Position numbers and translations under genes: made by a program. This document shows positions 1 through 48,724 of a stretch of DNA of 48,724 bases, piece by piece; positions within the stretch are counted from its first letter, which is position 1, and every line of letters begins with the position of its first letter. Origin of the DNA: Polyangiaceae bacterium (lineage in GTDB: Bacteria > Myxococcota_A > Polyangia > Nannocystales > Nannocystaceae). The stretch lies in NCBI GenBank assembly GCA_026989935.1, contig JALSIN010000374.1, forward strand, positions 1-48,724, written 5' to 3'. The notes beneath the pieces were generated by a model. The model was not told the origin of the DNA, searched no databases, and saw only the letters and a list, made by a program, of their open reading frames with translations.

Positions 1-2
1 GG

Positions 3-986
3 GATGGGTTGGTCCCCGCCTCCTTCGGAGACGCCGAGCGCCTCGAGGTGGGCCAGTGGGTCCTGGCCGTGGGCTCGCCGTTCGGGCTGGAACAGACGGT
101 CAGCGCGGGGATCGTCAGCGCGGTGGGCCGGGGCAGCGTGGGGATCGTGGACTACGGCGACTTCATCCAGACGGACGCCGCGATCAACCCGGGCAACTCG
201 GGTGGGCCGCTCGTGGACCTCGCCGGTAACGTGGTCGGGATCAACACGGCCATCGCCTCGCGCGGCGGGGGCAGCAACGGGATCGGGTTCGCGATCCCCG
301 CCCACATCGCCACCTCCATCGCCGATCGGCTCATCGCGGACGGGCACATCGTCCGTGGCTGGCTCGGCGTGTTCATCGCGCCGCTCGACGCGGATCTGGC
401 CGAGACGTTCGGCCTGTCCGCCAAGCAGGGCGTGCTGATCCAGGACGTGCTCGACGACGGCCCCGCCGCGAAGTCGGATCTTCGAGCCGGCGACGTGGTC
501 GTCGAGCTCGACGGCGAACCCGTCCGCGATCCCGCCAAGTTCCGGCGCGACGTGGCGGACCGCCCGCCCGGCACGAAGGTGCGGCTGACGGTCGTCCGGG
601 AAGGCCGCCGCGTGCCGGTCACCGTCGAGTTGGGCACCCTGCCCGAGGAACCCGACGCGGCCCACGCGGCGCGGCCACGCCCCCGCAAGGGCCGGCGCAA
701 GCAGACCGTCGAGTCCCAGGGGCTCGTGCTGCGCGACCTCCCGGCGGCCCTGCGCTCGAAGCTCGGAACCGACGGCAATGTCATCGTCGAGAAGGTCGAA
801 CCGGGAAGCCGCGCCGCCCGGGCCGGGATCCGCCCGCGCGACGTGCTGCTGTCCGTCGGCGGCACGAAGGTGCGCGACGCCCGACACGCCCAGGCGCTCC
901 TGGACCACGCGCCGAAAAACAAGCCCGTCCGCGTCCGGATCGAGCGCGGTCGCCAGCGCATGTTCCTGGCCCTGCCACGCAAGTAG
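3..986 (+). CDS. DegP/HtrA-type periplasmic serine protease, 3' part (5' end outside window)
   Basis: Envelope quality-control protease of the trypsin-like HtrA/DegP family. The frame is already open at the window edge, so the signal peptide and the catalytic His and Asp are missing here. About 20 codons in comes the HtrA stretch [17 protein letters not shown], and the catalytic serine lies in NPGNSGGPL (near base 198). Two PDZ domains follow, at roughly residues 115-205 and 236-325 of the visible part, joined by a basic linker ([11 protein letters not shown]). The gene ends at a TAG followed by a run of strong hairpins and meets a minus-strand gene. One-PDZ relatives exist; two PDZ domains fit DegP/DegQ/MucD types. 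Any TTG start inside the window would be artificial, because homology continues upstream of it. Confidence 0.93.
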
Positions 987-998
987 ACCGCGCGTCTC

Positions 999-1021
999 GG
1001 CACCGTCGGTCGGCCGGTGCC
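999..1021 (+). terminator. hairpin just after the protease gene
   Basis: Inverted repeat GGCACCG / CGGTGCC with a 9-base loop, 13 bases after the protease stop. There is no T-run, so it would be a Rho-assisted or mRNA 3'-end stabilising hairpin rather than a classic intrinsic terminator. A second imperfect stem (CGGCTGCC at 1029-1036 with GGCAGCCG at 1051-1058) follows at once. Confidence 0.45.
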
Positions 1022-1085
1022 ATGTCCCCGGCTGCCGGGGGCGCGGCCCGGGCAGCCGACACGACCGGTTCGGTTTCGATGCGGC

Positions 1086-1128
1086 CGCGGGTCACACCGG
1101 CGTGCACGAAGCAGCGGTGTGACCCGCG
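1086..1128. terminator. 14-bp perfect stem-loop between convergent genes
   Basis: Perfect inverted repeat CGCGGGTCACACCG (1086-1099) and CGGTGTGACCCGCG (1115-1128) with a 15-base loop. It lies between the stop codons of the converging protease gene and the small gene at 1173-1352, the place for a bidirectional terminator. No T-tract follows on either strand. Confidence 0.55.
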
Positions 1129-1172
1129 ATCGGTGCGCCACCCCTCGCGCCAGGGGCTCGGCGCTCCCAGGT

Positions 1173-1352
1173 CTACCCGAGCATGCCGCCGAGGCCGCCG
1201 GGGAGCTTGTCTTTGAGGTCGTCGAGCTTGTCGCCGAGCCCAAGCCACCCGGGCACCTTGTCCGCGTTCTCCTTGAGGAAGGCGACGACCCCCTCGGCGG
1301 TCTTCGGGTCGAGGTCGAAGCGCTCGGTGAGTTGCTGGATGAGCTCGTTCAT
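1173..1352 (-). CDS. small 59-residue helical protein
   Basis: Short gene reading MNELIQQLTERFDLDPKTAE and ending in a Gly-rich tail (LPGGLGGMLG). The ATG is at 1352 and the TAG at 1173-1175. The sequence looks like a compact helical protein: an amphipathic N-terminal helix, a second helix around VVAFLKENADKVPGW, and a third acidic/lysine helix (GDKLDDLKDKL). Similar small proteins of unknown function are common near housekeeping genes in proteobacteria. It lies 63 bases downstream of the fumarase gene on the same strand and could be its last cotranscribed partner. I assign no function. The coding call rests on sensible protein composition and an uninterrupted frame. Confidence 0.6.
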   Translation of the reverse strand: MNELIQQLTERFDLDPKTAEGVVAFLKENADKVPGWLGLGDKLDDLKDKLPGGLGGMLG

Positions 1353-1395
1353 GGCTCGTAGCCTAGCAGGGGTGGGGGTGGGCCGTAGGAGCGAA

Positions 1396-1411
1396 CCGGC
1401 CCAGGGGCCGG
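1396..1411 (-). terminator. GC hairpin after the fumarase gene
   Basis: CCGGCC CAGG GGCCGG type hairpin a few bases beyond the fumarase stop (minus strand) and before the 59-residue gene. It has no T-run and may only partly terminate or protect the transcript. Confidence 0.3.
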
Positions 1412-1415
1412 AGGC

Positions 1416-3059
1416 TCAACGGGCCTGTGGCAGGCTCCCCGGCGTCGTAAACGACGCGAAGAAGTCGTGGCCTTTGTCGTCGATGACGATGAAGGCCGGG
1501 AAGTCCTTGACGCGGATCTTCCAGATCGCCTCCATGCCCAGCTCCGGGTACTCGAGGACCTCGACGTGCTCGATGCAGTCGCTCGCAAGGCGCGCGGCCG
1601 GGCCTCCGATGGAGCCCAGGTAGAAGCCGCCGTAGGTCTTGCACGCCTCGCGTACCTGGGCGGAGCGGTTGCCCTTGGCGAGCATCACGAGGGAGCCGCC
1701 CGCAGCCTGGAACTTCGCCACGTACGGGTCCATGCGCGCGGCCGTCGTGGGACCGAAGGAGCCGGAGGGCCTGCCCGGCGGCGTCTTGGCCGGGCCGGCG
1801 TAGTAGACGATGTGCCGCTTGAAGTAGTCCGGCAGCCCCTCGCCCCGGTCGAGCCGCTCGGCCAGTCGCGCGTGGGCGATGTCCCGGGCCACCACCAGCG
1901 TGCCCGTCAGCGAAAGACGGGTCTTGATCGGGTACTTCGACAAGGTGGCGCGCAACTCGTCCATGTCCATCGCGTCCAGATCGATCGCCACCACCTCGCC
2001 GCCCAGATCGCGCTCGTCGATGTCCGGCAGGTACTTCGCCGGGTCCGTCTCGAGGGCTTCGAGGAAGACGCCTTCCTCGGTGATCTTCGCCTTGGCTTGC
2101 CGGTCCGCCGAGCACGATACGCCGATCCCCACCGGGCACGACGCGCCGTGGCGCGGCAGCCGGATCACACGTACGTCGTGACAGAAGTACTTGCCGCCGA
2201 ACTGGGCGCCGATCCCCGTCCTTTGCGCGATCGCCAGGATCTGGGCCTCGATCTCCGGGCACCGGATCGCGTGGCCCAGCTCGTTGCCCTCGGTGGGCAG
2301 CGCGTCGAGGTAGCGGGCCGAGGCCAGCTTGACCACCTTGAGGTTGTACTCGGCGGACGTGCCACCGACGACCACGGCCAGGTGGTAGGGCGGGCAGGCC
2401 GCCGTGCCCAGCCCTCGGATCGTCCGGTCCACGAAGGCCAGCAGGCTCGTTTCGTTCAGCAGGGCCTTCGTCTCCTGGTACAGGTAGGTCTTGTTGGCCG
2501 AGCCGCCGCCCTTGGCCAGGAACAGGAACTCGTAGCGGTCGCCCGGTACGCTCTGGATCTCGATCTGGGCCGGCAGGTTCGTCTTCGTGTTGCGCTCCTC
2601 GTACATCGAAAGGGGGGCAAGCTGCGAGTAGCGCAGGTTGTCGCGCTGGTAGGTGTCGAAGATCCCGCGCGACAGCGCTTCTTCGTCGCGCCCGTTCGTG
2701 AAGACGCGCGCCCCCTTCTTGCCCAGGACGATGGCGGTGCCGGTGTCCTGGCACATGGGGAAGACCCCCGCGGCGGCGATGTTGGCGTTCTTGAGCAGGT
2801 CGAGGGCGACGAACTTGTCGTTCGCCGATGCCTCCGGGTCGTCGAGGATCCGGCGAAGCTGCGCCAGGTGGGACGGGCGCAGCAGGTGGTTGACGTCGTG
2901 CAGCGCCTGGCGGGCCAGCGTCGTAAGGGCCTCGGGCTCGACGACCAGGACCTTCTCGCCCCGAAAGGTGTCCACCGCCACGGGGCCGTCGGCGATCTTG
3001 CGGTAGGGCGTGTCGTCGTCGCCCAGGGGCAACATGGGCTGGTAGCGAAACTCCGGCAT
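1416..3059 (-). CDS. fumA: class I (iron-sulfur) fumarate hydratase
   Basis: Cytoplasmic TCA-cycle enzyme converting fumarate and malate. At 547 residues it has the length of the single-chain FumA/FumB type. The three cysteines expected to bind the [4Fe-4S] cluster are visible at Cys103 ([10 protein letters not shown]), Cys222 ([12 protein letters not shown]) and Cys316 ([10 protein letters not shown]), matching the spacing of E. coli FumA. The C-terminal half carries the swivelling beta domain with [15 protein letters not shown] start; it follows the methyltransferase gene by 34 bases, so aroA, the methyltransferase gene and fumA probably form one transcript. Nothing suggests damage. Confidence 0.95.
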
Positions 3060-3093
3060 GGCGGCCGCAGCATCGGGCCGGGCCGGGCCCCGG

Positions 3094-4407
3094 TCAAGCG
3101 CGGCGGCGCGTAGCGACCAGCCAGGCCACCAGCTCGACGTGTGGGGTCTGGGGCAGCGTGTCGTAGGCGCGCACGGCCAGGACCCGGTACCCGGGCGCGA
3201 GGCGCTCCAGGTCCGCGGCCAGCGAGCGCGGGTCGCAGCTCATGAGGTGGATCCGCGGCGGCGCGAGCGCCAGCAGGTGACGGCACACCGCCTCGCCCAG
3301 GCCCGACCGCGGTGGGTTCGCCACCACGAGCTGGGGCCGGCGCCCTTCGGCCCGCGCACGCGAAAGGAAGGTCTCGGCCCGCTCGGGTGCAACGCCCAGG
3401 ACCGCCGCGTGCTCCGGGTCGGCCTCGCAGGCTTCGACCCGGTCGAAGTGCGCCGCCAGAAGGCGCGTGGTGGCGCCGCTGCCCGCGTACAGGTCGAAGG
3501 CCAGCGCGCCCCGGACCACGCCGCCGCTGGGCATGCCCACGACGGCGCGCTGGGCCCGGGCCGCGATCGGCGGGTTCGGCTGCAGGAACCCCATGGGACC
3601 CACCGCCTGACCCGTCTCGGGGACGTCGAGGTGCTGGCGGCCCCACAGGGGCCGAAGACCCACACCGCGCATGTTGTTGCCCGGGCCGAGGGCCAGGGCC
3701 CACGCGATCCCGGCCGGCACCGCAAGGCGCCCCGGCAGCAGCCGTGCCGCCCGGGAGTGCACGTCGGCGGTCACGAGGGTCACGAGCACCGTGCCGCGCC
3801 CGTCCGTGCGCAGCCACACGTAGCGCAGGTCGCCGCGGCCCGAGGCCTCGTCGTAGGGCTCGATCGAGAGCGCATCGGCGGCCGCCGCGAGCTCGTCGGC
3901 GGCGCGTACGATGTCGGGGTGATCCACCAGGCAGCCGGTCATGTCCGCGAGGTCGTGGCTGCCCCGCCGGAAGCTGCCCAGCACGATCGCCCCCGGCGCG
4001 CCCCCCACCACGCGCTTGCTCGACACGCGGTAGCCCCATGCCCGGTCGTCTCCTTGCACCGCCGCCACCTCGAAGCCGTAGACCCGCTGCAACGTGGCGG
4101 CCTTCGCCGCGCGCTGCGTGGCGAGGTCCACCCCCATCAGCGGGCACCCGGCGCAGGTCGGATGGTGGGGGCACGGCGGCGGCCGGCGGCCCGAAGACGG
4201 CGTCAGGTAGGTCTCCACCTGGCCGAACAGCCGTCGCCGTGCACGGGCGCGGTGGACCACGCGGACGCGGGCGACCTCGCCCGGGACGAGTTCGGGGACG
4301 TGGACCTCGTAGCGGGTGCCGGCGTCGTCCCACCAGCCCACGCCGTCGCCGTGGCGCGACAGCACCTCGGCGTGCACCGTGACGATCTGGCCGACGTGAA
4401 CGCTCAC
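3094..4407 (-). CDS. RlmD/TrmA-family RNA 5-methyluridine methyltransferase with TRAM domain
   Basis: SAM-dependent enzyme that methylates C5 of a uridine in rRNA or tRNA. Residues 1-63 form a TRAM RNA-binding domain. Cys79, Cys85 and Cys88 ([12 protein letters not shown]) together with Cys159 (DMTGCLV) match the four [4Fe-4S] ligands of RumA/RlmD. The SAM site is [11 protein letters not shown] (about 305-315), followed by NPPRSGLG (364-371), and the nucleophile is Cys391 in MSCDPRS. The GTG start overlaps the aroA stop by 4 bases (GTGA), indicating translational coupling. The iron-sulfur motif favours an RlmD-like over a TrmA-like assignment, but the exact target base cannot be read from sequence. 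Confidence 0.88.
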
Positions 4408-5693
4408 GCGGGCTCGACCATACCGAGGCGGGCCAGATCGTTGAAGAACCCCGGGTAGGTTTTCTCCACGCAGCGCGGATCGTGCACCAGGACGTCCCCG
4501 CCGAGCGAAAACGCCATCGCCATCCGGTGGTCGTCGTAGGTGGCGACGGGCACCGTCGCCTCCGGCAGGGTCGGCGGCGGGTCGATGACCAGGCCGGCGT
4601 CGTGCTCGGTGACGGTCGCCCCGAACTTTCGCAGCTCGCGGGCGGCGGCCGCGAGGCGGTCGGACTCGTGGTGCCGCAAGACTCCGACGTCGCGCAGGAC
4701 CGTGCGGCCCTTCGCGTGCAGGGCGGCGACGGCCACCGTCAGCGCAAGGTCCGGCATGTCCGCCAGCGACACGTCCACGCCGGTAAGCTGCCCCGTACCC
4801 GTGACCGTGGTGGTGTGCTCGTCCTGCTCCACCCGCGCGCCCATGGCTGCGAGCACCTCCACGAAGCGGGCGTCGCCCTGGAGGCTCGATCGGCCGAGCC
4901 CTTCGACGGTCACGCGCCCGCCGAAGATCGCCGCGGCGGCCAGCAGGTAGCTCGCCGACGAGGCGTCCGGCTCGACGGCGTAGGCGCGGGCGGCGAGCGG
5001 CCCGGGATGGGCGACCCAGCGGTTCGGTTCCGGCGTGTCGATCCGGGCGCCGAAGGCCCGGGCGACGGCGACGGTCATGGCGACGTAGGGGCGGGCCGGC
5101 AGCGCGCCGCGGACGGCGACCTGCACGGGCCGATCGGCGGCGAGACCGGCGTAGAGCAGGGCGCTCACGAACTGCGAGGAGGGGGGATCCGTGAGGACGA
5201 CCGATCCGCCGCGCGGGCCTTCGGCCGGGCCGCCCGCGCGCAGGGGCAGCGCGCCCGGGGCCCCTTCGCAGACGACGGTGCCGCCGAGGGACGACAGCGC
5301 GGCCAGCAGGCCGGCCATGGGGCGCTCGCGCATGCGGGCCGAGCCGTCGAGGGCGACGGGGTGGGGCCCCATGGCGAGGATCGCCGTGAGGAAGCGGGCG
5401 ACGGTGCCGGCAGTGCCGACGTCGAGGGGGGCCGGGGGCGGGGCGAATCGGCCGCCGGTCCCGTGCACCGTCGCGGTGTCGTCCTGCACGGTGACCTCGA
5501 CGCCGAGGGCCCGCAAGGCGGCGACGCAGCGCCGCGTGTCGTCGGCGTCGAGGATGCCCGACAGCACGCAGGGGCCGTCGGCGAGCGCGGCGAGCAGCAG
5601 CGCCCGGTTCGTCAGGCTCTTCGAACCGGGCGGGCGGACGGTGGCGTCGAGGGGGGTCTTGGGGGGGTGGACCCAGCGGGGCGGAGGCGGCAC
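4404..5693 (-). CDS. aroA: 3-phosphoshikimate 1-carboxyvinyltransferase (EPSP synthase)
   Basis: Sixth step of the shikimate pathway: joins phosphoenolpyruvate to shikimate-3-phosphate. 429 residues, normal length. Near the N-terminus PPGSKSLTNRALLLAALADG is the family's substrate-binding signature, followed by the PEP-loop equivalent VGTAGTVARFLTA and RMRERPMAGLL. The C-terminal repeat carries DHRMAMAF. The GTG start (MPPPPRWV) is the first sensible one. It is the first gene of a minus-strand run with the methyltransferase and fumarase genes, and diverges from the kinase gene. A candidate promoter lies 9 bases upstream. Confidence 0.96.
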   Translation of the reverse strand: MPPPPRWVHPPKTPLDATVRPPGSKSLTNRALLLAALADGPCVLSGILDADDTRRCVAALRALGVEVTVQDDTATVHGTGGRFAPPPAPLDVGTAGTVARFLTAILAMGPHPVALDGSARMRERPMAGLLAALSSLGGTVVCEGAPGALPLRAGGPAEGPRGGSVVLTDPPSSQFVSALLYAGLAADRPVQVAVRGALPARPYVAMTVAVARAFGARIDTPEPNRWVAHPGPLAARAYAVEPDASSASYLLAAAAIFGGRVTVEGLGRSSLQGDARFVEVLAAMGARVEQDEHTTTVTGTGQLTGVDVSLADMPDLALTVAVAALHAKGRTVLRDVGVLRHHESDRLAAAARELRKFGATVTEHDAGLVIDPPPTLPEATVPVATYDDHRMAMAFSLGGDVLVHDPRCVEKTYPGFFNDLARLGMVEPA

Positions 5694-5702
5694 GGCGCCC
5701 CG

Positions 5703-5731
5703 AGCCTACGGCAGCGGGTGCCCATCCCCAA
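5703..5731 (-). promoter_or_regulatory. candidate sigma70-like promoter of aroA
   Basis: On the minus strand: TTGGGG (-35, 5726-5731), 17 bases, TAGGCT (-10, 5703-5708), then 9 bases to the GTG. This implies a very short or absent leader. The match is partial and it sits in GC-rich sequence, so it is tentative. Confidence 0.35.
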
Positions 5732-5812
5732 GCGATCCGTCCGCTGCGGGCCGGGGCGGAACCCGGGCCGTGCGGTCAAGGCCGGGGCGCGGTCGGACGA
5801 TGGCGTCCGCGC

Positions 5813-7753
5813 ATGGCCCGTCCCTCGCCAGTCGAAGACCCCACCCGGGTGGTCGAAGGACGGACCTCCCCGTCGGCCGGCCGCCGCCGGCGCGAGCGCC
5901 CGACGACGCGCAAGCGGCTCGAGCGGCCGCGGTCGCCGCCGGACCGCACCGGGGACGTGCTGGCCGGGACGTACCGGATCGAGTGCAAGATCGCCACGGG
6001 GGGCATGGGCGAGGTCTACCGGGTGCGTCACCTGCGGCTCGACCAGGTGTTCGCCGTGAAGTTCCTCGATCCGAAGTTCGGGCTCGACCGCGAGGCTTAC
6101 GCGCGGTTTCGGCGGGAGGCGGAGATCGCCGCCAGCCTCGACCACCACGCCATCGTCCAGGTGTTCGACTTCAACACCGACGCCTACGGCAACCCCTACA
6201 TGGTGATGGAGTACGTCGAGGGACAGACCCTCGAAGCGTTCCTCGCGCGCAGCGGGCCCCTCGACCGTGCGACCGTGTTGGCGATCTTCGAACCGCTTTG
6301 CATGGCGCTCGACGTGGCCCACCGCCATGGGATCGTCCACCGCGACTTGAAGCCGAGCAACGTCATCGTGCGCCGCCGCCGGCGCGGCCTGTCCGTCAAG
6401 CTCCTCGACTTCGGGATCAGCAAGATCAAGAAGGCGGCCGGCGCCCAGGCGACCCGCGACAACGTGGTCATGGGGACGCCGCACTACATGAGCCCGGAGC
6501 AGGCCCGCGGCAAGACCACCCGGGCCGACGCCCGCACGGACATCTTCTCCCTGGGCGCGATCCTGTACGAGGTCCTCGCGGGGCGAAAGGCGTTCGAGGG
6601 CGAGGAGTTGCCCAAGATCCTGCACGCCATCGCCTACGAGCCGCACGAGCCGCTTGCGAACGTGCGGCCGGACGTGCCGGCGGCGGTGGCCCGGGTCGTG
6701 GACCGGTGCCTCGCCAAGACGCCGTCGGACCGGTTCCCCAGCGCGCGGATCCTCTACCGGGCGCTTGCTTCGGCCTACGACATGGAGGCGACGGAGCGCC
6801 GCGTGCTCGAAGGCAAGACGCGGGGCGCAGCGATCCGCCGCCGGCGCGGCATGCTCGTCGCGGGGGGCGTCGGGATCGCGCTGGCGAGCATCGCGGGCGG
6901 CTACGCAATCGGTCGGGGTACCGTGTCGTCCGCCACGGTCCCCGCCGCCGTGCTCGTTGGCGACGCGGCGCGCGGCGAGGCGGCCCCGCCGAGGCCGAGG
7001 CCCACGATCGAGCCCGGCGTGGCACCCGCTCCGGATGTATCCACGGTGTTGCCGAAGGGGCTTGGTCGCAGCGCCCGGATCGTCCCGGTGGCCGGTGGGC
7101 TCGCCGTGGCGGACGCGGGGGCGCTCGTGTGGCACCCGCCCGCCGGGGGCACGCCCCAGCCCATGCCGCGGGTCGGTCGCGCCGAGGTGACCGCCGTGGC
7201 GGTCGGCGGGGCCGGGGACGAGGTGTGGGTCGGGCACGCGGACGGGACGGTGGCTCGGCTCGGACGATTGGGGCGATGGAAGGTTCTGGCATCGGGTCGC
7301 CCGGTCCGTGGGCGGATCGAGGCGCTCGCGCCGGCGGGCGCCGTCCTGGCGTTGTTGTCGGGGGGTCGGGTCCACCTGGTCGGCGAGAGCCTCGCCAGGG
7401 CGGACACGACCCGCACCCGCGTGCGTGGCCGGCGACTCGCGGCCACCGGAGGGATCCGCCCGTGGGTCTTCGCCGCCGGGGACGGGCGGCTCGTGCTCCT
7501 CGATGGCGCGCGCCGCCGTGTCGTGGCGACCATGCCGTTTCCAAGGGAGGTCGCGCGCATCGAGGCCGACCCGCTCGCCGGCGGGATCGCGCGCCTGCGT
7601 GTGGCGGCCGTGCACGGGGGCCTACTCGTCGAGCACACCTACGACGTCCACCGCAGGGGCGACGCGCCGCCGGCGGTCGTGCACGTGCACGCCCGCCCGA
7701 TCTCGGGGCTCGTGGCGCGTGGCCCGGCGGCACCTCCCGGCACGCCTCAGTAG
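5813..7753 (+). CDS. transmembrane Ser/Thr protein kinase with propeller-like outer domain
   Basis: Hanks-type kinase of the PknB family, 646 residues. The kinase domain spans about 52-315: glycine loop IATGGMGEVY, Lys83 in FAVKFLD, catalytic HRDLKPSN with Asp178, DFG at 199-201, and GTPHYMSPEQ in the activation segment. A basic stretch (RRRRG) precedes one membrane helix at about 348-366. The outer part (380-646) has short repeated strands such as DEVWVGHADGTVARLG and resembles a degenerate beta-propeller, a plausible sensor. It lacks the PASTA repeats of cell-wall kinases. No ribosome site precedes the chosen ATG. Its 3' end overlaps the convergent porin gene by 7 bases. Confidence 0.92.
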   Translation: MARPSPVEDPTRVVEGRTSPSAGRRRRERPTTRKRLERPRSPPDRTGDVLAGTYRIECKIATGGMGEVYRVRHLRLDQVFAVKFLDPKFGLDREAYARFRREAEIAASLDHHAIVQVFDFNTDAYGNPYMVMEYVEGQTLEAFLARSGPLDRATVLAIFEPLCMALDVAHRHGIVHRDLKPSNVIVRRRRRGLSVKLLDFGISKIKKAAGAQATRDNVVMGTPHYMSPEQARGKTTRADARTDIFSLGAILYEVLAGRKAFEGEELPKILHAIAYEPHEPLANVRPDVPAAVARVVDRCLAKTPSDRFPSARILYRALASAYDMEATERRVLEGKTRGAAIRRRRGMLVAGGVGIALASIAGGYAIGRGTVSSATVPAAVLVGDAARGEAAPPRPRPTIEPGVAPAPDVSTVLPKGLGRSARIVPVAGGLAVADAGALVWHPPAGGTPQPMPRVGRAEVTAVAVGGAGDEVWVGHADGTVARLGRLGRWKVLASGRPVRGRIEALAPAGAVLALLSGGRVHLVGESLARADTTRTRVRGRRLAATGGIRPWVFAAGDGRLVLLDGARRRVVATMPFPREVARIEADPLAGGIARLRVAAVHGGLLVEHTYDVHRRGDAPPAVVHVHARPISGLVARGPAAPPGTPQ

Positions 7754-9360
7754 GCGAACTGGAGCTGGATCCGGAACTCGTCCGTCGAGTCCTTCCAGTC
7801 CTGCCGGTTGAAGGCGTAGTTGACCGGATCGTAGCCATCGCGCCGGATCCGGCCGTAGTCCGCCTGGATCTTGAGGGGGTGGCGCGCCATGTACCAGGAA
7901 AGGCCCACGCGCACCTCGTCGCCGTCGGGCAGGCTCGTGGCGTTCGGGGCGCCCAGGCCGAAGACCTGCCCCCACCGGGCGGCGATCCCCAGCGGCAGCC
8001 GCGGCACCAGGTAGCCGAGCTGCACGTAGTAGCCCACGCCGTCGCGGGTGGGCACCCGCGGCGCGGGCACCTCGTTGCCCATCGAGTCGGTGGTCGTGGC
8101 GTCGCCGAACTTGCGCTTGCCCTCGCGCCAGTAGAACTCGCCCGACATCGACACGCCCGCCCACTTGAACACGAAATCCGCCGTGACGTTGTGGTAGTCG
8201 GTGGTGCCGCCGTCGAGGGGCCGGGCGCCGAGGACGCCGCGATCGCGCTGGGCGTCGTCGATGAAGCTGTAGGCGGCGCCGAGGCTGAGCTTGGGCTTGC
8301 GGAAGCGGTCGAAGTCGGCCTCGTAGTAGTCCCACTTGCCGTCCGCGCCGCCCAGGGGGAGGACTTCCACACGCGCCAGGTAGTGCAGCCCGAAGTCCGA
8401 GAGTTGGTAGAGATCCCGCCCCTCCCCCATGAACACGCCCGCGTGGTAGCGCAGGTAACCGAGTCCGCCGACGTCCTTCGAGTAGACCTCGAGGCCGATG
8501 TCGCGGTCCAGGTTGAACTCGCCGTTGCCGAGGGACCGGTCCACCAGCTCGAGATCGCCGGAGGAGACGACCCGCTGGCGGCTGTAGGGGATCTTGTACT
8601 GCCCGATCTTGACCGACAGGTCGCGCAGGTAGGTGAACTGCAGGTACCAGGTGAGGATCGGCGTGCGGGTCGGATTGCCGTTCTTGAAGCCCAGGTCGCG
8701 TGGGGAGAAGGCGAACTCCACCTTGTACTTGTTGTGCTTGCCGAAGACGTTGCCCTTGAACTGCAGGCGGGCGCGGCGGATCTGGAACGAGTGACCGAGG
8801 TCGTCGGCGGCGTTGTCGTTTTCGAGGGTGTAGCGGAACTGAACGCGCAGCCGCGGGGCGATGGCGAAGGCCCCGTCCTTGCTCTTGATCACGAGCCCCG
8901 TGCCGGGCTTGAAGTGCGCGCCCTCGAAGTTCGCCGGGTGCTTGCCCATGCGCGCCTTCTCGTCCGGTGGCATCCAGGGGTTGTCCGCCGGTTCGGTGCT
9001 CGCGCCCGCCTTCTTCGAGGCGGCCGCCGGTTCGGCAGCCTCGCTGCTCGTGGTGGGGGCGGTCTCGACCCGCACGGAACGCTCGTGCGCCGGGGGCGGG
9101 GCCGGGTGGGCGGCCTCCCCGGCCGTGTCCGATGTCTCGTCCGTCTGCACCGTTGCGGGGGGCGGCGCGCCGCGTGGGTCCGCCTCGGCGGCGCCGGGCG
9201 CCGTGTCATCCTTCGGGGGCTCGTTCGGCGCGTCGCCGGCGGTCTTCGAGGTCGTGGTGTCGGGCTCGGGGGCGGGGTCGGGGGCCTCGCCGGTGGGGGC
9301 GGCCGGGGCGGCGAGTGCGGTGACGAGGGGCAGGGCAAACAGCGTCGTGGGGGTCGGCAC
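7747..9360 (-). CDS. OprO/OprP-type outer-membrane porin
   Basis: 537 residues. A signal peptide (about 1-24, MPTPTTLFALPLVTALAAPA) is followed by a roughly 120-residue Pro/Ala/Thr/Glu linker and then a beta-barrel of alternating strands (FAIAPRLRVQFRYTLEND; SFQIRRARLQFKGNVFGKH) typical of the phosphate-selective porin O/P family. It ends in aromatic-rich strands (RIQLQFAY), as outer-membrane barrels do. The long disordered N-terminal extension is unusual for the family and may cross or tether to the cell wall. GTG start. Whether it transports phosphate or polyphosphate cannot be inferred; no pho gene is nearby. Confidence 0.85.
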   Translation of the reverse strand: MPTPTTLFALPLVTALAAPAAPTGEAPDPAPEPDTTTSKTAGDAPNEPPKDDTAPGAAEADPRGAPPPATVQTDETSDTAGEAAHPAPPPAHERSVRVETAPTTSSEAAEPAAASKKAGASTEPADNPWMPPDEKARMGKHPANFEGAHFKPGTGLVIKSKDGAFAIAPRLRVQFRYTLENDNAADDLGHSFQIRRARLQFKGNVFGKHNKYKVEFAFSPRDLGFKNGNPTRTPILTWYLQFTYLRDLSVKIGQYKIPYSRQRVVSSGDLELVDRSLGNGEFNLDRDIGLEVYSKDVGGLGYLRYHAGVFMGEGRDLYQLSDFGLHYLARVEVLPLGGADGKWDYYEADFDRFRKPKLSLGAAYSFIDDAQRDRGVLGARPLDGGTTDYHNVTADFVFKWAGVSMSGEFYWREGKRKFGDATTTDSMGNEVPAPRVPTRDGVGYYVQLGYLVPRLPLGIAARWGQVFGLGAPNATSLPDGDEVRVGLSWYMARHPLKIQADYGRIRRDGYDPVNYAFNRQDWKDSTDEFRIQLQFAY

Positions 9361-9429
9361 GGCGCGGACCGTAGGGGCGCTTTGTGGCAGCTTCGTGACA
9401 CGGCCGGGACAGGGTTGAAAAACATGGCG

Positions 9430-9449
9430 GCGCCGGGGCCCCCCGGCGC
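9430..9449 (-). terminator. intrinsic-like terminator of the SDR / flavoprotein / YceI operon
   Basis: Eight-bp perfect stem GCGCCGGG / CCCGGCGC with a 4-base loop. On the minus strand it is followed within 6 bases by a run of five T (9419-9425 region). It lies about 105 bases past the YceI-like stop in a 195-base gap (9361-9555). The same gap holds a 14-base palindrome CCCCTGCGCAGGGG (9508-9521) and no gene I can support. Confidence 0.55.
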
Positions 9450-9555
9450 GTGTCGGACCGCACCGGCCGGGGCCGCCGAGCCGGCGGGCGGCAGCCGACG
9501 CGGCCGACCCCTGCGCAGGGGCGCCGACCGGCGTCCGACGGGGGCCGCCGGCCCG

Positions 9556-10107
9556 TCAGGCGGGGCCCTTGGGTCCCTCGAAGCGTGCTCGTCGCGGCGG
9601 CGGTCCGTCGCCCCAGAGGACGGTCGCCTCGACGCGCACCCGGTCTTCGAGGCGCAGCGTGCCGGCCATGGCGCGAAACGGCCGGATCCCGAAGTTCGAC
9701 GGCACCAGCTCGAAGACGGCGATGGCCCCGCCCGCTTCCGCGCGCACGGTCCCGCGCACCGGCGCCGTCTTTCCGTGCAGGGCGAGCGATCCCTCGGCGA
9801 CGCCCCGGTCGAGATCGACGCGCCCCTGCCAGGACGCGGTCGGGCACCGCTCGACGGCCAGGACCTTCGAGCGCGCGTTGCGTTCGATCTCGTCGGTGTA
9901 GATCCGCGGCAACGGATCGGGATCCGCCCCCGGACGCGGCACGGCGCCGTCCACCGAAAGGCTCGTGAGGTCGAACCGTGCCTCGACCGCCCCGTCCCGG
10001 ATCTCGCCGTGGAAGCGCCCGAAGGACAGCCGCAGGTCGTGCCCCACCGCCGCCAGGAGGCCGCGCTTGAACGTAAAGACGTGGATCGTGGCGGCCAGGG
10101 GGGGCAT
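9556..10107 (-). CDS. YceI-like lipid/isoprenoid-binding domain protein
   Basis: 183 residues from the ATG at 10107 (MPPLAATIHVFTFKRGLLAA). The pattern of an N-terminal strand, GLLAAVGHDLRL, then GRFHGEI and FDLTSLSVDG, and later LHGKTAPVRGTV matches the YceI fold, a lipocalin-like barrel whose founding members bind polyisoprenoids. No signal peptide is visible, unlike classical periplasmic YceI. It starts 5 bases after the geranylgeranyl-reductase-like gene stop, so the two are almost certainly cotranscribed, which supports an isoprenoid or lipid link. The frame could extend to 10230, but that would run into the upstream gene and lacks family similarity. Confidence 0.72.
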   Translation of the reverse strand: MPPLAATIHVFTFKRGLLAAVGHDLRLSFGRFHGEIRDGAVEARFDLTSLSVDGAVPRPGADPDPLPRIYTDEIERNARSKVLAVERCPTASWQGRVDLDRGVAEGSLALHGKTAPVRGTVRAEAGGAIAVFELVPSNFGIRPFRAMAGTLRLEDRVRVEATVLWGDGPPPRRARFEGPKGPA

Positions 10108-10112
10108 GGGGC

Positions 10113-11243
10113 CTACAGGTGCGCCAGGAAGCGGCGCATGATCTCCTGCACCACCTGTGTTTGCGCCAGGTCCACGGCGCGGTCGAGCACACCCGTGCGA
10201 AGCAGGCGCCGGAAGGCGCGGCCGGCCCAAAACGACGGCGAGAAGGCGGCGGCGCAGCGTGCCGTGTAGATCTTCAAGGCGGCGGTCTCGGGCACCTTGC
10301 GCAACAGGATGTCGCGCAGGGCGTCGGCGGCCCAGATCCCCGAGCGCATCCCGAACGAGATCCCCTCACCGGTGGCCGGGTGGGTCATGCGCCCGGCCTC
10401 CCCCACGACCACGCGGCCGCGCGAGAACAGGCGCCCGATGTTGTACGTGTAGACGATGGGGTGGCCCTTCCAGGCGCCCACCGGCTCGGCCTCGCGCAGG
10501 CGGTCGGCGTAGTAGGCGTCGAGGAAGCGCTGGAACAACTCGCGGGCGTTTTTCTTCTCGCCGTCGCGATCCTCGTAGGTGATCCCGATGTTGACGCGCT
10601 CTTCGGTCTCGGGGAACAGCCAGCCGTAGTAGGGCTCGACCATGCGGTCGAAGATCATCTCGATGGCGCGCGGGCGAAACGGCACGTTCTTCCACCAGCC
10701 CATGATCGCGCGGATCTCCCGCTTGCGGCCGAGGTCGGTGCCCCACTTCGAGTGGGCGCCGTTGGCGATCACGGTGAAACGGGCCCGCACGGTGCGCCCG
10801 TCGGCGGCGGTCACGCCGCGAACGCGGCCGTGTTCTTCGAGGAGGGCCTTGGCCCGAAAGTGCGGCAGGAACCGCACACCCGCGTCCGTCGCGGCCTTGA
10901 AGATCTGGTAGTCCATGTCGCGGCGCAGGCAGATCACCGCCTGCGTCTTGCCGCCGGGGGCGTCGAGGAAGATGTCGCGCTTGCCCGGTGTGACCAGGCG
11001 GATCGCCGAGATCGGGTAGGCCAGGCGCTCGATGGCGCTCCAGACCCCGAGCTCCTGCACGGCCTTGATCCCCCGGGGCGAAAGGGCGCTGCCGCAGGTC
11101 TTGTCACGCGGGAAGTCGTGGGCATCGACGAGCACCACGTCTTCGACGCCGTTTTGGGCCAGGCGCAGGGCCGTCGCGGAGCCGGCGGGGCCAGCGCCGA
11201 CGACGACCACCTGTGCGTCGATGGTCTCGTGCGAGGTCGTCAT
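10113..11243 (-). CDS. geranylgeranyl-reductase-family FAD oxidoreductase
   Basis: 376-residue flavoprotein of the GGR/digeranylgeranylglycerophospholipid-reductase-like group. It has an N-terminal Rossmann FAD site VVVVGAGPAGSATALRLA (12-29), the family motif DKTCGSALSPRG, and the second FAD motif GEAGRMTHPATGEGISF near 290. Such enzymes saturate isoprenoid double bonds or hydroxylate and epoxidise lipids. ATG start with a good ribosome site (GAGGA, 4 bases upstream). It sits 24 bases after the SDR gene and 5 bases before the YceI-like gene, suggesting one operon. The substrate is unknown; context suggests a polycyclic or linear isoprenoid. Confidence 0.85.
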   Translation of the reverse strand: MTTSHETIDAQVVVVGAGPAGSATALRLAQNGVEDVVLVDAHDFPRDKTCGSALSPRGIKAVQELGVWSAIERLAYPISAIRLVTPGKRDIFLDAPGGKTQAVICLRRDMDYQIFKAATDAGVRFLPHFRAKALLEEHGRVRGVTAADGRTVRARFTVIANGAHSKWGTDLGRKREIRAIMGWWKNVPFRPRAIEMIFDRMVEPYYGWLFPETEERVNIGITYEDRDGEKKNARELFQRFLDAYYADRLREAEPVGAWKGHPIVYTYNIGRLFSRGRVVVGEAGRMTHPATGEGISFGMRSGIWAADALRDILLRKVPETAALKIYTARCAAAFSPSFWAGRAFRRLLRTGVLDRAVDLAQTQVVQEIMRRFLAHL

Positions 11244-11267
11244 GGAATCCTCGGGCGAACGGGGGGC

Positions 11268-12365
11268 TTACGTGGACGAGGGACGCGGAGTCGGCCGGGT
11301 CGCGGCGGGCGGACGCATCATGCCCTGGCGCGTGAAGAACTCGTAGGCGTCGGCCACGGCCTTTCGGATCGAGGTGGGGCGAAATCCGAGCTCGCGCTCG
11401 GCCTTGGAAGTGTCGGCGCGGCGCTGCATGCGGAGGATCGCGATGGCGCCGGGGGTCAGGCGCTGCGGGACGTTCGGGAAGTAGCGCGCGAGGACGCCGG
11501 CGTACAGGCCCGTCATACCGGCCATCAGGCGCCCGGGGATCCGCAGCTTCGGGCGCCGCCCGCCGGCGACGGCCTCGAAGTGGTCGAGCAGGTCGTCGAG
11601 GGTCTGGAAGGCGGTGGCGAAGATGTACTTGTGGCCGCGACGGCCGCGCTGCATCGCGAGCAGGTGCCCCTGCACGATGTCGTCGGCGGCCACGAAGGGG
11701 AACCCCCCCGGCACGTAGGCGCGCAGCTTGCCGTTGACGTAGTCGCAAAACGTGCGGCCCAGGCGGGACGGGATGTAGTCGTGGGGGCCGACGATGGCGC
11801 AGCTCGTGGCGATGACCACGTCGAGCCCCTCGGCGACGAACTTGAGGGCCTCGTGCTCGGCCTGTGCCTTCGTGCGGGCGTAGGGGAGCACCTGGCCGAA
11901 CGGGTAGAACGGCATGTCCTCGTTCGAGGGGCGGGTGGGGTCTTCGGGGTCGTAACCCACGGCCGAGAAGGAGCCCGACAGGACCACGCGCTCGACGTCG
12001 TATTCGAGGGCGGCCTGCAGGACGTTGCGCGTGCCGAGCACGTTCGTCTCGAACAGTTCGCGGTACTCCCCGGCGCTGGGGCTGAGCGTGGAGATCTTGG
12101 CGGCCACGTGGAACACGTGGGTGCAGCCGCGCAGGTGGCGGCGCAGGGTGTCGAGGTCGCGGATGTCGCCCTCGACGACCTCGATGGGCAGGCCTTCGAG
12201 GCCGCGGTTGTCGTCGCCGGGGCGGGCGAGCGCCCGGACCTCGTGGCCCTCGTCGAGCAGCCGTCGCACCAGGTTCGCGCCGAGGTGGCCGGCACCGCCG
12301 GTCACGAAGATGCGTCCCATGCGCTTGGGGTCCACCACGACGGGGTTTGGGCTCGTTTCGCTCAC
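11268..12365 (-). CDS. NAD(P)-dependent epimerase/3-beta-HSD-like short-chain dehydrogenase
   Basis: 365-residue extended SDR. The dinucleotide site is FVTGGAGHLGANLVRRLL, the active site is VVLSGSFSAVG plus YARTK (Tyr-xxx-Lys), and the sequence resembles the HpnA / 3-beta-hydroxysteroid dehydrogenase branch (EVVEGDIRDLDTLRRHLRGC, FHVAAK, NVLGTRNVL). Possible roles are oxidation/decarboxylation or reduction at a steroid 3-position, or a hopanoid-linked sugar change. The GTG at 12365 gives a 15-residue lead before the first strand; the ATG at 12320 (MGRIFVTGG) is an alternative start. It is the first gene of a three-gene minus-strand unit and lies 54 bases downstream of the TetR gene. Confidence 0.87.
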   Translation of the reverse strand: MSETSPNPVVVDPKRMGRIFVTGGAGHLGANLVRRLLDEGHEVRALARPGDDNRGLEGLPIEVVEGDIRDLDTLRRHLRGCTHVFHVAAKISTLSPSAGEYRELFETNVLGTRNVLQAALEYDVERVVLSGSFSAVGYDPEDPTRPSNEDMPFYPFGQVLPYARTKAQAEHEALKFVAEGLDVVIATSCAIVGPHDYIPSRLGRTFCDYVNGKLRAYVPGGFPFVAADDIVQGHLLAMQRGRRGHKYIFATAFQTLDDLLDHFEAVAGGRRPKLRIPGRLMAGMTGLYAGVLARYFPNVPQRLTPGAIAILRMQRRADTSKAERELGFRPTSIRKAVADAYEFFTRQGMMRPPAATRPTPRPSST

Positions 12366-12419
12366 CGGCGGTTTGGTACCACCGTTGGGACGGGCGCGTA
12401 CAGCGCAACGTGCGTCGCG

Positions 12420-13118
12420 TCACAGGTTCGTGCGGGCGGGCAGGCGGGCGAGAGCCTCGTCGATCCGGTCGCGCCGCACGAAGGCGCGCACGAGCTGCGC
12501 GAGGGTGCGCTCGACGACGGTGTCCGGGGGCGTGCGGCCGCCGCCGCGCGCCCACAGGGCCAGGCGCACCTGGCTGATCGCGGTGGTGGTGCGGGCGCAC
12601 GTCTCCGGGTCGTCCGGCTCGAACAGGCCGCGCTCGATCCCCTCGGCGAAGGTCTGGGTCATCATGGCGAGCCCGGCCTTCCAGGCCCGCGTCTGGGCAG
12701 GGGTGCGCAGCGCGTCGGTGGTGCCCCAGGGCACGCCCTCCCGCAGCTCGAGGCGCAAGAAGGTGGGGTGGCGCATGTGGAAGCGCAGGTAGCGCTCGAT
12801 CCCGAAGCACAGGCGTTCGAGCGGGTCGGCGGGGAGCGTGGAGGCTCCGCCCAGGACCTCGCGCAGGAGGGCGGCGAGGCGGGCCTCCTGGACGGCGCAG
12901 AAGATCTCCCACTTGCCCGGAAACGCGCCGTAGAGCGTGGTCAGGGACACCCCCGCGTCGCGGGCCAGGTCCTGGACCTTCGTGGCGTCGTACCCCTGAT
13001 CGGCGAACGCACGTTCTGCGGCCTCGAGGATCGCCGCACGGTACCGCGCGCGCCGCGTGGGCTCCGTCCCGGCGTGGCCGTGGTCGGGGGGCTTGGGCGG
13101 GTCGGATCCGGTTGACAC
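12420..13118 (-). CDS. TetR/AcrR-family transcriptional regulator
   Basis: 232 residues. After a polar N-terminal tail comes the TetR DNA-binding domain (about 23-70): AAERAFADQGYDATKVQDLA, then the recognition-helix region GVSLTTLYGAFPGKWEIF. The C-terminal ligand domain is helical and not diagnostic. GTG start. It is transcribed away from the Rieske/ALDH/GMC operon, and a perfect palindrome lies in the 101-base space between them, so it most likely represses that operon and itself. The SDR/flavoprotein/YceI genes follow downstream on the same strand and might be read through from its promoter. Confidence 0.92.
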   Translation of the reverse strand: MSTGSDPPKPPDHGHAGTEPTRRARYRAAILEAAERAFADQGYDATKVQDLARDAGVSLTTLYGAFPGKWEIFCAVQEARLAALLREVLGGASTLPADPLERLCFGIERYLRFHMRHPTFLRLELREGVPWGTTDALRTPAQTRAWKAGLAMMTQTFAEGIERGLFEPDDPETCARTTTAISQVRLALWARGGGRTPPDTVVERTLAQLVRAFVRRDRIDEALARLPARTNL

Positions 13119-13151
13119 GGCGCGCTCGGTCGCATACTACGCCGATCATCG

Positions 13152-13171
13152 AGCGGAATCGTTATTCCGCT
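13152..13171. promoter_or_regulatory. putative TetR operator (perfect palindrome)
   Basis: AGCGGAAT-CGTT-ATTCCGCT: two perfect 8-base arms with a 4-base spacer, 34 bases upstream of the TetR GTG and 49 bases upstream of the Rieske ATG. It is more AT-rich than its surroundings. A TAGTAT-like -10 for the TetR gene lies next to it (minus strand, 13135-13140). The position between divergent genes is typical for TetR autoregulation. Confidence 0.65.
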
Positions 13172-13219
13172 TCAAATCGCGGCCTCGCCGCCGCGGATCG
13201 CCAGAAACGGATCGTTGCC

Positions 13220-14368
13220 ATGCCCGACACCGCCCCACCACCGCCCGACTTCGCAAGCGCCCGCAACCGGCGGCAACGGGCCCGCGCCGCGGGCATGGAC
13301 CCGAACTACTGGTACGCCGTGGGGCGCTCGTCGGACCTGCGCAGGGGGCAGGTGCTCGCCACCCGGTTTTGGGGGCAGGACATCGCGGTGTTTCGCGGCG
13401 ACGACGGCCGGGTGCGGGCGGTGGAGGACCGCTGCGCCCACCGGCACATCAAGCTGTCGAAGGGCGAGGTCGTCGGCTGCAAGCTGGTCTGTCCCTACCA
13501 CGGCTGGGAGCACGACGGCGACGGCAACGTCAAGATCCCCCACGAGTTGTTCGGTCGGCCCGAACCGAAGCTGCGGATCCAGAGCCTGCCGGTGAAGGAG
13601 CGCTACGGGCTCATCTTCATCTTCCCGGGCGACCGCGCCCTCGCCACGGTGCGGGACGTGCCCACGATCCCGGAACTCGAAGGCGACGACCCGTGGCCGC
13701 ACGCCATCGTGCAGTTCGACTGCGAGGGGCACTTCTCCATGCTCCTCGAGAACGTCAGCGACTTTACGCACGGCTTCTTGCACCGCAAGTACCAGCCCTT
13801 CTACGGCCAGGACCTGTTGCGGGTCGAGTCGTACGACGACCGTGTGGAGGTGGAATACGCGACGAAGGTGGCGGCGGGCCGCCTGCAAAACGCCTTCGTG
13901 CGCCGGTTGCCCACCGACCGCAACCGGATGCTCGCCTGCTACGACTATCCCTATCACTGGTCCAACACGGACGATCGGATCAAGCACTTCCTGTTCACCC
14001 TGCCCAGGGACGAGCGCAGCAACCGGCACATCTTCATCTTCTACCTGCGCCCCGACGGCATGAAGCTGCCGGGCGTGCCGGGGCGGCTGCCGCGGCCCGT
14101 CCTGCGGGCGATGATGGCGTTCGCCCGGCGGTTTACCCTCGAACCCCTGCTCGGGCAGGACGTGTGGGTCCTCGGCCACGAGCAGGTGGGCTGGGACCGC
14201 CACCACGACAAGCCGGCGCCGGAGCTTAGCCCGGTGGTCAAGGCGTTCCAGGATCTTACGATCCGCAAGTGGCAGGCGTACCTCGACACGAAGGCCCGGT
14301 CCGAGGCCGCGGCGATGCGGCCCCGCGGGCGCCCGGCGGCCGGTCCCTGCGCGGAGGCGCCGTCGTGA
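13220..14368 (+). CDS. Rieske non-heme iron oxygenase, alpha subunit type
   Basis: 382 residues from the ATG at 13220. The Rieske [2Fe-2S] ligands are Cys72-x-His74 and Cys91-x2-His94 (RCAHRHIKL and CPYHGWEHDGDG). The mononuclear iron site is ENVSDFTHGFLHRKY, with Asp181, His184 and His188. The C-terminal part (LEPLLGQDVWVLGHEQVGWD) resembles the single-component oxygenases that act on chlorophylls, steroids or choline-like substrates rather than two-subunit ring dioxygenases. No ferredoxin or reductase gene is beside it. It is translationally coupled (4-base overlap) to an aldehyde dehydrogenase, which suggests methyl or alcohol carbons are oxidised to acids, as in SdmA-type sterol C-4 demethylation; this is inference. 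An upstream in-frame ATG at 13112 overlaps the TetR gene and is unlikely. Confidence 0.92.
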   Translation: MPDTAPPPPDFASARNRRQRARAAGMDPNYWYAVGRSSDLRRGQVLATRFWGQDIAVFRGDDGRVRAVEDRCAHRHIKLSKGEVVGCKLVCPYHGWEHDGDGNVKIPHELFGRPEPKLRIQSLPVKERYGLIFIFPGDRALATVRDVPTIPELEGDDPWPHAIVQFDCEGHFSMLLENVSDFTHGFLHRKYQPFYGQDLLRVESYDDRVEVEYATKVAAGRLQNAFVRRLPTDRNRMLACYDYPYHWSNTDDRIKHFLFTLPRDERSNRHIFIFYLRPDGMKLPGVPGRLPRPVLRAMMAFARRFTLEPLLGQDVWVLGHEQVGWDRHHDKPAPELSPVVKAFQDLTIRKWQAYLDTKARSEAAAMRPRGRPAAGPCAEAPS

Positions 14369-15954
14369 ACCGCCCGGTGGCCGTCGGGGCGCCGCAGGGC
14401 GTGCTGCGCTGTGTCGCGCCCGCCACGGGTGCGGTCCTGGGGACCGTGCCCATCGACGACGCGGCCTCGGTGCGCGCAGCCGTGGCGCGGGCGCGGGCGG
14501 CCCAGGCCGGGTTTCGTCACACGAACCTCGACGCCCGGGCGCGCCTGCTGGGGCGGCTTGCCGACGCCATCGTCGATCGCATCGAGACGATCTGCGAGTG
14601 GGTGCTGACGGACGCGGGCAAGACCCGCGAGCATGCCCTCATGGGCGAGGTGTGGCCGGTTCTCGAAAAGCTGCGCTGGACGATCCGGCACGGCGCCCGC
14701 CATCTCGCCCCGGAGCCGGTCTCGGCCGGGCTGTTCGTGCACAAGCGCGCGCGCCTCGAGTACCACCCGCTTGGCGTCGTGGGCGCCATCGTGCCGTGGA
14801 ACTACCCGTTCCAGAACCTCCTCGGCCCGGTGATCACGGGGCTTTTCACCGGCAACGCCGTGGTCGTCAAGCCCTCGGAGCACGTGGCCTGGTCGTCCGA
14901 GAAGATCGCCCGGCTCGTGCGGGGGGTCTTGCGGGACGCGGGGTACGATCCGGATCTCGTGCAGATCGTGCAGGGGGAGGGGCCCACCGGCCGGGCGCTC
15001 ATCGAGGCGGGGATCGACGGATTGTTGTTCATCGGCTCGGTGCAAAACGGCAAGAAGGTGCTGGCCGCGGCGGCCGAGCGCGTGATCCCGGTGGTGCTCG
15101 AGCTCGGTGGCAAGGATCCCTTCATCGTGTGCGACGACGCGGACCTCGAACAGGCCCTCCACGCCGCGATGGCGGGCTGCTTCATCTCGGCGGGCCAAAA
15201 CTGCGTGGCGGCCGAGCGCCTTTTGGTCCACCAGGCCGTCTACGACGACTTCGTGGAGAAGCTCGGCGCCAAGGTGCGTGCCTTGCGGCAGGCGCCGCCG
15301 TCCCTCGACGCCGTGGTGGACGTGGGGGCCTCGACGACCCCGGCCCAGCGCGCCATCGTCGAGCGCCTGGTGGACGACGCCGTGGCCCGGGGCGCGCGCG
15401 TGGTCGCCGGCGGACCGCAGGCCCCGCGGCCGGCCGAGGGCACGTTCTATCCGCCGACGCTGCTGGCCGACGTGGACCCGTCCATGGCGATCTTCCGCGA
15501 GGAGGTGTTCGGCCCGGTCCTGTGCGTGACGAAGGTGGTGGACGACGAGCAGGCCATCGAACTGGCGAACGCCACGGACTACGGGCTCGGTGCCTCCGTG
15601 TTCTCGAAGGATCTCGCGCGCGCCCGGCGGATCGCCGAGCGGATCGAGGCCGGGATGGTCACGATCAACGACTTCGGCGGGATGTCCTACATGGCGCAGG
15701 AGCTTACCTTCGGTGGGGTCAAGGCGTCGGGGTACGGGCGCATGAACGGCCGGGACGGCCTGCGGGCCTTCTGTCGGCAAAAGTCCGTGTTGGACGAACC
15801 GGTGGCGCTGGGGATCGCACACGAGCTGTTCCCCGTCGCGCCCGGCGATTACGGGCGCATGCTCGGGGTCGTGCGCCTGTTGTACGGCCGCGGTCCGTTG
15901 CGGCGCCTGCGGGGCGCGGCGCGGCTGTTGCGAAGGATCGGGCCTTCGTCATGA
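14365..15954 (+). CDS. aldehyde dehydrogenase, membrane-associated type
   Basis: 529 residues. NAD(P)-dependent oxidation of an aldehyde to an acid. Motifs: VPWNYPFQ with Asn147, ELGGKDP with Glu246, and SAGQNC with nucleophile Cys280, then EEVFGPVL and the C-terminal EL/TFGGVKASGYGR. Beyond the catalytic core there is a roughly 40-residue basic and hydrophobic tail (MLGVVRLLYG, LRGAARLLRR), which could anchor it to the membrane as in long-chain fatty aldehyde dehydrogenases. The GTG start overlaps the Rieske stop (GTGA) and the stop overlaps the GMC start (ATGA), so all three are translated together. Confidence 0.93.
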   Translation: MNRPVAVGAPQGVLRCVAPATGAVLGTVPIDDAASVRAAVARARAAQAGFRHTNLDARARLLGRLADAIVDRIETICEWVLTDAGKTREHALMGEVWPVLEKLRWTIRHGARHLAPEPVSAGLFVHKRARLEYHPLGVVGAIVPWNYPFQNLLGPVITGLFTGNAVVVKPSEHVAWSSEKIARLVRGVLRDAGYDPDLVQIVQGEGPTGRALIEAGIDGLLFIGSVQNGKKVLAAAAERVIPVVLELGGKDPFIVCDDADLEQALHAAMAGCFISAGQNCVAAERLLVHQAVYDDFVEKLGAKVRALRQAPPSLDAVVDVGASTTPAQRAIVERLVDDAVARGARVVAGGPQAPRPAEGTFYPPTLLADVDPSMAIFREEVFGPVLCVTKVVDDEQAIELANATDYGLGASVFSKDLARARRIAERIEAGMVTINDFGGMSYMAQELTFGGVKASGYGRMNGRDGLRAFCRQKSVLDEPVALGIAHELFPVAPGDYGRMLGVVRLLYGRGPLRRLRGAARLLRRIGPSS

Positions 15955-17549
15955 GCGAGACCTTCGACTACATCGTCGTCGGCGGCGGGGCGGCCGGTTG
16001 CGTGGTGGCCGGGCGGCTGGCCGAGCGCAAGGCCGGCCGGATCCTGCTGCTGGAGGCGGGCCCGCGGCCGGAGGACCACCCGGAGACCCTGTCGGCCGAC
16101 GGCTACAAGCACGCCTTCGTCAACGACGCGCTGTTTTGGGATCGGTTCACCGTGCCGCAGGGCGCGGCGGGCAACCAGCGCTTCTTCGTGGGGACGGGCC
16201 GGGTGCTGGGCGGCAGCGCGGCCGTCAACGGCATGGTCTACACGCGCGGCGATCGGCGCGACTTCGACGCCTGGCCGCCGGGATGGCGCTTCGACGACGT
16301 ACGCCCGGACTACGAGGCCCTCGAGGCTCGTCTGGCTCCGCGGCCGCGGCCGCCCACCCGGTGGACGGAAGCGTGCATCGACGCCGCGACGGCCCGGGGG
16401 CTTCGCCGGTGCGACGACCTCAACGCGGGAGACCTGGGAGGCGTCATCGGCTACGAGCCCATGACCTACGACGGGGACCGGCGCCGAAACTCCTACGTCG
16501 CCTTCGTGGCGGAGCCGGGGCCGTTCGAGAACCTGGAGATCCGCACGAACGCGCGCGTGCACCGCCTGGAGTTCGGGGGCGAGGACGGCCGGCGTGCCGT
16601 GGCCGTCCACTACGAGCGCGACGGTCGCGTGGTACGGGCGCGGGTGCGCGGCGAGGTGATCCTCGCGGCCGGGGCCCTCGAGACGCCGAAGATCCTCATG
16701 CTGTCGGGGGTGGGCGCCGGCCAGGCGCTGCGCTTCGTGGGGATCGAGCCGCGCGTCGAGAACGAGGGGGTCGGGCGCAACCTCCACGACCATCCGAACG
16801 TCCCGCTGTTCTTCTGGTCGCGGCACGTCGTGGACTGCCTGTACCCGCAGATCTACAGCTTCCGCCGCACCTACGCCGCGGCGCCGCTGCCCGCGGGCCA
16901 GCCCGACACCTGCTTCGTGTTCTGGCCCGCGCCGTCGGCCATGAAGGAGGCCGTCCAGCGCATGCTTCCCGGCAAGGTGCTGCCGCCGAAGATCTACCAC
17001 GGCCCGGGCAAGCTGCTGTTGCGCAAGGCGGTGGGGGCCTTGTTCGACACGCCGCCGGCGGCGCGCATGGTGGATCACCTCTACGGCATCGTGGTGATCC
17101 TCGGCAAGCCGCGCAGCCGCGGGTCCGTACGCCTGGCCGGCCCGAGCGCGGACACCCCGGCGGTGATCGACCCCGCCTACCTGTCGCACCCGGAGGACCT
17201 GGCGACGATGGTCGAGGGCGTGCGCTTCGCTCGGAGCCTCGCGCGTGCGGGCACGCTCGAGTCGTGGACGCGGGCCGAGCTGCTGCCGGGGCCGCTCGTG
17301 CGCGACGACGAGGCCATCGCGCGTTTCGTGGAGAAACAGGCGATCACGACCTACCACTTCGCCGGCACGTGCAGCATGGGCACGTCGGACGCGCACCCGG
17401 TGACCCCGCGCCTGCGCCTGCGGGGCACGCACAACGTCCGGATCGCCGACGCCTCGGCGATCCCGGAGACGCCGGTGTCGGCCCTGCAGGCGCCGAGCAT
17501 GCTCGTGGGATATCGGGCCGCCACGTACCTGCTCGAAGACCGGCCGTAG
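15951..17549 (+). CDS. GMC-family FAD-dependent alcohol oxidoreductase
   Basis: 532 residues. Glucose-methanol-choline family: FAD site YIVVGGGAAGCVVAGRLAE, GTGRVLGGSAAVNGMVYTRG, ILAAGALETPKILMLSGVG. The catalytic histidine is His469 in TTYHFAGTCSMG. The second active-site position, usually His or Asn (as in NTNAP), appears to be Gln513 here (SALQAPSML), which is unusual. Long-chain or steroid alcohol oxidation would fit the operon, where the GMC enzyme would make the aldehyde or ketone handled by the aldehyde dehydrogenase and Rieske enzyme. It is the last gene of the coupled rightward operon and converges on the MCE gene with only 16 bases between stops. Confidence 0.92.
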   Translation: MSETFDYIVVGGGAAGCVVAGRLAERKAGRILLLEAGPRPEDHPETLSADGYKHAFVNDALFWDRFTVPQGAAGNQRFFVGTGRVLGGSAAVNGMVYTRGDRRDFDAWPPGWRFDDVRPDYEALEARLAPRPRPPTRWTEACIDAATARGLRRCDDLNAGDLGGVIGYEPMTYDGDRRRNSYVAFVAEPGPFENLEIRTNARVHRLEFGGEDGRRAVAVHYERDGRVVRARVRGEVILAAGALETPKILMLSGVGAGQALRFVGIEPRVENEGVGRNLHDHPNVPLFFWSRHVVDCLYPQIYSFRRTYAAAPLPAGQPDTCFVFWPAPSAMKEAVQRMLPGKVLPPKIYHGPGKLLLRKAVGALFDTPPAARMVDHLYGIVVILGKPRSRGSVRLAGPSADTPAVIDPAYLSHPEDLATMVEGVRFARSLARAGTLESWTRAELLPGPLVRDDEAIARFVEKQAITTYHFAGTCSMGTSDAHPVTPRLRLRGTHNVRIADASAIPETPVSALQAPSMLVGYRAATYLLEDRP

Positions 17550-17565
17550 TCGCGGCGCGGCGGCC

Positions 17566-18573
17566 TTACTCGCCCGCGGCCTTCTTGCGCTGCTTCTTGA
17601 CCTGCTTGCGCAGCAGGAAGATGTTCTGCGCCGCACGCACGGTCACGTCGAGCTCGTGCACGACCTTCTTCATCTCACGCAGGAGTTTTCGCAGGTCCTT
17701 CGTGGCGGTCTCGAAGGAGCGCACGGAGCGGTCGAGGTTCACCATGGCCGTCTTGGCGGTCTGCATCACGTCGTCGGTGCGGCCGAAGGTGCGGTCGGCG
17801 GTCTCGATGGTGGCGCCGGCCTGGTCCGCCACCTTCCCGATCCGACCCATGAGGCGGTCGGCCGTACGCACGAGGGGCAGCGTGCGGTCGAGGGCCTTTT
17901 CGAGGTTCTGGAGCAGCCCGATGGCGCGCGTGTAGAGTTCGCCGTCGTCCGTCATCATGCGGCCGACGGTGTGGGTGGGGTCGCGCACCGTGGCCATCAG
18001 GGCGGCCGACTCGGTGATGAGGCGGCGAAGGCCCGTCTGCTCGTCGGCCAGGACCTCGGCCAGGTCCGCCAGGCCCGCCAGCAGTCGGCGCACGTCCGTG
18101 GCGGCCGGGTCGTCGCTGAACTCGGACAGCAGCCCGGCGAGGGTCAAGGGGGGGTCGGCGGGCAAGGTGGCCTCGTCTTCGAGGACCGCGCCCCCCGGCG
18201 GCCCGAGGTCGAGGGCCAGCGACGCCGTGCCCAGGAACGTGCCGATGGCCGGCGGCGTGTCGATGCGCACGCGGGTGCCCTCGCGGATCCGGTCGCGCAC
18301 GTCGCCGTCCACGTAGAACGACACGTCCACGTCGTCGTTGTCCGCAAGGGTCACGTCGTCCACCCGTCCTACGACGATCCCCTTCAGGCGCACGGGGGCG
18401 CCCGGGGAGAGCCCCTGGGCGTCCGGGACCACCACGTGGAACCGCGCCCGGCGGGTAAACGGCAGGTCGCCGCGGACCGCCATCCATCCCAGGGCGACCG
18501 CCACAACCACGGTGACGAGCAGGAAGACGCCCGCCCGACGCTCGAAGCGGGTGGGTTGGAGATCCTCGGTCAC
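17566..18573 (-). CDS. MCE/MlaD-family lipid-transport protein
   Basis: 335 residues: one membrane helix (about 14-33), then an MCE domain (about 43-122; FHVVVPDAQGLSPGAPVRLK, GIVVGRVDDV), then a long helical tail rich in coiled-coil-like segments and a very basic end (LLRKQVKKQRKKAAGE). MlaD-type proteins form hexameric periplasmic rings that carry lipids between the membranes. The GTG start overlaps the ATPase stop by 4 bases. Order on the minus strand is permease, ATPase, MCE protein. The tail is longer than in E. coli MlaD and may form a needle or bridge. Confidence 0.88.
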   Translation of the reverse strand: MTEDLQPTRFERRAGVFLLVTVVVAVALGWMAVRGDLPFTRRARFHVVVPDAQGLSPGAPVRLKGIVVGRVDDVTLADNDDVDVSFYVDGDVRDRIREGTRVRIDTPPAIGTFLGTASLALDLGPPGGAVLEDEATLPADPPLTLAGLLSEFSDDPAATDVRRLLAGLADLAEVLADEQTGLRRLITESAALMATVRDPTHTVGRMMTDDGELYTRAIGLLQNLEKALDRTLPLVRTADRLMGRIGKVADQAGATIETADRTFGRTDDVMQTAKTAMVNLDRSVRSFETATKDLRKLLREMKKVVHELDVTVRAAQNIFLLRKQVKKQRKKAAGE

Positions 18574-19274
18574 GGGGCGAAGTGCAGGGTGCGGGCGAGC
18601 AGGGGGGGCATCTTGTCCACGGGCCCATCGTAGAAGATCCGCCCACCGAAGAACAGCACGATCCGCGTGGCGAACATGCGGATGAAGTCCACGTCGTCGT
18701 CCGCGACGAGGCACGTGGTGCCGCGCTCGGGCAGGGTCTTGAGCAGGCGGGCGACCTTGCTGCGGCCCTGTGGGTCGAGCAGGGAGCTGGGGTCTTCGGA
18801 CAACAACAGGCGCGGTTCGAGGGCCACGGCGCGGGCATAGGCCAGGCGCTTTTGCAGGGCGGGCAAGGTCTTGCCGGCGCGCACGGTGGTCCACGGCAGA
18901 AGGCCCAGGTCGTCGAGGGCCCGTTCGACGCGGCGGGACAGCTCGGGCTCGGCGCGCACGCCGTGGTAGCGCAGCGGCAGCGCCACGTTCTGCGCGAAGT
19001 CGAGGTTCGCGACCACGCCGGCTTCGGCGGGGACGTAGCCGAAGTCCGTGCGAAGGGCGCAGCGCTCGGTCCGTTCCAGGGTCGCCAACTCCACCCCGAA
19101 CACCTCCACCGCACCGGCGTGGGGGGTGTCGAGGCCGGCGAGCGCGCGGACCAGGCGCGTGCCGAACGCCTGATCGGGGCAGACCAGGCCGACCGACTCT
19201 CCCGCCTCGACGGCCAGGTCCACCGGGGGCAGGTCCGGCTCGAGCTGCAGGGCACGCAGGGCGAGGAGGCTCAT
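18570..19274 (-). CDS. MlaF-like ABC protein with degenerate nucleotide-binding motifs (pseudo-ATPase)
   Basis: 234 residues with the overall layout of an MlaF/Ttg2A ATPase, including NVALPLRYHGV (compare NVALPLREH) and AYARAVALEPRLLL. Each functional motif is altered. The Walker A position reads CPDQAFGTRL instead of GxxGxGKST, with the lysine and glycines gone. The signature is LPALQ instead of LSGGx. Walker B is LLLSEDP, with Asp-Glu swapped and shifted. The D-loop is SSLLDP, and the H-loop histidine is replaced (VADDD). The reading frame is intact and coupled by ATGA overlaps at both ends, so it is maintained rather than decaying. It probably cannot hydrolyse ATP; it may be a structural partner or work with another ATPase encoded elsewhere. 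Confidence 0.85.
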   Translation of the reverse strand: MSLLALRALQLEPDLPPVDLAVEAGESVGLVCPDQAFGTRLVRALAGLDTPHAGAVEVFGVELATLERTERCALRTDFGYVPAEAGVVANLDFAQNVALPLRYHGVRAEPELSRRVERALDDLGLLPWTTVRAGKTLPALQKRLAYARAVALEPRLLLSEDPSSLLDPQGRSKVARLLKTLPERGTTCLVADDDVDFIRMFATRIVLFFGGRIFYDGPVDKMPPLLARTLHFAP

Positions 19275-20050
19275 GGCAGCAGGATGCTCAGCAACGCGCT
19301 CAGCAGCACGCAGGTGACGAGGGCCGACACCAGCGTGCGCGTGACGGCGGGGGGGATCCGCGTCAGGTCCCTCGGCACCGAAAGGCCCGCGCGGCACGAC
19401 AGGGCGGCCAGCACCAGCCCGAACACGAGGGCCTTGACCGCGGCGGACAGGAGGTCGGTGACTTCGAGGTGGGCGAGAAAGCTCCAGGCGGCGATGCGCG
19501 GGTCGTTTTCGATCCCCAGGAAGACCGCGGCCCCGATGCCACCGGCCTGCGCCGCGGCCAGGAACAGGGCGGCCAGGCCCAGGGCGGCCGTCACGAGCCC
19601 GACGAAGCGCGGCACCACCACCATCCGCACTGGGTCCACACCCAGGGCGCTCATGGCGTCGATCTCCCCGCGCGTGCGCATGTAACCCAGCTCCACCACG
19701 ATGGCGGGGCAGGAGCGTACGATGAGCACCAGGGCGGCCACCATCGGCGCGGCCTCGCGCGACAGGATGTGCACGGCGGCGCGCGTGACGGCCGATTGGT
19801 TCTGTGCGCCCGGAAAGAAGATCCCGAGGGAGCTCAGGAGGGCACCGCCGGTGGTCACGCCCAGGAACAGGACCAGCGGCACCGCGTAGGCGCCCGAGAA
19901 GACGATCTGCCGCGCGCTGTGCTCGCGGACGACGGGGTTGGCGATGCCGTAGCGCCCGGCGAGGCCGTGGGCGGCCATCGCGATCATGAGGATCGACGAC
20001 CAGCCCCCGCGCAGTGCGGACAGGAGGGATCGTCCGAAGGCGGGGGACAT
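19271..20050 (-). CDS. MlaE-family lipid ABC permease
   Basis: 259 residues with five to six hydrophobic segments. The family signature is clear: GYMRTRGEIDAMSALGVDPV, then RMVVVPRFVGLVT. This is the coupling helix of MlaE permeases (EIDAL..MGIDP). It moves lipids between the inner membrane and the MCE ring. First gene of the operon; its stop overlaps the ATPase start (ATGA). It diverges from the cysteine-rich gene with an 85-base gap. The N-terminus is slightly short compared with E. coli MlaE. Confidence 0.9.
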   Translation of the reverse strand: MSPAFGRSLLSALRGGWSSILMIAMAAHGLAGRYGIANPVVREHSARQIVFSGAYAVPLVLFLGVTTGGALLSSLGIFFPGAQNQSAVTRAAVHILSREAAPMVAALVLIVRSCPAIVVELGYMRTRGEIDAMSALGVDPVRMVVVPRFVGLVTAALGLAALFLAAAQAGGIGAAVFLGIENDPRIAAWSFLAHLEVTDLLSAAVKALVFGLVLAALSCRAGLSVPRDLTRIPPAVTRTLVSALVTCVLLSALLSILLP

Positions 20051-20135
20051 CGGCGGCCATGATAGACGCTCGGGGAGGCTGCGGCGAGGCGTTTAGCCGG
20101 TGTGCTGCGGCCGCCTGTGGCATGATGGGTGCGGC

Positions 20136-20804
20136 GTGACCCTACGCGATGCGATCGAACGGCTCGTGGACCTCCTCGAGGCCCACGAGGGCGCCGGCGA
20201 AGGCGACGCGGGGGCGGGTGCGGACAACTTCGAGTGCGAGGGTTGCACCGACTGCGTCGCATGTCGGTTCTGCGTGGCGTGTGTGGCGTGCGAGCGGTGC
20301 TCCTACTGCGAGGCGAGTGAGGGGCTCGTAGACTGCACGCACTGCCGCGCCAGCGTCGATTGCGAGGCGTGCAGCCACGTGGCGCACGGCCGCGCGCTGC
20401 GGGATTGCCGCTACGTGGTGCTTTGCTTCGATTGCGAGGGCTGCACGCACTGCTTCGGCTGCGTGGGCCTTCGGGACGCGGAGTTTTGCTTCTTGAACGA
20501 ACCACTGCCGCGCAAGGTCTACTTCGAGCGCGTGCGGGCGATGGAGGCGGCGCTTTCGCGCCTCGAGACGGCCGGGGTGCTTCTGGCGTTCGAAGACGAC
20601 CTGGACCGCTGGCTCGAACGGGTGGACGCCGCGACCCGCGGGCCCAGTGCGCCGGCGTCCCCGGACCCCGGGGGCGAGGCTGCGGTCTCGGACGAGGTGG
20701 CCTCCGTGGCGGCCGGGCGACCCAGGCACGGGAGCGTGCGCACGGTGCGACGGCCGGCGCGCCTTGACGCGGGCGGCGGCCGGGCGCAAAAGCCCGATCC
20801 ATGA
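20136..20804 (+). CDS. cysteine-rich CxxC-repeat protein
   Basis: 222 residues from the GTG at 20136. Twenty cysteines; nine of them (Cys34 to Cys58) fall exactly every third residue (CEGCTDCVACRFCVACVAC and onward). Further C-x2-C pairs follow, then a closing segment CFGCVGLRDAEFCFLNEPLP and RKVYFERV. The same ending (GLR..xC-x-LN-x-x-Y) occurs in poorly characterised Cys-repeat proteins in many bacteria, often mislabelled CaiB/BaiF. The repeat suggests a solenoid binding metal or iron-sulfur clusters; this is inference. The tail (about 160-222) is disordered and Pro/Gly/Ala-rich. The stop overlaps the proC start (ATGA), so the two proteins are made together. Alternative upstream starts in frame add only 12 residues. 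Confidence 0.75.
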   Translation: MTLRDAIERLVDLLEAHEGAGEGDAGAGADNFECEGCTDCVACRFCVACVACERCSYCEASEGLVDCTHCRASVDCEACSHVAHGRALRDCRYVVLCFDCEGCTHCFGCVGLRDAEFCFLNEPLPRKVYFERVRAMEAALSRLETAGVLLAFEDDLDRWLERVDAATRGPSAPASPDPGGEAAVSDEVASVAAGRPRHGSVRTVRRPARLDAGGGRAQKPDP

Positions 20805-21640
20805 CCGACCACGCCTACGATCTGGCGATCCTCGGCTGCGGCACCATGGGCGAGGCCATCGCCGCCGGTCTCCTCGACGGGGGTGTCGTGTCGAAGGACC
20901 GGCTGTGCCTTTCGGTGCGGCGGGACGCCCGCCGCGAGGAGCTCGCCTCGCGTTACGGCGTCGCGGTGACCCTCGACAACGTGGCGGCGGCCCGAGACGC
21001 CCGGGTCGTGCTCGTCGCCTTGAAGCCCCAGCGCTTGCGGGCGGTGCTCGACGACGACGCCATGCGCGCGGCGACGGCCGGTGGGATCGTCGTGTCGATC
21101 GCGGCGGGGGTCGCGCTGGCGCGCCTGGAGCACTGGCTGCCCGGCGCCCACGTCGTGCGCGCCATGCCGAACACGCCGTGCCTCATCCGCGAGGGGATGA
21201 CGGTGCTCGCGCCGGGGGCGGGCGTCTCGCCCGAGGAACTGACGTGGCTGTCGAAGGTGTTCGGCAGCGTCGGCGACGTGGTGGTGCTCGAGGACAAGCT
21301 GATGGACGTGGTGACGAGCCTCAACGGGTCCGGCCCCGCATTTTGCTACGTGATGCTCGAAGCCCTGGCGGACGGTGGCGTGATGATGGGCCTGCCGCGG
21401 GACGTGGCGCTTCGGATCGCCGCTCGGGTGTTTTCGGGGTCGGCCAAGATGGTCCTCGAAACCGGCTTCCACCCGGCGGCCCTCAAGGACCAGGTGACCA
21501 CGCCCGCGGGCTCCACCATTGCGGGGCTGTTGACCATGGAGGACGGCCGGATCCGCTCCGTCCTGGCGCGCACCATCGAGGCGGCGACGAAGGTGGCCGC
21601 CCGCCTGGGCGAGGACGGCGGGTCCGAGGCGCCGGGTTGA
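20801..21640 (+). CDS. proC: pyrroline-5-carboxylate reductase
   Basis: 279 residues. Last step of proline synthesis: NAD(P)H reduction of pyrroline-5-carboxylate. The Rossmann start is LAILGCGTMGEAIAAGLL. The family signature includes RAMPNTPCLIREGMTVL, then VTSLNGSGPAFCYVMLEAL, and LKDQVTTPAGSTIAGLLTME. Normal length. It overlaps the Cys-rich gene by 4 bases, a conserved-looking coupling worth noting because the partner has no obvious place in proline metabolism. Confidence 0.96.
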   Translation: MTDHAYDLAILGCGTMGEAIAAGLLDGGVVSKDRLCLSVRRDARREELASRYGVAVTLDNVAAARDARVVLVALKPQRLRAVLDDDAMRAATAGGIVVSIAAGVALARLEHWLPGAHVVRAMPNTPCLIREGMTVLAPGAGVSPEELTWLSKVFGSVGDVVVLEDKLMDVVTSLNGSGPAFCYVMLEALADGGVMMGLPRDVALRIAARVFSGSAKMVLETGFHPAALKDQVTTPAGSTIAGLLTMEDGRIRSVLARTIEAATKVAARLGEDGGSEAPG

Positions 21641-21940
21641 TGGCCCGTAAGCCCATTGATCCCGTCGCCAGGACGACGATGCATCCACGCTTGTCGCGTG
21701 CGCTGGCCGAGCAATATCGACAGGACTCTTGCCGCGGAATGCCTTGCAGGTGGAGCGCCGTTCCGCCCTGGCCTCGGTTGGAAAGGATTCGCGGGCATGG
21801 ATCCGTTCCCCGCGCCTGTCTGCGCGTTCGTGCCCGTTCGTGTGCCCGTGCTGGCCCCGTTTGCGGTGCCGATAGATGCCAAATTTGGCCGTAAAGGTAG
21901 GCCCTGCCTGCGGTGCCTCGCACGCACCGCCTCGGAGGAT
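21641..21940. other. 300-base gap with a 12-base palindrome, no gene supported
   Basis: Between the converging proC and receiver-like genes, and less GC-rich than its flanks. It contains the perfect palindrome GCCAAATTTGGC (21878-21889) and a stretch of TTCGTGCCCG-like repeats (about 21829-21855) that vaguely recalls the hexamer array at the right end of the window. Open frames crossing it have no plausible protein composition. It could hold a small RNA or a regulator site; I see no tRNA fold. Confidence 0.4.
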
Positions 21941-22312
21941 TCAGATGTGGGCGCGGGTCGAGGGGGTGCCGAGCAGTCGGGCGGGGTGCGGTGGTCGCGG
22001 TAGGACGTGGACCCCCAGGCGGCGGGCGATGCGGGCCCCCGGGGCGCCGACCCGGGTGACGACGACGACGCGCCCCACGCCTCGGCGCAGGGCCTCGGCG
22101 GCCACCTCGAGGCCGCCACAGGGAGCGCGTGGGCCGAGGTCGAGCCGGGTTTCCACGACCGCGAAGGCGCCTCGGGCGACTGCGTCGAGGGCGGCGTCGA
22201 GGGCGGTCTGGCCTGCGGCGTCGATGCCGGCGCGGGCCAGACCCGAAAGGCGTGCGTCGAGGCGCGCCCCGTCGGGGTCCACCACGAGCGCCGTCAGCCG
22301 GCGACGTTGCAC
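21941..22312 (-). CDS. receiver-like (pseudo-response-regulator) small protein
   Basis: 123 residues from a GTG at 22312, overlapping the end of the FG-GAP lipoprotein gene by 19 bases. The sequence follows a response-regulator receiver fold: LTALVVDPDGARLDARL (first strand and acidic pocket), then FAVVETRLDLGP, where Glu54 sits at or near the phospho-Asp position, then GLEVAAEALRRG, the strand-plus-Thr VVVVT, and LGVHVLPRP where Lys is replaced by Arg. No output domain. It may be a phosphorylation-independent partner, or merely a receiver-like open frame. A shorter start at GTGGTGGAC is possible. Confidence 0.55.
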   Translation of the reverse strand: MQRRRLTALVVDPDGARLDARLSGLARAGIDAAGQTALDAALDAVARGAFAVVETRLDLGPRAPCGGLEVAAEALRRGVGRVVVVTRVGAPGARIARRLGVHVLPRPPHPARLLGTPSTRAHI

Positions 22313-24639
22313 TGGCCGGTGCCCTCGGCGACGTTGTTGTCGGTACGGCACTCCTTCCAGGGGTGCGGGGGCATGCCGTCGTCTACGACCACGAACACCG
22401 GCGTCGTGCCCTCCATTACGCCCGCCGGCGGGTTCGGAAGCGGCAGGTAGAGCTGCTCGGCCTCGGCGGAGTAGAGCTCCTTCGTGGTGGCGAGCGTGCC
22501 CAAGAGCGTCCCGCCCATCATGGGGTTGCCGGCGTAGAAGCCCACCGGCACGCCCGGGGGCACGGCGGCCTGGCCGATGTTGCGCACCGTTGCCACGAGG
22601 CCGTACTCGTCGTTGCCGCAGTACGGATCGATGGTGGCGACCAGGTCCGGGGCCGAGAACTCGCCGAGGGGCTGGACGTTCTGCCGGAAGTTGTTGAGGC
22701 GCGGTTGCGTCCAGTTCGGCGCCTCCACGGCCGGGATCGAGCCGTCCTCCTCGACGTTCGTGACGTGGTAGGGGTGCTGGTTCCAGATCCGGCGCGTGCG
22801 GACCCAACGGCCCTCCGCGTCGCCGAAGATCCGGACGCCGCGTTGCTTCGAGTTGTTCTCGGGGCAGACGAGGCTGGAATAGTCGTTCGAGACGGCCACG
22901 ATGTCGGCATGGCCGTCGTTGTCCACGTCGGCGACCACGGGCAGTTCCTGCAGCGTGCCGGTGGTGTTGCACGTCTGCCACAGCACGGTGCCGTCGGAGC
23001 CGCGGTAGATCCGCAAGTAGTGCTCGTCGGAGTAGACGACCTCGGCGCTGCCGTCCCCGTCGAAGTCGAACACGGCGCTGCCGGTCTGGGCGGACGAGCA
23101 GTCCTTCGTCTGTGTGATCCACAAGATCGTGTTCACGTTCGGGACGTTGGGATCCATGATCTTTACCCCATCGAAGACGGCATACCCGACGCCCCCGGCC
23201 ACCCCCAGGTCGGGGACGCCGTCGCCGTTGAAGTCGGCGATCGTCGGTGGGCCGCCGCCGTATGAGCTCCCGACGGATCCCGGGGGACAGAGGGCGGGCG
23301 ACAGCGGCCCATTGATGTCCACCCCCTGGCGCAGGATCTGGTAGCCCGCCGGCAGCGCCGGGGCCACCCGCCACACGTGGTAGCTATGCGTGGCGATGTC
23401 GATCACGGCGATCTCGGGATTCGTGTCCAGGTCGAAGTCGGCCACCGCGACCCAGTTGCCGATAAACGGCGTGGTCGTGACCTCCGTGCCGTCGGCCTCG
23501 TACACGGCCGTGGGCCCGACCACCTCGAGCACGCCGTCGGCGTCCACATCGGCGGCGACGGGGTTTACGAGGTTCGGCAAGGTCGCCTTCGTCGCGCCGG
23601 TGGGGCCGTCGAGGACGGCGGCCTTTACGAGGATCTCGGGTGTGCCGTCCTGGTCGAAGTCGGCGATGGACGGCATGAAGCACCCGCCGGCGTAGCTCGA
23701 CACCCACAGGGCCGTGCCGTCGGCGTCGAACGCGCGCACCTTGCCCGTGTCGGTGCACGTGACGATCTCGTTGCCGCCGTCGCCGTCGATGTCACCGGCG
23801 GCGATCGACCGGCCCGGCCAGATGGCGTCCGTGGCCGGGGTCACCTGCCACTTGTGGACCACTGCGCCGTCCACGATGGAGATCGCGTGCAAGGTGCCGT
23901 CGTTGTTGTAGGCCGACCCGGCGAAGGTCGAAAAGACGATCTCCGGGATGTCCTTTTCGTCCACGACCCCGTCGCAGTTGTCGTCGTCGAGCTGGATCAC
24001 GACCGGCGCCATCATGACGTTGCCGTCCGTCCAGGCGAACTTCAGCTCGGGCTCGAACGACGGTGGCGGCACGTACTCGCACTTGGCGATGCACGTGGGC
24101 GGGTCGCCCGGGTCCTGGCCGTCGGGGCACTCGGGCGGCTTGGGCAGGCACTTGCCCGTCTTGAACTCCGCCCCGCCCATGCACGCGCCGCCGGTGCCGC
24201 CGGTGCCGCCGCCGCCGGGATCCTCTCCCAGGGCGTACTCGCAGTATTCGTCCTCGGCGCACTCACTGGCGTCGATGCAGTCCTGGCCGGGTGTGACGCA
24301 GGATCCGAAGGAGCACACGTCGCCCGCGTCGCAGCACACGTCTCCGCACGCCAGGTCCGCGTCGCAGCACACGTCGCCGGTGCACACCCCGTCGCAGGTG
24401 TCGGGGTCGCAGGCCGGGCCGGTGGTGTCCGTCGTCGGGCCCGCGCTGGCCGAGTCGGAGCCGGCGGTGGTCCCGGTCCCCGTCGCCGACGTCGAGCCCG
24501 TGGTGGCGCCCAGCGAGGTGGCGCTTTCGCTGCTTGCGGCCGTTTCGCGCCCCCCGCCGCCGCTGCAGGCGACCGCGCCGAGGAGGGTCCAGGAGAGCCA
24601 CGGGGTCCGCTGGAGGTTCATTTTCTTCTGTGAGTCCAT
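22294..24639 (-). CDS. large FG-GAP/VCBS-repeat lipoprotein with Cys-rich and CARDB-like parts
   Basis: 781 residues from the ATG at 24639 (MDSQKKMNLQRTPWLSW; a second ATG lies 6 codons on). The signal ends in a lipobox-like GAVAC with Cys25. Then come a Gly/Ser/Thr linker, a Cys-rich segment (repeats of CDGVCTGDVCC type), and several FG-GAP calcium-binding repeats (VVIQLDDDNCDGVVDEKD, AAGDIDGDGGNEIV, PSIADFDQDGTPEIL, DFDGDGSAEVV, VADVDNDGHADIV). The last roughly 120 residues (DLVATIDPYCGNDEYGLVAT) resemble a CARDB adhesion-like domain. Probably a surface-exposed calcium-binding lipoprotein. A ribosome site (GGAAGGG) lies about 10 bases upstream. Confidence 0.85.
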   Translation of the reverse strand: MDSQKKMNLQRTPWLSWTLLGAVACSGGGGRETAASSESATSLGATTGSTSATGTGTTAGSDSASAGPTTDTTGPACDPDTCDGVCTGDVCCDADLACGDVCCDAGDVCSFGSCVTPGQDCIDASECAEDEYCEYALGEDPGGGGTGGTGGACMGGAEFKTGKCLPKPPECPDGQDPGDPPTCIAKCEYVPPPSFEPELKFAWTDGNVMMAPVVIQLDDDNCDGVVDEKDIPEIVFSTFAGSAYNNDGTLHAISIVDGAVVHKWQVTPATDAIWPGRSIAAGDIDGDGGNEIVTCTDTGKVRAFDADGTALWVSSYAGGCFMPSIADFDQDGTPEILVKAAVLDGPTGATKATLPNLVNPVAADVDADGVLEVVGPTAVYEADGTEVTTTPFIGNWVAVADFDLDTNPEIAVIDIATHSYHVWRVAPALPAGYQILRQGVDINGPLSPALCPPGSVGSSYGGGPPTIADFNGDGVPDLGVAGGVGYAVFDGVKIMDPNVPNVNTILWITQTKDCSSAQTGSAVFDFDGDGSAEVVYSDEHYLRIYRGSDGTVLWQTCNTTGTLQELPVVADVDNDGHADIVAVSNDYSSLVCPENNSKQRGVRIFGDAEGRWVRTRRIWNQHPYHVTNVEEDGSIPAVEAPNWTQPRLNNFRQNVQPLGEFSAPDLVATIDPYCGNDEYGLVATVRNIGQAAVPPGVPVGFYAGNPMMGGTLLGTLATTKELYSAEAEQLYLPLPNPPAGVMEGTTPVFVVVDDGMPPHPWKECRTDNNVAEGTGQCNVAG

Positions 24640-24754
24640 GGTGGCGTCCCTTCCGTACCGTCGTTTTAGCACGCCGGCGACCCCCGGTGGGCCGTGCGTT
24701 TTTTTCGTCTGCACCGGCGGACCGTGGTAGGCGCAAGGGGGAAGGACGCGCCCC

Positions 24755-25504
24755 ATGCCGATCCTCGAATTCTCGGACGTCACGAAGACCTACGGTCGGC
24801 CCGGCAAGGTGCCCCCGGCCCTCGACGGCATCTCGTTCGCCATCGACGCGGGCGAGCTCGTCCTGCTGGTGGGACCGTCGGGGGCCGGCAAGTCCACGCT
24901 GATCCGTCTCGTCTTGGCCGCCGAGCGCCCCGAGCGGGGTGTGATCCGCGTGGCGGGCCGGGACATCTCGCGCCTTCGGCGGGGATCGATCCCCTATCTT
25001 CGGCGCAACGTCGGTGTGGTCTTTCAGGACTTCAAGCTGCTGCCGGAGGCGAGTGCCCGCGAGAACGTGGAACTTGCCTTGCAGGCGCTCGGGTGGCCGC
25101 GGCCCGTGGTGCGCGAGCGCGCGGCGTGGGCGCTTGCGAGCGTGGAGATGGCGGATCTCGCCGGGAAGCCGGTCTGCCGTCTGTCGGGCGGCGAGCAGCA
25201 GCGGGTGGCCGTCGCGCGGGCGATCGCCGCCGCACCGCCGATCCTCCTGGCGGATGAGCCCACCGGGAACCTCGATCCGCACCTTACGACCGAGCTGCTC
25301 GGGCTGCTCGGGAAGATCGCGGCGGCCGGTACGACGGTCGTGGTCGCCACCCACGACCCGGCCGTGGTCCAGGCGCTCGCTCCGGCGCGGGTTCTGCGAC
25401 TCGAAGGGGGGCGGCTCGTGGCCGACCGACCGGATGCCCGCGGCCCCTGGGTCCTCGACGGCGGCGTGCCGGCGCCCGTCCCCACTGCGGAGGCCGTGGC
25501 ATGA
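24755..25504 (+). CDS. ftsE: cell-division ABC ATPase FtsE
   Basis: 249 residues. Walker A GPSGAGKSTLIRLVL, Q-loop VGVVFQDFKLLPE (highly characteristic of FtsE), signature LSGGEQQRVAVARAIA, Walker B ILLADEPTGNLDP, H-loop VVATHD. All catalytic residues are present, in contrast with the MCE-operon ATPase. With FtsX it forms the complex that activates septal murein hydrolases. The stop overlaps the ftsX start (ATGA). Ribosome site AAGGA about 12 bases upstream; it diverges from the FG-GAP lipoprotein gene. The extended C-terminal tail (VPAPVPTAEAVA) is nonessential-looking. Confidence 0.94.
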   Translation: MPILEFSDVTKTYGRPGKVPPALDGISFAIDAGELVLLVGPSGAGKSTLIRLVLAAERPERGVIRVAGRDISRLRRGSIPYLRRNVGVVFQDFKLLPEASARENVELALQALGWPRPVVRERAAWALASVEMADLAGKPVCRLSGGEQQRVAVARAIAAAPPILLADEPTGNLDPHLTTELLGLLGKIAAAGTTVVVATHDPAVVQALAPARVLRLEGGRLVADRPDARGPWVLDGGVPAPVPTAEAVA

Positions 25505-26418
25505 CCTTCGAGGTACGGCCCAGCCGCCTGGCCTCCCTCGGGTACGTGGTGGCCCGGGGCTTTCGTGGCATGGTGCAAAGCGCCCACGTCCAGATCCTTG
25601 CGGTGGGTACCATGGCCGTGTGCATGCTCCTGCTGGGCGCGGTGACCCTCGCCTGGCAAAACGCGCGGGCCGTCTCACGCGACCTGGGCGTGGACGTGCC
25701 GGTGACCGTGTACCTGGCCGATGACGCGCCCGACGGGGCGGTGCGGGATCTGGCCGCGGCGGTCGAGGCGCTTTCGGCCGTGGATCGCGTGGTGCGGGTG
25801 CGGCCCGAGGACGCACTGGATCGCCTGGTGCACGGGCTTTCGGGCGAGGCCGAGTTGCTCGAAGGGATCGACCCGGACACGCTGCCGCAGACGCTCGAGA
25901 TCTACCTGGCCGACGGGGTGCCCGCTCGGGTCGCGCCGCATCTGGCGGCCCGATTGAGCGGCCACGAGCTGGTCGAGGACGTGGAGGTGGCGGGACCATG
26001 GGCCGAGCGCGCCGAGGCCATGGTCGAGACGCTCCAGCGGCTCGCCGTGGGTGCGGGCGCGCTGGTGGTGCTGGCGTGCGCGACGATCGTCTGGAGCACG
26101 ATTCGGCTGGGCGTGTTCGCCCGGCGGGCGGAGGTTCACATCCTGCGCCTGGTCGGGGGCACGCACGCCTTCGTGCGCGGCCCCTTCGTGGTGGAGGGGA
26201 TCGTGCAGGCCACGGTGGCGGTCGCCGTGGCGCTCGTGGTCCTGCACGCCGCCTTCGACATGGTGCGGCCGTACCTCGAAGACGGGCTGTCGCTCGTGTT
26301 CGCGGCCGGGGCGCTGCGGTTCTTTTCCCCCGAGGAGATGGCCTTCGGGTTGGGGCTCGGGGCCGTCGTGGGCTACCTCGGGTCGCGCGCCGCGGTGGCG
26401 CGGTACGTGGAGGTGTAG
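25501..26418 (+). CDS. ftsX: cell-division protein FtsX
   Basis: 305 residues. Membrane partner of FtsE: N-terminal cytoplasmic stretch, helix 1 at about 30-52, a periplasmic domain (about 60-180; SRDLGVDVPVTVYLADD, the classic FtsX FSX region), then three helices at about 185-205, 232-252 and 282-300. LRLVGGTHAFVRGPFVVEG is the family's conserved cytoplasmic loop. It passes the FtsE ATP cycle across the membrane to a murein-hydrolase activator, here probably the next gene. Three bases separate its stop from the following GTG. Confidence 0.93.
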   Translation: MTFEVRPSRLASLGYVVARGFRGMVQSAHVQILAVGTMAVCMLLLGAVTLAWQNARAVSRDLGVDVPVTVYLADDAPDGAVRDLAAAVEALSAVDRVVRVRPEDALDRLVHGLSGEAELLEGIDPDTLPQTLEIYLADGVPARVAPHLAARLSGHELVEDVEVAGPWAERAEAMVETLQRLAVGAGALVVLACATIVWSTIRLGVFARRAEVHILRLVGGTHAFVRGPFVVEGIVQATVAVAVALVVLHAAFDMVRPYLEDGLSLVFAAGALRFFSPEEMAFGLGLGAVVGYLGSRAAVARYVEV

Positions 26419-26421
26419 CCG

Positions 26422-27540
26422 GTGTCGCGCGAGCCGTGGAGGCGTCGGGCGGTGCGCTGGGTCGCTGCGCTGGCGCTGTTGGGGCCGGCGGCGGCGTGGG
26501 CCGGGCCGACCGGGCACGAGGTGGCCGCGGCGCGGCGGGCGACGGCCGCCCTACGCGGGCTTGCGGCCTTGGAGCGAGGGGGCGTCCAGTTGGGCGAGGC
26601 AGGCCGGAGCCTCGCGTACGCCCGTTCCGTTCTCGCGTACGAAAGGTCCGAAAGTGTCCGAAAACTGTCGGCATACGAGGTGCGTCGGTTGGCGCGGCGC
26701 CAGTCGGCACGGCGGCGCGGGCGGGCGCTTTACAAGCTGTCGCGCGGCGGGGTGCTGCGGGTGCTGTTCGACGAGGACCGGGCCGACACGAGCGCTCGGA
26801 TCACGAAGGCGCGGACGGTGCGGGCGCTCGTACGGCACGACCTGGCGGAACTCGCCGTCTATCGCGCGGCCGAGCGCCGCGCCGGGGCGGCCCTGGCGGC
26901 CTCGGTCCGGACGAGCCAGGCGCTGTCGGCGCTGGCCACCTTCGCCGACCTCCAGGCCGATCTGGTCGAAGGGGGCCGGGAAGGGCTCGCGCGTGCCGCG
27001 GCCGAGGCGGAAACGGCGGTGCGCCGGGCCGCCGCTCGGGGCGCACGCCTGCCGCCGGGGCTTCGCCGCTCCCTCGCCCGTGAACGCCGCTCCCTGCGTC
27101 GGGCCCGTCGTTCCCTGCTGCGGCCCCGGGGGCTCGTGCGCCCGGTTCGGGGGCGTGTGGTCGGCCGCTTCGGGCCCTACCGCGACAAGGTGCTGCGCGT
27201 CGAGGCGGAGCGCGCCGGGATCGAACTCGCCGCCCGTCCGGGCGAGGTCGTCCGCGCGGTGGCGGCGGGCAAGGTGGTGTTCACCGGGGAGATCCCCGGC
27301 TTCGGGCTGGTCGCGGTCATCGATCACGGCGATGGGTTCTTGAGCGTCACGGGGCGGCTGATGGGGCTTGTGGTGGCCCCCGAGGCGCAGGTGGCGGCTG
27401 GAGGTCCCCTGGGCCGGGCGGCGCCGAAGACCGAGGACGACGGTCTGGGCACCACCGTCTACCTGGAGCTGCGCCATGGCACGCGGCCCATCGACCCGGC
27501 GCCGCTGCTGGCCCGTCGTCGTCGGCGCGCAGCGGGTTAG
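26422..27540 (+). CDS. EnvC-like murein hydrolase activator with degenerate LytM domain
   Basis: 372 residues, GTG start. A signal peptide (about 1-27, ending AAAWAG) leads into a long, very Arg/Ala-rich helical region (30-235), the expected FtsX-binding coiled coil. The LytM/M23-like domain (about 240-365) keeps the fold landmarks (VVGRFGPYRDKVL, AAGKVVFTGEIPGFGLVAVI, DHGDGFLSVT). It has lost the zinc ligands: the usual H-x3-D is replaced around AGIELAARPGE, and the HxH becomes VYLELR. This matches EnvC, an inactive LytM protein that switches on amidases. Its place after ftsEX is the main support. No amidase gene lies in the window. Confidence 0.85.
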   Translation: MSREPWRRRAVRWVAALALLGPAAAWAGPTGHEVAAARRATAALRGLAALERGGVQLGEAGRSLAYARSVLAYERSESVRKLSAYEVRRLARRQSARRRGRALYKLSRGGVLRVLFDEDRADTSARITKARTVRALVRHDLAELAVYRAAERRAGAALAASVRTSQALSALATFADLQADLVEGGREGLARAAAEAETAVRRAAARGARLPPGLRRSLARERRSLRRARRSLLRPRGLVRPVRGRVVGRFGPYRDKVLRVEAERAGIELAARPGEVVRAVAAGKVVFTGEIPGFGLVAVIDHGDGFLSVTGRLMGLVVAPEAQVAAGGPLGRAAPKTEDDGLGTTVYLELRHGTRPIDPAPLLARRRRRAAG

Positions 27541-27598
27541 CCGGACGCGCGAGCGGGCCCCTTCGATCTCGGGCAACGGGTATATGGTTTGGGAGCCC

Positions 27599-28918
27599 AT
27601 GAAGAACCCCTCCTTGTGTCTCGTGGCCGTTTGCGCCCTGGGGATCGGGTACCTGGCCGGGTCGGCGCACCATGCGGCCAGCGCCGGTTCGCCGCCACCA
27701 CGGTCACGGTTCGCCAAACTCGACGTGTTCGCGCGGGCCCTTTCGATCGTGGAGCAGCAGTACGTGCGCCCCGTGGACGACGTGGCCCTCGTCCACGGCG
27801 CGCTGCGGGGTATGACCGGCACCCTCGACCCGCACACCACGTTCCTGGCCCCCAAGGAGGCCCGGCTACTGCGTGAGGAGATCGAGGGCGCCTTCGGCGG
27901 CGTGGGGATGGTCGTCCACCTGGACCACGATGAGCAGGGACGGATCGTGCTGGTGGTGGACGACGTGGTCCCCGAAAGCCCCGCGGCGGAGGCGGATGTC
28001 GCGCCCGGCGATCGGGTCGTGCGTATCGAGGGGCGGATGGTGGCGGCTTTCGCCGACCTGGTGGAGGCGATCACGACGATCCGCGGCAAGCCGGGCACGA
28101 CGGTGGCCCTGGATATCGTCCATGACGGGACAGAGAGGACCGTACGCCTGACGCGGCGGACCATCGCGGCACCCGCGGCCGACGTGCGCTACCTGGGCGA
28201 CGGTATCGGTCACGTGGTGCTGCGGACCTTCGCGGAGGGGGCTGCGGCCGAGGTGCGGCGGGGGGTCGAGGCCATGGACGGCCAGGCCGAACGGGACGGC
28301 GGGCTGGCCGGGGTCGTGCTCGACTTGCGCGACAATGGCGGAGGGCTGCTCGACGAGGCGGTGGCGTTGGCGGACTTGTTCCTTGCGCGTGGGGTGATCG
28401 TGCGCACGCGCGGGCGCGGCGGTGTGCTGCTCGACCGGCGGCGAGCCCACGCCGCGGGCACCATGCGGCGCCTGCCACTGGTGGTGCTCGTGAACCGCGC
28501 GTCGGCGTCGGCTTCGGAGATCGTCGCCGGCGCGCTGCAGGACCACGGTCGGGCCATCGTCGTGGGTGAGCGTACGTACGGGAAGGGGTCGGTGCAGACG
28601 CCGTACGAGCTAGGGGACGGCAGCGTTCTCAAGATTACGACAGCACTATACTATACGCCGAAGGACCGCGTGATCCAGGCGGCCGGGATTGCGCCGGACG
28701 TGGCGGTGGGGGGGTTGCCCGAGGGGGTCTCGGAGGTGCCGACGCGGCCCGACCTACCCCCGGAGCGGGATCATTTTCGGCACCTTCGTGTGGCGGCGCG
28801 TACTCCTACGCCTGCGCCGCGGTCCATCGCTCGGGCCCTGCGGTCGGCCGGCGACGACCATCAACTTCGCGAGGCGGTGCGCGTACTGCACGTCGAGGCC
28901 CTCGCGCGGCGGAGGTAG
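27599..28918 (+). CDS. S41-family C-terminal processing protease
   Basis: 439 residues from the ATG at 27599 (ribosome site GGGAG just upstream). Signal peptide or anchor MKNPSLCLVAVCALGIGYLA; an N-terminal helical part; a PDZ domain (about 95-190, GVGMVVHLD; PAAEADVAPGDRV); and the S41 catalytic domain with DLRDNGGGLLDEA and the Ser-Lys dyad: Ser306 in NRASASASEI and Lys329 in TYGKGSVQT. Related to CtpA/CtpB/Prc. In this cluster it probably trims septal hydrolase regulators or murein enzymes. Often found between envC and the YibQ gene in proteobacteria. Confidence 0.93.
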   Translation: MKNPSLCLVAVCALGIGYLAGSAHHAASAGSPPPRSRFAKLDVFARALSIVEQQYVRPVDDVALVHGALRGMTGTLDPHTTFLAPKEARLLREEIEGAFGGVGMVVHLDHDEQGRIVLVVDDVVPESPAAEADVAPGDRVVRIEGRMVAAFADLVEAITTIRGKPGTTVALDIVHDGTERTVRLTRRTIAAPAADVRYLGDGIGHVVLRTFAEGAAAEVRRGVEAMDGQAERDGGLAGVVLDLRDNGGGLLDEAVALADLFLARGVIVRTRGRGGVLLDRRRAHAAGTMRRLPLVVLVNRASASASEIVAGALQDHGRAIVVGERTYGKGSVQTPYELGDGSVLKITTALYYTPKDRVIQAAGIAPDVAVGGLPEGVSEVPTRPDLPPERDHFRHLRVAARTPTPAPRSIARALRSAGDDHQLREAVRVLHVEALARRR

Positions 28919-28925
28919 GTACGGG

Positions 28926-29876
28926 GTGAACCGGATCGACCGCGCCGTCCTCGTGTTCGTGGGGGCTTGCGCCGCGGCCATGGGACTTGCGCCGCCGCCG
29001 CCGCCGGTACCCCTGGTGCAAAAGGCCGATCGTGCGGTCATGGAGGCCTCTGCGCGCGCGGCGGCCGAGCGCGCGCGAGCGTGGACCCAGGCCCATGGCG
29101 ACCACGTGTTGCCGTGGGAGGAGGCCGACGGCCACCTGGCCATCGTTATTGATGACGTGGGCCGGGAACTCCACGTGTTCGAGGCGCTGGTCAGCCTGCG
29201 GCACCGGTTGACCTTCAACGTGTTGCCCGGTGCGCCGTACACCCGAGGCGTCCAGCAGCGCCTCCTACTGGACGACCGGCGGCCGCGCGAGGTGTGGCTG
29301 CACCTTCCCATGGAGCCAATGCGCGGCGAACTCATGACGGCCGGCTCCGAGACGCAGGAGGTCTTCTTGCGCGTGGAAGATTCTCCCGCCGTGCTACGGA
29401 GAAAGGTCGCGCAGGCCCTCGTGGCGGTGCCGTTGGCGGTTGGAGTGGGGCACCACATGGGGTCGAGATTCACGGCCGATCGCCCGGCTTTGTGCGCGGC
29501 GCTCGCGCCCATTTGCGCGCGCGGGCTCGCGTACCTCGACGCCCGGACCACGGCGGCGAGCCAGGCCGAAGGGGTGGCGGGGACGCTCGGGTGCCCGCGG
29601 GTCGGGCGGCGGCACGTGTTCCTCGACGCGCAGCCCGGGGAGGCGGCCATCGAGCGCGCGTTGTGGTCCGCCGTCGAGGCGTCGCGAAAGGCGCCGGTGG
29701 TGGCGATCGGTCACCCCACCCCCGCCCTCGCCCGGGTTCTGGGCCGGGCCGAGGACGAACTCGTACGGCGGCGGATCGGAGTCTATCCCCTGTCGGAGCT
29801 TTTGTCCCACCTCGCCCCACCTGATCCCACCACCCCGCACGCGGGGGGCTGTTCCGGCCCAAACGGGGCGTTTTGA
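28926..29876 (+). CDS. YibQ-type divergent polysaccharide deacetylase-like protein
   Basis: 316 residues from a GTG preceded by GGAGG (ribosome site, 10 bases). N-terminal hydrophobic anchor (AVLVFVGACAAAMGLA), then the domain: LAIVIDDVGRELHVFEAL, LTFNVLPG, VWLHLPMEP, VGVGHHMGSRFTAD, YLDARTTAASQAEGVA. The family keeps the carbohydrate-esterase 4 fold, though E. coli YibQ has unknown activity. Last gene of ftsE-ftsX-envC-like-S41-yibQ. Its 3' end overlaps a possible early start of the FHA gene by 4 bases, but the preferred FHA start lies further on. Pro/Gly/His tail after 300. Confidence 0.85.
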   Translation: MNRIDRAVLVFVGACAAAMGLAPPPPPVPLVQKADRAVMEASARAAAERARAWTQAHGDHVLPWEEADGHLAIVIDDVGRELHVFEALVSLRHRLTFNVLPGAPYTRGVQQRLLLDDRRPREVWLHLPMEPMRGELMTAGSETQEVFLRVEDSPAVLRRKVAQALVAVPLAVGVGHHMGSRFTADRPALCAALAPICARGLAYLDARTTAASQAEGVAGTLGCPRVGRRHVFLDAQPGEAAIERALWSAVEASRKAPVVAIGHPTPALARVLGRAEDELVRRRIGVYPLSELLSHLAPPDPTTPHAGGCSGPNGAF

Positions 29877-29897
29877 GCGCCGCCTCGGGCCGTCGCC

Positions 29898-29927
29898 TTG
29901 ACACGCGCCCGCCCCCATTCCTACCCT
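29898..29927 (+). promoter_or_regulatory. candidate promoter of the FHA gene
   Basis: TTGACA (29898-29903), 18 bases, TACCCT (29922-29927); transcription would begin near 29934, only about 5 bases before the ATG. It is among the better sigma70-like matches I noted and suggests a leaderless message. Confidence 0.45.
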
Positions 29928-29938
29928 CACCCGTGCGG

Positions 29939-31135
29939 ATGGCGCTGCGCCTTATCATCGAAGACGACGAGGGCGCCACCACGATCGTGCCCCTCGGGGG
30001 AGAAGCCGTCACGATCGGGCGGCAGGAGGGGAACACGATCCAGTTGACCGAGAAAAACGTCTCTCGGCGGCACGCGCGCCTTTGGTTCGAGGACAGCACG
30101 TGGGTCATCGAGGACCTCGACAGCTACAACGGGATCAAGGTCAACGGCGAGTTCATCGAGCAGCGGGTCAGTCTGCGCGAGGGCGACGTCATCCAGATCG
30201 GGGACTATCACCTGGCCCTGGCCGAGGACACCGCGCGCGTCGCCTTCGGCGGGCGGCCCACGGCGGCCAACCAGCAAGACGAGCCGATCCTGGCCAGCTC
30301 CAGCGCGCACCTGCCCGTCGTCGCGCCCGATGCGCCGGCCACCGAGTCCAGCCAGGTGGTCGCGGGTGAGGTGGGGGCGGCCCCCGCCGTCGCGTCTGCC
30401 GAGCCGCCGGCGGACGAGCCGGCGGGGGGGACGAAGGCCGTGCCGATCCTCGTCGGCGTGGGGATCGTGCTCGCGCTGGGGGCCGCGGGATTCTTCGTCC
30501 TGCGATCGGACCACGACCGGTCGGGCGCCGCGGCGGCGAGCGGCGCGGCCCCGCCGCCGCCCGTGGTGGCGCAGTCGGGGCCGGTCGGCGAAAAAACACC
30601 GGTTTCCCAGGTCCCCGTGGGCCAGAGGGGCGTGGCCCCGGGCGCGACGAAGGCCGCGGCCCCGCCGCCTGCCCAGCGCGATGGTGGGACCGGTGCGCGG
30701 ACGTCGGAGCCCGACGGTGGGGCTGCCGCGCCGGCCGCGGCCGCCGCGGACGAGGACACGGATGCCGTCGCGGGCTCGCGCCCCGGTGCAGCGCCCCCGT
30801 CCCGAAGCAAGCGACGCCGCAAGCGCCGCAAATCGGCCGCCGCCGCCGCGCCACCACCGGCACCTCCGGCTGCACCCGCGGCGTCGGCGAAGGATCCCGC
30901 CGAGCTGCTCAAGGAGGCCCGGGTGGCCCAGATGCGCGGTCAGTCGGCGAAGGCCTATCGCCTGGCCGCCGAGGCGAACAAGATCCGCCCGTCCTCGGCG
31001 GCCCTGCGAGTCATGGGCGTGGCGGCGTGCAAGCTCGGGGACACCGGCAAGGCGCGGTCGGTCTATCGCAAGCTGTCGGGAACGGCCAAGTCGGACATGG
31101 CCAAGCTGTGCGCCCGGCAGGGGATCGACCTGTGA
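29939..31135 (+). CDS. FHA-domain membrane protein
   Basis: 398 residues. The forkhead-associated phosphothreonine-binding domain covers about 1-95: VTIGRQEGNTIQLTEKNVSR with the key Arg and Ser-Arg-Arg-His, then DLDSYNGIKVNGEFI. A Pro/Ala linker leads to a single membrane helix (about 168-190, PILVGVGIVLALGAAGFFVL), then a low-complexity Ala/Pro/Gly region and a basic patch (SRSKRRRKRRKS). The last 100 residues are helical and TPR-like (LLKEARVAQMRGQSAKAYRL, ALRVMGVAACKLGDTGKARSV). It probably reads out Ser/Thr kinase signalling; a kinase of the right class is at 5813-7753. A GTG at 29933 is an alternative start. Confidence 0.88.
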   Translation: MALRLIIEDDEGATTIVPLGGEAVTIGRQEGNTIQLTEKNVSRRHARLWFEDSTWVIEDLDSYNGIKVNGEFIEQRVSLREGDVIQIGDYHLALAEDTARVAFGGRPTAANQQDEPILASSSAHLPVVAPDAPATESSQVVAGEVGAAPAVASAEPPADEPAGGTKAVPILVGVGIVLALGAAGFFVLRSDHDRSGAAAASGAAPPPPVVAQSGPVGEKTPVSQVPVGQRGVAPGATKAAAPPPAQRDGGTGARTSEPDGGAAAPAAAAADEDTDAVAGSRPGAAPPSRSKRRRKRRKSAAAAAPPPAPPAAPAASAKDPAELLKEARVAQMRGQSAKAYRLAAEANKIRPSSAALRVMGVAACKLGDTGKARSVYRKLSGTAKSDMAKLCARQGIDL

Positions 31136-31171
31136 CCGCGGCACCGGCTGCGTCGCGGTAGCCTTCGGGGC

Positions 31172-32980
31172 ATGCGCCACCTGGCCCGTCGTTTCCGCTC
31201 GCTCACCGGGCCGTTCGTGTTCGCGTGCACCGTGGCCGGAACCCTCACCGCGACGCGGGTCGGCGCGGCCCCCTTCGAGGAGACCACGCCGGCGACGATC
31301 GGGGCCACGGGTGAATGGTCCAACAAGGTCCGCTTGGCGGACATCGACCACGACGGGGACGTGGACATCCTGTTCGCGAACGGGGCCGGGTACGCCGCGC
31401 CCGGCGGGCCGGAACCGAACCGGGTGTTCTTGAACCAGACGGTGGAGGCCGGTCCCGGGGCGCCGTTCGTGGAGGCCGGCGCCATGGACGATCCGGCGCG
31501 GGTCATCGTGGCGCGCGACCTTTCCGGGGACGGGGTGATCGACTTGTTCGTGGGACCACCTGGGGCACGCAGAGCCGATTGTTCGTGGGCACGGGCGGCG
31601 GCGCTTTCACGGAGGTGACTGGCACCCACCTGCCCGCGATGCCGGGCTGGATCGGCGACGCCGATCCGTGCGACGTGGACCTCGACGGCGATCTGGGGCG
31701 GACATCCCGCCGACCAGTCGGCCGGCCGGGTCCGGCTGTGGCGAAACGAGGGCGACGGCATGTTCGTGGACGCGATGGACGAGGCCATGCCGGCGACGAC
31801 CGTGGGCTGGTCGTGGGAGCTGGAGTGCTTCGACGCCGACGACGACGGCGACCTGGACGTGGCCGTGTCCTGCAAGTCGTGCGCGGGCTCGAAGCTCTAC
31901 GACAACGACGGGACCGGCGCGTTCGTGGACGCCTCCGACGCGCGCATGCCGGCGCTGCCGAACAACTACGAGTTCGAGACCATGGACCTCGACGGCGACG
32001 GCGACCTCGACCTGGTGACGATCAACGATCACGGCCCGGGCACACGGGGCGGGATCTTCGAGAACGACGGCGGTGTCTTTACGGACGCCACGGACCTGCG
32101 CTGGCCCATGACCGAGAACCCGGCCGGCGACGACAACATGGTTGCCTTCGTGGACGTGGACTCGGACGGCGACCCGGACTTCGTGGTGGCGGGGCTTTTC
32201 GGGCAGCCCGACCGCCTGATGCGCAACGACGGTGGGATCTTCTCGATGGACGCCGCGGCCTTCGCTCCGGCCGACAGCCCCGGCTCCCTGGGCATCGCCG
32301 TCTCGGACCTCGACGGCGATGGGCGCTGGGACGTGGTGCTGGCCGAGGGCGAGGCGGCCTTCGCGGACCGGGTGTTCTTCGGCGTGGACGTGCCGGTGGA
32401 CACCGCGCCGCCGGTCATCTCGAACGTCACGATCCCCGAGGCCGTGGAGGCGGGGATCGTGCCGGTGCGCGCTCGGATCCACGACCACAAAAGCCCGCTG
32501 GAAGCGCACGATCTGGCGCGTGCGGAGGTCGTGGTGGCGCCTTCGGACCCCGGCGGCGGTCCGGCGGCGGCCACCGCCATGCGCTGGATCGGCGAGTACC
32601 AGTTCATGGCGTCGCTGCAGCTTCCCGACGGGCGCTACGACGTCCAGATCTGCGCCGAGGACCGCCGGGGGAACGAGCGATGCACCGATCCCGTGCCGCT
32701 GCAGGTCGGCGAGCCCGCGGGCGGGACGACGGGGGGCGCGACGGCGGGTGCTTCGTCCAGCGGTCCTGGCACCACCGGGGCCGGTCCGGACGCCAGTGGT
32801 GGTACCAGCACGTCCGGGGCGGAGGACACCGATCCAGGCGCCGCCGCCTCGGGGGGCGGTTGCGGCTGTCGCACGGCGGCCCGCAAAGGGCCCGCGGTGC
32901 TTGCGGTGTTCCTCCTCGTGGCACGCCGGCGCCGTGGCCGGCGGCGGCGGCCGGTTGCCAACCGTGGGCCCGCGGCGTAG
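31172..32980 (+). pseudogene. FG-GAP surface protein with MYXO-CTERM-like sorting tail, two frameshifts
   Basis: Signal peptide (MRHLARRFRSLTGPFVFACT) then FG-GAP repeats. The frame breaks twice. Near 31552-31556 (ttcgtgggacca) one base seems missing; the sequence resumes in the next frame with GTQSRLFVGTGGGAFTEV. Near 31690-31700 (gatctggggcgg) it shifts back and continues IWGGHPADQSAGRVRLWRNE. Elsewhere the repeats are intact (DLDGDGDLDLVTINDH, DVDSDGDPDFVVAG). The C-terminus is Gly/Ser/Thr-rich, then GGGCGCRTAARK, a hydrophobic stretch and RRRRGRRRR: a MYXO-CTERM-like signal for surface sorting. The two nearby, mutually compensating shifts could be sequence errors or a young pseudogene. 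Confidence 0.8.
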
Positions 32981-32993
32981 GCCTTGGGGCGTC

Positions 32994-34460
32994 ATGGCCC
33001 CCCACCGTTTCCTCGTAGCCGCCGTGGCGCTCGCCGCCGCCGTGCCGGCGTGCCGTCCGCCGCGGCCGACGCCCGCGCCGCCGTCTGCGTCGCCGGCACC
33101 GGTTTCCATCCCCGAGCCTGCCCCCGAACCGGCGGATCCGACCGCGGACCTGCCCGCCTGGGCCGTCGCGGCGGCCAAGAAGATCGCGGCGCACCGGGCC
33201 GTGGCGGGGCATCGAGCCTACAAGCGCCTGGCCTTCGTCGCCGACACCATCGGGCCGCGGCCGTCGGGCTCTACGGCCCTGGCCCGCGCCATCGACTGGG
33301 CGGTGACGGAGCTTGCCGGCTACGGGTTGGAGAACGCGCGGCGCGAGCCGGTGATCGTGCCCGTGTGGGTGCGGGGGAAGGAGTCCGCGAAGGTCGTGGC
33401 ACCGGTCGAGCGCGACCTCGTGATGCTCGGACTCGGCGGCAGCGTGGGGACGCGGGGGCGGATGCGGGCGCAGATCGCGGTGGTCGATCACGTGGACGAG
33501 ATCGCGAAGAAGGGCGCGGCGCTTGCCGGCAAGATCGTCCTCATCAACCAGGTGATGCCGCCGTACGATGTCGAGCGACATCGTGCGTTCTACGGAGAGA
33601 CCGTCGTGGCGCGCAGTCGCGGCGCCATCGAAGCGGCGAAGGTGGGCGCCAAGGCGGTGCTCGTGCGCTCGGTGACGGCCCACAGCCTGCGCACGCCGCA
33701 TACCGGGGCGATGCACTACGCCGAGGGGGTGCCGAAGATCCCCGCGGCCGCCGTGACGGTCGAGGATGCGGAGTTCCTGGTGCGCAGCGCCAGGCGCGGG
33801 CCGGTCACCGTGGAGCTTTCCATGGGGGCTCGTACCCGCAAGGACGCGCCCAGCGCCAACGTGGTGGCGGAGCTGCCCGGCCGGTCGGAGCGCGACGCGA
33901 TCGTGCTGCTCGGCTGCCACATCGATTCCTGGGACGTGGGCGACGGCAGCACCGACGACATGGGTGGTTGCATCGCGATCATGGAGGCGGCCCGGATCCT
34001 CGCGGAGCTCGAGCTCTTCCCGCGCCGCACGATCCGCGTGGTGCTGTTTACGAACGAGGAGCACGGCCTGCGTGGGGCCAAGGCCTACTTCGAGGCCCAC
34101 GGCGGCGAGCGGCACGTGGCGGTCTTCGAGGCCGACGCGGGGCAGGGGGCGCCGCTGGGCTTCTCCGTCGCCGGGCCGGCGCGCGAGCGCGAGGCGCTCG
34201 AGGCGTTCCTGCCGCTGTTTCTCGACTTCGGCGTCACGGCGTTCGTGGCCGGCGGCGCCGGCGCGGACGTCTCGCCCCTGGTGGAGGCCGGCGTGCTGGG
34301 GATCGGGCACCGTCCAGACGGCAGCCGATACTTCGATCTGCACCACAGCCCGGCGGACACGGTGGACAAGATCGACCCGGACCACCTGGCGATGAACGCG
34401 GCCGGGATCGCGCTGCTCGCGTACATCCTGGCCGAGCGCCCACGGCCGGACGCCTCGTAG
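32994..34460 (+). CDS. M28-family zinc aminopeptidase, probable lipoprotein
   Basis: 488 residues from the ATG at 32994. The N-terminal signal ends in VPAC (Cys20), a weak lipobox, then a Pro-rich spacer. A PA-like inserted domain (about 130-265) precedes the peptidase core. Metal ligands of the M28 family: GCHIDSWDVGDGSTDDMGG (His and bridging Asp), TNEEHGLRG (catalytic Glu then Glu), FEADAGQGAP (Asp), and FDLHHSPADTVD (last His). Similar to carboxypeptidase Q / bacterial leucyl aminopeptidases. It probably digests peptides at the cell surface. It follows the FG-GAP gene by 13 bases. Confidence 0.9.
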   Translation: MAPHRFLVAAVALAAAVPACRPPRPTPAPPSASPAPVSIPEPAPEPADPTADLPAWAVAAAKKIAAHRAVAGHRAYKRLAFVADTIGPRPSGSTALARAIDWAVTELAGYGLENARREPVIVPVWVRGKESAKVVAPVERDLVMLGLGGSVGTRGRMRAQIAVVDHVDEIAKKGAALAGKIVLINQVMPPYDVERHRAFYGETVVARSRGAIEAAKVGAKAVLVRSVTAHSLRTPHTGAMHYAEGVPKIPAAAVTVEDAEFLVRSARRGPVTVELSMGARTRKDAPSANVVAELPGRSERDAIVLLGCHIDSWDVGDGSTDDMGGCIAIMEAARILAELELFPRRTIRVVLFTNEEHGLRGAKAYFEAHGGERHVAVFEADAGQGAPLGFSVAGPAREREALEAFLPLFLDFGVTAFVAGGAGADVSPLVEAGVLGIGHRPDGSRYFDLHHSPADTVDKIDPDHLAMNAAGIALLAYILAERPRPDAS

Positions 34461-34486
34461 GTCGGGCCGGGCGTCGGCCGGCGGTG

Positions 34487-35920
34487 CTAGGGGTGGACCT
34501 TGCGGGCCCAGGCGTCTTCGGCCTGCCCCGAGACGGTCGTGTATCCGAAGAAGATCGGATAGCCGTCGTCTGCGATCACCACGGCGGTGCCGACGTCCGT
34601 CAGGCCGAGGTCGCCGTTGTAGGACGCGGTCCAGGTCAGCGTACCGTCGGCTTCGGTGCGGCCCATCAGGATGTTCTGCTGCTCGCCGAGGACCACGGTC
34701 GAGCCCGTGAAGAACACGACGCCGTCGTCGCGCCGAGCCAGGGCCAGGCCGTCGTCCACCAGCGCCGAGGGGCCGTCGTAGAGGGTGGCCCAGGTGCGCG
34801 TGCCGGTGGGGTCGTATGCGACCACCCACACATCGACGTCGCCGGCCGAGGGCGAGCCGAGCACGCCCGTGACGTAGGCGTTGCCGCTTTCGTCCGTCCG
34901 GATGGACCGCGCCCGCTGGAACTTGTCGGGCTGCCCCGGGAAGGCGTCCTTCCACTGCAGAGCGCCCGTGTCGTCGAAGCCGGCGACCAGCCACTTGCTC
35001 TCATCGAGGGGCGCATTGTAGTCGGTCGTGCCGGCCACCCAGATCTGGGTGCCGTCGTAGGCGACCGAGTAGAACAGGTCGTCGAGGGCGCCGTCGCCGT
35101 CGTAGAGGGTGGCGAACACCTCGTTGCCGTTCTCGTCGAGGGCGAGCAGCAGCCCGTCGATCCCGTTCGCGCCGGGGACGTTGCCGGCGAGGAGGTACGT
35201 GCCGTTCGGGCCGATGGAAAGGCCCCGCGCAAGATCGGTCCCGCCGCCCATGGAAGAAGACCAGGTGTAGGTCCACGTGGGCATGGCGTTTTCGTCGTAT
35301 CGGCGGAGGAACACGTCCCAGTCGTCCGTCCCCGCGTCGATCTCGACGTGGCCGGAGATCACGAACGAACCATCGTCGTGCACCCACAGGCCGTACGCGC
35401 GTTCGTCCGTGCCGGGGGCCACGATGTCACCACCGACGTCCTCGGCGACGGCGGTGTCTTCGGTCCCGTCGGGATTGAGGAACCAAAGGAGCGTGTCATA
35501 GCCCGTGTCGGCCTGGGTCCATCCCAGGGCGAGGAAGCGGCCGTCGGGTAGCCGCGCCGCGGCGAGCACCTCGTCCGTCTTGCCCTCACGGTCGTACGTG
35601 GCCGTCCAGATCGCCTTGCCCGACGATGGCGTGCAGTCCGGTTCGCACCCGTCGAGTGGGTCCTGGTTGCCGTCGTCGCAGACCTCGTCGCCTTCGACCA
35701 CGCCGTTGCCGCACACCGCGCCGGGGCCGGTACTCGAAGCGGCGCTCGTCGAGCCGGTCGTGTCGGTGCCGCTCGTGGAACCCGTGGTCGTCCCGGGCCC
35801 GGTGGTGGTCCCCGTGTCGGTGCCGGTGGACGTGCTCGTGCTGCTCGAACCACCGCCGGAGCAGGCGAGGAGGAAGGCGGTGCACAAAAGGGGGAAGAGA
35901 TGCGACGCGGTCTTGCGCAT
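34487..35920 (-). CDS. propeller-like lipoprotein with DUF4215-type Cys module
   Basis: 477 residues. Lipoprotein signal MRKTASHLFPLLCTAFLLAC with Cys20, then a Gly/Ser/Thr linker, a myxobacterial Cys-rich module (CGNGVVEGDEVCDDGNQDPL and so on), and then about seven beta-rich repeats of the type DGRFLALGWTQADTGYDTLL and GTYLLAGNVPGANG. These read like a delta-60/bulb-type propeller. Probably outer-membrane and surface-exposed; no enzymatic residues are visible. ATG with GAGG about 9 bases upstream. A 12-bp-stem hairpin between it and the Kazal-like gene suggests separate transcripts. Confidence 0.8.
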   Translation of the reverse strand: MRKTASHLFPLLCTAFLLACSGGGSSSTSTSTGTDTGTTTGPGTTTGSTSGTDTTGSTSAASSTGPGAVCGNGVVEGDEVCDDGNQDPLDGCEPDCTPSSGKAIWTATYDREGKTDEVLAAARLPDGRFLALGWTQADTGYDTLLWFLNPDGTEDTAVAEDVGGDIVAPGTDERAYGLWVHDDGSFVISGHVEIDAGTDDWDVFLRRYDENAMPTWTYTWSSSMGGGTDLARGLSIGPNGTYLLAGNVPGANGIDGLLLALDENGNEVFATLYDGDGALDDLFYSVAYDGTQIWVAGTTDYNAPLDESKWLVAGFDDTGALQWKDAFPGQPDKFQRARSIRTDESGNAYVTGVLGSPSAGDVDVWVVAYDPTGTRTWATLYDGPSALVDDGLALARRDDGVVFFTGSTVVLGEQQNILMGRTEADGTLTWTASYNGDLGLTDVGTAVVIADDGYPIFFGYTTVSGQAEDAWARKVHP

Positions 35921-35971
35921 GGAAACCTCGAAGACAGGGAAGACGATACCTCGAAGAAACCTGGAAGGGGG

Positions 35972-36002
35972 GCGTGGGTCCGTGCTCGGGACGGACCCGC
36001 GC
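35972..36002 (-). terminator. hairpin after the Kazal-like lipoprotein gene
   Basis: GCGTGGGTCCGT / ACGGACCCGCGC with one G-T pair and a 7-base loop, starting 23 bases past the Kazal-like stop on the minus strand. Beyond it the minus strand is C/T-rich (CCCCCCTTCC) rather than a clean T-run. Confidence 0.5.
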
Positions 36003-36024
36003 GCCTGGGTGGAGGGCCGGACCG

Positions 36025-36828
36025 CTACGGGCAGGCCCCCTTCGATTCAATGTCCTGACCGTTTTCGTTGGCGATGCACTCGTTGTCGTAGGTCATGCCG
36101 TCGCAGGCGCACACCGGGTCGAGGAAGAGGGGGCAGAGCGTCGGGCGTGGTTTGCACACGCCCGGCAGACCCTTCCCGCACATGTTGTCGGAGTAGTCGC
36201 AATAATCCGTGTCGGGACACGGGGTCTGCGGGTCGCAGGGCAGCGGCTGGTTCTGGCACTCGCCGGTGTACGCCACGTCCACGCCGGCGGCGAGGGCCTC
36301 GCACTCGTTGCCGTAGGTCAGGTCGTCGCAACCGCACACCGGGTTCCAGATGTCCGGGCAGAACAGCGGCTTGTAGACGCATTCGCCCGGCAAGCCGTCG
36401 CCGCAAGCGTCGTCGGGGTAGTCGCAGACCTGGTCCTTGGAGGGGCAGGGGTTCATGGGCGTGCAGCCATCGATCCCCCCGGTGGTCGAACCGCCGGTGG
36501 AGGAGCCCGCGCCGGTGGTCGTGCCGGGTCCGGTGGAGGAACCCGCGCCGGTGGTCGTGCCGGGTCCGGTGGTGGTGCCGGTTCCGGTGGAGGAACCAGC
36601 GCCCGTGGTGGTGCCGGGCCCCGTGGACGAGGTGTCGCCCGTCGTGGAACCGGCCGTGGTCGTGGTCGTGGTCGTCGTGGTCGTCGTGGTGGACGTGGTG
36701 CCGGATGTGGATCCGGCGGTGGCCGTGCCGGTCGATCCAGTCGATCCGGAGCCGTCGTCGCCGCATCCGGCGGCGAGCACGACGACGCTGAAAAGCGTAG
36801 GAACCCAGAGGGTGCGAAGAAAGGTCAT
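36025..36828 (-). CDS. lipoprotein with two Kazal-like protease-inhibitor domains
   Basis: 267 residues from the ATG at 36828 (AGGAG, 7 bases upstream). Lipobox LAAGC with Cys22. Then about 90 residues of Gly/Ser/Thr repeats, including a run of 12 threonines and a 12-residue unit (GPGTTTGAGSST). The C-terminal part carries two Cys-rich modules, each with a Kazal core: CPDIWNPVCGCDDLTYGNEC and CPLFLDPVCACDGMTYDNEC, each preceded by a C-x4/6-C antistasin-like segment. Kazal domains inhibit serine proteases; here they would sit on the cell surface. Candidate -10 TATACT (minus, 36902-36907) and a hairpin leader precede it. Confidence 0.85.
   Translation of the reverse strand: MTFLRTLWVPTLFSVVVLAAGCGDDGSGSTGSTGTATAGSTSGTTSTTTTTTTTTTTTAGSTTGDTSSTGPGTTTGAGSSTGTGTTTGPGTTTGAGSSTGPGTTTGAGSSTGGSTTGGIDGCTPMNPCPSKDQVCDYPDDACGDGLPGECVYKPLFCPDIWNPVCGCDDLTYGNECEALAAGVDVAYTGECQNQPLPCDPQTPCPDTDYCDYSDNMCGKGLPGVCKPRPTLCPLFLDPVCACDGMTYDNECIANENGQDIESKGACP
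36501..36702 (-). repeat. Gly/Ser/Thr linker repeats (36-base unit and GTC/GTG run)
   Basis: Inside the Kazal-like gene. A 36-base unit (start CCCGCGCCGGTGGTCGTGCC at 36506) recurs at 36542, with degenerate copies to about 36615. A GTCGTG-type microsatellite (about 36653-36702) encodes the poly-Thr run. Copy-number changes in the 36-base unit would keep the frame. Confidence 0.7.
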
Positions 36829-36854
36829 GGATGTCTCCTTTGTCGATGAGGTCA

Positions 36855-36907
36855 AGGGGCGGTCGTCACCTGGCAGGCCGGGCGATTGCCACCGCCCCTC
36901 AAGTATA
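36855..36907 (-). promoter_or_regulatory. -10 box and hairpin leader of the Kazal-like gene
   Basis: Minus strand: TATACT at 36902-36907 (no good -35), followed in the leader by AGGGGCGGT (36891-36899) pairing with ACCGCCCCT (36855-36863), a 9-bp perfect stem around a 27-base loop. The ribosome site lies about 20 bases beyond it. Could modulate translation or mRNA stability. Confidence 0.35.
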
Positions 36908-36989
36908 AATCCGTGTGATTGGCGGCATCCACGAGCGCTTTTGCACTAGCGTGTGACTGGCGGGGCCGGGGCGCCCCACCGAAGGCGGG

Positions 36990-37709
36990 TCAGCCAACCT
37001 GCACCCGCACGGCGCGCTCGGCCACGATGGCCGGCTCGTCCGGGTCCACACAAAACACATGCGCTCGACCCGTCTGCCCGTCAAATTCCGTAAGCAACCA
37101 GAACTCCAAAGTCCAACGGTCGTGTTCACTGGCGAACGGGGGCGCCCAGCCGGCCACCATGGCGCCGCCGAGTTGGCGGCGATGCGCCCGCGCCCGCTCC
37201 ACCGCGCGGAAACGCTCGGTCCCTTCCAGGAAGCGGCCGAGCTTGCGACCGAGGGCCTCGTCCACGTTCACGCGGCGGCGCCCGGTCAGGCGAAACTCCT
37301 CGACGGCGAGGTCGGGCAGCGACAGGATCCCCACGTAGGTCTCAGAGGCGTCGATCCCGTCGAAGTCGGGCACGTCGAACTCCGGGTAGAGGTTGTCGGT
37401 GTCGATGGCCGCGATTCGGTCGGCGAGGGCGCCTTCGACCCGTCGGGTTTCCTCGGCGTCCTGCGTGCACAGCACCCGCAGCAGGAGGAACTTCGACGGC
37501 AGCCGGTGGTCCCAGTCGAAGATCGTGAAGATCCGGTGGTAGGCCGTGCCGGGGAATGGCACCAGATCGGGCAGGGCGCTCGCGAGCGTCGCCCGACGTT
37601 GCTCGTCGGGGGCGAGGGCCTGGTCCGCAAGGCGCACGTGCACGTGGTCGGGTGTCGCCAGGGCGGCCCGTATGGACGGGAGGTCGGGCACGGTCGTCGT
37701 GTCAGGCAT
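36990..37709 (-). CDS. unknown protein following hisG
   Basis: 239 residues ([20 protein letters not shown]). I do not recognise a family. It is soluble with no signal peptide or membrane helix, acidic, with mixed alpha/beta content and phrases such as YHRIFTIFDWDHRLPSKFLL, DNLYPEFDVPDFDGID and ETYVGILSLPDL. The ATG overlaps the hisG stop by 8 bases, so it is translated in the murA-hisG unit. The frame could extend to 37844, but that part is the reverse reading of hisG. Confidence is in the gene, not the function. Confidence 0.75.
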   Translation of the reverse strand: MPDTTTVPDLPSIRAALATPDHVHVRLADQALAPDEQRRATLASALPDLVPFPGTAYHRIFTIFDWDHRLPSKFLLLRVLCTQDAEETRRVEGALADRIAAIDTDNLYPEFDVPDFDGIDASETYVGILSLPDLAVEEFRLTGRRRVNVDEALGRKLGRFLEGTERFRAVERARAHRRQLGGAMVAGWAPPFASEHDRWTLEFWLLTEFDGQTGRAHVFCVDPDEPAIVAERAVRVQVG

Positions 37710-38358
37710 GGAGGGTGTGCTCGGTGGCCTTCGACAGCGCCTCGACCAGGCGCGCGATGGTGGACGGATGGAGCTTGAGGGCTGCGGGGGCCACCACGAG
37801 CCGCGCGCTGGATTCGAGCACGGTTTCCACCTCCACGAGGCCATTTTCGAGGAGGGTGGCGCCGCTTTCCACCAGGTCCACGATCTGGTCGGCCAGGCCG
37901 GAGACGGCGCCGAGTTCCACCGATCCCGAAAGCTCGATGAGGTCGGGGTGGATCCCGCGGCCGAGGTAGTGTGCGCGGGCGATCCGCGGGTACTTGGTCG
38001 CGACGACGAGATCCATGCCCCGCCGAAGCCCTCTCGGCGCCGCCTTGGGCTCCGCCACGACCATACGGCATCGGCCGACGCCCAGGTCGAGCGGCTCGTA
38101 CAGGTCCACGCCGGACTCGAGCAACGTGTCGAGGCCAGCGACGCCGACGTGGGCCACGCCGCGGTCCACGTACGTGGGGACGTCGGCCGGCTTGACGAGC
38201 AGCACGCGGTGGCCCGAGGGCAGGTCGAGAAGCAGGCGGCGCCCGGCCGCCGCGACGCACGAAAGGTCGAGCCCCGCTGCGGTCAACAGCGGCGTGACGG
38301 CCGACAACAGCCGCCCCTTGGGCAGGGCGAAGACGAGGCGGTCAGGCACGGGCGTCAT
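37702..38358 (-). CDS. hisG: ATP phosphoribosyltransferase, short (HisG-S) form
   Basis: 218 residues. First step of histidine synthesis. [18 protein letters not shown] is the N-terminal signature; [13 protein letters not shown] and [19 protein letters not shown] (cut around the PRPP site) are typical. The roughly 200-residue length without a C-terminal regulatory domain marks the short form, which normally needs HisZ for activity. No hisZ lies in the window. The start overlaps the murA end by 17 bases. Coupling of hisG to murA is known in several deep-branching and delta-type lineages. Confidence 0.94.
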
Positions 38359-39607
38359 GGTAGCGCGTGATGCGGGCGCCGAGGGGGGCGAGCTGGCGCT
38401 CGACGGCTTCGTAGCCGCGGTCGAGGTGGTACACGCGAAGGATCTCCGTGCGGCCCTCGGCGACCAGGCCGGCGAGGACGAGGCTCGCGGATGCCCGCAG
38501 GTCGGTGGCCATGACGGTGGTGCCCAGGTATCGGGTCGGGCCGCGCACCACCGCCGTGGGGCCGTTGACGGTGATGTCCGCGCCCATCCGCAGGAGCTCG
38601 GGTACGTGCATGTACCGGTTCTCGAAGATCGTCTCGGTGATCACGCTGCGGCCGTGGGCGCAACTCGCCAGCACCATGAACTGAGCCTGCATGTCCGTGG
38701 GGAAGCCCGGGTGCGGACGTGTCGATACGTCCACCGGGTCGAGGCGGTCGGGTCCGCGCACGCGCAGGCCGCCGGCCTCGACCGCGAGCTGCACCCCAGC
38801 CTCTTCGAGCTTTGCCAGCACGGCGTGCATGTGGTCCACCGGGGCGTCCCGCAAGAAGACGTCCCCGCCGGTGATCGCGGCGGCCACCGCGTACGTCCCC
38901 GCCTCGATGCGGTCGGGCAAGATGGCGTGATCCACCGGGTGCAACGTGTCCACGCCCTCGATCTCGACGACCGCCGTCCCCGCGCCGCGGATCCGTGCGC
39001 CCATCTTGTTGAGCACGACAGCGAGCTCCTGCACCTCCGGTTCCCGTGCGGCGTTTTCGAGCACCGTGGTGCCCTCGGCGAGGGCGGCGGCCATCATGAC
39101 GTTTTGCGTGCCGCCGACCGTGACCTTGTCGAACACCACGGAGGCGCCGCGCAGCCGCTTGCAGCGGGCCACCACGTAGCCGTGGTCGAGCTCGATCTGT
39201 GCGCCGAGGGCCGCAAGGCCCTTGAGGTGCTGGTCGATGGGGCGCGCCCCGATGGCGCACCCGCCGGGTAGTGAGACCCGCGCCCGCCCGTAGCGTCCCA
39301 GCAGCGGGCCCATGACCGTGACCGAAGCGCGCATGGTCTTGACCAGCTCGTAGGGGGCGGCCAGGGGCCCATCGGCCACCTTCGTCGTGTCGAGGGTCAG
39401 CGTTTCCTCACCCTCGACGGTGCAACCGAGGTGGCGTAGCAACCGGTTCATCGTGCGCACGTCCGCAAGGCGCGGCACGTGCCGCAGGGTCGAAACGCCG
39501 GGGGCGAGCAGGGCGGCGCATTGCAGCAGCAGGGCGGCGTTCTTCGCCCCGTGGATCTGGATCGCCCCGCGCAGCGGGACGCCCCCTTCGATGACGATAC
39601 TGTCCAT
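38342..39607 (-). CDS. murA: UDP-N-acetylglucosamine 1-carboxyvinyltransferase
   Basis: 421 residues. First committed step of peptidoglycan synthesis. [20 protein letters not shown] (Lys22, Asn23), [20 protein letters not shown] with active-site Cys117, then [16 protein letters not shown] and the later [15 protein letters not shown]. Cys at the 115-equivalent position implies normal fosfomycin sensitivity of the enzyme. It begins 6 bases downstream of a lipoprotein gene and overlaps hisG, so lipoprotein, murA, hisG and the unknown gene look like one transcript. Confidence 0.97.
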
Positions 39608-39613
39608 GGTGTG

Positions 39614-40588
39614 TCAGCGGGTGCGGGCGGCGTCCGACAGGGATTTGCGTGTTCGGTCCAGGTCGTCCAAGAGACCACCCTCATCTCGAAACGCCGGGGC
39701 GTCGGGGACGCCCGGGCAGCCATCGAGGGCACGAATCGTGACCGTTCGGGTGATCGGGCCGAAGGACCGGTCGAAGGTGGGTTGCGGGAACATGTGATGG
39801 ATCGTGGCCGCCGCGTGCAACGTGCGGCCGTGTTCGATGGACAGCAGCACCCGCCGTTCCATCCAGATCCCCTTCTCGCCGTGACCGTCGGACCAGCGGC
39901 TCTCGATGGCCGCGACGGGGCCGTCGTCGGTCTCGTACACCCCGGCGAGGGTTTCCTCCACGTTCGGCGTCACGCACGGGCGCAGGTGGTTTTCACGGCC
40001 GCCCGCGTAGGTGTCGGGGTCGATGCAGGCCGTCTTGTTGCACCGTCCCTCCACCCGGGCCCCGCGCCAGGACGTGCCCTCGGCCACGAGCGCCCGGGGC
40101 AGGGTCGGAAAGGCCAGCGCGAGGAAGTCTTCCATGGGGTCCCAGGTCCGGGCGGTGCACGGGGCGGTGGGCGCGGCGGGGCCGTGGGCGTGGCGTCCGA
40201 GATACACCTCGCGCCGTGCCCCGCGGGGGGCGACGCGCACCCCCTTGTAAAAGAGGTCGGCGCGGACGGTGCGGCCTGCGGGGATCGGGCCGGGGCGGAC
40301 GCCGAAGGGTCGGCTCGAAGGCAGGGCGACGAGGGCGCCGGAGACGCTCGGCTCCTCGCCCAGCGGCGGCGTGTCGTAGTCCACGGCGATCGCATAGGCG
40401 AACGGGCAGTCGGCGGTGGGGGCCTGGTAGGAAAGCGACACGAAGCGCGGCGGGACGGGGCGCGCGCCGGGCAGGACGGCTTCGACCCAGGCGGGCGGTG
40501 GCGCGGCGGCGCATCCGGCCGCCGCGCACGGAAGCAGGAAGGCGGCGAGGCACCGAAGGTGCGAAGCGGTGGGGCGCAGGGCCGACAC
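39614..40588 (-). CDS. unknown lipoprotein upstream of murA
   Basis: 324 residues from the GTG at 40588. The signal peptide (MSALRPTASHLRCLAAFLLP) ends in the lipobox CAAAGC with Cys26. The mature part is of unknown family, beta-rich, with FVSLSYQAPTADCPFAYAIA, several cysteines (CTARTWDP, RCNKTACIDPD, RPCVTPN) and WSDGHGEKGIWMERRVLLSI. It looks like a secreted calycin-like or unclassified domain. The frame extends to 40714, but the added residues lack signal character. First gene of the murA-hisG unit; it diverges from a secreted-protein gene across a structured 200-base gap. Confidence 0.68.
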   Translation of the reverse strand: MSALRPTASHLRCLAAFLLPCAAAGCAAAPPPAWVEAVLPGARPVPPRFVSLSYQAPTADCPFAYAIAVDYDTPPLGEEPSVSGALVALPSSRPFGVRPGPIPAGRTVRADLFYKGVRVAPRGARREVYLGRHAHGPAAPTAPCTARTWDPMEDFLALAFPTLPRALVAEGTSWRGARVEGRCNKTACIDPDTYAGGRENHLRPCVTPNVEETLAGVYETDDGPVAAIESRWSDGHGEKGIWMERRVLLSIEHGRTLHAAATIHHMFPQPTFDRSFGPITRTVTIRALDGCPGVPDAPAFRDEGGLLDDLDRTRKSLSDAARTR

Positions 40589-40686
40589 GACCGCCGGACG
40601 ATGCCACAGCCGCCCGGGGTTCGGCCACGACCAACGTTGCGGGCGTTGCCTGCCGGGCCTCGAAGTGTCTTCCGTGTCCGCGGCCG

Positions 40687-40776
40687 GGGGCTCGTGAGCG
40701 TGGCTCCACCCCACTGGGCTCGGCCCGGGGGTGGACGCATCGGCGCGGAAACGCCGAAAAGTTGCACACGAGCCCC
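40687..40776 (+). promoter_or_regulatory. possible three-way-junction leader RNA
   Basis: Upstream of the ATG at 40789. Outer stem GGGGCTCGTG (40687-40696) with CACGAGCCCC (40767-40776), perfect over 10 bp. It encloses one hairpin TCCACCCC (40705-40712) / GGGGTGGA (40728-40735), which itself contains GGGC-TCG-GCCC, and a second hairpin CGGCG (40741-40745) / CGCCG (40752-40756). The rest of the 200-base divergent gap (40589-40788) shows nothing I can name. No match to GEMM, cobalamin or other riboswitch cores I know. Confidence 0.4.
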
Positions 40777-40788
40777 GGGCGATGCCCC

Positions 40789-41412
40789 ATGGGTGCCATG
40801 GACCGCACCGAGCTTTGCCAGCGCACCGTGCTGCATTCGACCCGCCTGCGCCGCGCCTGCAGTGCGCTCGTCGCGGCTGCCCTCATGGGCGCGTCGAGCC
40901 CCGCCGCCGCGGCCGGCACGGACCGCGACGTCCTGGCGATCGGTGTCACCGGCGACGACCGCGCCTCGCTGTGGCCCGTGGAGTTGCGCCTTTCCCTCGC
41001 GGCGGCGGACGGGCCGGCTCGCCCCCTCGCCCCCCGTACGATGCTCGTGCGGGACGGCAATCGCATGGTGTTCGACGAGGCCGTGTGGACCGATCGTGGG
41101 CTCGAGCGGTTCTCCCTGGTCGTGACCCCACGCCACCACCCGGGGGGCGTCGTCGAACTCGAGTGGGAGTTGACCGTGTGGTTTCGCCCCTACGCCCTCG
41201 GGCCGGACGGCGATAGCTGGCGGCGCTACCTGGCCTTTCGAGCGGGGCTGGGCCCGCGCCCGCCGCTCGAAAGGCCGGTGCTCGTCGCGGTGCGCGCCGA
41301 CATCGTACGGACCCGGGGCGAGGCCCGCGAGGCGACGATCCGCGCCGCGGGGCGCGCCTACCGACTGGTGCTGGCCGCCCGGACCACCCACCCCGGGGAT
41401 CGTCCCGGATGA
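40789..41412 (+). CDS. secreted protein of unknown function
   Basis: 207 residues (ATG at 40789; a second ATG 3 codons on). Signal peptide with RRACSALVAAALMGASSPAAAAG. The mature domain is about 165 residues, beta-rich: PVELRLSLAAADGPARPLAP, RTMLVRDGNRMVFDEAVWTD, then VVELEWELTVWFRPYALG. It looks like an immunoglobulin-like or PEGA-like sandwich, family not recognised. A frame extending back to 40216 is only the antisense of the divergent gene. The next gene (CpoB-like) begins about 80 bases after its stop, so the two may act together in the envelope. Confidence 0.65.
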   Translation: MGAMDRTELCQRTVLHSTRLRRACSALVAAALMGASSPAAAAGTDRDVLAIGVTGDDRASLWPVELRLSLAAADGPARPLAPRTMLVRDGNRMVFDEAVWTDRGLERFSLVVTPRHHPGGVVELEWELTVWFRPYALGPDGDSWRRYLAFRAGLGPRPPLERPVLVAVRADIVRTRGEAREATIRAAGRAYRLVLAARTTHPGDRPG

Positions 41413-41492
41413 AGCCCGGCCGGGCGTGTCATCGAGCGCGGCGTACGGTGGCGAAGCCGGCGCGATCGTCGTACACACGGCGCACACCCGCC

Positions 41493-42407
41493 ATGAAGAC
41501 CCCGTTTCGCCTCGTCTCCTTCTCGGTGGCCCTCGCGCTACTGGCCCCCGGATGTCTCGTGCTTCGCAAGGACCACGACGCGCTGGCCGCACGCGTGGTC
41601 GAACTCGAACGGACGCAGGCCGAGCAGGCCCGAACCCTCAAGGTGACCCTCGACAAGGCCGACGAACTCGCCCGAATCCTCGAGGAGAAGGTGGCCGAGG
41701 CCGAGGCCCTGCTGCGCCGCAACCAGGCCGACCTGGGGATGCGTGTGGAGGCCCTGGAACTCGCCGTCGAGACCCTGCGGGGGCTGGTGGAGAACGCCGA
41801 GTACGTCGCCAAGGCCGGCGGGCAGGAGCTGGCAGAGCTTCGGCGCGACCTCGACGAGCGGCTGACGAAGCTCGAGGAGAAGCTCAACGAGGCCACGAAC
41901 ATCCCCGAGGGCAAGGACGCGCTGTGGGCCGAGGCCCTGCGCCGTCAAAAGGCCGGGCGCCACGCGTCGGCGCGCAAACTGCTTCGGATCTACCTGTCGC
42001 GCTACCCCGACGATCCGAAGGTGCCGGAGGCAAAGTTTCGTGTTGGACTTACATACTTCTCCGCCCGGGACTATCCGGCGGCGCTCGGCGAGTTCTATCA
42101 GGTCATCCAGGCGCATCCGGACAGCCCGGTGATCGCCGACGCCCTTTATTACTCCGGCCTTGGGTTTGCGCGGATCGGGCAGTGTGCGAATGCCATCGCC
42201 TACTTCAAGGCGCTCGAACGACCCAAGGTCGCTGCCCCGGACAAGTACAAGAAGGCGGCCCGCAAGCAGGTCGCGCGGCTCGAGGGCGACGACGGTACGA
42301 TCTGCCAGGATCGTGAGGACCGGCAGGCGGGGGCAGCCGGGCGGCAGGGCGCTGGGGCCGCGGCGCCAAAGAAGGCAAAGGCCGCCGCGAAGGGACGCCG
42401 TCCGTAG
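41493..42407 (+). CDS. CpoB/YbgF-like lipoprotein with coiled coil and TPR repeats
   Basis: 304 residues from the ATG at 41493 (MKTPFRLVSF). Lipobox LAPGC with Cys21, a coiled coil at about 25-130 (ARVVELERTQAEQARTLKV, RRDLDERLTKLEEKLNE), and three TPR repeats at about 150-265 (ALWAEALRRQKAGRHASARK, PEAKFRVGLTYFSARDYPAA, ADALYYSGLGFARIGQCANA). The Lys/Ala/Gly tail is disordered. This is the architecture of CpoB, which links the Tol system to peptidoglycan synthesis. E. coli CpoB is periplasmic, so the lipid anchor differs. No tol-pal gene is adjacent. An ATG at 41409 overlapping the previous stop gives no signal peptide. Confidence 0.8.
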   Translation: MKTPFRLVSFSVALALLAPGCLVLRKDHDALAARVVELERTQAEQARTLKVTLDKADELARILEEKVAEAEALLRRNQADLGMRVEALELAVETLRGLVENAEYVAKAGGQELAELRRDLDERLTKLEEKLNEATNIPEGKDALWAEALRRQKAGRHASARKLLRIYLSRYPDDPKVPEAKFRVGLTYFSARDYPAALGEFYQVIQAHPDSPVIADALYYSGLGFARIGQCANAIAYFKALERPKVAAPDKYKKAARKQVARLEGDDGTICQDREDRQAGAAGRQGAGAAAPKKAKAAAKGRRP

Positions 42408-42445
42408 CACACCGCCAGCCGCGCCCTGCGAGGGGGCCGCGCGAT

Positions 42446-43774
42446 TTACTCTCGGAGGTAGGTTCGGCGGCCGAGCACGTCGGCCACCCCACTGCGTCGC
42501 GTGACGGTCGGGTCCACGCGCAGGCGGCGGCCGGATTCGGCCGCGTCCTGAGGCGACAAGACCTCGACGTTCACTTCGAGGGGCACCTCGCCTTCGAGGG
42601 ATCGGACGAAGGACAGGGTGTGGGTGCGGGCTTCGTCGGCGGTGGCGGCGACGACAGCGAGATCGGCGGTGTAACCGCACACGCCCCGGGGCCAACGCAG
42701 CGGGGGCGCCTTCGACACGACGCGGACCACCACCCAAAACGGCACGAGGTGGTCGCTGCCGCCTTCACCGTGGGTCTGCAGTCGTTCGAGCAGTCGCGGC
42801 GACCAGAAACCGTGGTCGGCGGCCACCTGCAGGACCCACCGCGCCTCCTCCCAGCGCTCGTCCGTGGCGAAGGCGTCGAAGACCTCCTCGACCACGATCC
42901 GGCCGTAGTCCTTGTCCACCGAGCCCGCCCGCTCGGCGAGGAGATGGATCGCGGCGTGCAGCAGGCGCGAGGCCCGCGGGTCCAGCGGCCCTTCGAGCGA
43001 CTCGCGCAACCGCCCGAGCGCGGCGCAGCACAGCGGCTCGTCCGGGGCGAGGCCGTGGGCCCGTTCGAGGTGGGCGAGGGCCGCGTCGGTCCGGCCGGCG
43101 TGGTGCAGGGCGATCGCGTAGTTGAAGTGGATCGACGGCGCCTCCGGGTCGAGGGACACCGCGCGCTCGAAGCCCGCGCAGGCGGAGTCGGTCTCGCCCA
43201 GGTCCGCCAGGCAGACGGACCGGTCCACGAGGGCCGCCACGTCGAACGGCGCCAGTTCGAGGGCGAGGTCGAAGCGCTCGACGGCCTCTTCGAGCCGGCC
43301 GCGGACCTGTAGGGCGCGGCCGCACGTGCGGGCCGCGCTGGCGCGTAGCGCCGGATCCAGGGCCTCGTCCTGGACGAGGGGGGCGGCGACGTGGATGGCG
43401 CGCCGAGGACGCCCGCCTGCCAGATACGATTCGGCCAGCGCCAGCGCCACGTTCGCGTCGGCCCCGTGCGCGTGCGCCGCGGCGAGGATCCGCTCGGCCT
43501 GCCGCCGCCGGCCGGCGGCCCGTGCGGCGCGGGCGTGTGCCACGACCAAGGTGCCGTTCCCCGGATGCTCGTCGAGCGCCCGCGCCGCCATCGCCATCGC
43601 CCGCGTGTGCTGGCCGGCTTTGGAAAGCGCCCGGATCCACACGTCGTACAGCCGCACGCGGTCGTGGAGCGGCCAGTCCGGGCGCCACGCCCCGCGCAGC
43701 ATGGTGACCGCCGCGCCGGGGGCCCCTTCGGCCACCAGCAGGTTGGCGGCCTCGTACAAGACGTTGGCGTTCAT
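42446..43774 (-). CDS. TPR-repeat protein
   Basis: 442 residues from the ATG at 43774. Residues about 5-290 form degenerate TPR repeats (LYDVWIRALSKAGQHTRAMA, AHARAARAAGRRRQAERILA, GRALQVRGRLEEAVERFDLA, FNYAIALHHAGRTDAALAHL). The C-terminal part of about 130 residues (LVPFWVVVRVVSKAPPLRWP onward, ending ADVLGRRTYLRE) is an alpha/beta domain I do not recognise. Cytoplasmic by sequence. The frame can be extended to 43966, but that stretch is low quality and falls in the divergent promoter region. It converges with the CpoB-like gene. Confidence 0.75.
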   Translation of the reverse strand: MNANVLYEAANLLVAEGAPGAAVTMLRGAWRPDWPLHDRVRLYDVWIRALSKAGQHTRAMAMAARALDEHPGNGTLVVAHARAARAAGRRRQAERILAAAHAHGADANVALALAESYLAGGRPRRAIHVAAPLVQDEALDPALRASAARTCGRALQVRGRLEEAVERFDLALELAPFDVAALVDRSVCLADLGETDSACAGFERAVSLDPEAPSIHFNYAIALHHAGRTDAALAHLERAHGLAPDEPLCCAALGRLRESLEGPLDPRASRLLHAAIHLLAERAGSVDKDYGRIVVEEVFDAFATDERWEEARWVLQVAADHGFWSPRLLERLQTHGEGGSDHLVPFWVVVRVVSKAPPLRWPRGVCGYTADLAVVAATADEARTHTLSFVRSLEGEVPLEVNVEVLSPQDAAESGRRLRVDPTVTRRSGVADVLGRRTYLRE

Positions 43775-43906
43775 GGGCAGGGTCCATTCATGGCACGGCC
43801 GCGCGCAAGTCGCAATCGCCGTCCGGCACCGGTCTGGCGGCGATGTGCATTGCCGCGCACGCCGGCCCGCCGCCAGCGGTGCATGATGGAGCAAACCGGC
43901 CCCGGC

Positions 43907-43935
43907 TTGCGATCCGGACGAAGGCAGGCGACAAT
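43907..43935 (+). promoter_or_regulatory. candidate promoter, leaderless
   Basis: TTGCGA (43907-43912), 17 bases, GACAAT (43930-43935), with the ATG of the next gene 6 bases beyond. In the same divergent gap GCGGCGAT-GTGC-ATTGCCGC forms an 8-bp stem with one G-T pair (about 43831-43850), possibly an operator. Confidence 0.35.
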
Positions 43936-43941
43936 GGGGCC

Positions 43942-44463
43942 ATGTCGGGCCGGAATCTGTCTCCACGACTCGGAATCCTGCTGTCGGCGGTCCTCCTGGG
44001 CGCGGCGCTCACGCCGTCGGCGGTGGACGCCTCCTCGAACGCCAAATCCAAGGACGAGGGCGAAAAGGCGCGCCTCATGGCCCTCGTGAAGGTCGAGATC
44101 AAGCTCGAAAACGGCAAGATCGTGCGGCACGCCGGGGAACTGGTGGAGTGGGACGAGGACGCGACGGTGGTGTTCGACGGGGGCGGACATTCCCACGCGC
44201 TGTCGCTGCACCTGCACCCCAAGGACGACAAGGCCAAGAAGATCAGCGTCAAGATGGCCTACGACCGTGACTCGTCGCCGGTCCTGGCCCCGTTTACGTT
44301 CGATACGCGAGCGCGCAAGCGGGAGATCATCCAAAGCGACGGCGGGCTCGCGCTCGCGATCACGATCACCCCGAAGAAGGCCAAGCCCCAGGAGAACAAG
44401 CGACGAGACGACAGCATCGACGGGCCCTCCGATCCGAACGATCCGCTCGACGGCCTGGAGTAG
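43942..44463 (+). CDS. small secreted protein of unknown function
   Basis: 173 residues from the ATG at 43942. Signal peptide MSGRNLSPRLGILLSAVLLG to about residue 30 (SAVDA). The mature protein is Lys/Asp/Glu-rich with LKVEIKLENGKIVRHAGE-like strands, GGGHSHALSLHLHPKDDKAK and a highly charged tail (KPQENKRRDDSID). The His-Ser-His and His-Leu-His patches could bind metal. A further start at 43843 adds 33 residues that destroy the signal peptide. It stands 11 bases before another small secreted protein. Confidence 0.7.
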   Translation: MSGRNLSPRLGILLSAVLLGAALTPSAVDASSNAKSKDEGEKARLMALVKVEIKLENGKIVRHAGELVEWDEDATVVFDGGGHSHALSLHLHPKDDKAKKISVKMAYDRDSSPVLAPFTFDTRARKREIIQSDGGLALAITITPKKAKPQENKRRDDSIDGPSDPNDPLDGLE

Positions 44464-44474
44464 CCCGAGCCTGG

Positions 44475-44903
44475 ATGGCGTTCGTGGGGGTGGCCGCTGC
44501 CGGCTGTCACCCCAGCGCGGCCCCACGGGCGCCGTGGACGCGTTTCGGCCCGCAACCGACCGCCGTCGTCGTGCGGTCGCAGGGCGCGGTGGTGGCCGTG
44601 TACCGGGCCTTCGTGCCCGTGGGGGGGGCTTTGCACCTGGTCGCGCCCCAGGGCCCGGCGCGCTGGACCATCGACCTGTCCGTCCAGGGGGAGGACCCAC
44701 GCACGGGCGGCCGGACCGTGGCGGTCTGGGTTCGCGCGGGGCCGGCGCGCTCGGTCGTGGCCGCCCCGGTGGTGCGTCTCGAACGGGGTGAGCGGACGCG
44801 CGTTCGCATCGAAGGGGCGAAGCGCCCCGCACTCCTCGTGGAGATCGCCTGGCCCGCCGCCGCGGCCACCGGGCCGGGGCCGTGCCCGTGGCCCGGCGGG
44901 TGA
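44475..44903 (+). CDS. short probable lipoprotein
   Basis: 142 residues. Starts MAFVGVAAAGCHPSAAPRAP: a very short signal with lipobox AAAGC and Cys11, lacking the usual positively charged start. An upstream non-standard start is possible but none is visible. The mature part is beta-rich (AVVVRSQGAVVAVYRAFVPV, ALHLVAPQGPARWTIDLSV). No family recognised. It follows the previous secreted protein by 11 bases, probably in one transcript, and is followed by a GC hairpin. Confidence 0.55.
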   Translation: MAFVGVAAAGCHPSAAPRAPWTRFGPQPTAVVVRSQGAVVAVYRAFVPVGGALHLVAPQGPARWTIDLSVQGEDPRTGGRTVAVWVRAGPARSVVAAPVVRLERGERTRVRIEGAKRPALLVEIAWPAAAATGPGPCPWPGG

Positions 44904-44941
44904 CCGTCCGGCGCCCTGGAGCGACGTTGCGTACTTGCCGT

Positions 44942-44962
44942 GGCCCGCGGGGGGCGCGGGCC
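44942..44962 (+). terminator. GC-rich hairpin after the small secreted-protein genes
   Basis: GGCCCGC-GGGGGGC-GCGGGCC, a 7-bp perfect stem, with a second overlapping stem GGCCG-TTT-CGGCC (44959-44971). Position fits the end of the 43942-44903 transcript. Confidence 0.45.
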
Positions 44963-45013
44963 GTTTCGGCCGCTCGTTCGGGCTCGACAACGGGCGTCGG
45001 GACGTCGTAGTCC

Positions 45014-45556
45014 ATGCCCATGGCAGGCAGCACCAGTCGCCGTAGATTCCTCGGGACCGCCGTCACCGCGCCGTTGTGGCTCGGGGCGTCGGCGCGCTGC
45101 AGCGGTGGCACGGGCGGCTCGTCCGGCGGGGGGAGCACCGGGACGACGTCGGGTGCTTCGTCCGGCTCGTCCGGCGGCGGGTCGTCGGCCACGACGTCCA
45201 GCACGTCGTCGGCGTCTTCCTCGTCGGCGGGGCCGGGGACCGCGGGCGAGACGACGGGGACGGCCGGGGACACCGGCACCGCCGGCACCTCGATGGGGGG
45301 CGTCGGGGCGTGTACGCAGCCGCCGGAGGTGCTCATTGCGAACAACCACCCCGCAGCCCACAGTCTGGTCGTGCCGCTGGCCGACATCGAAGCCGGCGTA
45401 GACAAGACCTACGACATCCAGGGGGCCTCGGCGCATCCGCACACGGTCACGATCACGGCGGCCGACTTCGCCGCGCTCGCCGCGGGACAGCCCATCCAGA
45501 TGGAATCTTCCATGGACGCGGGCCACACCCACCTGGTGAGCGTCGTCTGCGGTTGA
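45014..45556 (+). CDS. Tat-exported protein with His-rich C-terminal domain
   Basis: 180 residues. Twin-arginine signal STSRRRFLGTAVTAP (a second ATG lies 2 codons in). Then about 70 residues of Ser/Gly/Thr linker, then a compact domain: LIANNHPAAHSLVVPLAD, then GASAHPHTVTITAADFAALA, AGQPIQMESSMDAGHTHLVS and VVCG. The HPHTVT and HTHLVSV strands form a short, histidine-paired beta domain seen in other small exported proteins I associate with metal handling, but it has no firm name. Tat export suggests folding with a cofactor in the cytoplasm. It stands alone between the lipoprotein and sulfatase genes. Confidence 0.78.
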   Translation: MPMAGSTSRRRFLGTAVTAPLWLGASARCSGGTGGSSGGGSTGTTSGASSGSSGGGSSATTSSTSSASSSSAGPGTAGETTGTAGDTGTAGTSMGGVGACTQPPEVLIANNHPAAHSLVVPLADIEAGVDKTYDIQGASAHPHTVTITAADFAALAAGQPIQMESSMDAGHTHLVSVVCG

Positions 45557-45571
45557 CCACCCATCACGCGC

Positions 45572-47464
45572 CTACGGCCGGTAGGGCGTGGTGTAGCCCG
45601 GGGCGCGGTAGGCGTGGGCCGAGAAGAACCGTTCCACCAGGAACAGCCGTCGGCGGCCGTCCTCGGTGTCGGCCAGGTTGCGTTGCTCGCCGGGGTCGCG
45701 CGCGAGGTCGTAGACCTCCTCGGTGCCCCGATGAAGGTCCAAGATCGCCTTGACCCGATCGGGAAACACGAGCGCCCAGATCCGGCGGCCGGCGTCGAGG
45801 GGGATCGGGCGGTCCCGGCGGACTCCGCCGCCTTCGAGGGCGGGGCGCAGGCTGGTACCGAGCCAGGGTCCGGGGATCGGTGCCCCGAACAGGTCGAGGA
45901 TCGTGGGGGCGACGTCGAGCAGGCTGACGGGGTCGTCGATGTGCCGCGGTGCAAGCGCCGGGTGGTGGATCCACAGGGGGATCCGGACCAGCTCCTCGTA
46001 CACGGTGGCCGCGTGCCCGTACGTTCCATGCTCGCCGAAGGCCTCGCCGTGGTCGGCCGTGAGGATCACCACCGTCCTGCGGTCGAGCCCGTGTCGGCGA
46101 AGCGAATCGAGCATCGTGCCCAGGGCGGCGTCCACGGCCTCGATCTCGCCCACGTACCGCGCGAAGGGCGGAGCGCTGCGGGGGCCGCGGTACGGCGCGT
46201 GGGGGTCGAGGAAGTGGACGTAGTAGAAGGCCGGTCCCTCGGGCGCGTGTTCGAGGGCCTGCACGGCCGCCGGTCCGATCTGGAAGGCTCGCGATCCGGG
46301 CACGTGCTCGACCGCAAAGCCCCGGGTCGTGCCGTAGGTCCCGCGAAATCCGCCGCCGGGGGTGACGATCTCCGTCGCGACGCCGCGGGCCGCCAGAAGC
46401 TCGGCCAGGCGCGGGCCGTCGTCGTCCACGGGGAAGTACTTGCGCTTGCGCTTGAACGGGATCTTCCGCCAGCGAACCTGGCTGTACGTGCGTCCCAGGT
46501 GCACGGACACCATGGCCGGGGTGGTCGAGGAGGCCGTGGAGCGGGCGTTCGTGAAGACGACCGACCGGCGCCGCAGGGCCGCGAGGGTGGGCAGGCGCGC
46601 GAGGACCTCGGGGTCGTCGAGCACGTCGGCGCGCAGCGAGTCCACGACGACGAGCAGCACGACGAGGTCGGGGACGAGTGGCGGGCCGGTGGGTCGGTCC
46701 CGTGCGTCGGGGCGCGGCGTGAACCGGGCCGGGTCGAGGCCATAGCGCTCGGGATCCACGTCGAGGATCCGGGCGCGTACGGTCCGCACGAGGTGATCCC
46801 CGGCGGCGCCGAGCGCCCGCGGCAGCACGGCGCCGGGGTCTCGGTGGATCGCCACGCGGACGGCGGCAGAGGACGGCAGGGCCAGGATCCCCAAAGCGGC
46901 CGCGACGATCCGGCGGTGGGTGGCGGGTCGCAGGAAGGGCAGAGGGACCGACCACCGGGCGGCCGCGACGAGGACGGCGAAGAAGCCGGCCGCGTGGGCC
47001 ACCGGGTACTCTCCGGGGCGCACGCGAAGGCCGGCGTACGCGGCGACGGCGATCCCCAGGGCTGCCGCGAGCCGTCGGCGTGGCCCGTGGACGATGGCGC
47101 GGGCACGGTCGGCCGCGAGGGCGGCGGCCGGCACCGCAAGGCCCAAGGACGCCGCGAGCGCCGGGCCGAGCGGGGCCGGCAGGTTCCCCAGCTCCGTACG
47201 GCCGAAGTACGTCGTGGATGCGACGCTGGCCGCTGCGAGCAGAGCGAGGGCGGTCGCGCGCGCGGCCCGTGATGCGCGCCCGACCCGGGCCGTCGCCGCG
47301 ACCACGAGCACCCACTGCGCGACGAGCTTCGCGAACTGGAGGGCGGCATCCTCAGGGTCGAGTGGCACGCCACGCAGGCGCACGAGCACGAGCACGTGGC
47401 CGAGCAGCGCCGCCGCCGCGGGTGCAAGGCCCCAGGCGGCGGCCGCTCTCCGGGGCGGGGGCAT
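45572..47464 (-). CDS. membrane sulfatase-superfamily hydrolase or transferase without formylglycine Cys
   Basis: 630 residues from the ATG at 47464 (a TTG 6 codons up is possible). Five or more N-terminal membrane helices (about 10-220), then an alkaline-phosphatase-superfamily domain: VVDSLRADVL (metal Asp), STASSTTPAMVSVHLG, where sulfatases have C/S-x-P-S-R and here a Thr leads TPAM, FYYVHFLDPHAPY, and LTADHGEAFGEHGTYGHA (metal Asp-His and His). A Thr nucleophile after membrane helices resembles phosphoglycerol or phosphoethanolamine transferases (LtaS, MdoB, EptA) more than true sulfatases. Substrate unknown; an envelope glycan or lipid is likely. It follows the CheB gene by 37 bases. 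Confidence 0.8.
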   Translation of the reverse strand: MPPPRRAAAAWGLAPAAAALLGHVLVLVRLRGVPLDPEDAALQFAKLVAQWVLVVAATARVGRASRAARATALALLAAASVASTTYFGRTELGNLPAPLGPALAASLGLAVPAAALAADRARAIVHGPRRRLAAALGIAVAAYAGLRVRPGEYPVAHAAGFFAVLVAAARWSVPLPFLRPATHRRIVAAALGILALPSSAAVRVAIHRDPGAVLPRALGAAGDHLVRTVRARILDVDPERYGLDPARFTPRPDARDRPTGPPLVPDLVVLLVVVDSLRADVLDDPEVLARLPTLAALRRRSVVFTNARSTASSTTPAMVSVHLGRTYSQVRWRKIPFKRKRKYFPVDDDGPRLAELLAARGVATEIVTPGGGFRGTYGTTRGFAVEHVPGSRAFQIGPAAVQALEHAPEGPAFYYVHFLDPHAPYRGPRSAPPFARYVGEIEAVDAALGTMLDSLRRHGLDRRTVVILTADHGEAFGEHGTYGHAATVYEELVRIPLWIHHPALAPRHIDDPVSLLDVAPTILDLFGAPIPGPWLGTSLRPALEGGGVRRDRPIPLDAGRRIWALVFPDRVKAILDLHRGTEEVYDLARDPGEQRNLADTEDGRRRLFLVERFFSAHAYRAPGYTTPYRP

Positions 47465-47501
47465 GGCCGTGGAACGTAGCAAACCGGCGATCGAATGCGC
47501 C

Positions 47502-48113
47502 CTACGCCGCCCGGTCGCGTGCCGCCGCCAGGAACCGGATGGCGTGACCGGCCAGGGCCTCGGGGGGGCCGCACGCGGCGGCGATCCCCGCCGCCGTCAC
47601 CGAACCCGGCATGCCCCACGCCACGCTCGAGGTCGCGTCCTGCGTCAGGACGTGGCCACCGGCGCGGGCGACGGCGTGGGCGCCGAGCCAACCGTCGCGG
47701 CCCATACCCGACAGCACCACGGCCTGGGTCCTGGCTCCGAAGACCCGCGCCAGCCCGGTGAGCAGGTCGTCGGCCGACGGCGCCGGCCGCGGTGCAGGGG
47801 GCCGACCGGGATCGATCCACAGGCGAGGTCGGCCGACTGCGTCCTGGGCGACGCGCACGAGCCCGTGTGCGGGCACGATCCACGCGCGTCCGGACGGGAG
47901 CGGTCGGCCCGGTTGCGCGGGCACGACCCACGGCCCCAGCCGGCGCCCGAGGCGGCGCACGAAGCCTTCGAGGACTTCCGGACGCATGTGCTGCGCCACC
48001 AGGACGACGGCCCCCCGCGGTGGACCGAGTGCGCGCAGGAAGCGCTCGACCGCCCCGGGGCCTCCCGTGGACGCGGCCACGCCGATGGCAGCGAACGGCG
48101 GGCGGCTCGACAC
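47502..48113 (-). CDS. orphan CheB-type protein-glutamate methylesterase domain
   Basis: 203 residues from a GTG at 48113 (MSSRPPFAAIGVAASTGGPG). Catalytic triad of CheB: Ser15 (AASTGG), His42 (VAQHM) and Asp140 (SGMGRDG). GSVTAAGIAAACGPPEALAG is the C-terminal part. It lacks the receiver domain that normally gates CheB, so it could be constitutively active or controlled otherwise. Removes methyl groups from chemoreceptors, or deamidates them. A longer reading frame to 48227 adds an Arg-rich segment over the hexamer-like sequence and is unlikely coding. No chemotaxis partner is in the window; they may lie to the right. Confidence 0.85.
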   Translation of the reverse strand: MSSRPPFAAIGVAASTGGPGAVERFLRALGPPRGAVVLVAQHMRPEVLEGFVRRLGRRLGPWVVPAQPGRPLPSGRAWIVPAHGLVRVAQDAVGRPRLWIDPGRPPAPRPAPSADDLLTGLARVFGARTQAVVLSGMGRDGWLGAHAVARAGGHVLTQDATSSVAWGMPGSVTAAGIAAACGPPEALAGHAIRFLAAARDRAA

Positions 48114-48282
48114 GGATCCGATCGTGCGGCCGCACGGTCTCGCGGGCGGGCCCCGATCCCGCCCCCACCGTCTCCTTTCGGGCCACCGCGCGCGCCCGCG
48201 GGCCCGTGCCCGTACCCTTACGCACACAGACGGGGGTTGTCTTCACGCTCCGGCCATCGGCCCGCCGGGACCGGTGCACGGT

Positions 48283-48640
48283 CCCGGTGCCGGTGCCGGT
48301 GCGCGGGCCCGTGCCCGTCCCCGTAAACCCCAGTGCTGGAGGTATCGAGCCGCCGCGGTGTCCGTGCCGGTGCCGGTGCGCGTCCCTGTAAACCCCAGTA
48401 CTGGAGGCAGCGAGCTGCCACGGTGTCCGTGCCGGTGCCGGCTCGCGTCCCTGTCCCCGTCCCCGTAACCCCCATCGCTGGAGGCGCCGCCGAACGGGGG
48501 CGGGTACGGGAACGCGTACGGGTTCGGCCACGGCCACCGGCACGGCCACGGGTGCCCGTCCCCGTCCCGGTGCCCGTGCCGGTGCGCGTCGCTGTCCCCG
48601 TCCCCGTACACCGGAGCGCTGGAGTTACCGCCGAGCGTCG
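48283..48640. repeat. hexamer array (GTGCCG/GTGCCC/GTCCCC) with 4 conserved GTAAACCCC-CTGGAGG cores
   Basis: Upstream of the orphan CheB gene. Blocks of imperfect GTGCCG/GTGCCC/GTCCCC hexamers, each followed by a conserved core. Core 1 starts at 48323 (GTAAACCCCAGTGCTGGAGG), core 2 at 48388 (GTAAACCCCAGTACTGGAGG), core 3 at 48465 (GTAACCCCCATCGCTGGAGG), core 4 at 48606 (GTACACCGGAGCGCTGGAG). The spacings are 65, 77 and 141 bases (65+12, 77+64), i.e. differing largely by whole hexamers. Minus-strand G-runs meet a G-quadruplex pattern at 48308-48331, 48449-48473 and 48555-48575. CCAGTACTGG and GGCAGC-GA-GCTGCC in unit 2 are palindromic. In the 611-base stretch right of the CheB start (48114-48724), I see no gene; 48114-48282 and 48641-48724 hold nothing I can name. 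Confidence 0.7.
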
Positions 48641-48724
48641 GCCGGCGGGTAGACCGAGGCGTGGCGGTGGCCCCGGGGGCCGGCCCGCGGGTCCTGTCGC
48701 GCGGCACCTCGGGGGGCGGTCCTC

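Follow-up and report, generated by a model that had tools for sequence, protein, structure and literature searches.

The window, by which we mean the whole 48,724-nucleotide stretch of DNA analysed here, carries an MlaEFD-type operon whose MlaF subunit appears, from its sequence, to be a selected pseudo-ATPase rather than the product of a decaying gene. This branch of the transporter family probably moves lipids without the usual motor. The window system is one branch of a wider series in the Myxococcota, a point that goes beyond an earlier note on this DNA, and in the related operons, as read from their genes, this loss has reached differing stages.

The three genes lie on the minus strand in the order MlaE, pseudo-MlaF, MCE protein, with pseudo-MlaF in the middle (Table 1). 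The earlier note had placed an intact, coupled ATPase gene here. The 234-aa open reading frame is indeed intact, but its strand is minus, and a plus-strand reading of the same interval is not the gene. Both reported overlaps were confirmed as 4-bp junctions: the MlaE stop and the ATPase start share ATGA (19271-19274), while the ATPase stop and the GTG start of the MCE gene share GTGA (18570-18573). The permease scores 129.4 bits against PF02405 (cut-off 22.5) and the MCE protein 51.1 bits against PF02470 (cut-off 25.1), which makes both members of their families. The MCE protein is composed of an N-terminal TM helix, a single MCE domain and a C-terminal half that is mostly helical; its AF2 monomer model, based on a 7-row alignment, is of low confidence (pLDDT 58.6) and does not give an OM-anchoring domain.

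Table 1. Coordinates of the operon genes and of the features discussed, as positions in the window.
Feature	Position	Strand	Evidence or remark
MlaE-family permease P0003, 259 aa	19271..20050	-	Pfam MlaE PF02405 E 1.9e-37; NCBIfam TIGR00056 E 3.3e-27
Permease coupling-helix region, residues 120-148, ELGYMRTRGEIDAMSALGVDPVRMVVVPR	19607..19693	-	Gly128 at E. coli MlaE E127 equivalent
Pseudo-MlaF P0002, 234 aa, NBD without catalytic motifs	18570..19274	-	Pfam ABC_tran 35.7 bits, above cut-off
Degenerate Walker A CPDQAFGT, residues 32-39	19158..19181	-	no Lys; all 7 orthologues have Gln35
Degenerate Q-loop VPAEA, residues 81-85	19020..19034	-	Gln lost
Degenerate ABC signature LPALQKR (TLPALQKR)	18846..18866	-	no SGG
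Altered Walker B LLLSEDP, residues 156-162	18789..18809	-	order of the DE pair reversed to ED in all 7 orthologues
H-loop VADDD without His, residues 190-194	18693..18707	-	DDD invariant in 7 orthologues
MCE (MlaD-like) protein P0004, 335 aa, GTG start	17566..18573	-	Pfam MlaD PF02470 E 1.6e-13; NCBIfam TIGR00996 E 1.7e-23
MCE domain of P0004	18244..18444	-	

Pseudo-MlaF lacks the Walker A consensus GxxGxGK[ST], and the Lys is absent in 7/7 orthologues. The LSGG signature reads TLPALQ, with Ser-Gly-Gly missing in 7/7, while the Walker B DE has become ED and the H-loop His has become Asp, each again in 7/7. These four replacements are as the earlier note had given them; the loss of the Q-loop Gln, which it did not mention, is additional. 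The MlaF backbone stretches that it had listed as kept, NVALPLRY (residues 96-103) and AYARAVALEP (residues 145-154), are both present.

The AF2 model of pseudo-MlaF has a pLDDT of 93.2 and a pTM of 0.90 (31-row alignment). A Foldseek search against the PDB with this model returned ABC NBDs throughout, and E. coli MlaF (6xbd_I) matched it with a TM of 0.90 (query-normalised) at 23% identity. Together with the PF00005 score over the cut-off, these results place the protein in the ABC NBD fold. The catalytic residues are lost, then, while the fold survives in the model, in agreement with the idea that the damage is confined to the chemistry. Because the ABC fold is present and every catalytic feature of an ABC ATPase is missing, the proper name on sequence grounds is 'MlaF-like pseudo-ATPase'. 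Such proteins pass Pfam ABC_tran and would be labelled ATPases, which is a trap for annotation.

The orthologue search covered 39 relatives of the window's genome (G000). The orthologue of the same genus (G001) is 88% identical to pseudo-MlaF, and those of G005, G009, G011, G017 and G019, all of the same family, are 36-41% identical over the full alignment. All of them sit after MlaE and before the MCE gene, giving seven genomes with identical order, the window's included. Gln35, Lys142 (after the signature), Glu160-Asp161-Pro162 and Asp192-194 are invariant in the seven orthologues. Nei-Gojobori estimates of dN/dS between G000 and G001 are lowest for the pseudo-ATPase (0.130), followed by MlaE (0.166) and the MCE gene (0.262), and point to purifying selection on pseudo-MlaF. 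The alignment across Myxococcota homologues that had been proposed as a check shows the replacements conserved in the window's family, with several positions invariant. Close relatives with normal Walker motifs and a sequencing artefact were both tested for, and neither holds (7/7 without the motifs). The proposal of a selected pseudo-ATPase is upheld by these seven orthologues, which come from independent assemblies and lose the motifs alike.

The closest permease relatives in other genomes adjoin further degenerate ATPases. A permease profile was searched against two genome sets, 318 from the class and 379 drawn evenly from the phylum. In the phylum sample, 32 of 379 genomes, from at least two classes, match the profile at E 1e-55 or better. 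A restriction to the window's family, the impression from early searches, was rejected once the permease profiles had found this broader spread.

We based the tree on the permease, not the ATPase, to avoid long-branch effects of ATPase decay. In this tree of 97 permeases, whose sampling was seeded with permeases resembling the window's and some of whose branches are long, a single branch (100/100) parts 33 canonical permeases from 64 others; after removal of the coupling-helix and loop columns, the same split is supported by an SH-aLRT value of 99. All eight catalytic positions are intact in 33/33 of the canonical systems sampled. On the other side an adjacent ATPase was found for 63 of the 64 permeases, and it is compromised in 63/63, some only partially, with 0/63 intact at all eight positions. 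Complete loss versus the rest requires at least three changes on the tree, which is unrooted and in which the canonical state is assumed to be ancestral, as for ABC proteins generally.

The window's family (f1, seven genomes) and a second family, f8 (11 genomes), both show complete loss, the latter with conserved replacements of its own (MDGATRWRACLARA, LVLEGxGDWEMD) and 61% mean column identity. Family f26, of a different class, contributes 11 f8-like permeases, with an adjacent ATPase seen for 10, and five partial systems. Its full pseudo-ATPase systems (L240-L255) nest inside f8 (L153, L172-L181) in the permease tree. Since f26 belongs to another class and yet nests in f8, horizontal transfer between classes is suggested by the permease sequences. 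In 23 genomes of family f11 Walker A is intact, the catalytic Glu has become Asp (23/23), and the second signature residue (Gly) and the H-loop His are lost; a further four keep Walker A and DE and have lost the signature. G014, a Nannocystaceae-group genome, is degraded in its own manner, and G480 and G200 show odd states, the degenerate ATPase of G200 (L217) lying on the opposite strand, so that its pairing with the permease is unsure.

Permeases without an adjacent ATPase were left unscored: L183/L228 (G538), L190/L229 (G526) and L243 (G118). At the G538 and G526 loci no ATPase was recognised within about 1.5-2.5 kb of the permease, and the NBD gene has possibly been lost completely there. 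Separately, L010, L011, L044, L046 and L047 contain MlaF-like ATPases in which Walker A, signature and Walker B are intact and Ser replaces the H-loop His (SSD); L044, L046 and L047 also contain two MlaE genes each.

The permease differs along with the ATPase. In E. coli, E127 of the MlaE coupling helix touches R52 of MlaF (PMC7784689), and in mycobacteria MceG is proposed to bind at the EExDA motif (PMC9947336). The window permease departs from the E(E/Q)xDA coupling motif, reading RGEIDA, with the first acidic residue replaced by Gly. This acidic residue is present in 32/33 canonical permeases vs 7/64 of the others (Fisher p 1e-17, computed on rows that are related and not independent events). 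A loop Gly is kept in 0/64 of the non-canonical permeases, with Pro in 62/64, and at the D250 position Asp has mostly given way to Asn, His or Ser. The charged residues Arg98, Glu99 and Lys206, which are buried (R97, E98 and K205 in E. coli), are still 98-100% conserved. Because the acidic coupling residue, the loop Gly and the D250-position Asp are lost together, the permease seems to have become fitted to an altered NBD rather than simply to be awaiting a canonical one.

We consider it reasonably probable that these systems form a Myxococcota MlaEFD subfamily with a selected pseudo-ATPase, in which the NBD serves as scaffold for a lipid conduit that needs no ATP. The MlaE, MlaF and MCE genes would encode a minimal lipid-transport complex whose MlaF subunit is now a selected pseudo-ATPase. 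The pseudo-NBD would still dock beneath the permease and serve as a base or plug in the structure; the conduit itself may consist of permease, MCE ring and helical extension together, working downhill or passively gated. Lipids would pass between the inner membrane and the periplasm or outer membrane. ATP-driven transport would fall to the other MlaE-MlaF-MCE set that the window's genome encodes, which is canonical.

Published work bears on this reading from both sides. According to one report, lipids pass spontaneously from MlaD to MlaC without ATP, and hydrolysis of ATP prevents this transfer (PMC10212509); passive transport is plausible because ATP-free transfer has been described. Also known are mlaEFD operons of minimal size in which a long helical MlaD bridges the envelope (PMC10665443). 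Counting against the conduit, Walker B mutants of M. tuberculosis MceG fail to stabilise Mce1/Mce4 (PMC9947336), so that catalysis was needed for stability in a related system. We infer passive transport for the pseudo-MlaF system, and the sequence would look the same for passive and gradient-driven operation. We give about even weight to the broader proposition that a Myxococcota-wide MCE permease subfamily abandoned ATP, its MlaF decaying through ATP-binding-only intermediates to dead NBDs at least three times and its complexes now being motor-free lipid bridges or gradient-driven transporters.

The earlier note had left two mechanisms side by side, an ATPase from elsewhere or a transporter working without ATP. 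ATP-free working would fit the sequences better, and supply from elsewhere is disfavoured by the lost coupling residue and by an orphan ATPase that does not co-occur with the pseudo-system. In the latter scheme, which we regard as unlikely, a canonical ATPase encoded at another locus powers the permease in trans, with pseudo-MlaF as a regulatory or placeholder subunit. It has a model in MceG, which drives several Mce operons in trans (PMC9947336), and candidates in G000, where contig C227 holds a second, canonical MlaE-MlaF-MCE set and a canonical MlaF-like ATPase with its motifs intact stands as an orphan on the 13-kb contig C332, which has no MlaE. Against this stands a permease without the acidic coupling residue that meets MlaF in E. 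coli and lies in the motif proposed to bind MceG, a loss shared by most of the non-canonical side. Moreover, G001 (94% complete) and G005 (71%) carry the pseudo-system but only an MlaE-linked ATPase, and a second match of the orphan type occurs in several family members that lack a pseudo-ATPase. Slower evolution than that of the permease, as the dN/dS values indicate here, would also be unexpected in a bystander subunit. Among the family genomes, with the limit that incomplete MAGs impose, no dedicated orphan canonical ATPase co-occurring with the pseudo-system was found; the G000 orphan does not go with the system, and a dedicated trans ATPase was set aside on that ground.

Somewhat less likely still is that an ion gradient drives the permease in place of ATP, with the pseudo-NBD as scaffold. 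The near-complete conservation of the buried charges, while the D250-position Asp is mostly lost, would agree with such a role, but identical charges are conserved in ATP-driven MlaE. In E. coli, alanine mutants of this cluster have no phenotype and its role is unknown (PMC7790496). A dedicated gradient-coupling subunit was not seen in the operon.

It is improbable that pseudo-MlaF pairs with a canonical MlaF in a heterodimer with one working site. ABC sites are composite, each combining the Walker A, Walker B, Q and H elements of one NBD with the signature of its partner (PMC7756269); pseudo-MlaF lacks both halves, which would leave both composite sites incomplete, and the single permease gene would imply a symmetric MlaE dimer. 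We prefer the ATP-independent conduit to a trans ATPase or gradient drive because the orphan ATPase is not tied to the pseudo-system and the heterodimer sites would be incomplete. Hardly credible is a decaying pseudogene or a sequencing or assembly artefact, for which the missing motifs and nothing further speak, and which was rejected because orthologues from independent assemblies conserve the replacements and dN/dS is low in an intact, translationally coupled frame.

By its gene content the window system is homologous to the MlaEFD system and is predicted to work like it. With MlaFEDB of E. coli, P. aeruginosa and A. baumannii it shares the MlaE-type permease, the MlaF fold, the MCE protein and the operon logic. 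In contrast to MlaFEDB, however, pseudo-MlaF keeps no MlaF catalytic residue, the acidic residue of the permease coupling helix is lost, the three-gene operon has no MlaB or MlaC gene, and the MCE protein has 335 aa vs 183 in E. coli. Veillonella parvula MlaEFD (PMC10665443) likewise has three overlapping genes, mlaE-mlaF-mlaD, and a long helical MlaD extension, but its MlaF closely resembles that of model diderms and its MlaD ends in a beta-barrel, a feature not seen in the window's MCE protein. Mycobacterial Mce1/Mce4 with MceG (PMC9947336) have in common an Mtu_fam_mce-type MCE protein and MlaE-like (YrbE) permeases, and set the precedent of an out-of-operon ATPase; MceG is canonical, whereas the window operon retains its own NBD, which is dead. 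TAP, CFTR and ABCC proteins, with one degenerate site, likewise have a folded NBD with catalytic motifs lost, but they retain one working site and usually ATP binding, while the single NBD gene of the window operon retains neither half of the composite site.

Whether MCE/Mla systems need ATP, and which lipid direction results, is an open argument (PMC10212509). These genomes offer a natural experiment. Their MCE operons are intact, yet the motor ranges from fully present through partly lost to completely and repeatedly lost, often within a single genome, and the pseudo-MlaF series permits a direct test of the role of the NBD apart from hydrolysis. Our literature search, outside which subscription journals and bioRxiv lay, brought up no previous account of an MCE system with a pseudo-ATPase, and a precedent could exist.

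Two further loci of G000 were recorded. The orphan MlaF-like ATPase of C332 (L295, 3750-5545, minus strand) stands immediately after an acyltransferase-like gene; a lipid-related or MceG-like function is possible. On contig C135 (L296, 4708-7074, minus strand) there is an additional MCE protein, which contains two or more MCE-like stretches, has no MlaE beside it and possibly belongs to a PqiB/LetB-like system.

The neighbours of the operon are unrelated to it. A GMC-type oxidoreductase, named from sequence, converges below, and a Cys-rich gene diverges above (20100-20804, plus strand), its product having many CxxC-like repeats and no Pfam match. Farther along the window, the product of 22294-24783 (minus strand) is an 829-aa protein that contains FG-GAP repeats and is Cys-rich in its N-terminal part. 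Positions 24755-27540 (plus strand) hold FtsE-like, FtsX-like and EnvC/M23-like genes in tandem, followed by a CtpA-like protease (named in the same way), and the motifs of the FtsE-like gene are normal.
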